Virus record (IMG/VR): IMGVR_UViG_3300024262_000008
Location: 1-39,910 of that record
Length of the DNA stretch: 39,910 bases
Direction: 5' to 3' (one strand)
Source of the DNA: a virus
Positions 1-39,910 of this stretch are shown here, in pieces. A program made the position numbers and the translations under genes. Each line of letters starts with the position of its first letter. The first letter of the stretch is position 1. The notes under the pieces are model-generated. The model made no database searches and was not told the origin of the DNA. It saw only the letters and a program-made list of their open reading frames with translations.

Positions 1-84
1 CTTTGGACTAAATATAAAAAGTGGCAACCTCAGCCTTTAATTATAGCTGCAAAAGATAAACGCAAAGCTGAATTAAGTAAATAG
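1..84 (+). CDS. 3' end of ERF-family annealing protein (duplicate fragment)
   Basis: The last 27 codons and TAG stop of the gene that is complete at 39265-39867. The fragment is in frame from base 1 and identical to 39784-39867. It is here only because the circle was opened inside this gene, so it should not be counted as a separate gene. Confidence 0.95.
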   Translation, partial: LWTKYKKWQPQPLIIAAKDKRKAELSK

Positions 85-127
85 CCATGGCATACTCAAA
101 AGAACAACACCTCCAAGAGAGGGAATA
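1..127. repeat. Terminal overlap of circular contig (copy 1)
   Basis: Bases 1-127 are identical to 39784-39910. The repeat begins and ends inside coding sequence (the 3' end of the annealing-protein gene and the start of the next small gene), so it is no designed terminus. A length of exactly 127 is a usual k-mer size for de Bruijn assemblers. I read it as the overlap of a circular or circularly permuted genome. Confidence 0.93.
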
Positions 128-239
128 CCAACAGCACGAAAACAACGAACGTGAAATTTTGCAGAAGCATTACGGACTAAACGAAGTAAATGGGACTGCT
201 CGAGATAAAAAAGTAAAAACTAAAAAACAAAAACTATGA
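87..239 (+). CDS. Small charged protein between annealing protein and exonuclease
   Basis: A 50-residue ORF starting MAYSKEQHLQERE, rich in Glu, Gln and Lys, with no membrane segment. I do not recognise it. It begins two bases after the stop of the annealing-protein gene, and its TGA overlaps the ATG of the exonuclease gene (ATGA at 236-239), so the three are probably translated as one coupled unit. The composition suggests a helical protein. A partner role in recombination is only inferred from position. Its first 41 bases are repeated at the far end of the window. Confidence 0.6.
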   Translation: MAYSKEQHLQEREYQQHENNEREILQKHYGLNEVNGTARDKKVKTKKQKL

Positions 240-988
240 AAATTAGATGCTCATCTATCGGTAAAATAATGGCCGATGCAAAAGGAACCGGAATTACAGC
301 AAACCAATTGAAGAACCTTGCTGAACTGGAAGAAAAGAAAAAGCTGAAAGGCCTGACTAAAGTGCAACAAAAAACACTCGACGGTTTAATTTTAAAAAGG
401 GCAGCTCCCCCGGAATTGTCACAAGGAGGTAAAACCTACATTAAAAGCTTAGTCAATCAGGAAGTATTCGGTTACAAATCGAGAGTGTACACACCTGAAA
501 TGCAAAAAGGCCACCAAGTAGAAGACGAAAGTATCGAACTATTCAATGAGGTATTTGGATCCACATTTGAAAAGCATAATGGTAAGATGGAAAACGATTA
601 CATTCAAGGCGAGTGCGACTGTGTTGACAAGGAAGAACTAAACATTGTTGTTGATATTAAAAGTCCCTGGAGCATTGAAACCTTCCCGACCATTGGAATA
701 GATGGAAAGGACTCCGATTACGAGTGGCAGCTTAGAGGGTACATGTGGCTTTATGATTGCGACCTTGCTACACTTGCTTATTGTATGGTTGACACCCCGG
801 AGGACTTACGCAGGCCTTGGGAGTCACTTTACCTGCATGAAGTATCTCATATTGAACCAAGGCTAAGAGTAACAACTATTGATTTTCAACGCGACAAAGC
901 TCTTGAAGATAAGATTGCCGAAAAGGTAAAGCTTGCACGAGTATATTACGAAGAGTATAAAACGTTATTACTTAACAAGAATCAATAA
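236..988 (+). CDS. YqaJ/lambda-Exo-type exonuclease
   Basis: A 250-residue PD-(D/E)XK nuclease of the YqaJ viral recombinase type. Such enzymes resect double-stranded ends 5' to 3' to expose a strand for the phage annealing protein. Visible motifs are the start SSIGKIMADA, the helix GHQVEDESIE (92-101), the acidic residue in GECDCVD (D128), the core VVDIKSPW (D140 and K142) and the Gln helix YEWQLRGYM (162-170, Q165). All the expected catalytic positions are present and the length is normal. It follows the ERF-family annealing gene by way of one small ORF, the usual exonuclease-annealing pair of phage recombination. It overlaps the next gene as TAATG. Confidence 0.88.
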   Translation: MKIRCSSIGKIMADAKGTGITANQLKNLAELEEKKKLKGLTKVQQKTLDGLILKRAAPPELSQGGKTYIKSLVNQEVFGYKSRVYTPEMQKGHQVEDESIELFNEVFGSTFEKHNGKMENDYIQGECDCVDKEELNIVVDIKSPWSIETFPTIGIDGKDSDYEWQLRGYMWLYDCDLATLAYCMVDTPEDLRRPWESLYLHEVSHIEPRLRVTTIDFQRDKALEDKIAEKVKLARVYYEEYKTLLLNKNQ

Positions 989-1101
989 TGAAGGATCCAA
1001 GGGATTATTTGGAAGATAATAAAGTATGGTGGGGGATATTATTCTTCGCCATACTTCTTTTGTTTTTTATCTACCAGTACGAAGAATTAATAAAAGGTTA
1101 A
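988..1101 (+). CDS. Small single-pass membrane protein
   Basis: A 37-residue ORF with an acidic, polar start (MKDPRDYLEDNK), one hydrophobic stretch at about 14-29 (WWGILFFAILLLFFIY) and a short charged tail. Its ATG overlaps the exonuclease stop (TAATG), which supports real translation. The function is unknown. Phages often carry such small membrane proteins among early genes, but nothing here names a target. Confidence 0.55.
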   Translation: MKDPRDYLEDNKVWWGILFFAILLLFFIYQYEELIKG

Positions 1102-1102
1102 A

Positions 1103-1155
1103 TAAGTGCCTTTATGCTTGCGTGTGTAATAGTTGTCATGTATATTAGACTCAAC
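1103..1155 (+). promoter_or_regulatory. Early promoter, copy A
   Basis: A Bacteroidota-type promoter. A TTG (-33 element) at 1118-1120 is followed after exactly 20 bases by TATATTAG (1141-1148, matching TAnnTTxG). Upstream lies a conserved box GTGCCTTTATGCTTGCGTGT (1106-1125) shared with promoters at 37331 and 38671. Downstream is the leader GACTCAACTAAAAAACAAAC before the ATG at 1172. Confidence 0.82.
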
Positions 1156-1171
1156 TAAAAAACAAACAACT

Positions 1172-1393
1172 ATGAGTAACTTAAAAAATTCAAAAATTTA
1201 CAGCAAGGTGGTAACGGACATCGCCTTAAAAAGAAAAGGAATAAAAGCTGAAAAGGAAAGCGAACTAACAAAAAAGAACTGGAAAGTGCTAATTGAAAAC
1301 GCAGGAGGCGACAGAACAATAGCGGAACTATCAGTTGAAGGATACTTTAACGGAAACGGCTCGGAAGCTTTGGAAGAATACTTAGGAGAATAA
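1172..1393 (+). CDS. Small basic protein of unknown function
   Basis: A 73-residue protein starting MSNLKNSKIYSKVV, lysine-rich in its first half and acidic at the C-terminus (EALEEYLGE). The reading frame is open further upstream from a TTG at 1133, but the promoter -7 box (1141-1148) and the A-rich leader put the true start at ATG 1172. It is the first gene after an early promoter and is followed by a hairpin terminator, so it may be expressed strongly and alone. No family recognised. Confidence 0.6.
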   Translation: MSNLKNSKIYSKVVTDIALKRKGIKAEKESELTKKNWKVLIENAGGDRTIAELSVEGYFNGNGSEALEEYLGE

Positions 1394-1400
1394 ATAACAT

Positions 1401-1423
1401 AGGGGTGTAAAAACCCCTTTTTT
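1401..1423 (+). terminator. Intrinsic terminator or attenuator
   Basis: A short hairpin AGGGGT (1401-1406) pairing with ACCCCT (1413-1418), followed by a run of T to 1423. It lies between the small early gene and the next gene, which has its own A-rich leader. It probably causes partial termination after the first early gene. Confidence 0.65.
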
Positions 1424-1443
1424 AATAACTAAAAAACAAAACT

Positions 1444-1833
1444 ATGTCAAAAGCATCAAAAGAAACACATTTATTACAGCAGGAATTTGGCAACATACAA
1501 ACTGCAAAACAAATAATCGAAAACTATCTAAAATTTAAAGCCGGAATGTCAAGCGCAGACCTAAGCGATACACTCGGGATGGTTTACTCTACATTTTGCG
1601 CGAGACTTTCGGAACTGGTGGACGAGGGAAAGGTATATTACAAAGGAACGGAAGAGTTCTTTGACCGTAAAAACTCTAAAATATACTTCGAACACAACGA
1701 GGAAAAGCAAAAGGAAAGAGCAAAAGAAGTAAAAAGAGCCAAATTCCAAAAGACTTTGAGAAGGTTGAAAAACGACTTTGAAGACCTAATGACGGTTGAC
1801 ATGGTAATAATCATCGACACAGAGCTTGCCTAA
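1444..1833 (+). CDS. Winged-helix-like DNA-binding protein
   Basis: A 129-residue protein. The segment at about 33-67 (AGMSSADLSDTLGMVYSTFCARLSELVDEGKVYYKG) has the pattern of a winged helix: a helix-turn-helix followed by a turn and a strand rich in Tyr and Lys. The C-terminal half is a charged helix (KQKERAKEVKRAKFQKTLRRLK). It sits at the head of the replication block after an A-rich leader. A role as early regulator or replication accessory is inferred from fold and place; no precise family recognised. Confidence 0.6.
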   Translation: MSKASKETHLLQQEFGNIQTAKQIIENYLKFKAGMSSADLSDTLGMVYSTFCARLSELVDEGKVYYKGTEEFFDRKNSKIYFEHNEEKQKERAKEVKRAKFQKTLRRLKNDFEDLMTVDMVIIIDTELA

Positions 1834-2171
1834 TGCCAATTACAAAGAAACCATCAAGCCTACTGACAAAGGAGCAAAAGGAAATAATCGCCTTCCTTTA
1901 TGGAACTGAACTTAAAGGATTAGTTTTAGTTCAAAAAAAAACCGGAGTCCGAAGAGCTTTGATCCAACGTTACCTTATAGAAGTTGGAATATACAGACAC
2001 CGTTACGGTTCTGTATATTACTTTCCTGAACCTGAAAACAGAATGTGGAGCAAACATGAAGAGCATTATGGCCGTAACGGAGCGAATTTAAAATACACAT
2101 GGGACGGCCTAAGCGAAACCGAGCAGGCAATGGTTGACGAAAAGAACCACGACGAATTGAAACAATTTTAA
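1833..2171 (+). CDS. Unknown protein with a possible helix-turn-helix
   Basis: A 112-residue protein overlapping the previous stop as TAATG. Residues about 13-55 (KEQKEIIAFLYG...VLVQKKTGVRRALIQRYLIEVGIYRHR) look like a helix-turn-helix in which VRRALIQRYL would be the recognition helix. The rest is polar and ends in an acidic helix. It probably acts with the preceding winged-helix protein, but this is inference from coupling alone. Confidence 0.55.
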   Translation: MPITKKPSSLLTKEQKEIIAFLYGTELKGLVLVQKKTGVRRALIQRYLIEVGIYRHRYGSVYYFPEPENRMWSKHEEHYGRNGANLKYTWDGLSETEQAMVDEKNHDELKQF

Positions 2172-2180
2172 AACTATATT

Positions 2181-2507
2181 ATGACACCAATAGAGTATTA
2201 CATCAAAAACCACGGAGACTTTAAACCTGATATTACTATAATAGAAATGACTGTTTGTAAGGCAATGGGTATTACAAGAAAAATGTTGAAGAGCAAATCC
2301 CGACAGCAACCAATACCCATGTCGAGGTATTTATGCTTCAGGTTTGCGAAAAATAATAATCTTTTTAGATCCCTTCAAAAGATAGGAGAGATTTATGGAA
2401 AAGACCACGCAACTGTTCTGCATGGTTTCAGAGAGATAGAAAACAGAATTGAGACAGACAAAGAGTTTGCTTCTTTATACGATAAACTTTTAATGGAATT
2501 AGGATGA
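2181..2507 (+). CDS. DnaA domain IV-like DNA-binding protein
   Basis: A 108-residue protein that matches the C-terminal DNA-binding domain of DnaA without the AAA+ part. It has the helix ITRKMLKSKSRQQPIPMSRYL (31-51) and the signature GKDHATVLHG (73-82), which in DnaA contacts the DnaA box. Stand-alone domain IV proteins are common in phages and may recruit or block host initiation at an origin. It lies directly upstream of the replication protein genes, which fits a role in origin recognition. Its stop overlaps the next start (ATGA). Confidence 0.82.
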   Translation: MTPIEYYIKNHGDFKPDITIIEMTVCKAMGITRKMLKSKSRQQPIPMSRYLCFRFAKNNNLFRSLQKIGEIYGKDHATVLHGFREIENRIETDKEFASLYDKLLMELG

Positions 2508-2758
2508 AGGATCTAATAATTGAATTTATAACGGTTGACTTTTGGGGCAGGGCGGTGTTCAAACTTCAAGATAAAGAGGTTTATTTTGGAGGATTGGACT
2601 CATTATTCCCGGACCCGGCAAAAGCACCAAACGGCACAAAAGAAGAGATAGAGGATTATTTCAGGGAAAATACTGATGAAATCGTACTATTCGGCAGCGA
2701 GATAGATTGCGATCCTGATGGAAGAAGAAGTGAAAAATGGAACTTTATTATAAATTAA
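2504..2758 (+). CDS. Unknown acidic protein
   Basis: An 84-residue acidic protein (MKDLIIEFITVDFWGRAVF...), probably mainly beta in its first half. The ATGA overlap with the DnaA-like gene implies coupled translation. No family recognised. Its position in the replication block is the only clue to function. Confidence 0.6.
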   Translation: MKDLIIEFITVDFWGRAVFKLQDKEVYFGGLDSLFPDPAKAPNGTKEEIEDYFRENTDEIVLFGSEIDCDPDGRRSEKWNFIIN

Positions 2759-2759
2759 G

Positions 2760-2791
2760 TGTTATGTTTAGACCAACTAAAAAACAAAACT
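2760..2791 (+). promoter_or_regulatory. Possible -7 box and A-rich leader
   Basis: TATGTTTAG (2763-2771) matches the -7 element pattern. It is followed by ACCAACTAAAAAACAAAACT up to the ATG at 2792, the same leader as at the strong early promoters. No TTG lies at the expected distance upstream, so this may be a weak promoter or only a conserved translation leader. Confidence 0.45.
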
Positions 2792-3541
2792 ATGGCAGAC
2801 AATAAAAAATCATTCGTGGCATATTGCGACTGGGGAGACATATTCGATGAACTCTCCGACGAAGAAGCAGGAGTTTTGGTTAAACACTTATTCGACTATG
2901 TTCGGGATAAGGATCCAACACCAAAAGACAAACTGACAAAACTCATGTTTATACAAATACAGCAATCACTAAAGCGCGATTTGTTAAAATACGAGAATTA
3001 CTTGAAAAAACAGTCGGACAACGGTAAAAAAGGAGGAAGGCCAAAAAACCCACCGGTTAACCAAAAAACCCAACCCTTTAATAAAGAACCCAAAAAAGCT
3101 GACAGTGTTAATGTTAATGTAACTGATAATGGTAATGTAAATGATAATGATAATGATAATGTTATAATGGAAAGTAGTAAGCAAGCTTACCACAAGCATA
3201 TTTATCAATGTTATGATTATTTACTTCAATACTTCGATGAGCATTTACACCCTAAAACGGAAAGCCAAAAGAATAAGTGGTTAGATACAATCGAAAAATT
3301 GAGAAGGCTTGATAAAATACCTTATAAAACTATTGTTGAAATAGTGCAGAAAACACGGGCCGACAGTTTTTGGGGTAAGCACTTCTTATCTTTAACCAAG
3401 CTTCGAAAAACAAACAAGGACGGTGTAAAATATGTAATAGTATTCAACGAACAAATCAAATCAAATGGAAAAGGACAACAAACAAACGGGCAGCAGTATA
3501 GTAAAGAGTGGCTCGACCAACTTGCCGAAGACCTTAAGTAA
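2792..3541 (+). CDS. DUF6291-type replication initiation protein
   Basis: A 249-residue protein. The N-terminal part (about 5-65: SFVAYCDWGDIFDELSDEEAG...) resembles DUF6291, found at the start of phage and plasmid replication proteins. A Lys/Gly/Pro turn (KKGGRPKNPP, 79-88) leads to an Asn/Asp/Val-rich linker (about 105-124) and a C-terminal helical domain with WGKHFLSLTKLRK. The ATG at 2792 is preferred over an upstream GTG because of its A-rich leader. The linker is encoded by ten near-identical hexamers, which could mark an internal origin as in lambda gene O. The C-terminus overlaps the next gene by 77 bases. Confidence 0.68.
   Translation: MADNKKSFVAYCDWGDIFDELSDEEAGVLVKHLFDYVRDKDPTPKDKLTKLMFIQIQQSLKRDLLKYENYLKKQSDNGKKGGRPKNPPVNQKTQPFNKEPKKADSVNVNVTDNGNVNDNDNDNVIMESSKQAYHKHIYQCYDYLLQYFDEHLHPKTESQKNKWLDTIEKLRRLDKIPYKTIVEIVQKTRADSFWGKHFLSLTKLRKTNKDGVKYVIVFNEQIKSNGKGQQTNGQQYSKEWLDQLAEDLK
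3107..3166 (+). repeat. Tandem hexamer array inside the replication gene
   Basis: Ten consecutive hexamers with consensus G(T/A)TAAT: GTTAAT twice, GTAACT, GATAAT, GGTAAT, GTAAAT, GATAAT three times, GTTATA. They encode the VNVNVTDNGNVNDNDNDNV linker. The array is strongly AT-rich and directly repeated, like iterons or a DNA-unwinding element, but a low-complexity protein linker alone would also explain it. Confidence 0.7.
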
Positions 3542-4148
3542 CGAGGTTCAGGAAATAGAGAACAAATATCTGCAGAGTTTAAGCGCACATGATCAAAGGA
3601 TTGTCGCGGAGGTTCCATACAAGCGGTTTTGTGAAATATGGAACATAAACGAAACGAAGCTTTTATTACGTAAAATTTCATTTGTAGGAGATTCAATCAA
3701 AGCGGAAACCCCCTCCATTGGCTTAATATCCCGGCTGTATGGCTCGAAAAGAATAAAAGCGTACATAAAGCTGTGGGTTGCAGACTTGATCAACACGACG
3801 AACGTAAAGCGCAAACCGACGGAATCACAAATCGACATGATTGCTGAATACATAGTTCAGGATTACCGGAACCTGACAATTTCGGATGTGTTCTTAGTAT
3901 TTAAGGATGTAAGCCTTGGGAAGTATGGAGAAATGTTTGAGAATATCGACGCGATGAAAGTACTCGGATGGTTTACGACGTACTCCGTAGAACGGACACA
4001 AGCGTTTATTATGAAAAGGGAAAGCGACCACTCACAACACAAGTCGGAGTCCAGGAGCAAAGTAGAAGGGGACCTTTTCCAAAAAATAGGAGGTATGAGT
4101 GACGCCATGAATGTAATGTCAATGAATCACAAAAAGAAAAATAAATGA
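3465..4148 (+). CDS. Unknown replication-block protein (possible DUF6633-like)
   Basis: A 227-residue protein. The C-terminal part (IAEYIVQDYRNLTISDVFLVFKD..LGKYGEMFENIDAMKVLGWF, about 125-170) resembles an uncharacterised family that follows the initiator in Bacteroidota phages, which I think is DUF6633. The gene starts inside the initiator gene and overlaps it by 77 bases, so the two are probably made together. The arrangement initiator then loader is common in phages lacking their own helicase, so a helicase-loader role is a reasonable but unproven guess. The end is very basic (HKKKNK). Confidence 0.6.
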   Translation: MEKDNKQTGSSIVKSGSTNLPKTLSNEVQEIENKYLQSLSAHDQRIVAEVPYKRFCEIWNINETKLLLRKISFVGDSIKAETPSIGLISRLYGSKRIKAYIKLWVADLINTTNVKRKPTESQIDMIAEYIVQDYRNLTISDVFLVFKDVSLGKYGEMFENIDAMKVLGWFTTYSVERTQAFIMKRESDHSQHKSESRSKVEGDLFQKIGGMSDAMNVMSMNHKKKNK

Positions 4149-4945
4149 AAGCAAAGAAGATTGGATGGTTTAGCTGCGGAGTAACTTCTGCTGTTTCTTG
4201 TAAATTAGCAATTGAAAAATACGGCAAAGAAAACGTCGAGCTTTATTACATGGGTATAAAAACAGCGCATGAGGATAATGTTAGATTCATGAAAGATTGT
4301 GAGGAATGGTATGGAATGAAAATAAAAACAGTTACATCCGATAAATACACGGATCAATTCGATGTAATTGAAAAGACTGGTTATGTAAATGGAGTTGCAG
4401 GAGCAAGGTGTACATTGGAATTGAAAAAGAAGGTGCGCTACCGTATAGAGGAAGAGGTAAAATATGACGGTCAAATATTCGGATTTGAGTTTGTTAAAAA
4501 GGAGATAAACAGAGCGATAAGGTTTTCACAGCAATTTCCTAATTCTAAACCAATCTATCCTTTAATCGATAGGAAAATAAACAAACCTCAAGCTGCAGAG
4601 TTGCTTTTGTATAATGGAATAAAACTCCCGAAAATGTATGAGTTAGGATTCCACAACAACAACTGCATAATGTGTGTTAAAGGAGGAAAAGGTTATGCAA
4701 ACCATGTTAGGAAACACTTTCCAGACCATTTTAAAAGAATGTCTAAGCTTGAGCGAAAGGTCGGTAATTCATGTATCAAAGGAGTGTTTTTAGATGAGCT
4801 GAGTCCAACTGCAGGAAAACATGAACCACCAATAGTACCTGATTGTGGCACTTTTTGCGAGATAGAATTTGCAGACATATTGGATCCGAACACGGAGAAA
4901 GTACTTGCAGGCTACAAAACAATGAAACAACTTAATTTATTTTAA
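4145..4945 (+). CDS. PAPS-reductase-like PP-loop enzyme
   Basis: A 266-residue member of the adenine-nucleotide alpha-hydrolase superfamily, of the type annotated in phages as phosphoadenosine phosphosulfate reductase. The PP-loop is FSCGVTSAVS (9-18). Conserved cysteines follow: C89 in GARCT, C174 and C177 in NNNCIMCVKGG, C210, and C234 and C238 near the end, enough for a zinc or iron-sulfur site. A free-living sulfate assimilation role is unlikely in a phage. The same fold occurs in DndC (DNA phosphorothioation) and in tRNA thiolation enzymes, so a nucleic-acid or nucleotide modification is plausible. The start overlaps the previous stop (ATGA). Confidence 0.8.
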   Translation: MKAKKIGWFSCGVTSAVSCKLAIEKYGKENVELYYMGIKTAHEDNVRFMKDCEEWYGMKIKTVTSDKYTDQFDVIEKTGYVNGVAGARCTLELKKKVRYRIEEEVKYDGQIFGFEFVKKEINRAIRFSQQFPNSKPIYPLIDRKINKPQAAELLLYNGIKLPKMYELGFHNNNCIMCVKGGKGYANHVRKHFPDHFKRMSKLERKVGNSCIKGVFLDELSPTAGKHEPPIVPDCGTFCEIEFADILDPNTEKVLAGYKTMKQLNLF

Positions 4946-4956
4946 ACAATAAGACT

Positions 4957-5286
4957 ATGACGAAAGAAGAAATAAACGAAGCAATCAGCAAAGGGCTTTA
5001 CAATCGTTTAGGCGATGAATGCTTAAAACTAGACCAACAAAACAAAGAACTAACAGAAGAAGTTTCTAAATTAGAAAATACTCTAAGAGTTCAAGGAAAT
5101 GTTATTTTGAAGTTAACCGATGCAGAAAGAGAAATAACCCAACTTAAAACCAAGTTAGAAGAAGCTAATAAGGAAGTGGAGAGGTTTAAGGAGTTTTGTG
5201 AATACGTAAAAGAACACCACGATGGGGTAGGAATTGCATTAGGTTATAATTCTGATAAGATGCTTGACGAACTACTTAAACACTAA
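4957..5286 (+). CDS. Coiled-coil protein of unknown function
   Basis: A 109-residue protein. Residues about 20-75 are a heptad-rich coiled coil (LDQQNKELTEEVSKLENTL...REITQLKTKLEEANKEVERF). A short C-terminal part (GVGIALGYNSDKMLDELLKH) may fold separately. No enzyme motif. It follows the PP-loop gene by 11 bases and is probably in the same transcript. Confidence 0.65.
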   Translation: MTKEEINEAISKGLYNRLGDECLKLDQQNKELTEEVSKLENTLRVQGNVILKLTDAEREITQLKTKLEEANKEVERFKEFCEYVKEHHDGVGIALGYNSDKMLDELLKH

Positions 5287-5300
5287 CAAATAAAACAAAG

Positions 5301-5618
5301 ATGAAAGAACTAAAAGGTAAAGCGAAAATAGATTTTAATAAGTGGATGAAACCTAACCCATTAGAACACGGAAGATACGGACAACTAATAACAAACACTT
5401 TTGACAATATGCCTTTTGCATTACAAAGCGGTGTTATATTAGAGTGGTTGGATAGTGTAGGAGTTTATATTATAATCGAGCCAATGAACCCCGATAGATT
5501 CAAATATGAACTTTGGACTTTAGATAATTACTATGATGGTTTTATAGAGCCAATAACAAGACAAGAAGCCTTAAAAGAAGCAATTAAAAAAGCAGTAGAA
5601 ATTTATAATAAAGATTAG
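5301..5618 (+). CDS. Unknown phage protein
   Basis: A 105-residue protein beginning MKELKGKAKIDFNKWM, with an aromatic-rich centre (LEWLDSVGVYIIIEPMNPDRFKYELWTLDNYYDGF) and a Lys-rich helical tail. Proteins with this opening recur in Bacteroidota phages without known function. It lies in the block leading to the NinB and NinG-like genes. Confidence 0.65.
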   Translation: MKELKGKAKIDFNKWMKPNPLEHGRYGQLITNTFDNMPFALQSGVILEWLDSVGVYIIIEPMNPDRFKYELWTLDNYYDGFIEPITRQEALKEAIKKAVEIYNKD

Positions 5619-5620
5619 TT

Positions 5621-6061
5621 ATGTTATTAGACACATCAAAACCATTTGAAGCAAAGAAAGCTCAAACCCGGCTCGACTTCCTAATTGGGAAAGGAGCAAA
5701 AATAGACATTACTGAAAAGCGACCACCTCGAAGTGTAAGACAGAACTCATACCAACATGCATTGTTTTCATTGTTTGCTTTGGAGTTTGGCTATACTGAA
5801 AAGGAAGTGAAACAAAATATATTCAAAAAAGATGTAAACGAGCAGTTGTTCAAAATCGAATTTACCAATAAAGAGACTGGGGAAGTTTCCGACGATTGGA
5901 GAAGCTCTTCAGATTTAGACACCAAAGAAACAACACTCGCTATTGAAAGATTCCGTAATTATAGTGCGCAGCATGGATTGTATTTGCTAACTTCGGACGA
6001 GTACATTGAACAAAAGTTTTATATTGATCAACAAATACAAGAAAACAAACAGTACTTATGA
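5621..6061 (+). CDS. NinB/Orf-like recombination protein
   Basis: A 146-residue protein. The segment PPRSVRQNSYQHALFSLFALEFGYTEKEVK (about 35-64) follows the NinB pattern of an Arg, Gln, Asn helix (RSxxQNxxxWxxL), and SSDLDTKETTLAIERFRNYSAQHGLYL resembles its C-terminal helical region. Lambda NinB (Orf) is a recombination mediator that binds SSB and single-stranded DNA. The nearby NinG-like gene, in the order seen in lambda, supports the call. Similarity is weak by eye, so confidence is moderate. Its stop overlaps the next start (ATGA). Confidence 0.6.
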   Translation: MLLDTSKPFEAKKAQTRLDFLIGKGAKIDITEKRPPRSVRQNSYQHALFSLFALEFGYTEKEVKQNIFKKDVNEQLFKIEFTNKETGEVSDDWRSSSDLDTKETTLAIERFRNYSAQHGLYLLTSDEYIEQKFYIDQQIQENKQYL

Positions 6062-6342
6062 AAATTTACATTAGTGGAAAGATTACCGGAATTGAAGAAC
6101 AAGCACCGTCTATTTTTAATATTGCAGAAAGAACGCTGCAAGAGGAAGGACACGAAACTGTCAACCCTATGACGTTAAACCATAACCACGACAAGTCATG
6201 GAAAAGCTACATGAAAGAGGATGTAAAAGCCATGATGGATTGCGATGCTATTTACATGATAAGCAACTGGAAAGAAAGCAAAGGCGCAAAAATAGAATTA
6301 GAGATTGCAATACTAATGGAGCTTGATGTTATATTTGAATAA
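6058..6342 (+). CDS. DUF4406 nucleoside deoxyribosyltransferase-like protein
   Basis: A 94-residue protein with the DUF4406 pattern. It starts MKIYISGKITG, a Rossmann-like strand and turn, and contains YMKEDVKAMMDCDAIYMISNWKESKGAKIELEIA (about 51-84). The fold is that of nucleoside 2-deoxyribosyltransferases. The family is frequent in phages and its substrate is unknown. It overlaps NinB-like by ATGA and the NinG-like gene by TAATG. It may act on a nucleotide in the same pathway as the PP-loop enzyme upstream, which is only an inference. Confidence 0.82.
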   Translation: MKIYISGKITGIEEQAPSIFNIAERTLQEEGHETVNPMTLNHNHDKSWKSYMKEDVKAMMDCDAIYMISNWKESKGAKIELEIAILMELDVIFE

Positions 6343-6911
6343 TGGCAAAGAAAAAGGCAAATAGAACGTGCAAGCATTGTAAAAAGAAATTCGAGCCACA
6401 ATACTCAAGTGTGCAGATGTGCTGCACTCCAACTTGCGCTTATGCATACTCGAAAGCTCAGGACGAGAAGAAGCGAAAAGCTAAAAGCAAAGCCAAAACA
6501 AAGGAAATGCGCGAAGCATTGAAAACGAAGTCTGACTATGAAAAGGAGCTTGAAAAGGTAGTCAATGAATACGTGCGTCTCCGGGATAGAAACCAACCAT
6601 GTATTTCGTGCGATGCTCCTGCAGGAACTTACACTGATTCGGCCGGGCATTATTTTCCGCAAGGATCCAATAAGAACATCCGGTTCGATTTAGATAACAT
6701 ACACAGCCAATGTTGGTATAATTGCAATAAAAAGAAATCAGGAAACCTCTCGGAATATTTACCAAGGCTTATTAAAAAAATAGGACAGCAGGCTTTCGAT
6801 GAATTGGTTGACCGAAAGAACAGACCGAGCCATTACTCAATCCCGGAACTAATCGAAATGAAAGTGAAGTTTAAGGACATGGTTAAGGAGTTAAAAAGGC
6901 AGATTAGTTAA
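6342..6911 (+). CDS. NinG/Rap-type recombination nuclease
   Basis: A 189-residue protein that matches lambda NinG (Rap), a structure-specific nuclease acting on branched recombination intermediates. There is an N-terminal zinc ribbon (C10, C13, C27 or C28, C32), a charged helical spacer, then the conserved core CISCDAPAG (87-95), AGHYFPQGSN (101-110), RFDLDNIHSQCWYNCNKKKSGN (114-135) and a C-terminal helix. The Cys and His positions of an HNH-like metal site (C87, C90, H103, H121, C124, C128) are all present. The length is normal for the family. Confidence 0.9.
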   Translation: MAKKKANRTCKHCKKKFEPQYSSVQMCCTPTCAYAYSKAQDEKKRKAKSKAKTKEMREALKTKSDYEKELEKVVNEYVRLRDRNQPCISCDAPAGTYTDSAGHYFPQGSNKNIRFDLDNIHSQCWYNCNKKKSGNLSEYLPRLIKKIGQQAFDELVDRKNRPSHYSIPELIEMKVKFKDMVKELKRQIS

Positions 6912-6921
6912 ATATTATGTG

Positions 6922-6948
6922 TATGTTTAAACAACTAAAAAACAAACA
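6922..6948 (+). promoter_or_regulatory. Possible -7 box and A-rich leader
   Basis: TATGTTTA (6922-6929) followed by AACAACTAAAAAACAAACA up to the ATG at 6949. The layout copies the early promoters, but no TTG is seen 20 bases upstream. It may be a weak promoter for the methyltransferase gene. Confidence 0.4.
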
Positions 6949-8148
6949 ATGATTAAAGTAGGAAGCGACTTTTCAGGAGTCGGAGCATTTGACCAAGCTT
7001 TAAAACGGTTAAAAATAGATTACAAAACAGTTTTTTCTTGTGATTGGGATAAATACGCAAGGCAAACATACATCGAAAACTATGGACAACCAGACTATTA
7101 TCCACATGACGTTTACGAGCGTGAAATACCAAAGGAGAGTATTGATATTTACATGACCTCTCCACCTTGCCAAGCATTTAGTTTAGCAGGAAATAGAAAA
7201 GGAGAGAGTGAAGAAAGAGGAGTTTTATTTTATAATAGTCATGAGTTTATAGTAAAGAACAAACCACGCTTTTTTATATTTGAGAATGTTAAAGGATTAC
7301 TTTCAGATGATGGAGGCAGAACCTTTCAAAGATGGATTGATTATTTAGCTAAATCGGTAAATGGAACACCTCTTGTATTTCCACACGAAGAATCTGCAAA
7401 TTATCATGTCTATCATAAGGTGCTAAACTCCAAAGAACATGGTGTGCCTCAAAATAGAGAACGAATCTTTATAATAGGCATTCGAGATGATGCCGACAAT
7501 AACTTCACCTTCCCTCCGAAAGAGCATTTGAAAAAAGGGTTAAAGGATGTTTTAGAAGATGATGTTGATGAAAAGTACTTTTTAAGTGAGAAAATGCTCA
7601 AAGGATTAATGAAATCTAACGAAAACAACGACTTCAAAGGTAAGTTCGAGCCATTACTCGGAACGGAAGAACATGCTAAATGTATCACTACTGCAGCTGG
7701 GAGCAGAAAAACAGATAACTTCATAAAGGTTGGGTACATAAACAAAGACACTCAAGGAGGGCAGGTGTTTTCATACAGAGGTATTTCTCCAACGCTATCT
7801 GCAGGAACACATGGATACGCTAATGGCTATGTTCAAATAAAATCAGCAACTTCAAAAGGTTATGAAACGGCAAAAATAGGAGACTCAATAAACTTCAGTC
7901 AACCAAACTCCGAAACTCGAAGAGGAAGAGTAGGTAAAGGAGTTGCACAAACATTAGATACAGCATGTAATCAAGCCACAATAACACACGAAAGAATAAG
8001 AAGGTTAACACCTAGAGAGTGCTTTAGACTCCAGGACTTCCCCGATACTTTCAAAATGCCTTGTTCAGATTCTCAGATGTATAAACAAGCGGGCAACTCC
8101 ATCCCGGTGGGATTATTGGTAAAAATACTCGAAAGGCTACCTTTGTAA
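6949..8148 (+). CDS. C5-cytosine DNA methyltransferase
   Basis: A 399-residue enzyme of the Dcm/M.HhaI type. Motifs in order: I (GSDFSGVGAFDQAL, 5-18), IV with catalytic Cys (SPPCQAFSLAGNR, C74), VI (FENVKGLL, 111-118), VIII (QNRERIFIIG), a variable target-recognition region in the middle, then IX (RRLTPRECFRLQDFP) and X (QAGNSIPVGLLV). All are intact, so it is probably active and makes 5-methylcytosine. No restriction enzyme is nearby, so it probably protects phage DNA from host restriction. The site recognised cannot be read from sequence. Confidence 0.94.
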   Translation: MIKVGSDFSGVGAFDQALKRLKIDYKTVFSCDWDKYARQTYIENYGQPDYYPHDVYEREIPKESIDIYMTSPPCQAFSLAGNRKGESEERGVLFYNSHEFIVKNKPRFFIFENVKGLLSDDGGRTFQRWIDYLAKSVNGTPLVFPHEESANYHVYHKVLNSKEHGVPQNRERIFIIGIRDDADNNFTFPPKEHLKKGLKDVLEDDVDEKYFLSEKMLKGLMKSNENNDFKGKFEPLLGTEEHAKCITTAAGSRKTDNFIKVGYINKDTQGGQVFSYRGISPTLSAGTHGYANGYVQIKSATSKGYETAKIGDSINFSQPNSETRRGRVGKGVAQTLDTACNQATITHERIRRLTPRECFRLQDFPDTFKMPCSDSQMYKQAGNSIPVGLLVKILERLPL

Positions 8149-8160
8149 TCGAATAATTAT

Positions 8161-8188
8161 TATATTTACAGCAGACTAAAACAAACGA
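8161..8188 (+). promoter_or_regulatory. Possible -7 box and leader before a TTG start
   Basis: TATATTTA (8161-8168) resembles the -7 element and is followed by CAGCAGACTAAAACAAACGA. That leader matches those before ATG starts elsewhere, and here it precedes a TTG at 8189. Confidence 0.4.
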
Positions 8189-8377
8189 TTGAAACAATTC
8201 TTCATAAAAACACGAGCCGGACACTTCACAACAATGATGGTTTTAGGCATGGCAGGATGGTCATTAGCATGGTATTGCTTTGATGGATCCACCTTTCAAT
8301 ATATTATTGGCCTTCCATTTGTTGTTGTTTACTCATTAATGGCAGCATTGTTTTGTGATTGTGATAAATGGATTTAA
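8189..8377 (+). CDS. Small membrane protein, probable TTG start
   Basis: A 62-residue ORF (MKQFFIKTRAGHFTTMM...) with two hydrophobic stretches at about 16-30 and 37-55. The TTG at 8189 is favoured because it follows an A-rich leader like those of neighbouring genes; the first ATG would remove 14 residues. The N-terminal end is basic and the C-terminal end has CDCDKW. Function unknown. It opens a run of small membrane and unknown proteins. Confidence 0.5.
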   Translation: MKQFFIKTRAGHFTTMMVLGMAGWSLAWYCFDGSTFQYIIGLPFVVVYSLMAALFCDCDKWI

Positions 8378-8386
8378 ATTTGAATT

Positions 8387-8734
8387 ATGAATAACGCACA
8401 GATTAAGCAGGTACAAGACATGACAATTAAACAACTGGACGGTTTAAAAACATTGGTTGAGAACACTTTAGTTGAGTGGAATGAGACGAACATACCATTA
8501 AACTTTTTACATAAGGCAATTGTAGAGGCAAAAATTAACCCGAGAAAGCAAAACATAAAAGCAGCTCGTGATTATTTCTTACAGTTTAACAAAACCTTAT
8601 CCGTATTAGAGAAGCTTTGCAAAAAAAATGCAGAAAGCATGAATGTAAAACACATACCTTTGACTGTATTTAATAAGTTTGTCGACCATATTAAAACAGT
8701 ATTCTTGGAATCATCAAATAAAAACATGGACTAA
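8387..8734 (+). CDS. Unknown helical protein
   Basis: A 115-residue protein, lysine-rich and apparently all helical (MNNAQIKQVQDMTIKQLDGLKTLVENTLVEW...). No motif recognised. A TAAATTTG sequence ends only four bases before the start codon. The stop overlaps the next small gene as TAATG. Confidence 0.6.
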   Translation: MNNAQIKQVQDMTIKQLDGLKTLVENTLVEWNETNIPLNFLHKAIVEAKINPRKQNIKAARDYFLQFNKTLSVLEKLCKKNAESMNVKHIPLTVFNKFVDHIKTVFLESSNKNMD

Positions 8735-8874
8735 TGACATCAAAACAAAAAAAAGCACTAAAAGAATTATTTGTAGCAATACCAGTATCCGCAATCGCAT
8801 TAGCATCTGTCGTACCGGCATGCATTTATGTTATTAAATATTGCGTATGGATGTGGACAATGATAATGAATTAA
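8734..8874 (+). CDS. Small single-pass membrane protein
   Basis: A 46-residue ORF starting MTSKQKKALKELF, then a hydrophobic segment at about 13-34 (FVAIPVSAIALASVVPACIYVI) and a short tail WMWTMIMN. Its start overlaps the preceding stop and its 3' end overlaps the next gene by 28 bases, so it sits in a tightly packed cassette. Function unknown. Confidence 0.5.
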   Translation: MTSKQKKALKELFVAIPVSAIALASVVPACIYVIKYCVWMWTMIMN

Positions 8875-9041
8875 CGGCATTAGATTTAAAGATAATCGAT
8901 TGGCTAAACAATGAAACAACCCGGTTTTATAAATACGAATTGGAATGTGGGTGCGGTTATGCTAAAATAGACCGTTACACGCTAAGTAAAGCACAAAAGG
9001 AACGATGGACAATAGAACAGAAGAACAAAAACAGCCAGTAG
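8847..9041 (+). CDS. Unknown small protein with CGCG motif
   Basis: A 64-residue protein (MDVDNDNELTALDLKIIDWL...) with LECGCGYAKIDRY in the centre and a basic end. The frame is open from a TTG at 8841, but ATG 8847 is the better start. It overlaps the upstream gene by 28 bases and the downstream gene by 37 bases in different frames. No family recognised. Confidence 0.5.
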   Translation: MDVDNDNELTALDLKIIDWLNNETTRFYKYELECGCGYAKIDRYTLSKAQKERWTIEQKNKNSQ

Positions 9042-9286
9042 TTAAGGATAAAATAAGCAAAGTATCAGGCCGACCTGACTTGGTTTATACCTCAATTAAA
9101 CGAGGACTGTATAAAAAGCGAATTGCTCCAAAAGGAGGAACGTTCTTAATAGTAAAAATAAAGCACGAGAAGAATCAAGCGACATACTCTTCGCACCATC
9201 TCATTCCAGTTGATACAAAACCTGAACAAATCGAAGCGTTGGAAACTGCGTTAATAAACAACTTAAGGAGCAAATACGAAATATAA
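9005..9286 (+). CDS. Unknown small basic protein
   Basis: A 93-residue protein (MDNRTEEQKQPVVKDKISK...), basic, with a probable beta core (GGTFLIVKIKHEKNQATYSSHHLIPVD) and a helical end. The start overlaps the previous gene by 37 bases and the stop overlaps the next start by one base (TAATG). No family recognised. Confidence 0.6.
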   Translation: MDNRTEEQKQPVVKDKISKVSGRPDLVYTSIKRGLYKKRIAPKGGTFLIVKIKHEKNQATYSSHHLIPVDTKPEQIEALETALINNLRSKYEI

Positions 9287-9657
9287 TGGAGATACTAATC
9301 AAAGCACTAATAATAAGCCTTTTTTGTGTAGGCTTGAGAATAATATCAGGTCCGGGAATGCTTCTCTACTTTTTGAGGATGCCTTACGAGTATTACAAAA
9401 ACTATGGTGTATGGGCAAAACACTTTGAGATGAATGAAAGTTTTGAGTTGCCACAGAGCGCAATAAGAAGATACAATCTTGCATCATACCTACTTAAGCC
9501 AATAATCGGTTGTGGCACTTGCATGGCCTCTGTTTGGACTATTGTAATCGAACTCGGATATTATAACACATTCACGATTCAATCAGTAATCATTGCTTTT
9601 GTAGTGGCTGCATTGAACTCTATTATTCACGCTTATTACGAGAAACTAACAAAATAA
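9286..9657 (+). CDS. Multi-pass membrane protein with CxxC
   Basis: A 123-residue protein with about three hydrophobic segments (4-22, 70-92 and 98-115) and a central soluble part. A KPIIGCGTCMASVW motif (71-84, C76 and C79) sits at the start of the second membrane segment. Membrane proteins with such a Cys pair recur in Bacteroidota phages, but their function is unknown to me. Superinfection exclusion or membrane takeover are only guesses. Confidence 0.65.
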   Translation: MEILIKALIISLFCVGLRIISGPGMLLYFLRMPYEYYKNYGVWAKHFEMNESFELPQSAIRRYNLASYLLKPIIGCGTCMASVWTIVIELGYYNTFTIQSVIIAFVVAALNSIIHAYYEKLTK

Positions 9658-9659
9658 AT

Positions 9660-9917
9660 ATGGATCTAATAGTAATAGAAGAAATTGATAAGTCGGACGA
9701 CGAAAAACAAGTAATCGGTGTAGCTTCGACGGTAGAATATGCAGAAATAATGATTCAGCGATTTTACGGAGGGGTTAACAAGTTTGTTATAAACTCAAAA
9801 AAACAAATCCAAGAGTCAGGTTTGGAGTATTCTATGGAGATAACAGTACTTGAAGAAGAAAACTTTGAGGAATTTGATGCAATAATTGTATTAAGAAAGT
9901 TTAAACTAAACGAATAA
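9660..9917 (+). CDS. Unknown acidic protein
   Basis: An 85-residue acidic protein (MDLIVIEEIDKSDDEKQVIGVASTVEYAEIMIQRFYGG...) with an alternating strand and helix pattern. It starts two bases after the stop of the membrane protein gene. It is the last gene before a structured intergenic segment. No family recognised. Confidence 0.6.
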   Translation: MDLIVIEEIDKSDDEKQVIGVASTVEYAEIMIQRFYGGVNKFVINSKKQIQESGLEYSMEITVLEEENFEEFDAIIVLRKFKLNE

Positions 9918-9930
9918 AAACTTGGAAAGT

Positions 9931-9984
9931 AAGGAGCTGCCATGATTAGACAGAAGGGGTCATGAAGGTAGCTCCTGCTTATCC
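9931..9984 (+). ncRNA. Candidate structured RNA: bulged hairpin with possible pseudoknot
   Basis: AGGAGCTGCC (9932-9941) pairs with GGTAGCTCCT (9967-9976), including one G-T wobble. A three-base bulge GAA (9964-9966) follows, then ATG (9942-9944) pairs with CAT (9961-9963). The 16-base loop ends in GGGT (9957-9960), which can pair with ATCC (9981-9984) below the stem. There is no T run, so it is not a plain terminator. It lies upstream of a small ORF and the ParB-methyltransferase gene. It may be a cis-regulatory element; no known riboswitch family recognised. Confidence 0.5.
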
Positions 9985-9999
9985 ACTAAAACAAATAAA

Positions 10000-10134
10000 A
10001 TGGCAGAAATTACAGCAGAACCAAAACAACCAATTAAAGTGCGCATAGTAAGAAATCCTTACACCGGGAGAAACGTTGTTCACTATGTGGATCAATACGG
10101 AAGAACACGTCAAGCAGCATTGAAAAACAGATAA
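10000..10134 (+). CDS. Small basic protein after the structured element
   Basis: A 44-residue basic protein, MAEITAEPKQPIKVRIVRN then PYTGRNVVHYVDQYGRTRQ and a basic end. The leader ACTAAAACAAATAAA before its ATG resembles other leaders in this genome, which supports translation. The pattern of two short strands suggests a small beta domain. Function unknown. It lies between the hairpin and the ParB-methyltransferase gene. Confidence 0.55.
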   Translation: MAEITAEPKQPIKVRIVRNPYTGRNVVHYVDQYGRTRQAALKNR

Positions 10135-10153
10135 TAATCATTACATTTGAATC

Positions 10154-11350
10154 ATGGCAAAGACAACCAATTTCAATTTAACAGAACTAAAACCGAACCT
10201 TGACAATCCGAGGTTTATCTCCGACGAAAAGCTCGAAGAACTAAAGACATCTATTACCAAATTCAAAAGAATGATGGAGTTGCGTCCTATCATTTACGAT
10301 GAAGACATGGTAATCCTTGGGGGTAATATGCGTTACACAGCTTTGATGGCTTTGAAGCGACACAAAGTACCACCTGAATGGGTTAAGCAAGTAGTCGGAC
10401 TAACAGCCGAAGAGAAGCGCGAGTTTATTATAAAGGATAACGTCGGCTTTGGAGAGTGGGATTGGGAAGTTCTACATGGAGATTGGGACACAGAAAAACT
10501 AGGAGAGTGGGGACTTGATGTTGTGCCATTTGAAGAGGACACTGTATTGGAAGGAAAAGAGGACGACTTCGACGTGCCAGTTGGAGGAAGCGAAACAGAT
10601 ATTGTACTCGGAGACCTTATTGAAATCGGCCACCATAGATTACTATGCGGAAGCTCAACCGAAACCGACACATGGGAAAAGGTAATGGACGGAAAACTGT
10701 GCGACCTTGTCGTTACGGATCCACCATACAATGTAGATTACACCGGGAAAACAAAAGACTCCCTTAAAATCGAAAACGATAAGAAGGAAGACAGCGACTT
10801 TTACCAATTCCTTTATGACTTCTACACAGCACTCGGAGCATACACAAAAAAAGGTGGCGCATGGTACGTTTGGCATGCTGACTCCGAAGGAGCGAATTTT
10901 CGAAGCGCAATGGCTAACTCCGGGATAATGGTTAAACAATGTCTTATTTGGGTTAAAAACTCCATGGTAATGGGACGACAAGATTACCATTGGCAACACG
11001 AACCTTGCCTTTACGGATGGAAAGAAGGTGCAGCACACTCATGGTTTACTGATAGGAAACAGACAACTGTCATGAACTTCGATAGACCATCAAGGAATAC
11101 GGAACACCCAACAATGAAACCAATCCCTTTAATCTCATACCAAATAACAAACTCATCCAAACAAGGAGACTTAGTTTGCGACGGCTTTTTAGGGAGTGGA
11201 ACTACTATGGTTGCAGCACACCAATTAGAAAGAACATGCTTTGGAATGGAGCTTGATCCAAAATACTGCCAAGTGATAGTTGACCGTATGATGAAACTAG
11301 ACGCTGACCTTGTCGTAAAGATTAACGGGAAGAAGTACAAAAAGAAGTAA
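10154..11350 (+). CDS. ParB-domain DNA methyltransferase (amino-methylating)
   Basis: A 398-residue fusion. The N-terminal ParB/sulfiredoxin-like domain (about 8-125) has NPRFISDEKLEELKTSI (18-34) and GGNMRYTALMAL (56-67), the nucleotide-binding box of the family. The C-terminal part is a beta-class amino methyltransferase with motif IV TDPPYNVDYTG (188-198), then the SAM motif FLGSGTTMVAAHQLE and GMELDPKYCQVIVDRM near the end. The product is N6-methyladenine or N4-methylcytosine; sequence alone does not decide. Such fusions often lie just before the terminase genes of phages, as here. No restriction partner is present. Confidence 0.9.
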   Translation: MAKTTNFNLTELKPNLDNPRFISDEKLEELKTSITKFKRMMELRPIIYDEDMVILGGNMRYTALMALKRHKVPPEWVKQVVGLTAEEKREFIIKDNVGFGEWDWEVLHGDWDTEKLGEWGLDVVPFEEDTVLEGKEDDFDVPVGGSETDIVLGDLIEIGHHRLLCGSSTETDTWEKVMDGKLCDLVVTDPPYNVDYTGKTKDSLKIENDKKEDSDFYQFLYDFYTALGAYTKKGGAWYVWHADSEGANFRSAMANSGIMVKQCLIWVKNSMVMGRQDYHWQHEPCLYGWKEGAAHSWFTDRKQTTVMNFDRPSRNTEHPTMKPIPLISYQITNSSKQGDLVCDGFLGSGTTMVAAHQLERTCFGMELDPKYCQVIVDRMMKLDADLVVKINGKKYKKK

Positions 11351-11352
11351 TT

Positions 11353-11793
11353 ATGAAAAGTACAGATTTAAGAATAGGGGATTATGTTAATGTAGAACTA
11401 CACATTCCAATACCTCTAAGAATAGAAGCTATAACCGGGAGTAGTGTTAGTGTTACGGGATTAGAGAAAAACAGATACACTCCATTTACCTTGGATAGAG
11501 TTAAACCAATACCACTAACAGAGGAATGGTTATTGAAGTTTGGGTTTGAGACTAAGCCATCAAAAAACACAATTTCATCATTTGAAAAGGGTAAGCTATC
11601 AATAGTTTTGGAGGATAATTTCCAATACAAAGATGGGCGTACTTATTTTAATTCATGGTGTGTAATTGAGAGCCAGCCAAAACACGTACACCAACTACAA
11701 AACCTTTACCACGCTTTAACTGGGGAAGAACTAACAATTAAAGAACTTGATCAAGAAGGTCAACCGATACAATATTGGGGTGGTAAGAACTAA
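11353..11793 (+). CDS. Unknown conserved phage protein
   Basis: A 146-residue protein. The N-terminal part looks like a small beta barrel (STDLRIGDYVNVELHIPIPLRIEAITGSSVSV). It is followed by PIPLTEEWLLKFGFE (52-66) and a C-terminal KHVHQLQNLYHALTGEELTIKE. This arrangement recurs in Bacteroidota phages and prophages without known function. It follows the methyltransferase by two bases and probably shares its transcript. Confidence 0.7.
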   Translation: MKSTDLRIGDYVNVELHIPIPLRIEAITGSSVSVTGLEKNRYTPFTLDRVKPIPLTEEWLLKFGFETKPSKNTISSFEKGKLSIVLEDNFQYKDGRTYFNSWCVIESQPKHVHQLQNLYHALTGEELTIKELDQEGQPIQYWGGKN

Positions 11794-11826
11794 AAAAACC
11801 TTCACGAAATCTCACACATAAAAAAG

Positions 11827-12270
11827 ATGGCAAAGAAAAACACCAAAAACGAAGAGCAAAAGGAAGACCAAGAACGCACGAAAAAGGCGAAGGAGTCCAT
11901 GTTGGTTGCGTTGGAATCTACTCTTGGAGTGGTAACCCCTGCGTGTAAGTCTGTTGGTATAAGCCGTCGAACGTTTTACACTTGGAAGTTAGAGGACAAT
12001 GACTTCAAAAAGGCTGTGGAGGATATTGAGAACATTGCTCTTGATTTTGCTGAAAGCCACCTGCATAAGAATATAAAAAAAGGTAAGGAATCGTCAACCA
12101 TATTCTATTTAAAAACTAAAGGCCGTGGCCGAGGTTACATTGAGAAAAAGGAAATGGACGTTACTACTGGTGGAGAGAAGATAAACCAAACTGTCGACCT
12201 TACTAAATTAGACACCGAAACATTACGAGCATTAAAAGAAGCTGCAAAGAACGATGAAGATAACAACTGA
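11827..12270 (+). CDS. Terminase small subunit
   Basis: A 147-residue protein. After a Lys/Glu-rich start there is a helix-turn-helix (ALESTLGVVTPACKSVGISRRTFYTWKLEDNDFKKAVEDI, about 28-67) of the type in terminase small subunits, which bind the packaging site. The middle (HLHKNIKKGKESSTIFYLKTKGRGRGYIEK) also fits this family. The end is acidic. It overlaps the large subunit gene by 17 bases, the usual arrangement. Confidence 0.85.
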   Translation: MAKKNTKNEEQKEDQERTKKAKESMLVALESTLGVVTPACKSVGISRRTFYTWKLEDNDFKKAVEDIENIALDFAESHLHKNIKKGKESSTIFYLKTKGRGRGYIEKKEMDVTTGGEKINQTVDLTKLDTETLRALKEAAKNDEDNN

Positions 12271-13699
12271 TGAAGTACTGATTGAATTATCGAGACGTCA
12301 TCTGTTGGACTATACACACCAAACGATGGTGGAGTTTCAGGCAACACGCTTTCATAAAACATACTATGAGGTGTTAAACCTATTTGCTGAGAAGAAGATA
12401 AAAAACCTAATGGTTACTATTCCACCTCAACATGGAAAGAGTACCGGCTCAACAATACAGCTCCCTTCTTACATACTCGGCAAGTCTCCAAACACCAAAA
12501 TAGCAGTTGGTTCGTACTCATCCACATTTGCAAAGAAGTTCAATAGGCAAATACAAAGGATAATTGACACCAAAACTTATCACGACATATTCCCGGGAAC
12601 AACCCTTAACCAATCAAACGTCGTAACTGTATCATCAAACTATTTAAGAAACTCTGAAGAGTTCGAAATAGTAAATCGTAGAGGCTCGCTAAAAGCGGTG
12701 GGACGTGGTGGCCCGTTAACTGGAAACCCGGTTGATGTTATGATAATGGATGATTTATACAAGGACGCAGCCGAGGGCAACAGCCCGATTGTAAGGGCTT
12801 CTGTTTGGGATTGGTACTCTTCCGTTGTAACTAAACGTTTGCACAATGATAGTCAACAGCTTATTGTATTCACTAGGTGGCATGAGGACGACCTTATTGG
12901 TATGCTCGAGAAGAAGGACGAGGTAATTACCATTGAATCACTAGAGGAAATTGAAGACCTTGAGGAAGGTTTCGACGGTTGGATAAAGATAAACTTCGAA
13001 GCAATAAAGGTTAGTGAAGCAACAGAGCTTGATCCAAGAGAGGAAGGAGAGCCATTATACCCTGAGAAACATGGATTGAAGAAGCTTGAAAAGGAACGCG
13101 AAATGGATCCTGAAAAGTTTGAGTGCATGAACCAAGGTAACCCAACATCACAAGAAGGACTTTTATACCATCCCTTCAAAACGTATGGCCGAGTGCCTGA
13201 ATTACGAGAACGCAAAAATTATACGGACTCGGCTGATAGTGGTCAGGATTACTTATGCTCAATCAACTATGGCATGCCCTTGGATGAAGCGGACAACAAT
13301 ATTTATGTAACGGACGTGCTTTATACACAAAAGGGTGTTGAACACACAGAGCCTTGGATGATAGATTTACTATTGAAAGGAAAGATTGGTGTTGCAGATA
13401 TTGAACGCGCTCCAGGGACAAGGCTATGGGCCGAGGCAATCACAAGCGCAGTCGAAAAATACTGCTCTGTTAACGTATTCAGTCAAACGCAAAACAAAGA
13501 AGCAAGAATATACACGAACAGCGCAACGGTAAACCGAAGGTTAGTATTCCCGGAGGACTGGCACATACGTTGGCCCGAATTTTACAACCACGTTAGGTTA
13601 TACAAGAAGCTGTTCAAGGCCAACAAAAACGACGACTCTGCAGATACATTGACCGGGGTAATTGAAATGGCAAGCGAGGGAGATTTCTTTGTATTCTGA
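12254..13699 (+). CDS. Terminase large subunit
   Basis: A 481-residue packaging motor. The ATPase domain has Walker A PPQHGKST (57-64), Walker B VMIMDD (162-167) and the coupling segment VFTRWHEDDL (205-214). The C-terminal RNase H-like nuclease has acidic residues in TDSADSGQDY (D325, D328), ADIERAPG (about 381-388) and NDDSADTL (459-466). All key residues are visible and the length is normal. With the small subunit it cuts and packages DNA into the prohead. The packaging type (cos or headful) cannot be fixed from sequence, though a circular contig fits permuted headful ends. Confidence 0.93.
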   Translation: MKITTDEVLIELSRRHLLDYTHQTMVEFQATRFHKTYYEVLNLFAEKKIKNLMVTIPPQHGKSTGSTIQLPSYILGKSPNTKIAVGSYSSTFAKKFNRQIQRIIDTKTYHDIFPGTTLNQSNVVTVSSNYLRNSEEFEIVNRRGSLKAVGRGGPLTGNPVDVMIMDDLYKDAAEGNSPIVRASVWDWYSSVVTKRLHNDSQQLIVFTRWHEDDLIGMLEKKDEVITIESLEEIEDLEEGFDGWIKINFEAIKVSEATELDPREEGEPLYPEKHGLKKLEKEREMDPEKFECMNQGNPTSQEGLLYHPFKTYGRVPELRERKNYTDSADSGQDYLCSINYGMPLDEADNNIYVTDVLYTQKGVEHTEPWMIDLLLKGKIGVADIERAPGTRLWAEAITSAVEKYCSVNVFSQTQNKEARIYTNSATVNRRLVFPEDWHIRWPEFYNHVRLYKKLFKANKNDDSADTLTGVIEMASEGDFFVF

Positions 13700-13717
13700 T
13701 GAATTAAAAAAAAACAT

Positions 13718-13741
13718 TAAATTTGTACAAACATTATTTCA
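13718..13741 (+). promoter_or_regulatory. Promoter -7 box upstream of portal gene
   Basis: TAAATTTG (13718-13725) is a perfect match to TAnnTTTG and lies 16 bases before the portal ATG. A TTG-type -33 element at the right distance is not clear. It may start a late transcript for the head genes. Confidence 0.5.
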
Positions 13742-14992
13742 ATGGGTAAGATTCAAAACTTTTTTTCAGGACTCTTCAGCGAAAACAAATTACATCGTTA
13801 CGAAGTCTACCAAATAGGTGACCCTCGTGCGTTCGATTTCGGAGGTCATAGTTCAACGATAAACCATGCTTACAACCGAAATAGTGACGTCTATTCCATC
13901 ATTAAAAGACTGTCAACGAACGCTTCAAAGATACCAAGACAACTATGGAAGGAAGCAAGAAACGGAGAGTGGGAGCAAGTACATGAAGGGGACCTTTGGG
14001 AGATAGTTACTAAGCAGCCAAACCCAACACAAAACATTTATGACTACGTAGAAGAGTCGATTACCAACCTACTTCTTAGAGGCGAGGTATTCAGAAAAGG
14101 AAGAAAGCTTGTAGGTTTTGGAGATACATTTCAGGAGCTTTATGTGTTAAATAACGCAATGATTAAAGTAGATAGTGAAATTATTGGTTACAGAGCGCAG
14201 CCAACAAAATATTGTATTACAATTGACGGTAAAGACATACCGATTGAATTAGACGAAATAAACCACGTGCTGTATTATAACCCTTCTTCACTAGCAATGA
14301 AACAGTATAGAGGACTGTCTCCATTGGAGGCAGGAATATTACCTTTGATTTCATCCACCGAGAACAAGACAGCGCAGTCTGTTATGGTAAAAAACGGTGC
14401 GCCTCGTGGCATTTTATCTTCGAGAGGTAACAGAGGAATGACTGAAAACCAAGGAAAACAATTGCAAGAAGCAAACGACCAACGTATGTTAGGCTCTGAG
14501 AAATTCGGAAAACCAATCATTACGAGTGCAGACGTTGACTTTGTAAAAATGGGATTGGATCCAACTCAGTTAAAAATATTAGAATCGTCTGTAATGAGCA
14601 AGCGAGACTTGTGCGATTTGTATGGTGTTGACAGTTCATTGTTTAATGATCCTGCAAATAAGACTTATAACAATCGCAAGGAAGCTGAGAAAGCAATGTG
14701 GACAAACGCAGTTATCCCGGCAAACGAAAAAGATATTCGTGGCCAATCGGAGTGGCTTCTTCCTGCATACAACAAACGCGACAAGACCACTTATCAAGTA
14801 AGGCAGGATTTATCTTTATTGCCAGTACTTCACGAGGACGAAGCAAGAAAAGCAGTAGGTCAAGAACGTGTCAGTAAAATAATAATTAGTACATTAGTGG
14901 CAGATTTATCGAGAACGCAGAAGATAAACACGCTGATGCACACATTAAATTTGTCGGAAGACGACGCAACAAACTTAGTTGGTAATGCCTAA
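13742..14992 (+). CDS. HK97-type portal protein
   Basis: A 416-residue portal protein of the HK97/PF04860 type, which forms the dodecameric ring for DNA packaging and tail attachment. Typical segments are AYNRNSDVYSIIKRLSTNASKIPRQLWKE near the N-terminus, the wing and stem region around NHVLYYNPSSLAMKQYRGLSPLEAG, the NGAPRGILSS motif, and VMSKRDLCDLYGVDSSLFND. Position between the large terminase and the prohead protease fits. The stop is overlapped by the next small ORF. Confidence 0.9.
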   Translation: MGKIQNFFSGLFSENKLHRYEVYQIGDPRAFDFGGHSSTINHAYNRNSDVYSIIKRLSTNASKIPRQLWKEARNGEWEQVHEGDLWEIVTKQPNPTQNIYDYVEESITNLLLRGEVFRKGRKLVGFGDTFQELYVLNNAMIKVDSEIIGYRAQPTKYCITIDGKDIPIELDEINHVLYYNPSSLAMKQYRGLSPLEAGILPLISSTENKTAQSVMVKNGAPRGILSSRGNRGMTENQGKQLQEANDQRMLGSEKFGKPIITSADVDFVKMGLDPTQLKILESSVMSKRDLCDLYGVDSSLFNDPANKTYNNRKEAEKAMWTNAVIPANEKDIRGQSEWLLPAYNKRDKTTYQVRQDLSLLPVLHEDEARKAVGQERVSKIIISTLVADLSRTQKINTLMHTLNLSEDDATNLVGNA

Positions 14993-15110
14993 AAACGTTA
15001 AAATAGAACAATTGAAAGAGAAGATTAAGTCTATCAAAGAAGACGATCCAAGGAAGGCTGCGATACTAAAAGACCTCAAGAAAAAAGAACAAAAAAGTGT
15101 TACCAAATGA
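14985..15110 (+). CDS. Small lysine-rich helical protein between portal and protease
   Basis: A 41-residue ORF (MPKNVKIEQLKEKIKSIKED...), extremely rich in Lys, probably one long amphipathic helix. It overlaps the portal gene by 8 bases and the protease gene by ATGA, so it is probably translated by coupling. Tiny helical proteins at this point of the head operon may be scaffold helpers or remnants; nothing in the sequence settles it. Confidence 0.5.
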   Translation: MPKNVKIEQLKEKIKSIKEDDPRKAAILKDLKKKEQKSVTK

Positions 15111-15925
15111 TTAAAGCAATAGAGTTTCCAAACAGAGAGTTTTCAACAAAAGCGGAGTTGTTTAAACACCTACATGAAAACCACGACAAAATTGTGTCGG
15201 TTAAAAGCGCATCATTAAAAAACACTGATAGCTTAAAGTTGCTGCCTATCGGTAACAAGGTTAACTCAATCAAAGGGGTTGACGTTCCTGAAGGTTCTGT
15301 AATGGCTGTTATCAACACTACCAAGTACATGGATAGTCATAACGACGTTCACTTGGATGGCATTTGGAATAAGACAGTTAAGGACCAACAAGGCAAAATA
15401 TTCTACATCGCTGACCACAAACTAGAGCTTACATCTATCATTGCATTTCCGAAAGACGTACACATGTCGATTCAGGAGATAGCATGGAAAGACCTCGGTG
15501 CGGATTACTCCGGGAATACTGAAGCTTTAATATTTACAGTTGATACTTCAAACATCGAGTTGGATCAAGCGAGAAAGGTTATTGATAAGAACATCGACAT
15601 CGACCACAGCGTTCGCATGCAATACATCAAGTATGACTTAGCAATGAACTCTGACGACGCAGAGCATAAAGAATTTAAAAAGTTATGGGACAGCACAATC
15701 AGTTCTGTAGCAAACAAAAAGCAGGCCGAAGAGCAAGGTTATTTTTGGGCTGTTAAAGAAGCAAGAGTATTCAAAGAAGGAAGCATGGTGTTGGCAGGAT
15801 CCAACGACATAACTCCAATGTTAACTTCTGATAAACATATTGAGCCGTCAGACGACACTCATAAAACCGAGCCGGAGGATTCCACTCAAAACGAACACGA
15901 ATCATTTTTCAAAAATTTAAGTTAA
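15107..15925 (+). CDS. Prohead serine protease (HK97-like)
   Basis: A 272-residue protein that resembles Bacteroidota phage prohead proteases: VINTTKYMDSHNDVHLDGIW (68-87), IADHKLEL (101-108), EIAWKDLG and DHSVRMQYI (166-174). H104 and S168 are the likely catalytic His and Ser. Such proteases mature the capsid by removing the N-terminal delta domain of the major capsid protein, encoded next. The C-terminal tail is acidic and low in complexity (about 245-272). The position between portal and capsid gene strongly supports the call. Confidence 0.8.
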   Translation: MIKAIEFPNREFSTKAELFKHLHENHDKIVSVKSASLKNTDSLKLLPIGNKVNSIKGVDVPEGSVMAVINTTKYMDSHNDVHLDGIWNKTVKDQQGKIFYIADHKLELTSIIAFPKDVHMSIQEIAWKDLGADYSGNTEALIFTVDTSNIELDQARKVIDKNIDIDHSVRMQYIKYDLAMNSDDAEHKEFKKLWDSTISSVANKKQAEEQGYFWAVKEARVFKEGSMVLAGSNDITPMLTSDKHIEPSDDTHKTEPEDSTQNEHESFFKNLS

Positions 15926-15961
15926 ACTAACGTCGAGCTGAGACAGAAAATTAGCAACAAA

Positions 15962-17542
15962 ATGCAAAAAAGAAAAACAAAAACAAACAAACGAATGAAA
16001 CAAGTTAAGAGCTTCAATGGAAGAGTGCTTGGATTTTTCGCCCTTGTTGTTGGGATGGTATTATTCGCAGCGACTGGAAGTGCTATGGACTACATGGAAA
16101 TGGCAGGATTAAACATTAGTGAAGGAGTTGAGACTATCGTAGGAGGTATGTCTTGGGCATCTGTTCCATTGATGGTAACTATTAAAGGTGTGTCAGGTAT
16201 TACTGACGGGACCTTATTTGATGTAACGAAAGGTTTTGAAGGCTTTAAACAAGCAAAAGGAATCAACGAAGCTGCATTTAGTGAAATGACTGCAAAGGAT
16301 GTGGCCAACTTATACAGTGAGTATATTGGTTTAACTGTTCAAGCAGGTATTGAAAACGCAACCAAAACGGACACAGAAACCAAAGAAGCGTTGGAGATAA
16401 TGAAAAAAGAAATGAACCACACAATGAATGAATTAGTTAAATCTAATCAGGATGTGCTTAAAACTATGGCGAGCGAATTGACTGCGATGGTTGAGAAAGC
16501 TAAGACTGAAGGATCAACTAAAGGTGGGTTTCAAACTAGATTGAAGGAAGCTTTCGATGCAAAGAAAGAAGAGTTCGAATCTGCATTAGCTCAAAACAAA
16601 TCTACAGTTTCAATGGTAGTTGAGAAAGCAACTCAAACTTATGGAGACATTACTGATGGAGAAGACTTCGCGCAAATGCGTCCTGGAGTAACTGACTCAC
16701 CAGTTAGACGTCCAAGAGTAAGAAGTTTATTTTCTACTATTCCATTACAAACTGAGTTTTACAAGTATGTTGAACAAGAAACAGTTATTCGTGACGCTCA
16801 AAACGTTGCAAAATGTGCTGCTGTTGTATCTACTACTAAAGAAACTTTAATTGTAAGAGACATGCACACGAAAGTAATTAAGGACATGATCGACTTCTGT
16901 CGTTTATTTATCTCTGATTACCCATTCATGCAATCAAGAATCAATAAGTTATTGAACGAGTCTGTTGCTTTGAGAGAAGATAGTCAGTTACTTTTAGGTA
17001 CTGGTTTAGGAGAGGAAACTTTCTCAATCGATTCTTATTCTTCTGAGTTCTCTGCAGCTAACCCTGCTTGTGTTCTTACAGCGAAGATTCAAGATGCTTC
17101 TATGGTTGATTTGATCTTAGGAATGAGAACTCAAATTGAAATCTTAGGAGAGCAAGAAGCGTTCATGCCGAATGTAGTATTAGTTAACCTTTGCGATTGG
17201 TTCTTAGGAGTTGAGTCTAGAAAAGACTTAAACAACAACTACTTGGATTCAAGAGTAACTGTTGTTAATGGTGTACCTTACATCGCAGGAATGATGGTTA
17301 TTCCATTGCAGAACGTTGCAGCAAATTCTCTTTATGTGTTTGACTCTACTAAAGCTGAGGTTTTGGATAGAATGACATTTGAAGTTGAGATTGCTTTCCA
17401 AAATAAAGACAACTGGGAGAAGGAAATCGCGACAATCAAAGGTTTATGTAGAGTAAACTTATGGTGTCCAGTAAACTGGCAAAACGCTTTCATGAAGTGT
17501 TCTGACATTACTACTGCTGTTGTAGCGATTGACAAACCATAG
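15962..17542 (+). CDS. Major capsid protein precursor (HK97 fold) with signal-like N-terminus
   Basis: A 526-residue precursor. Residues 1-21 are basic and about 22-42 are strongly hydrophobic (VLGFFALVVGMVLFAAT then GSAMD), which looks like a signal peptide or membrane anchor. Residues about 107-190 form a long helical region (KEALEIMKKEMNHTMNELVKS) like the scaffold delta domain of HK97. The capsid domain probably starts near 230 (TQTYGDITDGEDFAQMRPG) and has the expected strands and long helix (DFCRLFISDYPFMQSRINKLL). The prohead protease upstream probably removes the first part. A hydrophobic start is unusual for a capsid protein. Confidence 0.82.
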   Translation: MQKRKTKTNKRMKQVKSFNGRVLGFFALVVGMVLFAATGSAMDYMEMAGLNISEGVETIVGGMSWASVPLMVTIKGVSGITDGTLFDVTKGFEGFKQAKGINEAAFSEMTAKDVANLYSEYIGLTVQAGIENATKTDTETKEALEIMKKEMNHTMNELVKSNQDVLKTMASELTAMVEKAKTEGSTKGGFQTRLKEAFDAKKEEFESALAQNKSTVSMVVEKATQTYGDITDGEDFAQMRPGVTDSPVRRPRVRSLFSTIPLQTEFYKYVEQETVIRDAQNVAKCAAVVSTTKETLIVRDMHTKVIKDMIDFCRLFISDYPFMQSRINKLLNESVALREDSQLLLGTGLGEETFSIDSYSSEFSAANPACVLTAKIQDASMVDLILGMRTQIEILGEQEAFMPNVVLVNLCDWFLGVESRKDLNNNYLDSRVTVVNGVPYIAGMMVIPLQNVAANSLYVFDSTKAEVLDRMTFEVEIAFQNKDNWEKEIATIKGLCRVNLWCPVNWQNAFMKCSDITTAVVAIDKP

Positions 17543-17562
17543 TCAATACTCTAAAAATATAG

Positions 17563-17594
17563 AAGCGCACTTCCTCCGGGTTGTGCGCTTTTGT
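17563..17594 (+). terminator. Terminator or attenuator after the capsid gene
   Basis: Perfect inverted repeat AAGCGCAC (17563-17570) and GTGCGCTT (17583-17590) around a 12-base loop, followed by TTG and few further T. It lies directly after the capsid gene, where partial termination would raise capsid expression above that of downstream genes. Confidence 0.75.
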
Positions 17595-17613
17595 AGGTAA
17601 AAACAAACTCATT

Positions 17614-17772
17614 ATGAAAGTAGAATTTATAAAAGACCATCCATCAGGTATTAAGAAAGGAGAGAAGTTTGACTTCCCGGAAGAACACGTTGCTCGACTA
17701 ACTAAAGGCGGTTACCTGAAAGAAAAAGGACCCAAGGATTCTGACGAAAAGAAGTCGTCAACAAAAAAGTAA
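17614..17772 (+). CDS. Small protein after capsid gene
   Basis: A 52-residue protein MKVEFIKDHPSGIKKGEKF..., with a small beta fold followed by a charged, disordered tail (KEKGPKDSDEKKSSTKK). Its frame is open upstream through the terminator hairpin from a TTG at 17581, but ATG 17614 is the sensible start. Proteins of this type follow the capsid gene in many HK97-like phages; function unknown. Confidence 0.65.
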   Translation: MKVEFIKDHPSGIKKGEKFDFPEEHVARLTKGGYLKEKGPKDSDEKKSSTKK

Positions 17773-17813
17773 TTACCCAATTTTTCAAAAACCTATTTAA
17801 CAATTAAAGTGTT

Positions 17814-18332
17814 ATGGCAATCGTGCAAATTTCCGATTTTAAAGATAACCCGACATACAACATCGCGTTAACTAGAAGAGCGCAAAAACAACTGCCTGCT
17901 TTGATTGATCAAATAGAGAAGGACGATCTGCAAGAACTATTGGGGTGTGAACTATACGATTTATTTATAGCAGACCTTACTGTGGCAACACCACAAGTAC
18001 CACAAGCACAAATTTATTTAGACATATTCAATCCTTTTTGTAAGGACGACTCTATCTATTGCGGAGAGAGAAGCTTCGGAATGAAAGATATGCTTATGGG
18101 ATTTATTTACATGGCTTGGCAATCATACGCTTTTACACAAGATACTGCAGGAGGGATGGTTTCAATTGATAACGAGAACTCCTTATTGTCAACTCCTGAC
18201 GCAGCAGGGTTATACATAAAGCAAAACAGAGCAGTTGAATCTTACACTGCAATACAACGTTACATTTGTACAAACATGTCTGTGTACCCTACATTTGAGG
18301 GTATGAGAAAAAACTATTCAGGAATAATATGA
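17814..18332 (+). CDS. Head-tail connector protein (DUF6712-like)
   Basis: A 172-residue, mainly helical protein (NIALTRRAQKQLPALIDQIEKDDLQELLGCELYDLFIADL...). The pattern and position resemble DUF6712 or gp6-type connector adaptors that bind below the portal. The centre has an aromatic helix (MLMGFIYMAWQSYAFTQDTAGGM). It is translationally coupled to the next gene by ATGA. Confidence 0.65.
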   Translation: MAIVQISDFKDNPTYNIALTRRAQKQLPALIDQIEKDDLQELLGCELYDLFIADLTVATPQVPQAQIYLDIFNPFCKDDSIYCGERSFGMKDMLMGFIYMAWQSYAFTQDTAGGMVSIDNENSLLSTPDAAGLYIKQNRAVESYTAIQRYICTNMSVYPTFEGMRKNYSGII

Positions 18333-18667
18333 GCAATCCAAAAACAATAACATTCTTATTTGGTGACGGTGCTGTTCACGATGCGAGTGTTTCAGAGGCA
18401 TCAATATCTCAATTAGTATGCTTTCAATATGGTTGGAGCCTTGCACCATTGTCTGCAGGCCTTGGTGGTGGAGCAACTCCTGAATATACAATTGAAGTGT
18501 CAAACAACGACATAGATTTTGCGCCTTATTCTTCTGAAACAACAGCAGCAGACATTGATCAACCGTTCGATGATACTCACATGGTTTGGAAGTATGTCCG
18601 AATAAATTATGATGCTAAAACTAACGCAACCGGGACAGTAGAGTTCGAAATGACACTTAAACAGTAA
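18329..18667 (+). CDS. Unknown beta-rich virion protein
   Basis: A 112-residue beta-rich protein (MSNPKTITFLFGDGAVHDASVSEASISQLVCF...). The strands around EYTIEVSNNDIDF and HMVWKYVRINYDAKTNATGTVEFEMTL suggest a jelly-roll or immunoglobulin-like domain of the kind used for decoration or fibre bases. It is coupled to the connector gene upstream. No family recognised. Confidence 0.55.
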   Translation: MSNPKTITFLFGDGAVHDASVSEASISQLVCFQYGWSLAPLSAGLGGGATPEYTIEVSNNDIDFAPYSSETTAADIDQPFDDTHMVWKYVRINYDAKTNATGTVEFEMTLKQ

Positions 18668-18669
18668 AC

Positions 18670-19533
18670 ATGACACTCAAGCCAGTAATACACTTAGATA
18701 GATCCGGACAAGCTCCCTTTATTGGTTGGGCAGGAGAAGTAAATACGTTTGCTGAATTGCCACCTGCAATCGACAATGTAGGTTTGTTTTACATGGTTTT
18801 AAACGCTACTGGTACACGTTTTTTACTTAATTATAAAGCATCAGGCCTTTACCGTTCGGAAGGTGGCTCGTGGATCAAGAAAAACGACGTCGGCCTATAC
18901 TTAAACGACGACCAATTTGCGGTTTATAATGCTGCAGATAACTCAAAAATGATTTCATTCGATGTTTCAGGGATAACAACCGGGACAAAAAGAACGGCAA
19001 CATGGCAAAACTCTGACGGTTTAGTTGCGTGGCTTTCGGACATTATAACCTCTCACAACGCATTATCAGGTATTCAAGGTGGCGCAGCTGCTGATTATAA
19101 CCATTTGACAACTGCTGAACTTACAGTCGTTCAAGCAATCGACCAAGTTTATACACTTGCAGAAAAGAACAAATTAAGCGGAATACAAGCACTTGCACAA
19201 GTCAATGTTCAATCAGATTGGAATGCAGTATCAGGTGATGCTTTTATTTTAAATAAACCGACAATTCCAACAGTATTAAAAACAAAATCTGGTATTGTTG
19301 CAGCAGTAACTTTTGTGGGTAATCCATTAAGAGCAACAGTAACTTTTACAACACCTTTTGCTGATGCAAATTATTCTATTTCATTAATAGAAACAACGAA
19401 CGCAAACCGCAACTTCAACATGAAGGTTGATAGTGCGCCAACTGCAGCAGGGTTTACAATAAGTATGGGTTCAGAAAACAACAATAATTTAGTTGATGTT
19501 CGTTGGATTGCAATTAAAAACGGAGAAAATTAA
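18670..19533 (+). CDS. Fibre-like protein with H-type lectin-like C-terminus
   Basis: A 287-residue protein. The N-terminal part (VNTFAELPPAIDNVGLFYMV) is of the type that opens phage fibres. The middle has a trimeric-fibre-like repeat region (LSGIQGGAAADYNHLTTAELTVVQAIDQV). The C-terminus (about 212-285: TVTFTTPFADANYSISLIET...GFTISMGSENNNNLVDVRWIAI) matches the H-type lectin pattern, a sugar-binding module. It probably binds host glycan. The position before the tail tube gene is unusual for a tail fibre and would also fit a head fibre. Confidence 0.65.
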   Translation: MTLKPVIHLDRSGQAPFIGWAGEVNTFAELPPAIDNVGLFYMVLNATGTRFLLNYKASGLYRSEGGSWIKKNDVGLYLNDDQFAVYNAADNSKMISFDVSGITTGTKRTATWQNSDGLVAWLSDIITSHNALSGIQGGAAADYNHLTTAELTVVQAIDQVYTLAEKNKLSGIQALAQVNVQSDWNAVSGDAFILNKPTIPTVLKTKSGIVAAVTFVGNPLRATVTFTTPFADANYSISLIETTNANRNFNMKVDSAPTAAGFTISMGSENNNNLVDVRWIAIKNGEN

Positions 19534-19535
19534 TC

Positions 19536-20075
19536 ATGAGTTTAGCAACGGAAAGCATATTATTTGACAGCTTGACAGTAGATCCTGCAACACCACCTGA
19601 TGGTTTGGTTTGGTATAGGTCAGACTTGAATCAATTTAGACAACGAGCAAACGGAGTTACAACAACACTTGGCGGTGGTGGTTCTTCTGAAAAGATAATT
19701 TCTTTGGCTTGGGGGTTCGATGGTGTTTATGGTCATTCGGGAAATTCTTATGTTGCTTTTATTTTTAATGTTATTATTCCAAAACTTGCAGACGTTGGAA
19801 CATTTACAAAGGTCGAAGCAAAATTTGTAATCGATTATGAAACTGAAGGCTCAGCACAAATGAAAGCCGAGTTATTCGATTACACCAACTTTGTAGCTAT
19901 TGCAGGAACAGAAGTTACATTTCCAAACCAAACTTGGGGACATGGTGCGAGTGGATGGATTGACTTAACTTCAAATGAAGGACATTCAATAAGATTAAGA
20001 AACAAAAGATTTGGTGGCGGTGGAACAAACAACGTAAAGGTAGAGGGTGCAACATTATTATTAAAATATACTTAG
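19536..20075 (+). CDS. Fibre or decoration protein
   Basis: A 179-residue beta-rich protein. The start DPATPPDGLVWYRSDLNQF (16-34) is a module seen at the N-terminus of many phage fibre proteins, followed by a glycine run (LGGGGSS) and a beta domain ending GGGGTNNVKVEGATLLLKYT. It probably works with the preceding lectin-like fibre. Target unknown. Confidence 0.55.
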   Translation: MSLATESILFDSLTVDPATPPDGLVWYRSDLNQFRQRANGVTTTLGGGGSSEKIISLAWGFDGVYGHSGNSYVAFIFNVIIPKLADVGTFTKVEAKFVIDYETEGSAQMKAELFDYTNFVAIAGTEVTFPNQTWGHGASGWIDLTSNEGHSIRLRNKRFGGGGTNNVKVEGATLLLKYT

Positions 20076-20076
20076 G

Positions 20077-20682
20077 ATGAAAAGAATTTTTGGCGATACA
20101 TTCAGAGCAACTGGTAATTCAAACGACCCTTCAGTTATCAACTTTAATATATTAGGGTTGCACAAGAAGGAGTATTTCGATACTAAAGGAGATTTAATAA
20201 AGATTGAACTTTACAAGTCATACGATGAAGAAACAAGCATATTCACAAATCTTGCAATTACAGACGAAAGAACTTACACAAGAAGTCCACAAACTGGATT
20301 AATAATAAAAAGAGATACTGTAATAACTTGGTACTATGAAGGTGGAGAAGTCGGACACACAACCTCAACAATCGAAAAATATTATTCAGCAAAGAAAGGT
20401 TTTGTTGCAAATAAGAGAGCAAGACGTAATGTAATTGACCAAGCTTCAATGTATTTGTATTCTCAATTATTAGCAAATGATGCTGTAAACGCAGATTCAA
20501 ATGTTGATGATTTTGAAAGCTTAACAAATTCAGCACAATCGAAATACATTAATTCTAATATTCAACCTTTGCTTGACATCATTACAAATTCAACAGACAA
20601 TACAAAAGACGAATACAGAGATTACATAACCGCAGCGATGCAAACAGTTTTACTTGGAATACTAACAATAAATTATAAATAA
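20077..20682 (+). CDS. Unknown virion-associated protein
   Basis: A 201-residue protein: beta-rich first half (IELYKSYDEETSIFTNLAITDERTYTRSP...) and helical second half ending in TAAMQTVLLGILTINYK. No family recognised. It overlaps the next gene by one base (TAATG) and lies after the two fibre-like genes, which suggests a role in the same appendage or its assembly. Confidence 0.5.
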   Translation: MKRIFGDTFRATGNSNDPSVINFNILGLHKKEYFDTKGDLIKIELYKSYDEETSIFTNLAITDERTYTRSPQTGLIIKRDTVITWYYEGGEVGHTTSTIEKYYSAKKGFVANKRARRNVIDQASMYLYSQLLANDAVNADSNVDDFESLTNSAQSKYINSNIQPLLDIITNSTDNTKDEYRDYITAAMQTVLLGILTINYK

Positions 20683-21263
20683 TGAATTGGAAGAAAGAAT
20701 TAAAACCGATTAGTGAATTGATTGCAGCCTTGTTGCTTTCCTTCATTTTAGTCCTTGGATTTATTTATAATGTATCAAAGCCATTGTGGGATTACAGAAA
20801 GCTTTCATTGGTTGGCCGTTTTGAAGCCACTCTTCAATGGTATGAGGACATGATTATACAGACTGTTTATGTATTATTTTATGTATTAAGGCACGTATTA
20901 GTGTCGGTGTTTTACTTCGTGACATTTAGATTTTGGAAAGCGATTAAACACTTGTTTCATGAAGTTGCAAGAGGCATTGATTTGCTTGGAAACGTACTTG
21001 CAGGAGAAATGATTGAGGACTTTATTACACCGGTTGAAAAGACTTACTTCGGCCTTGGTAAAATTACCATTAGTGCTGCGACTGGTTACGTTGAGCATTT
21101 GGCTTCTTCGGATCCAAAAGCAATGAATAAATTTGGTTGGTTTATAACCCGATCATTGAATAAATCGTTTAACGAAGAGAAGCATTCGATTTGGAGTTGG
21201 GAGCGAGAGATAAAGGACCATCCTTTGTATGGTAGAACAGATTATTTTGATTTAAGCATTTAA
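20682..21263 (+). CDS. Membrane protein with two hydrophobic segments
   Basis: A 193-residue protein with membrane segments at about 13-30 (LIAALLLSFILVLGFIYNV) and 60-85 (QTVYVLFYVLRHVLVSVFYFVTF). The soluble C-terminal part contains WFITRSLNKSFNEEKHSIWSWEREIKDHPLYGRTDYFD. The next gene also encodes a membrane protein, so the cluster may concern lysis or membrane attachment. No family recognised. Confidence 0.55.
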   Translation: MNWKKELKPISELIAALLLSFILVLGFIYNVSKPLWDYRKLSLVGRFEATLQWYEDMIIQTVYVLFYVLRHVLVSVFYFVTFRFWKAIKHLFHEVARGIDLLGNVLAGEMIEDFITPVEKTYFGLGKITISAATGYVEHLASSDPKAMNKFGWFITRSLNKSFNEEKHSIWSWEREIKDHPLYGRTDYFDLSI

Positions 21264-21272
21264 GAAAGTATT

Positions 21273-21548
21273 ATGACTGACAAATTAATAGGCGAGTTTT
21301 TGAATTACGGTGTAGCAGGGTTGATGATAATTACCTTGCTTGTTTTTATTCGATTCCTAATTGTTTACATAAATAAACTTGACACCAATCATTCCCAAGA
21401 GCGTGAAGATTGGAAAAAAGAAAGCAACCGTCATGTAGAGAAGTTTGCTGAGGTGGTTGAGAAAAGCACAGAAGCGTTAACAACTATGAATGGCAAAATT
21501 AAGGGCCACCATGACACCTTAAAACGTATTGAGGACAAAATCAGCTGA
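21273..21548 (+). CDS. BhlA/UviB-like holin candidate
   Basis: A 91-residue protein: a short start, one membrane segment at about 12-32 (YGVAGLMIITLLVFIRFLIVYI), then a charged helix with coiled-coil character to the end (REDWKKESNRHVEKFAEVVEKSTEAL...KRIEDKIS). This layout is that of the BhlA/UviB holin-like family. Its place in the middle of the structural genes is away from the lysis cassette at 36036-37234, so another role in the virion or membrane is possible. Confidence 0.55.
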   Translation: MTDKLIGEFLNYGVAGLMIITLLVFIRFLIVYINKLDTNHSQEREDWKKESNRHVEKFAEVVEKSTEALTTMNGKIKGHHDTLKRIEDKIS

Positions 21549-21549
21549 C

Positions 21550-22008
21550 ATGAGCAAACTCCAGGACATAGCTAAAAAACACATCGTCACACTAATTGTT
21601 GGAGCAATTGCAGTAATATCACCTTTTGTTAAGGACGTTTTTATTACCGGGACAAAAGTAAAAACCAAGGAAGCTTTTATTTCTATGCTAAAGTCGAAAG
21701 AGGGAAGAGAGTTTATTTACCTCGTTTCAGATTCAGCTATAAATGTTACAATGAATGATCCAATGACATGGAACTTTGTCTTTGATAACGACCTTTTTAA
21801 CGGCTATGTTGACAATAAAACAGTCGAATTTACCGGAAGAATGGACTTACAGATAGAGCAAGTGTATAAATCAATGTTTAACAAGGTCGATAGTGTTGCA
21901 AAGGATGTTGGAATAAGAACAGATGAATTAATCCCTTTAGTAACGCAAATGGCAAAGGCCTTTAAACGAGGAGATTTTGAAGTTAGATTTGTAAGAGCTG
22001 ATTTTTAA
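21550..22008 (+). CDS. Unknown protein with N-terminal membrane segment
   Basis: A 152-residue protein starting MSKLQDIAKKHIVTLIVGAIAVISPFV, with one probable membrane segment at about 11-27, followed by a soluble helical domain with conserved-looking aromatic acidic parts (PMTWNFVFDNDLFNGYVDNK). The start is set at ATG 21550, just after the upstream stop, rather than a TTG at 21529. Function unknown; it is the third membrane protein in this trio. Confidence 0.55.
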   Translation: MSKLQDIAKKHIVTLIVGAIAVISPFVKDVFITGTKVKTKEAFISMLKSKEGREFIYLVSDSAINVTMNDPMTWNFVFDNDLFNGYVDNKTVEFTGRMDLQIEQVYKSMFNKVDSVAKDVGIRTDELIPLVTQMAKAFKRGDFEVRFVRADF

Positions 22009-22054
22009 TGTGCCTAGATTATTATAAAACAAAAAAAAGAAATAACTTTAACCA

Positions 22055-22783
22055 ATGTTTAACACAATCGACTACATGAGAGGAATCGTTGGAAGCATGA
22101 CTTTCAATCAAGCCATTTCAAACATCAATTACGATGCTGTTAATAAAACGACCACTTTCGATACTTGCAAAACATACTGGGTGTTTCCTTGCTACATAAT
22201 AAATATTGGAGGTGTTGATTACGAAGTCGTTACTTCCGAGGTAAATATGAGCATTACTGTAAAAGAAGAAGTGCCGATTACAGAAACAGAATATTCAATT
22301 GCAGCACCTAAATTCTTTCATGGAACACCAATGCAAGCGACAATTGAAATGGGAGCAGAGTCAGATTGGTTGGATAAACTTCCATTCGTTTACATCATAG
22401 AGCCGATGAAAGAGGTTAGGGACTTAAGGCCCTTACGTGTTCTTGAACGCACAAGCGAACTTGAAATATTGTTCATGCTACCTGCAGAATTAGAAGAGCC
22501 ACTTGATTTACAAGTTGAGACAGCAATAAAACCTGCAGATAACATGGTTTGGGAGTTCGAAAATAAAGTAATGAGGGATCCAAATATTGCAGACTTAGAA
22601 AAAGCAGAATCAAGAAATCGGATCAATTATGGAGTATGGGTACTAAGAAAGGATAAAAATAAACCTTCAAAGCCTGATAACATGCGGAGATTACTTCCCG
22701 AAGCTATCTCGGGGATTGATTATGCAATAAAAATACCATTTAAAAGGTCTGTTTGCGACATCAATGCTCGCTGCAAAAACTGA
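22055..22783 (+). CDS. Probable head-tail joining or tail completion protein
   Basis: A 242-residue protein (MFNTIDYMRGIVGSMTFNQAIS...). It has a beta-rich first half with ITVKEEVPITETEYSIAAPKFFHGT and a mixed second half. No motif gives a sure family. It lies directly before the tail tube gene, where tail terminator or completion proteins are normally encoded in siphoviruses, so the call rests on position. Confidence 0.45.
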   Translation: MFNTIDYMRGIVGSMTFNQAISNINYDAVNKTTTFDTCKTYWVFPCYIINIGGVDYEVVTSEVNMSITVKEEVPITETEYSIAAPKFFHGTPMQATIEMGAESDWLDKLPFVYIIEPMKEVRDLRPLRVLERTSELEILFMLPAELEEPLDLQVETAIKPADNMVWEFENKVMRDPNIADLEKAESRNRINYGVWVLRKDKNKPSKPDNMRRLLPEAISGIDYAIKIPFKRSVCDINARCKN

Positions 22784-22799
22784 TTTATTTTATTCTTAT

Positions 22800-22843
22800 T
22801 ATATTTGTATCAAAGAAATTTAAACAATTAAAAACTTTGTATT
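22800..22843 (+). promoter_or_regulatory. Promoter -7 box upstream of tail tube gene
   Basis: TATATTTG (22800-22807) is a perfect TAnnTTTG box in an AT-rich gap, with a 36-base leader before the ATG at 22844. A -33 TTG is not seen at the proper distance. It would give the tail tube gene its own late promoter. Confidence 0.55.
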
Positions 22844-23758
22844 ATGGCAGCAGATAATTGCGCACCAAAATTAGCCAACACCGGTAAGCCGGGTTGCATT
22901 ACAATAGCAGATGTGACAACGTTTGCTTATTTCGATATGGCAAAAGACTCAGCAGGTCTGCCAAAGGAAAGACCGAATACTGATTTAACAACACTCGCAG
23001 GAGTCGAAGCAGCTATTAATGCAGCGGATCCAAGAGACAGACTTTATCCAATTGGGAAGTTTGAGAACGTTGATCAAGTAAGGTCAGAGTCAGTTTTTTG
23101 GACTGCAAACTCAGGAAAGAAAGCGAAACTACGTGACGGATTTAAAGACTTCGTTGGTTACATCGTTAATCCTCCAAGAGAACTTGCAGATAAATTAAAC
23201 GAGAATGGAAAGCAGCAATTCGGTTGGCACTTCTTAGATGATTCTAATCACGCGGTTACAAAGAAAGGTTCTACAACTTCATTGTGTAAGCCAATCTTAA
23301 TTGACAACGACACTTTTGACGCTGTTTATCTTGAGAAAACAGATGCTGCTCCTGCAATGTTGATGATTGCTTTCCAATGGAAGTCTACAGAAGAGGACTC
23401 AGATGTAAAAGTTCTTACTGGACTTGATTACACCGGAAGCGACATTAATGGTTTGTTAGATGCAGATGCGATATTCTCTAACGAGACTATTAACGGTTTC
23501 ACAGCAACAATCACAACTACTTGTTATGGAGACGCTGTTGAAGGAATGGTTCTTGGAGATTTTTCTCTTGAAGAAATTACTCCAACACCGGGAGACGTTA
23601 CTGGAAACATTGCTTCTGTTACAGAAAGCGCACCGGGAGTTTATGACTTCGTATTTACTGCGCCTGAAACATTAGGAGACGTGTTAAGATTAACCGGTAC
23701 TTATGCAGGTTATGACCTTTCAGCAATGTCAGATGGAACGAACGACATTACTATTTAG
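22844..23758 (+). CDS. Major tail tube protein
   Basis: A 304-residue protein (MAADNCAPKLANTGKPGCITIADVT...). The core (about 1-185) has alternating strands with GYIVNPPRELADKLNENGKQQFGWHF. After a linker, the C-terminal part (about 190-304: VKVLTGLDYTGSDINGLL...VYDFVFTAPETLGDVLRLTGTYAGYDLS) is an added beta domain of the immunoglobulin kind that often decorates tail tubes. It has its own upstream promoter-like box and is followed by a strong terminator, as expected for a major structural protein. Confidence 0.75.
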   Translation: MAADNCAPKLANTGKPGCITIADVTTFAYFDMAKDSAGLPKERPNTDLTTLAGVEAAINAADPRDRLYPIGKFENVDQVRSESVFWTANSGKKAKLRDGFKDFVGYIVNPPRELADKLNENGKQQFGWHFLDDSNHAVTKKGSTTSLCKPILIDNDTFDAVYLEKTDAAPAMLMIAFQWKSTEEDSDVKVLTGLDYTGSDINGLLDADAIFSNETINGFTATITTTCYGDAVEGMVLGDFSLEEITPTPGDVTGNIASVTESAPGVYDFVFTAPETLGDVLRLTGTYAGYDLSAMSDGTNDITI

Positions 23759-23773
23759 TAATTAATTATTATA

Positions 23774-23809
23774 ATAAAAGCTCGCTTTCTCAGGATTGCG
23801 AGCTTTTAT
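23774..23809 (+). terminator. Terminator after tail tube gene
   Basis: A perfect 12-base inverted repeat, ATAAAAGCTCGC (23774-23785) with GCGAGCTTTTAT (23798-23809), around a 12-base loop. The T run in the 3' arm makes it a classic intrinsic terminator; the arms are symmetrical, so it could work in both directions. Confidence 0.85.
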
Positions 23810-23833
23810 AGGTATAATCTAAAAAGTATTATC

Positions 23834-23980
23834 ATGTCAAAAACAAAAGCAACAAGCGTTATCGTTTCAGGAGTTGAGTTTCAACTACCATTCAAAATGA
23901 AAAAAGCACGTTTCACTAAATTATACGGTGGGAAGTTTGGAGAAAAAATAGATGAGGTATTCGAAGCCTTAAAAAAATAA
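23834..23980 (+). CDS. Probable tail assembly chaperone, short form
   Basis: A 48-residue protein, MSKTKATSVIVSGVEFQLPF followed by a basic stretch and KIDEVFEALKK. It lies between the tail tube and tape measure genes, the fixed place of tail assembly chaperones in siphoviruses. The last two codons plus the preceding A form A_AAA_AAA (23971-23977) directly before the TAA stop. A -1 slip there would add 23 residues and end at 24048, the classic two-product arrangement of these chaperones. The protein is short for this role, so the call rests on position and slip site. Confidence 0.55.
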   Translation: MSKTKATSVIVSGVEFQLPFKMKKARFTKLYGGKFGEKIDEVFEALKK

Positions 23981-24048
23981 TAAGGCAACAGCCTAAATGG
24001 AAAAGCCTTGCAATTTGTAAGGCTTTTTTTGTAATATGGAAGCATTAA
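23971..24048 (+). other. Putative -1 frameshift extension of tail chaperone
   Basis: Slippery sequence A_AAA_AAA at 23971-23977, followed by the TAA stop of the short form. A -1 shift continues as IIRQQPKWKSLAICKAFFVI then WKH, with stop TAA at 24046-24048, giving a 71-residue product. Small hairpin GGCaacaGCC (23984-23993) lies seven bases downstream and could stimulate the slip. The extension overlaps the terminator and the start of the next gene. Confidence 0.45.
24001..24031 (+). terminator. Terminator after the chaperone gene
   Basis: AAAAGCCTT (24001-24009) pairs with AAGGCTTTT (24019-24027) and is followed by further T. The upper arm could also pair with AAGGC at 23982-23986, giving a competing structure, so it may behave as an attenuator tied to translation of the chaperone gene. 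Confidence 0.75.
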
Positions 24049-24452
24049 AAAGATTAGCAAAGAACTTCATTGCCTTGGACGTGGATAAAATCATGTTCAA
24101 AACAATGACCGACAATCCAATATTGGAGAAGCTTGCCATTCAACTAAACCAAAAGCGACAGTTGAAGTTCGGTTTAACAGCTAATAATGATTTTCTCGGG
24201 GAGTATGCTGATGGTTCAGGTCCAATTGAGTTACATGATACTGGCGCATTTTATGATTCCTTTGAAGTGATCCTTGAAGAGGGTGGTTTCTTTATTGATG
24301 CGGACGGTCAAAAAGACGATAAGAATCTATTTACAGAGTACGGTCAAGACATCACCGGACTGAACGAAGAAAATTTAACTATCTTTATCGGACGATTAAT
24401 ACCTTTAGTGCAAAAAACAATTTTAAAAATGATGTTCAAAAATGTTTTATAA
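24036..24452 (+). CDS. Unknown minor tail protein
   Basis: A 138-residue protein. The centre (QLNQKRQLKFGLTANNDFLGEYADGSGPIELHDTGAFYDSFEVILEE, about 37-83) resembles a conserved Bacteroidota phage protein found before the tape measure. The motif LHDTGAFYDSF is its clearest mark. Function unknown; tail morphogenesis is inferred from position. It overlaps the next gene by 11 bases. Confidence 0.6.
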   Translation: MEALKRLAKNFIALDVDKIMFKTMTDNPILEKLAIQLNQKRQLKFGLTANNDFLGEYADGSGPIELHDTGAFYDSFEVILEEGGFFIDADGQKDDKNLFTEYGQDITGLNEENLTIFIGRLIPLVQKTILKMMFKNVL

Positions 24453-24951
24453 GAAGATTGAAATATACAAGAACATTGATGAAATGCCGATTTGGAATTT
24501 TAAAAAGATACTTGAATCGGGGGACCTTTCATACATGTTGTCTACCGGGGTGCTAAAGCAAAAGGTAAGAAAGAAAACGGCAAAAGCATTAGACGAGGCT
24601 TGGATAAGTGTTTATAATCAATACTTGCAAACTTTCGGATTGAACAAACTTTATATTCAGATATTAGAGCAGGAAGAGAAGATTGCTTTCCTGAAAATAC
24701 AAATGTGGACTCGAGGGAAGAAAGGATTAAGCGCGATCATAAAAGCAGAGGAAAAAAGACTCGCAGACATGATAATACCAAACAAAGGTAATAAACAGTC
24801 ATTTGAGCAGGATTTAGTTGTAATACAAAAGCACAATGGTTTCTTGATTGAAGCAAAACAAACATCAGTTCGCATGTTCTATACTTATGTTAAGACAATG
24901 GAAAAAGAAGCGGACGAAATACGAATGAGAAATGCCAGAGAAAATAGATAA
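24442..24951 (+). CDS. Unknown helical protein before tape measure
   Basis: A 169-residue, mainly helical basic protein (MFYKKIEIYKNIDEMPIWNFKKILESGDLSYML...). It overlaps the genes on both sides (11 and 20 bases), showing a tight tail-morphogenesis unit. No motif recognised. The long helices and position would fit a tail assembly factor that works on the tape measure protein. Confidence 0.55.
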   Translation: MFYKKIEIYKNIDEMPIWNFKKILESGDLSYMLSTGVLKQKVRKKTAKALDEAWISVYNQYLQTFGLNKLYIQILEQEEKIAFLKIQMWTRGKKGLSAIIKAEEKRLADMIIPNKGNKQSFEQDLVVIQKHNGFLIEAKQTSVRMFYTYVKTMEKEADEIRMRNARENR

Positions 24952-27900
24952 TAATGATGTGTTTAGCAGTGATTTTCTCGAACCACAGAAAAAGTCGTTC
25001 AGGGAAATCATCGAATTGGTTAAACTTTTCGAATCTGAGCTTAAGGATGTTCTTGAAGTTCAAAGGGAGATTTTAAAAACTTCTGATAAAAAGAGTGTTG
25101 AGTCACTTGAAAAAAGGAAGAAGGCTGTTACAAAGGTCAATCAAGTGAGTAAAGAAATGCTTAAACTTGAAAAGCAAAGAAAAACATTGTCTTCTCAATT
25201 GGCTATTTCTGAAAGTCAGCAAGCAAAAGAAGTTCAAAGGCTGCGTGTTGAAAAGCAGTTAAAAACTAAAGCTTCAAAACAAGAGATACTTATTGAAAAG
25301 GGATTGATTGGAGAGTATAAAAAGCAATCAATTGAACTTGAAAAGCTGAGAACTAAATACAAGAATCTTGCCGCATCCGAAAGAGGAAGTTCAAAAGAAG
25401 CCAAGAAGCTGTTGAGCGACATTACAAGACTTGATAAGAAACTCAAAAAGATTGACGGTGCTGCAGGACAATTTGGACGTCAAGTAGGAAACTATCCAAA
25501 GGTATTTGGAAAGGCTGCAGGTGCGCTCCGTTCTTTTGGTTTGGCTATTGGTGGCCTTGCTATCATGCGTAATATTTTTGGAATCGTTAAAGACTTCGAA
25601 CAAGCACAAGCTGACCTTGCTTCGGTACTTGGAGTGAACGTGGATGAAATGGCAGAACTTACGGATCAAGCAAGAGAGCTTGGTGCAGCCACTCGTTTTA
25701 CTGCAGGAGAAGTTTCAGGACTTCAAAAGGAATTTGCAAAGCTTGGTTTTGATCAAACCGAAATAAAACAAATGACTGAATCGACACTTGCCTTGGCAGG
25801 AGCAACCGGGACAGAACTCGCAAGAGCTGCAGAAGTAACCGGATCCACTCTTAGGGGGTTTGGTTTAGACGCATCCGAAACACAAAGAGTTGTTGACGTA
25901 ATGGCCAAGTCGTTTAGTTCATCTTCATTAGACATGGAGAAGTTCGCAACGGCAATGTCAAGTGTTGCACCAGTAGCTAAGACAGCAGGATTGGATATTG
26001 AAAAAACCACAGCTTTATTAGGAACATTAACAGACAGAGGGATCGATGCTTCCACAGCAGGGACTGGATTGAGGAACGTATTTTTAGAACTATCTAACAA
26101 AGGCATTACTTTCGAGGAAGCGATGCAAAAAATTAACTCTGCTACAGATAAGAACGCTGCAGCATTGGATTTATTCGGCAAAAGAGGTGCCACAATTGGT
26201 GTCATACTTTCTGAGACTGCAGGCGATGTTGCAAACCTAGAGGCTAAGTTAAATGACGCAGGTGGAGCTGCACAAGAAATGGCCGACAAGCAATTGAATA
26301 CTTTAAACGGTCAATTGGATTTGTTAAAGTCAGCATGGGAAGGTTTTATATTGGACCTTGAAGAGGGAACTGGTGCATTCGCAGGATTGAAAGATGTAAT
26401 CGGATTTGTTGCTGCAAACCTAACTACTATTATAAAAGTAATTACAGTCGCAGCCTCAGCAATGCTATCTTATAAAGCTGTTATGTTGGCATCATCTGTT
26501 GCAACAAAAGCTTACTCAGCAGCAACAATTGGTTTTACAATCGTTCAAGCATTGTTAACTGGTGGGCTTAAAAAGGCAACAGCAGCAATGAGATTATTTA
26601 ACATTGTTGTAAAACTTAACCCTATTGGACTATTAATAACTGTAATTGGAGCAGCAGTAACAGCGATTGCTTTATTTTCAGACACAACTTCTAATGCAGA
26701 GAAAGCACAAAAAGCCTTTAATGATGCTATTCAAAAAGGTAAAGACGACACAAAAGAGTTGACGCAAGCGTTGAAAGACCAAATAATTGAAGAAGAGAGG
26801 TTGATTGATTTACAATTGAAGCGTGGAGAAATAACAAGTGAAGAAGCTGACAAATTAAGAATAAAGTCTATTAAGGATCAAAAGAAAGAACTTCGTGAAT
26901 TAATAAGAACAGAGGTTGATAGACAAGACAATATTGAACAAGCATTTAGAAGAGAAAAAGCAAGATTGAATGAAGCTAAATCAGGAATATTAGGATTTGG
27001 TTCAGGTGGTGGTGTTCTTGAACAAGGGATATTAGATTTAAACATCCAATTAAATGAAGCTTTAGGAAATAGAGAGGGAGCGATTAGAGAGTTAGAGGAA
27101 CAATATGATAACCTTGTTAAAAAAGAACAAGAAATTGCTGCAGAAGAAATTGCAATTGAAATCGACAAGAACGAGAAGATTGAAGAAGAGAGAAAGCGAG
27201 CGAGAGAAAAACGAGCAAAAGAACTGCAACTTTTAAGAGATAGATTGGAGGATTTGGACGACGAAGCAATTGTTGATGATGAACAAAGGCAAATTGAAAC
27301 GTTAAAAACAAAGTCAAGAAGAGAGATAGAGGCTATTAAAGGCAACTCAGAGGTTGAAATTCAACTTAGAAATGAATTAAAACTAAAAGAACTGAGAGAA
27401 ATTGCAGCAATAGAAGACGACTTCAGAAAGCAAAGAGAAGCAGATGCGTTCAAAACGGTTCAAGTAATTGGACAACAAGAGCAGGAGCAACTTGCCGAGC
27501 AAATAAAACTTAAAGAAATCGCAGCACAAAAGGAGCTTGATATTCAACTGGAACTTGCCGAAAAGAAACCCGAGGACGTTGACGTTGATAAATTAGAAGA
27601 CTTATTAAACCAACGTTACGACCTTATCAAACGTGCATTGGAAGACGAAAGGGATTTATTGCTTATGAATGAAGAACTTACCGATGAAGAGCGTGAGTTA
27701 ATAAACATACAATTCAACAATAGACTGGCTGAGAATGAAAGAAAAAGAGTGGATAATATTGACAATGCAAATAACCAAATTATTGATGCTCAAATCGACA
27801 CATCAAATAAACTTCATGACATAGAAGAAAAGAAACGTGAGGATGAGGCTGCTGCCGAGAAGAAATACTTACAAGAAAGGCTTGATGCATTGAAAGGGTT

Positions 27901-28651
27901 TGCTGAAAAAGCCATTGAAATTGCAGACGCGAAAACTGACAAGCAAATAGAGAACATCGACAAGGAGTTAGAGGCAAGTAGAAACAGAGAACAACAACTC
28001 CAGGAGCTTGCAGCAAAAGGCAATCTTGCAGCGGATCAATCTGTAACTGCTGAGATAAGAAGACAAGCGGAACTGGAACGACAAAAAGAAGAATTGGAGA
28101 AAAAGAAAGCACGTCGACAAATTATACTTGAAGGGTTGGACCTACTATCTGCTAAAATTGATGCAGGAGAAAAGGACGCAGTTACATCAACGCTTAATGA
28201 CATGACACGTTTATTAAGCGCATTGGCTTTCCTGCCGGGATTTATTAACGGAACAGAAACAACTGTTGGTGCTGCATTAGGTAGTCCAAACATTCAAACG
28301 AATGATCAGGATAAGTATGCAATTAGAGTAAACGGAAAGGAGAAAATATTAAACCCTTATTTATCAGGGAGAACCGGGAACGCAACCACAACAGAGATTG
28401 TTGACGGTTATTTACGTGACCAGTCGAACCTTCCTGATGCATCTGCATTAATACGGCCACAAATCGCAGCTTTACATGCTCCATTCCAAGATCAAACGCA
28501 AATATTAAAAAGGCTTGAAGACGTGTCAAGAGCAATACAAGACAAACCTATTCTTTCAGACTTGAAGTTTAACGATTTAGAAAAAGTGTTCACTATTACA
28601 AGAGAACAAGCAGGCAATCTGTATAAAACGCATTACAACTTAAAAGACTAA
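24932..28651 (+). CDS. Tail tape measure protein (TP901-like)
   Basis: A 1239-residue protein, the longest in the genome. Residues about 20-175 are coiled coil. QFGRQVGNYPKVFGKAAGAL (180-199) precedes the conserved TP901-like core (about 220-400: FEQAQADLASVLGVN, AATRFTAGEVSGLQKEFAKL, DRGIDASTAGTGLRNVFLEL). Hydrophobic segments lie at about 485-590 (TTIIKVITVAASAMLSYKAVM and NPIGLLITVIGAAVTAIALF), and a second long coiled coil fills about 600-1080. It sets the tail length and leaves the tail during DNA entry. At roughly 1.5 angstroms per residue the tail should be about 180 nm, an inference. Confidence 0.93.
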   Translation: MPEKIDNNDVFSSDFLEPQKKSFREIIELVKLFESELKDVLEVQREILKTSDKKSVESLEKRKKAVTKVNQVSKEMLKLEKQRKTLSSQLAISESQQAKEVQRLRVEKQLKTKASKQEILIEKGLIGEYKKQSIELEKLRTKYKNLAASERGSSKEAKKLLSDITRLDKKLKKIDGAAGQFGRQVGNYPKVFGKAAGALRSFGLAIGGLAIMRNIFGIVKDFEQAQADLASVLGVNVDEMAELTDQARELGAATRFTAGEVSGLQKEFAKLGFDQTEIKQMTESTLALAGATGTELARAAEVTGSTLRGFGLDASETQRVVDVMAKSFSSSSLDMEKFATAMSSVAPVAKTAGLDIEKTTALLGTLTDRGIDASTAGTGLRNVFLELSNKGITFEEAMQKINSATDKNAAALDLFGKRGATIGVILSETAGDVANLEAKLNDAGGAAQEMADKQLNTLNGQLDLLKSAWEGFILDLEEGTGAFAGLKDVIGFVAANLTTIIKVITVAASAMLSYKAVMLASSVATKAYSAATIGFTIVQALLTGGLKKATAAMRLFNIVVKLNPIGLLITVIGAAVTAIALFSDTTSNAEKAQKAFNDAIQKGKDDTKELTQALKDQIIEEERLIDLQLKRGEITSEEADKLRIKSIKDQKKELRELIRTEVDRQDNIEQAFRREKARLNEAKSGILGFGSGGGVLEQGILDLNIQLNEALGNREGAIRELEEQYDNLVKKEQEIAAEEIAIEIDKNEKIEEERKRAREKRAKELQLLRDRLEDLDDEAIVDDEQRQIETLKTKSRREIEAIKGNSEVEIQLRNELKLKELREIAAIEDDFRKQREADAFKTVQVIGQQEQEQLAEQIKLKEIAAQKELDIQLELAEKKPEDVDVDKLEDLLNQRYDLIKRALEDERDLLLMNEELTDEERELINIQFNNRLAENERKRVDNIDNANNQIIDAQIDTSNKLHDIEEKKREDEAAAEKKYLQERLDALKGFAEKAIEIADAKTDKQIENIDKELEASRNREQQLQELAAKGNLAADQSVTAEIRRQAELERQKEELEKKKARRQIILEGLDLLSAKIDAGEKDAVTSTLNDMTRLLSALAFLPGFINGTETTVGAALGSPNIQTNDQDKYAIRVNGKEKILNPYLSGRTGNATTTEIVDGYLRDQSNLPDASALIRPQIAALHAPFQDQTQILKRLEDVSRAIQDKPILSDLKFNDLEKVFTITREQAGNLYKTHYNLKD

Positions 28652-30396
28652 TGGCAATTGAAGTAATACTTAATGGAGACAACGAGTCGGCAATTAAAGA
28701 GTTGCACGACTTGGAAATTATCGCAAGCGTTGAAAAGGGAAACGTCAACGCAAGGATTACAACGGAGCAAATAACTCTCGTTAATCAGTACGCACAATTA
28801 GTTCGTAACTATATTTCAGGAGGTGCGAATGGAACAACAAACGGAATTTTTGAAGGTTTGGATTTGCAGATGAACGAAAACGGTGTTAATGTATTTGATG
28901 GTTATCTTGACTTTTTAAACGACTTTGAAATTGTGGATCCGACAACGGTAAAAGCAAGAATAAAAAAACATAATGGTAATAATAATTTTCAAGATCAAGC
29001 GAACGGTTTAACCTATGGTTTCTTAGCTTCAATTAATGTTATCGGAAATAACGACTACATAAACATCCCTTACATAAATGAGAAGGAATTTAACTTCATT
29101 GAATTTGCTTTTTTAGTGAAGTCTATTTATGATGTAACAAGGGAATTAGAGTCTTTACTTAAAGACATCCCTGAATTAGCTGCAGATTTAGTTGCTCATA
29201 TTACTGGAGGTGTCACCGGAACTGCAGCAGGAGCTGTGTGGTCCGCTGCAAGATTGGCAATTAACATCACTTTTGCTGCATTGATGGTTGTTCTTTTAAT
29301 TAACTTAATAACTGAATTAGTACGCTATATTATCTCTCCAATAAAGTATCACAAAGGGATTAAATTAAATAGATTGATTGAAATAGGAGTTAACTTTTTG
29401 GGCCTTCAATACAACACATCAATTGCTGATTTGCCGGAGATAGGAATAATGCCAAGCAAAACTGGAATTGATAAAGACGTTCAACAAAATAAATTGATAA
29501 ATGGAATTGTTATTAATCAACCCGGTGTTGGCCACCCATCAACAGCAGACTTCGGTTATACTGTAGGAGAGGCTCTTGAATTAATAAACAGTACTTTTTA
29601 TGCGGAGTGGACAATTAAGAACAATACGCTTGAACAACACAAAGTAAATGCTCCATGGTGGACTCAAAACAGTCCATACGTACTAACAGACATTTTGCAG
29701 GAATCAATCGTTCACAACGCGAGTGAGCTTGTTTCTGATAAGGTAATTGTATTTAAAACGGATCCAAAAGACGTTAATTCTTTGGAGAATTTTAGAGGGC
29801 ATACTTACGAAATAAGAACTCGTCCAATAAACGTTAATGATTCTCGCAATATTTTAATGAATGGATTTGACAGAGTTGATATTCCTTACACTTTAGGGAA
29901 CAGAAAGAACGCTTTAAATAATTTCGAGAGGCTTGCATTAAAGTTATTTCAAAAAATAGACTCTTTAATCAATCAATTTGGTGGAAGTTCAAACACGACT
30001 AACATAATAACAAGCAGAATTGGAGTTAATTTATTAGAGACAGATTACGTGAACATTCCCAAAATGATGAGGTTAGACTCCAATAATAGACTTCCTGCCA
30101 ATTCAAGAGCAACATGGTCAGCTAAGTATCTTTACGACATTTATCACAACGAGGGTTCATTTGTCCTTAACAATTTTGGAGGGCAATATCTACTTTATAA
30201 AAACGTGAGAGTGCCATTCGGATTTTCAGATTTTAATCAATTAACTCAAAATTCGTATTTTAGCGACTCAAATGGGAGGCTTTGTAAGTTAGAGCAAATT
30301 GTGTGGAATGTGAGTCAAGATTTTGCGCTTATTGATTACAGAGTTAAACAAAAATACACTTCTAATTTGCAGGAAACTTATATTGAAGAAGCATGA
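28651..30396 (+). CDS. Distal tail or baseplate protein with internal hydrophobic segment
   Basis: A 581-residue protein encoded directly after the tape measure, with a one-base overlap. The first 170 residues are mixed, then comes a hydrophobic region at about 193-228 (AAGAVWSAARLAINITFAAL and MVVLLINLITELVRYI), and a longer C-terminal part with many strands (WSAKYLYDIYHNEGSFVLNNFGGQYLLYKNVRVPFGF). The position is that of the distal tail or baseplate hub protein of siphoviruses. The membrane-like segment is unusual for such a protein. Confidence 0.5.
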   Translation: MAIEVILNGDNESAIKELHDLEIIASVEKGNVNARITTEQITLVNQYAQLVRNYISGGANGTTNGIFEGLDLQMNENGVNVFDGYLDFLNDFEIVDPTTVKARIKKHNGNNNFQDQANGLTYGFLASINVIGNNDYINIPYINEKEFNFIEFAFLVKSIYDVTRELESLLKDIPELAADLVAHITGGVTGTAAGAVWSAARLAINITFAALMVVLLINLITELVRYIISPIKYHKGIKLNRLIEIGVNFLGLQYNTSIADLPEIGIMPSKTGIDKDVQQNKLINGIVINQPGVGHPSTADFGYTVGEALELINSTFYAEWTIKNNTLEQHKVNAPWWTQNSPYVLTDILQESIVHNASELVSDKVIVFKTDPKDVNSLENFRGHTYEIRTRPINVNDSRNILMNGFDRVDIPYTLGNRKNALNNFERLALKLFQKIDSLINQFGGSSNTTNIITSRIGVNLLETDYVNIPKMMRLDSNNRLPANSRATWSAKYLYDIYHNEGSFVLNNFGGQYLLYKNVRVPFGFSDFNQLTQNSYFSDSNGRLCKLEQIVWNVSQDFALIDYRVKQKYTSNLQETYIEEA

Positions 30397-30638
30397 TGAC
30401 AGATAAGACTCAGATATTAAAAACATTTCAAGAAAAAGCAGACAAATTACTTGATAGTATGTCAAGCTTTAAGCCGAGTATTGACGCCATTGAAGAGTTG
30501 GCTGTTGAAGGTCTTAATGATTCAGGCAAACAAGTGCTTGATCAATTTAAAAAAGAAAGCTCAAATATTAAAACCCCAAGTGAATTAATCGCTTTGAGAG
30601 ACAATTATTTACAAAAACTAGAGGATGCCAGAAAGTAA
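30393..30638 (+). CDS. Small helical protein in tail operon
   Basis: An 81-residue helical protein, MMTDKTQILKTFQEKADKL then an acidic middle and a helical end. The start overlaps the upstream stop (ATGATGA) and the end overlaps the next gene by 14 bases. No family recognised. It is probably an assembly partner of one of the large baseplate proteins beside it. Confidence 0.55.
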   Translation: MMTDKTQILKTFQEKADKLLDSMSSFKPSIDAIEELAVEGLNDSGKQVLDQFKKESSNIKTPSELIALRDNYLQKLEDARK

Positions 30639-33072
30639 ATCCATAGGAACTAAATATTACAACCAATTTAATAACGGTGAGAACTTTGATCAAAACTTAG
30701 CTGACTACACCTATAATTTAGTTGGAAATGTTGGAGATAGAATTAAAGTTATTCAACAAGTTGCAGTTTGGTGGATTTCAGACAGTGATGCTGTTAATCC
30801 TTTTGAAATAACTCTCGCAGGAAATACGCTGCAAAGGAGTGCAGGGAGTTTTGTGAATGATGGCTTTATTGTTGGCGACATTATTGAGCTTCGTGATATT
30901 GGCGGTGCTTCAAACATATTTGTTGACCGTAACATAGTGTCAATGACTGCCACAGAGATTACTTTTGATGGTGCTGCAGTTGGATTAGGTTCTTACACCA
31001 ACGCGAGACTTTATGGAAAGACGCCATTAACTTCATGTCGTTTTAAATTTGGCCTGATTGAAAACTCGGAGCCTACAAACTTTGTATCTAAAATAGATGG
31101 AATTGCAGAGCAAGCATACACAAACGCAGCAATTACTGGTGTAGCACAACCAATGGATGCCTTAACCGGGGTTAACTCATGGAAAGAATCAAGCGATTCT
31201 GTTACAATTAAATCTTTAGGCGCACCTGCACCACAAAATCAAAACTATGCACAATCTTTCGAGATTGAGCACATATTCATGATATTGCCATACTATTTGG
31301 ATGGAGAGCTTACAAATCTCCAAACATTAGTTGCTCCAGTTTTATTTACGACCACAAATTCATTGAAATATGTATTTAGTTGTGATTTCAATACTTCTCT
31401 GTCTAATCCAAATGGCACGAAGGACATAACTGTTGATGATGTTCTTGGAAGTGTTGGTTGGTACAATGAAAGTTTAAACGGTAATGCAAACTTTTACAAT
31501 GTGCGTTCATTGGTTTACACAAACCAAGACACGTTACAAGTAGTGAGTCAAATAAACTCACAACAAAAAACAAAAGTTGAATTTGATGTGACGAGCGCTC
31601 AAGCTACATTTACAGCCAATACTAACTTGGTTGTTTCTATTTCTTTGCTTCCTGATTTGGCAGAATATCAACAAAACAACAACACCATTGATGAAAACTT
31701 CCTACTTGATGATGCTTATACAACAGTTGACACACCTTTCGTTGATAGTTCAATTATAACAAATTATACTGCAGTTCTTAATAATGCAGCAGAAATATCA
31801 GTTGCTTTTGATGTTGATTATTTACTAGCAGATCAACCAAGGCTTGAAAACCATTACTATGTAATATCTGTTTCAACTTGTGACGAAGCTTTGTCCGGGC
31901 AAAATACAGACAGAGTCAATCAGAAGGTGGATGTGCAACTATTCGAATACAATCCTGACATTACAGACTTGATATGGATTGATAAAATTAACCATTTTGC
32001 ACATGACGTTGATGATACGGATCCTGCAAATGCTTTTGACAATTATGTCGGATGGATAGAAGACGGATTTGAAATAAAAGTTCCTTTTGAATTGAACAAT
32101 GATTTAAACGCTAAATTGAAAATATTAAAAGTTCATTTATCAGCATTCAATCCAACAACGGACAACAGATTTGATTTACAAACTTATAACTTCAATCTTT
32201 CAGGAGGAGTTTTAATAAACCAAGCACCCCTGAATCCATACATAGCATTTAATCTTCAAACAACAAGAGGTTTTGAACTCGTAAATGGCAGTCAATTCAA
32301 TAAAGCAGAATTGGTTACTTTAGGTCCAGGACTTAGAGGGCCAATAAATGTTGATCAATACGAGTTGACTTTAGGGTTAAAAGCCAACATGGAAGAGTGG
32401 ATTGCTCAACCAGATGCGGACACCGTTTTTTATGATGTAAACGAGCCTGAAAATGGCTTAAATAAGAAGGCTTCGAGGTATTCTCTCCAAGAAGGGTATG
32501 AAATAGTTGTTACTGTAGAAGCAGATGTTCAAGTTGGATTTGGGTTTTTCAATATTAATCCAATAATAACTAATTATTTATTTCTTTCTCAGCCTCATTC
32601 TTATTATGATTATGATTTAGACAACAACGGAACGCCTGCATGGTCTGTCAATATTGTTACTTTTGATGAAAGCGGAGCGAATACAAGTGGAATATTAAAA
32701 ACAACAGAGAACACAACAGTAAAAGCAACTTTCACTCCTTTAAGTGGAGTAACAAGTTTGGTGGATCCATACGCGATAATTAGATTAAACCCGGTCGGAG
32801 GGAACATCAACACAATACTGGAGCTTAGTTCATTACGAGAAAGTATTATTGGAAACATATTAATTCCATTGGCAGGAGAAAGCTACACGAAAATAACTGA
32901 TGATGGATTGACAGTATTGGTTGAGTGTTTAATTGACGGCACTCTTTTAGATGATTCTATTGATTATTTATTGACTGCTGAATTGCGCGATAGTTCAATA
33001 GTGGATGGAATAATAACAGAGTTAGGAATATTGATAACAACCGAAAATGACGATGTATTAATAATTGAGTAA
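30625..33072 (+). CDS. Large baseplate or tail-tip protein
   Basis: An 815-residue beta-rich protein (MPESKSIGTKYYNQFNNGENFDQNL...). It appears built of several beta domains without enzyme motifs: an N-terminal domain with an OB-like or barrel pattern (ITLAGNTLQRSAGSFVNDGF then IVGDIIELRDIGG), a central region with many Asn and Asp, and a C-terminal acidic part. It lies between the distal tail protein and the fibre gene, so a baseplate or receptor-binding role is likely. No named family recognised. Confidence 0.55.
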   Translation: MPESKSIGTKYYNQFNNGENFDQNLADYTYNLVGNVGDRIKVIQQVAVWWISDSDAVNPFEITLAGNTLQRSAGSFVNDGFIVGDIIELRDIGGASNIFVDRNIVSMTATEITFDGAAVGLGSYTNARLYGKTPLTSCRFKFGLIENSEPTNFVSKIDGIAEQAYTNAAITGVAQPMDALTGVNSWKESSDSVTIKSLGAPAPQNQNYAQSFEIEHIFMILPYYLDGELTNLQTLVAPVLFTTTNSLKYVFSCDFNTSLSNPNGTKDITVDDVLGSVGWYNESLNGNANFYNVRSLVYTNQDTLQVVSQINSQQKTKVEFDVTSAQATFTANTNLVVSISLLPDLAEYQQNNNTIDENFLLDDAYTTVDTPFVDSSIITNYTAVLNNAAEISVAFDVDYLLADQPRLENHYYVISVSTCDEALSGQNTDRVNQKVDVQLFEYNPDITDLIWIDKINHFAHDVDDTDPANAFDNYVGWIEDGFEIKVPFELNNDLNAKLKILKVHLSAFNPTTDNRFDLQTYNFNLSGGVLINQAPLNPYIAFNLQTTRGFELVNGSQFNKAELVTLGPGLRGPINVDQYELTLGLKANMEEWIAQPDADTVFYDVNEPENGLNKKASRYSLQEGYEIVVTVEADVQVGFGFFNINPIITNYLFLSQPHSYYDYDLDNNGTPAWSVNIVTFDESGANTSGILKTTENTTVKATFTPLSGVTSLVDPYAIIRLNPVGGNINTILELSSLRESIIGNILIPLAGESYTKITDDGLTVLVECLIDGTLLDDSIDYLLTAELRDSSIVDGIITELGILITTENDDVLIIE

Positions 33073-33083
33073 ATTTGTAACAA

Positions 33084-34520
33084 ATGAGTATTAAATATAG
33101 TGAAATATTAGCAGCGGATGAAGTTTTATCAGCAGGCGCAAATGACATTATTGTATTAGCAATTGTTGATGGTGGTGCGCCAACTGGCTACACAACTAAA
33201 GCCATAAAGGTAACAAACTTTTTGAGCGGTGTAACACCAAACCTTCAAACAGTAGCAACAGCAGGTTCAAGTGCAAACATAACAACAAGCTTTAATGTTT
33301 TTGTTACTGATAACACCGTTGAATTATATTCTGTTAATGGTACAACTGGAGATACTGCTGCAATCATTATGGACTCAACCTCCAATTCAGGGTTTACTTA
33401 TGCAGATGGTACATTTGGAGAATCTACTTTTATTATTAACGCTTCTATAATGCAAATTGGAGATAGCCTTAATTTACAAGGATTAAGTTATCTTGCTGAT
33501 TATTCTGCTCAAGGTATTATAGCCTATGGTGATAGATGGATTCCTGACAAAGGTTATGTTGATTCTGTTGCGGGAGGTGATGGTAATGGTATTTTTGACG
33601 TTGCAAATGATGGTGGGACAATTCCAATATCCTATGAAGCAGATTTAACTGACACATTAAATATTGGTGCTAATACTTTTTTTATTAGTAAAGCAATAGG
33701 TGGAGTTGGTATAAACACAACTGCTGTTACTGGAGGTTCATTTAGGGTTCATGGTTTAAATGGTGGGCAAATCGCATCATTTAGAAATCATTTAGGAACT
33801 ACACAAGTAATGTATATTGAAAATGATAGTACAGTAAGAATTGATGCTTTAAATGCTGATTCTTATTTTTCTATTGGTAATACATTAAGCACTTTAATTA
33901 AACTTAGAGTAAAAGGAAAGTCGGGTGATACTTGGCTAACAAGAATGGAAAGAAACACTGGTTCAATTGCTTTTGAAGTTCTTGATAGTGGTAATGTTGC
34001 AGCGAGAACTTCAGCCGGAAATCCTTTATTCAACACAGATGCAACTGGTGTGGCGGTGGCTTTTGGACATGGTACACCAACAGCCGGAACAGTTCATTTT
34101 AAGGACATTGATTTATTAGTTGAAGGTGGAACGGATTTAAACCTTTTAAATATTGACGAAAGTACAAATCAATTTGCAGTTGGATCAACACCATTTGCAA
34201 ACGTAAAAGCATCATTTACTAATAATGGCGCACTTACTTATTCGTTTCTTGTTTTAAATTCAGATACAACAAAGAACTTTCAAGTAATGGAAACTGGAGT
34301 TGTTGCAACTAACGGTCAGATTTTGGTAAATTTGGGTGTAACTCCAACTTCTGCTTCTGCAATTAATTGCTTTGGAGATATTGAAATTCCAACTGCAAAA
34401 TGGCATTATTTTGGTGATCCAACAACAGACGGTTCTTATAGAATGGGTGCTGATGGAATTGGAAACCTTGTTATTGAAGAAAGAATTGCGACAGTTTGGA
34501 CTAATTTACAAACTTGGTAG
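33084..34520 (+). CDS. Tail fibre protein
   Basis: A 478-residue protein rich in Gly, Asn, Thr and Ser. It has an N-terminal attachment part (MSIKYSEILAADEVLSAGAN), a middle with repeated short strands that could form a beta helix (GDRWIPDKGYVDSVAGGDGN and GTPTAGTVHFKDIDLLVEGG), and a C-terminal end GDPTTDGSYRMGADGIGNLV then IEERIATVWTNLQTW, of a kind often seen at the tips of phage fibres. It probably binds a host surface receptor. TAAATTTG lies six bases before the start. Confidence 0.7.
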   Translation: MSIKYSEILAADEVLSAGANDIIVLAIVDGGAPTGYTTKAIKVTNFLSGVTPNLQTVATAGSSANITTSFNVFVTDNTVELYSVNGTTGDTAAIIMDSTSNSGFTYADGTFGESTFIINASIMQIGDSLNLQGLSYLADYSAQGIIAYGDRWIPDKGYVDSVAGGDGNGIFDVANDGGTIPISYEADLTDTLNIGANTFFISKAIGGVGINTTAVTGGSFRVHGLNGGQIASFRNHLGTTQVMYIENDSTVRIDALNADSYFSIGNTLSTLIKLRVKGKSGDTWLTRMERNTGSIAFEVLDSGNVAARTSAGNPLFNTDATGVAVAFGHGTPTAGTVHFKDIDLLVEGGTDLNLLNIDESTNQFAVGSTPFANVKASFTNNGALTYSFLVLNSDTTKNFQVMETGVVATNGQILVNLGVTPTSASAINCFGDIEIPTAKWHYFGDPTTDGSYRMGADGIGNLVIEERIATVWTNLQTW

Positions 34521-34543
34521 TATAATAATTAAAAATAAAAACA

Positions 34544-34900
34544 ATGAAATTACAAAGCAATATTGATTTGACTTATTCTTTTGGAAATGTAAACGGATCC
34601 ACAGAAGTTGGAGTTGTTGAAGGGTTTATTAATAGAACACAAACAGATTTGGAAGGAAACAAAAACTTTCTTTTTTCTTATAAAACTCCTGAAGGTGTTG
34701 CTATTAAAACTGATTGGTTAAAAGATTCAATAACAAAAGAACAAGCAGATGCACTTTATTCTGCTGTTGCTTCAAGCCTTCCTGACATTTCAGTTGTTGG
34801 TTACTCTGCTTGGAATGATTCCCTTTTAATGGAGGCTTTTCGTGTTGAAATGGCTGCGACATTTGGTGTTGAAGTTGCAGATATTGATATTATTACATAA
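34544..34900 (+). CDS. Unknown tail-associated protein
   Basis: A 118-residue protein. The first half is beta-rich (DLTYSFGNVNGSTEVGVVEGFINRTQTDLEG) and includes FLFSYKTPEGVAIKTDWLKD; the second half is helical (KEQADALYSAVASSLPD, LLMEAFRVEMAATFGV). Similar proteins follow fibre genes in Bacteroidota phages. A fibre chaperone or minor tail protein is a possible role, inferred from position. Confidence 0.55.
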   Translation: MKLQSNIDLTYSFGNVNGSTEVGVVEGFINRTQTDLEGNKNFLFSYKTPEGVAIKTDWLKDSITKEQADALYSAVASSLPDISVVGYSAWNDSLLMEAFRVEMAATFGVEVADIDIIT

Positions 34901-34926
34901 ATTCGTGATAAATCAATATAAAAATC

Positions 34927-35115
34927 ATGGCAAAAGAAACTAACAAAGACCAAGCAGCAAAGGAAAAAGAAGTGGTTGATCAACAATTTCAGAATAATTT
35001 GGAACAAGTTTTCACACTAGCAAGATTGCAATTAGTGACATCAAGCCCAAATGATAAAAAAGCTTTAATTGATTTAATCAACTTTGAAACACAAGCTATG
35101 AAAAGAATAATTTAA
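34927..35115 (+). CDS. Small helical protein
   Basis: A 62-residue, all-helical charged protein (MAKETNKDQAAKEKEVVDQQFQNNLEQVFTLARLQLV...). No membrane segment. It lies directly before a 307-residue structural gene with no spacing. No family recognised. Confidence 0.5.
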   Translation: MAKETNKDQAAKEKEVVDQQFQNNLEQVFTLARLQLVTSSPNDKKALIDLINFETQAMKRII

Positions 35116-36039
35116 ATGTCGATACTTCAAAGAATACCGGGCGCAAATTTAATGCCTCTTTCAGGTATGTCAAGTCAGTTAGAGACTAAAACATACGTTG
35201 AAGGGGCCGGGACTCCAGTAACTCTTTTCAAGGAGTGTATTGGTTCTGTTACGGTATTTGGAGATTTAACAGACAATGATCCACTTCACAATGACTTCAG
35301 CTCATTTTTAGCTTTTCAATTTCCGGGGACAACTGTAGAGTACATCTTAATGAACGGATCATGTAACGAGATTGCTGTTTTAAACGACAATACTTATGGG
35401 ACGTATTATCCACAAGGCTTTCTTTTAATTGCAAGTGGGTTTACTTTTATACAAAACCTTTATCTTGGTTATAAGGTCGACTGGCAAAAAGTTCTGCAAT
35501 TGCATGGAGATGGACTTTATCAGATTAAAAAGAAGATAACAAATGGCCTAAATATTACAGAAACGAAGAGTTGTTTGTTTGATTTATGCCAGTATTCAGA
35601 TGCAAGAGCAGACGAAACAGTAAGAATTGAGACTATTCAAAACGGCAAGACCGGGTTCGGCATAGATTACAGAGGCGTTAATTGGGATCAACAAATAAGA
35701 TTCCCGGGGTTCTTTGGAAATAAACAAAGAAGATTAGAGCAGGACGATTACCTTGACAAGAACAGAAGGGTTACTCAAATTCAAGACACTTTGATCCACG
35801 AGTTCACTTTAGAGCCATATTTATTACCTCATTGCATGCGTGAGTTTATTGATGAGATACTTCTTGCGAATAACATATTGATTTCGGACTATAATCAGTT
35901 AAACACAGACAACCTTAAAAATATTAATGTTAAGCCACTTTCAATTGACACAGAATACTTCGGTAAAACGAGAAAGGCTGCAGATGAAATCAAGTTTGAA
36001 GAAAGGATCCAAAACCGAGTTAAAAGAAATGTAAGATGA
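35116..36039 (+). CDS. Unknown virion-associated protein
   Basis: A 307-residue protein (MSILQRIPGANLMPLSGMSS...). The first half is beta-rich with many aromatic residues; the second half (about 150-307) is mixed and ends very basic (RIQNRVKRNVR). Proteins with this opening are met in Bacteroidota phages near the end of the tail block. Function unknown. The stop overlaps the lysis-type gene downstream (ATGA). Confidence 0.55.
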   Translation: MSILQRIPGANLMPLSGMSSQLETKTYVEGAGTPVTLFKECIGSVTVFGDLTDNDPLHNDFSSFLAFQFPGTTVEYILMNGSCNEIAVLNDNTYGTYYPQGFLLIASGFTFIQNLYLGYKVDWQKVLQLHGDGLYQIKKKITNGLNITETKSCLFDLCQYSDARADETVRIETIQNGKTGFGIDYRGVNWDQQIRFPGFFGNKQRRLEQDDYLDKNRRVTQIQDTLIHEFTLEPYLLPHCMREFIDEILLANNILISDYNQLNTDNLKNINVKPLSIDTEYFGKTRKAADEIKFEERIQNRVKRNVR

Positions 36040-36461
36040 TATTGACAAGACAACCCCAAAACGGCAAGAACACAATCGGAATATTAGACTTCGAAGGGCA
36101 TCAATTGGCAACGGTTGAGCTTGCATGGAACGATAATAAACGAGGTAAAAGCTGCATTCCTCCTACTATTATTATGGTAGATGGTAAAGAAAAACGAGTT
36201 AGACCTCCTTATAAGGTAAAACCTCGAACGTCTGCAAAGTTTAAAAAACACTTTATTATCTGTGACACTACTCCAAGAGAGTATGTATTATTTCACCCTG
36301 CTAACTTTTCTTACCAATTACGAGGCTGCATTGCTCCTGGACTTGGCCACAAAGATATTGACAAAGACGGCTTGATTGATGTTTATAGTAGTAAGCCTGC
36401 CATGAATATACTTCTTGACAAGTTCCCAGACGGATTTGAATTTGACATTATACAATCATGA
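36036..36461 (+). CDS. DUF5675-type probable lysis protein
   Basis: A 141-residue protein with the DUF5675 pattern: LTRQPQNGKNTIGILDFEG at the start, the central NDNKRGKSCIPPTI (32-45), and the C-terminal EYVLFHPANFSYQLRGCIAPG (about 80-100), with the conserved His, Asn and GCI core. The family resembles L,D-transpeptidase or peptidase-like folds and is often placed in phage lysis cassettes. Two membrane proteins and a nested spanin-like pair follow, so it may be the endolysin of this phage, which otherwise has no recognised lysozyme. That function is an inference. Confidence 0.72.
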   Translation: MILTRQPQNGKNTIGILDFEGHQLATVELAWNDNKRGKSCIPPTIIMVDGKEKRVRPPYKVKPRTSAKFKKHFIICDTTPREYVLFHPANFSYQLRGCIAPGLGHKDIDKDGLIDVYSSKPAMNILLDKFPDGFEFDIIQS

Positions 36462-36682
36462 GTTTAGGAATAAAAACAATAACAGCAATAGGTAAAGCCT
36501 TCAAAGACAGCAAGGGGAACACTTCATTAATGAGGTGGTTAGCACTTTTTGTTGTTGCAACTGGGTTAATTTACCCATTTACTGTTGAGGTTTTATCCAT
36601 AGTTGATGCAGGGCTTTCAACATCGCTTGTAACTTTAGGCCTTGGAGGGAAGTACATGCAAAAGAAAGTCGAAGAAAAATGA
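36458..36682 (+). CDS. Small holin-like membrane protein
   Basis: A 74-residue protein. After a charged start it has two hydrophobic stretches at about 25-45 (MRWLALFVVATGLIYPFTVEV) and 48-65 (IVDAGLSTSLVTLGLGGKYM) and a basic end KKVEEK. Its start overlaps the DUF5675 stop and its stop overlaps the next start, both as ATGA. Size, topology and context fit a holin. Confidence 0.65.
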   Translation: MSLGIKTITAIGKAFKDSKGNTSLMRWLALFVVATGLIYPFTVEVLSIVDAGLSTSLVTLGLGGKYMQKKVEEK

Positions 36683-36963
36683 AACTACCATTCACACCAC
36701 ATCAACTTGTAAACTTAGTGCTAATTACAGCCCTATTGCTTGTTACGTTATGCTCTAAGCCAACCGTAATTGTAAACAAAGGAATAAGTCCGCAGGAGTT
36801 AAATAATGCCTTAGAGAAGCAGAAAGAGCAAATGCTCCAAGATATTGACCTTAAAATAGAACAAAATGCGTTTAAAAAAATTACAGTTATTGATAGCCTT
36901 ATGTCTGTTAAGCACCTTCGGGACAGTTTACGGTCAGTCGCACTCGGTAGATTTAGGAGATAG
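36679..36963 (+). CDS. Inner-membrane spanin-like protein
   Basis: A 94-residue protein with an N-terminal membrane segment (about 9-26, LVNLVLITALLLVTLC) and then a charged helical region (PQELNNALEKQKEQMLQDIDLKIEQ) ending in basic residues. This is the topology of an Rz-type inner-membrane spanin. The next gene starts inside it in another frame, the arrangement typical of Rz/Rz1 pairs. Confidence 0.6.
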   Translation: MKLPFTPHQLVNLVLITALLLVTLCSKPTVIVNKGISPQELNNALEKQKEQMLQDIDLKIEQNAFKKITVIDSLMSVKHLRDSLRSVALGRFRR

Positions 36964-37234
36964 CATCAAATATTCTGCTTATGAAGATAGTCTTTCAATA
37001 GATTGTCTGCTTAAACAAAAAGAAAAGGACACAATTATCGCATCACGAGGCAGAAGAGTTGAGAGCCTTTTGCGTGTTGCGGTAATTGACTCCTCAACTA
37101 TCTCAAACCTTGGAATTGAAAACGGGATCCTGCAGAAGGATAACGACGACATGAACATTAAACTTAAAAAAACTCCTAAGAAACTTTTGATTGTTGGAGT
37201 ATTAGGGTTTATATTTGGAGTTCTTATACCATAA
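36866..37234 (+). CDS. Spanin-like protein with signal peptide and C-terminal membrane segment
   Basis: A 122-residue protein. It begins with a signal peptide (MRLKKLQLLIALCLLSTFGT, then VYG before QS), continues with a charged periplasmic helix, and ends in a hydrophobic segment (KKLLIVGVLGFIFGVLIP). No proper lipobox is seen: the Cys at 13 is preceded by Leu. It overlaps the upstream gene by 98 bases in a different frame. A signal peptide plus C-terminal membrane anchor recalls unimolecular spanins, so it could alternatively work alone. It is the last gene before strong terminators. Confidence 0.6.
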   Translation: MRLKKLQLLIALCLLSTFGTVYGQSHSVDLGDSIKYSAYEDSLSIDCLLKQKEKDTIIASRGRRVESLLRVAVIDSSTISNLGIENGILQKDNDDMNIKLKKTPKKLLIVGVLGFIFGVLIP

Positions 37235-37251
37235 GCGCAGTTCTTTGCGCT
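37234..37251 (+). terminator. Hairpin after lysis cassette
   Basis: AGCGCA (37234-37239) pairs with TGCGCT (37246-37251) around a six-base loop. There is no long T run, so this may be a first weak stop or an RNA-protecting hairpin before the stronger terminator that follows. Confidence 0.6.
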
Positions 37252-37271
37252 CATAGTTTGGATTTTAGTTA

Positions 37272-37308
37272 GAAAAGCCGAGGGTTGTTCCTTGGCTTTT
37301 CGCTTTTT
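37272..37308 (+). terminator. Strong terminator at end of late genes
   Basis: A 12-base stem, GAAAAGCCGAGG (37272-37283) with CCTTGGCTTTTC (37290-37301; one G-T pair), with a six-base loop and T run at 37304-37308. It separates the late genes from the early promoter just downstream. Confidence 0.85.
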
Positions 37309-37329
37309 ATAAAATAAAAGTACATTATT

Positions 37330-37379
37330 ATGCCTTTATGCTTGCGTGTTAACATGAAGCACCTTATATTAGACCTAAC
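37330..37379 (+). promoter_or_regulatory. Early promoter, copy B
   Basis: Same layout as copy A: upstream box TGCCTTTATGCTTGCGTGTT (37331-37350), TTG at 37342-37344, exactly 20 bases, then TATATTAG (37365-37372), then ACCTAACTAAAAAACAAAC before the ATG at 37401. It lies directly after the late terminator and should start the early transcript. Confidence 0.85.
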
Positions 37380-37400
37380 TAAAAAACAAACAAAAACAAT

Positions 37401-37556
37401 ATGGCAACTTATACGAACAAAGCAACCGGAGAAACTTACAAAATGGGAGGAGTAAAAAACTTAGAACAAGCATGGAACCTTGCCGAATTTGTATGCAATA
37501 GAAAAAACTGGAATTTTGAAATGTTTTGCAACGACGTAAAAGTAACCTTCAAATAA
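37401..37556 (+). CDS. Small first early protein
   Basis: A 51-residue protein starting MATYTNKATGETYKMGG, with a short beta start, a helix (VKNLEQAWNLAEFVCNRKNW) and an end strand. It is the first gene after early promoter copy B and so probably among the earliest made. No family recognised. The stop overlaps the next start (TAATG). Confidence 0.55.
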   Translation: MATYTNKATGETYKMGGVKNLEQAWNLAEFVCNRKNWNFEMFCNDVKVTFK

Positions 37557-37633
37557 TGACCTTCAAGTACTGCAAAAAATGTATAACAATGACACCCCAC
37601 CAAAACGGAGTGTGCAAATATTGTAAAAAATGA
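37556..37633 (+). CDS. 25-residue zinc-ribbon protein
   Basis: A very small ORF, MTFKYCKKCITMTPHQNGVC then KYCKK, with two CxxC knuckles (C6, C9 and C20, C23) that could bind one zinc ion. It overlaps the previous stop (TAATG) and the next start (ATGA), so it is coupled on both sides, which supports real translation. The knuckle pattern is that of rubredoxin-like zinc ribbons. Target unknown; RNA, DNA or a host protein are all possible. Confidence 0.55.
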   Translation: MTFKYCKKCITMTPHQNGVCKYCKK

Positions 37634-37911
37634 AAGAACTAATTCAAACACTATTAACCAAGAAGTCCACCTTTATAGAAGGCCACCTCCAAGACGGAGT
37701 TGTAAACGTAAGCGTTCAATACACGCCTTATAATTTTAGTATAGAACTAACTTTTGAAGACGACAATTTAACCAACGTCGGATTGTCTGATGATATTGGA
37801 GGAACCGTTATTTTATACGGCCAACTTATAGGAACGCACCAACTGGTAATGTTCGAATTGGAGCAAAGTATTAACATGGACACAATTAACTACAGTAAAT
37901 TAATAAGCTAA
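37630..37911 (+). CDS. Unknown early beta-rich protein
   Basis: A 93-residue protein MKELIQTLLTKKSTFIEGHL..., probably a beta domain (VVNVSVQYTPYNFSIELTFEDDNLTNVGL). It overlaps the zinc-ribbon ORF by ATGA. No family recognised. It is part of the first early transcript. Confidence 0.6.
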   Translation: MKELIQTLLTKKSTFIEGHLQDGVVNVSVQYTPYNFSIELTFEDDNLTNVGLSDDIGGTVILYGQLIGTHQLVMFELEQSINMDTINYSKLIS

Positions 37912-37923
37912 AAAACAAAAACT

Positions 37924-38259
37924 ATGAAAAAGAAGATTCAAGAAGTGCATGACTATTTTAGAAATAAGATTGCAGCAGGAAAGTACGAAGTGAAAGAAGT
38001 TGATGAATATACAATAAGGATAATTGTCGACAAAATCTACACTTTTAACATTTGGATAGCAAACGGAAGAGATTACATAATAATGTATGATGGCAAAGAA
38101 AACTACATGGAGGTTCAATTTGAAAAAATAGACCAAAATGCCATTTGGAAACGAATCCAAAAAATAAAATCAAAGCACTATGAGGATGTTGTAAAGGTTC
38201 AAAAGCTTAAACAATTTGAAAGCTTGAAAAAGGAGTTAGGAATTAAATGCGAAGGGTAA
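37924..38259 (+). CDS. Unknown early protein
   Basis: A 111-residue protein preceded by the leader GCTAAAAAACAAAAACT. It has an N-terminal helix (KKKIQEVHDYFRNKIAAGKY), a strand pair (YTIRIIVDKIYTFNIWIANG) and a basic helical end. No family recognised. The stop overlaps a downstream ATG as TAATG. Confidence 0.6.
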   Translation: MKKKIQEVHDYFRNKIAAGKYEVKEVDEYTIRIIVDKIYTFNIWIANGRDYIIMYDGKENYMEVQFEKIDQNAIWKRIQKIKSKHYEDVVKVQKLKQFESLKKELGIKCEG

Positions 38260-38426
38260 TGAGAGTATCTAAAACAATAAGTCCTGCAAGCCCAGTTCCT
38301 TACAATGAGCTGCAGGCATTTTACAGAAACGTGAGGAATCGAATTTATGGAATAACAAGAAGTCAACCGGTACGTTCACAGTTCCCGGTTGGCGACCACC
38401 GGGATAATAAATTTAAAGCGAAATAG
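38259..38426 (+). CDS. Small basic protein
   Basis: A 55-residue ORF starting MRVSKTISPASPVPYNELQA, rich in Arg and Pro and ending in GDHRDNKFKAK. The ATG at 38259 overlaps the previous stop (TAATG); an in-frame ATG at 38247 would add four residues. Its basic nature suggests nucleic-acid or protein binding, but no family is recognised. It lies one base before the XRE regulator. Confidence 0.5.
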   Translation: MRVSKTISPASPVPYNELQAFYRNVRNRIYGITRSQPVRSQFPVGDHRDNKFKAK

Positions 38427-38427
38427 A

Positions 38428-38667
38428 ATGAAGATAGGAGATAAAATACAAGAACTAAAAGACGAGCAGAAAGTAAAGCGCGACCATATTGCTTCAGATA
38501 CTGGATTGCATAAGCATACGATCAAGAAAGTTGAAGACGAAAACGACGGAAAGCTGTCCGTTATAAAACAGATACTTGGATCCTTGGGCTTGAACAAAAT
38601 GGAAATAGTCGCGTGGAAAGAAACCCCCGGAGGGAGGAAGTCTAAAACAACAAAAATAAAAGTATAA
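38428..38667 (+). CDS. XRE/Cro-type transcription regulator
   Basis: A 79-residue protein with a helix-turn-helix at about 4-60 (IGDKIQELKDEQKVKRDHIASDTGLHKHTIKKVEDENDGKLSVIKQILGSL), the Cro/C1 pattern. The extra end (GGRKSKTTKIKV) is basic. The ATG at 38428 is chosen because the longer frame has no good start. It lies between early promoter copies B and C and so could repress one or both; this is inference. It is the only clear repressor-type protein in the genome. Confidence 0.75.
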   Translation: MKIGDKIQELKDEQKVKRDHIASDTGLHKHTIKKVEDENDGKLSVIKQILGSLGLNKMEIVAWKETPGGRKSKTTKIKV

Positions 38668-38669
38668 TA

Positions 38670-38722
38670 AAGTGCCTTTTAACTTGCGTGTTAGCATTGG
38701 ATGGTTTACTTTAGACTCAACT
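38670..38722 (+). promoter_or_regulatory. Early promoter, copy C
   Basis: Upstream box GTGCCTTTTAACTTGCGTGT (38672-38691), TTG at 38684-38686, exactly 20 bases, then TACTTTAG (38707-38714), then ACTCAACTAAAAAACTAAAC before the ATG at 38738. It differs from copies A and B at a few positions but keeps the spacing. Confidence 0.8.
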
Positions 38723-38737
38723 AAAAAACTAAACGGT

Positions 38738-38968
38738 ATGACTACGCAAGGATTGACAACAACACTAGAACAAGGATTTGAAAGAAGAACACTAACATGC
38801 TTCTTTTCCGACGGCCAAGGATGGAAAACAAAATGTTTCACAACTTGGAAGGGAGAGGATAGCGGAGAACTAAGCTTTTCAGATAGCACTTGGTTTTCTA
38901 CTCTAGAAGAGTGCGAAGAAGACCTTAAGAAAAGAGAGCAAGGATTTAAAGACCTTGGTTGGAAATAA
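38738..38968 (+). CDS. Unknown early protein
   Basis: A 76-residue protein MTTQGLTTTLEQGFERRTLT..., with beta strands (CFFSDGQGWKTKCFTTWKGE) and an acidic to basic helical end (LEECEEDLKKREQGFKDLGWK). The frame is open upstream through the promoter, but ATG 38738 after the leader is the proper start. No family recognised. First gene after early promoter copy C. Confidence 0.6.
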   Translation: MTTQGLTTTLEQGFERRTLTCFFSDGQGWKTKCFTTWKGEDSGELSFSDSTWFSTLEECEEDLKKREQGFKDLGWK

Positions 38969-38991
38969 TAACAAGCTAAAATCAAAAACAA

Positions 38992-39246
38992 ATGAAACTA
39001 ATCCCGCCATCAGTAAAACAAGAACTGGAGATACTTAAAACGCAGGACGAGGCTCCTTATGTATTTCTAAACGACAAGATTGAATTTTGTGTCAAACTGT
39101 ACTCGCCAAATTATAAGGAGCTAAAGAAGTATGATGTGTTTAACATAAAACAAAGGTTCCCACAGCTGATAGACCATAACCACCTCAGCCCGGAGCAAAT
39201 AGACTTCTTATTCGAACAGTACACTTACGCAGTAGAAAGTATTTAA
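38992..39246 (+). CDS. Unknown early protein
   Basis: An 84-residue protein MKLIPPSVKQELEILKTQDE..., with CVKLYSPNYKELKKYDVFNIKQRFPQLIDH and an acidic helical end. The leader CTAAAATCAAAAACAA matches that of the following annealing-protein gene, so both are probably translated from the same early transcript. No family recognised. Confidence 0.6.
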   Translation: MKLIPPSVKQELEILKTQDEAPYVFLNDKIEFCVKLYSPNYKELKKYDVFNIKQRFPQLIDHNHLSPEQIDFLFEQYTYAVESI

Positions 39247-39264
39247 TAACTAAAATCAAAACAA

Positions 39265-39867
39265 ATGCAAAAAATTAGTAAAGCCATTATCGAGGTAATG
39301 AAGGAAGTAAAAGGCATGGAGAAGAACTCCACAGTCGGAACCGGGAACCATTCTTATTCCGGGACAAAGGATGCGGACGTAAAACAAGTGTTTAACGATA
39401 CGCTAACGAAACACGGCCTTTGTATTTTACCAATAGGAATTGAAGAAGAGACAGAAATAACAAAGTGGGTGGATCCACAATATCAAAAGCAAAAGCAATC
39501 GGTATTCACTAAAGTCAAAACGAAATACTTACTTCTTCACGAATCAGGGGAGAGCATTGAACTTGCAGGGTATGGTCATGGAGTCGACACCCAAGACAAG
39601 GGAGCAGGAAAAGCGACAACTTATGCTTTAAAGAACTGCTTACTATACACCTTTTTAACCCCAGTAGGGAAAATAGACGACACCGACAACGACCACTCGG
39701 ATGAAATAAAGCAACCACCAACAGAGTTTGAGATTGCTCTTGAAGAGTTTAAAAATGCACCGAATAAAGAAGTACTGGGTGCACTTTGGACTAAATATAA
39801 AAAGTGGCAACCTCAGCCTTTAATTATAGCTGCAAAAGATAAACGCAAAGCTGAATTAAGTAAATAG
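39265..39867 (+). CDS. erf: ERF-family single-strand annealing protein
   Basis: A 200-residue protein of the ERF family, ring-forming recombinases that anneal complementary single strands. The conserved block YGHGVDTQDKGAGKATTYAL (103-122) with KNCLLYTF (123-130) is the ERF signature. The start (VMKEVKGMEKNSTVGTG..YSGTKDADVKQVFNDTL) is also typical. The C-terminal tail (about 145-200) is acidic then basic and may bind the partner exonuclease or SSB. The last 84 bases are repeated at the start of the window because the circle was opened here. The exonuclease partner follows across the join. Confidence 0.88.
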   Translation: MQKISKAIIEVMKEVKGMEKNSTVGTGNHSYSGTKDADVKQVFNDTLTKHGLCILPIGIEEETEITKWVDPQYQKQKQSVFTKVKTKYLLLHESGESIELAGYGHGVDTQDKGAGKATTYALKNCLLYTFLTPVGKIDDTDNDHSDEIKQPPTEFEIALEEFKNAPNKEVLGALWTKYKKWQPQPLIIAAKDKRKAELSK

Positions 39868-39910
39868 CCATGGCATACTCAAAAGAACAACACCTCCAAG
39901 AGAGGGAATA
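39784..39910. repeat. Terminal overlap of circular contig (copy 2)
   Basis: Second copy of the 127-base sequence found at 1-127. Joining the two copies makes the annealing protein, the 50-residue gene and the exonuclease gene contiguous. Confidence 0.93.
39870..39910 (+). CDS. 5' fragment of the small gene at 87-239 (duplicate)
   Basis: The ATG and following 38 bases of the 50-residue gene, cut by the end of the window. It is the same gene as at 87-239, seen twice because of the 127-base overlap. Confidence 0.85.
   Translation, partial: MAYSKEQHLQERE

Follow-up and report, generated by a model that had tools for sequence, protein, structure and literature searches.

Head module and layout of the capsid protein precursor

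The analyzed window, a virus record of 39.9 kb (39,910 nt), carries a standard head module with genes for the terminase, the portal protein, the prohead protease and the major capsid protein (MCP). The features of this module and the segments of the MCP precursor are as follows. KD15 and KD19 are mean Kyte-Doolittle values over 15 and 19 residues, and L002 is the locus of the nearest relative.

12254-13699, + strand: terminase large subunit (phrog_38, 5.1e-82)
13742-14992, + strand: portal protein (PF04860, 1.1e-34), without a hydrophobic segment
15107-15925, + strand: prohead protease of the HK97 type, 272 aa (motifs DSHxDVHLxG, LxDH and HSVxM; profile match)
15926-15961, + strand: short 5′ leader between the protease and MCP genes (GTCGAGCTGAGACA...ATTAGCAACA common to the window and L002)
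15962-17542, + strand: MCP precursor, 526 aa, HK97 fold (PF05065 and Foldseek)
15962-16024, + strand: basic tail, residues 1-21, putatively cytoplasmic (9 K/R, 0 D/E)
16025-16081, + strand: hydrophobic helix 1, residues 22-40, putative first transmembrane segment (KD15 2.75, KD19 2.17)
16082-16132, + strand: acidic loop, residues 41-57, putatively periplasmic, including the end of GSAMD (0 K/R, 4 D/E)
16133-16183, + strand: weaker hydrophobic segment, residues 58-74, putative second transmembrane segment (KD15 1.39)
16247-16624, + strand: helical delta (scaffold) domain, residues 96-221 (predicted helices; members without the hairpin begin here)
16625-17539, + strand: conserved region, inferred mature shell protein, residues 222-526 (invariant columns)

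The first-pass annotation of this DNA, which was made from the letters alone, had called the protein an MCP precursor. This assignment was confirmed by a match to PF05065 (Phage_capsid) at residues 238-498 (E 9.7e-8, 32.2 bits compared to a cut-off of 24.2) and by the similarity of the predicted core to the shells of phiXacJX1, D3 and HK97 (Foldseek: 9lbm, 9ous and 1ohg; E 6e-13 to 1e-11). PF05065 was matched by all 21 members of the MCP family. The prohead protease gene is located directly upstream of the MCP gene. Its 272-aa product had no Pfam match of its own, and PF04586 was detected in one of ten members of the protease family (E 0.007). A profile built from known phage prohead proteases matched this family (E 7.5e-20), and the family also gave a profile match to the structural protein of Flavobacterium phage snork9-1 (E 1.3e-46). 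No hydrophobic segment was found in the portal, protease or terminase of the window.

The MCPs of HK97, D3 and phiXacJX1 share with the window the shell fold, the succession of delta and mature domain, the protease gene directly upstream and the order of the head genes. Unlike the window protein, the examined MCP sequences of D3 and phiXacJX1 have no hydrophobic start and open with the delta domain, and HK97 gp5 likewise begins there.

The delta domain of the window MCP starts only after 95 residues, which include two hydrophobic segments. The first-pass annotation had described residues 1-21 as basic, which holds, and residues 22-42 as hydrophobic. The latter segment is real and is placed before the delta domain as described; its strong stretch comprises residues 22-40, and the second, weaker segment, with its hydrophobic stretch at residues 58-72, had been missed. 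The mean Kyte-Doolittle value over residues 22-36 is 2.75. The highest 19-residue window of the whole MCP was found at residue 22 (2.17), compared to 1.39 beyond the first 80 residues. In shuffled versions of the sequence, 133 of 20,000 trials (0.7%) had such a window among the first 60 residues, which alone is modest evidence for a hydrophobic start. Since one sequence and its shuffles are not compelling, it is the conservation in relatives that makes the hydrophobic start convincing. The second segment is more hydrophobic in L002 than in the window (KD15 of 1.73 vs. 1.39).

For the hydrophobic part no usable AlphaFold model was obtained (pLDDT of 55.8 for the full MCP and 43 for the prodomain alone), and searches of the prodomain against Pfam, PHROGs and PDB sequences returned only coiled-coil-like noise. 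Helices of the delta domain were placed near residues 111-133, 138-182 and 190-210 in both AlphaFold models (low confidence). The block of invariant MCP columns starts at K222/Q225/Y227, and the cut of the prohead protease would fall near K222. Within the shell, C285 (16814-16816) and C313 (16898-16900) are invariant throughout the alignment of 21 MCPs from the window clade; they are perhaps a disulfide or metal site.

Distribution of the hydrophobic start among related capsid proteins

The first-pass annotation had proposed to look for hydrophobic starts in related capsid proteins and had tied its reading to their presence there. In a first scan, a basic tail and a hydrophobic start were identified in 7 of 9 loci, corresponding to 6 of 7 distinct relatives. 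Profile scans resulted in about 190 MCPs, and the dereplicated tree of the shell domain comprises 101 proteins. The hydrophobic start was found in 14 of 22 proteins of the window clade and in 18 of 77 proteins of the D3-like clade (dereplicated; one of the 77 unscored). Some relatives therefore lack the segment, but most of the closest ones have it. No prophage relatives were detected when genomes were scanned with the window clade.

On the shell-domain tree, parsimony requires 20 changes in the presence of the hydrophobic start, of which at least 12 are forced by well-supported branches. Gains and losses of the N-terminal hydrophobic module number at least 12, and it is modular. An example is the pair L145 (with the module) and L061 (without), whose shells are identical at 252 of 290 positions (87%) and whose gene order is the same; the extra stretch of about 66 residues is present in L145 only. 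Members without the hairpin begin exactly at the delta domain. The module is dispensable for the fold and for general shell assembly, because close relatives do without it. Since some members of the same clade start at the delta domain, the window MCP is a variant of the HK97 type rather than a non-member, although it lacks the usual soluble precursor start with the delta domain first.

Among control Phage_capsid loci from Pseudomonadota genomes, which were chosen without regard to the trait, a hydrophobic start was found in about 1 of 80 (L296); by sequence reading, many of these control capsids are gene-transfer-agent-like, and a minority of their gene starts is uncertain. Homology between the hydrophobic modules of the window clade and those of the D3-like clade was not demonstrable (hhalign probability of 18%).

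A split gene was considered for the hairpin-less head modules of L006, L018, L022 and L027 and rejected, as no separate small membrane protein was found near the MCP there. The MCP of L028 (1776-3359) carries a lipoprotein-like signal (HLSAC) with another hydrophobic stretch about 30 residues further on; L006, its nearest relative, is without any hydrophobic start. Elsewhere in the window, a two-TM protein of 123 aa (9286-9657) is 40% identical to the product of L016:2288-2647. The gene of the latter two-TM protein is located between the portal and protease genes and is absent from the other loci compared.

Cultured phages with a hydrophobic MCP start are Mesorhizobium phage vB_MseS-P1, Nostoc phage Nsp-JY10 and Salinibacter phage 3_10. 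No such start was found in Rivra, Shpa, Mae-JY04 and Tenacibaculum phage JQ, nor in D3, Arctus_1, phi10:1, snork9-1, phiXacJX1 and ST16-OXA48phi5.3. Searches of named phages with the N-terminus only gave alignments that set in where the hydrophobic part ends or at the delta domain; vB_MseS-P1 and the Salinibacter phages were reached by full-length queries, and Nsp-JY10 from a weak N-terminus-only match. In Salinibacter phage 3_10 the corresponding product (L307:1309-2691) is annotated as a hypothetical protein; it aligns with the MCP family across 81% of the L009 query, and its start has two hydrophobic stretches but almost no basic tail.

Like the window protein, gp34 of vB_MseS-P1 is an HK97-type MCP with a hydrophobic start before the delta domain (KD19 of 2.74), whereas it belongs to the D3-like clade and has a short second hydrophobic segment. 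The record of this phage marks the MCP as a virion protein, and such a precursor therefore appears to yield normal virions. In the available part of the corresponding publication, 15 virion proteins are described by mass spectrometry of CsCl-purified particles, and the hydrophobic MCP start goes unmentioned (PMC11409702).

Predicted membrane hairpin and its possible role in head assembly

For the analysis of charge distribution, 32 representatives with a hydrophobic start were used. Their N-terminal tails contain 94 K/R and 2 D/E in total, and the loops between the hydrophobic segments contain 7 K/R compared to 48 D/E, with 28 of 32 loops free of any K/R; as these counts are drawn from related sequences, their independence is overstated by the Fisher p value. 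A second hydrophobic segment (KD15 of at least 1.2) was identified in 30 of the 32 representatives, the value for the window being weak (1.39). In L053, L070 and L082 the second segment is very weak, leaving one good segment only, and a simple hairpin is doubtful in these three; the topology is likewise less certain for vB_MseS-P1 with its short second segment. Judged by the positive-inside pattern of the charges, the MCP start is probably a membrane hairpin whose two ends are cytoplasmic. An anchor of this kind is preferred over a cleaved signal because the second hydrophobic segment follows in most members.

HK97-type phages cut off the delta domain with their prohead protease. From sequence features, it appears reasonably probable that a membrane-targeting hairpin forms the N-terminus of the MCP precursor, before the delta domain, and that this protease removes hairpin and delta domain together. 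The two helices of a newly made MCP would enter the inner membrane while both ends stay on the cytoplasmic side. This would keep the delta and shell domains at the cytoplasmic face and concentrate the coat protein where portal and protease can join. A cut near residue 222 would then release hairpin and delta domain together and free the shell. We infer that the precursor would actually be inserted and that, as the first-pass annotation had proposed, proheads may be assembled at the membrane and released by the protease, a reading that is supported in part. The wider reading is more tentative: a recurrent, swappable module may make the MCP of a tailed phage a membrane protein, so that the whole lattice and not the portal alone would be laid on the membrane via the inner face of the coat and the head freed by maturation proteolysis. 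The results suggest that in some tailed phages it is the shell protein itself that is tethered to the membrane while the head is still unfinished.

The N-terminus of the MCP faces the interior of the HK97 prohead, and the anchor would therefore lie on the concave face. This geometry is a difficulty for an anchor on the MCP; in T4 and SPP1 it is the portal that is anchored instead. The anchor might work at a stage when the capsomers have not yet closed into a shell, insertion might be limited to some of the MCP subunits, or lipid might be taken into the head and subsequently lost. In terms of topology, a shell anchor on the inner face must be removed, or drag lipid inside, before the DNA is packed.

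The M13 procoat (pVIII) consists of a basic tail, a hydrophobic helix, an acidic loop and a second helix. It is, like the MCP start of the window, part of a coat-protein precursor with the same layout, whereas its fold and virion are unrelated. In filamentous phages the anchored helix belongs to the mature coat, and a cellular peptidase cleaves the leader (PMC3185693). T4 proheads start at the membrane-attached portal gp20 with gp40 and the host protein YidC; as in the assembly proposed here, they are linked to the inner membrane and are released after maturation cleavage (PMC9958956). In contrast to the proposal, the membrane-attached part of T4 is the portal initiator and not the shell protein, and contact is made at the outer side of the portal vertex. 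T4, which the first-pass annotation had cited alone, is not the sole precedent for membrane-linked prohead assembly. The available part of a report on SPP1 describes open shell lattices and procapsid precursors at the membrane of infected cells, formed in a portal-dependent manner, and contains no mention of a membrane segment in MCP or scaffold, in contrast to the putative one of the window MCP (PMC13212656).

Full-text searches of openly licensed papers found no description of an HK97-type MCP that bears a membrane segment, an absence which is weak evidence. We class the window protein as an HK97-type MCP whose N-terminal module is new. The site and manner of head nucleation in tailed phages is an open question, just visible by tomography (SPP1, 2026), and a module that is present in one phage and absent in its near twin is a natural experiment on the place of assembly.

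Instead of a membrane anchor, the module could be an internal extension of the scaffold. The hydrophobic helices of several hundred subunits would then pack as a core inside the prohead without entering a membrane and would leave upon the protease cut. The delta domains are interior in HK97-type proheads, the module is fused straight onto the delta domain and relatives can dispense with it, all of which agrees with such a core. The positive tail, the acidic loop free of K/R and the signal-like layout across many lineages are left unexplained, and we regard this alternative as unlikely.

The basic n-region and the hydrophobic h-region of a Sec signal peptide are both present in the window MCP (9 K/R; KD15 of 2.75). 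The start could thus be a true signal peptide, cut by the host signal peptidase I or in a few members as a lipoprotein signal, so that processing of the MCP, or of a part of it, would take place on the outer side of the inner membrane. Classical-looking AQA, AHA and ALA sites in several proteobacterial members and lipobox-like cysteine motifs in L009, L005 and L028 point in this direction. However, 17 of 32 representatives have an AxA motif past the hydrophobic stretch, compared to 16.6 expected from shuffled sequences, and the window has GSA only. The GSAMD motif, which the first-pass annotation had likened to a signal peptidase site, is shared with L002 and conserved no further, so that a conserved signal-peptidase site is not supported. 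As a second hydrophobic segment usually follows downstream, and since exporting a shell protein makes no sense when DNA packaging is cytoplasmic, a signal peptide is very unlikely.

It is highly improbable that the hairpins are membrane-active cargo, of which hundreds per head would be freed by the protease to insert into a membrane and time lysis, block superinfection or aid DNA entry. The layout resembles that of holin-like small basic two-helix peptides, and the free gain and loss of the module would fit; yet the freed peptides would start within a closed prohead, and the separate small membrane proteins encoded at 20682-22008 could serve lysis.

Translation start of the precursor and further genes of the window

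The nearest relative of the window MCP, encoded in L002, shows 73% identity. Between the two, synonymous sites are near saturation, and dN/dS was determined to be about 0.12 for residues 1-42 as well as 43-95, 0.20 for the delta domain and 0.15 for the shell. The hydrophobic start is shown by this computation to be translated and under purifying selection. The first-pass annotation had pointed to an alternative start at 15995, which indeed keeps the hydrophobic segment. The start at 15962 is the likelier one, because residues 1-11 are also kept in L002 (MQKRKTKTNKR in the window, MNGRKTKTNKR in L002).

A partial match to AGGAGG (4-5 of 6 bases) was found ahead of the hydrophobic start in most proteobacterial members, the weakest matching in 2-3 of 6 bases; this check was restricted to proteobacterial members, where such Shine-Dalgarno motifs are expected. 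In L009 no internal in-frame ATG exists between the start and the delta domain. The start call of L190 was judged to be an upstream artefact and was left out of the counts. A wrongly annotated start, with the true one lying past the hydrophobic part, would fit those relatives in which the delta domain comes first. It is extremely improbable in view of the selection across residues 1-95, the partial Shine-Dalgarno matches at the upstream start in most proteobacterial members, the lack of an internal ATG in L009 and the named phages annotated with the same kind of start.

In the 5′ leader of the MCP gene, GTCGAGCTGAGACA ... ATTAGCAACA (15932-15961; L002:4970-5000) is kept in the window and in L002 despite the near-saturated synonymous sites, and it is possibly a regulatory element.

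Three consecutive small ORFs with hydrophobic segments are located at 20682-22008 and possibly form a lysis cassette. Two further genes may serve DNA modification, as judged from their predicted products: a ParB-like domain fused to a putative adenine-type DNA methylase (10154-11350) and a putative cytosine-type DNA methylase (6949-8148).
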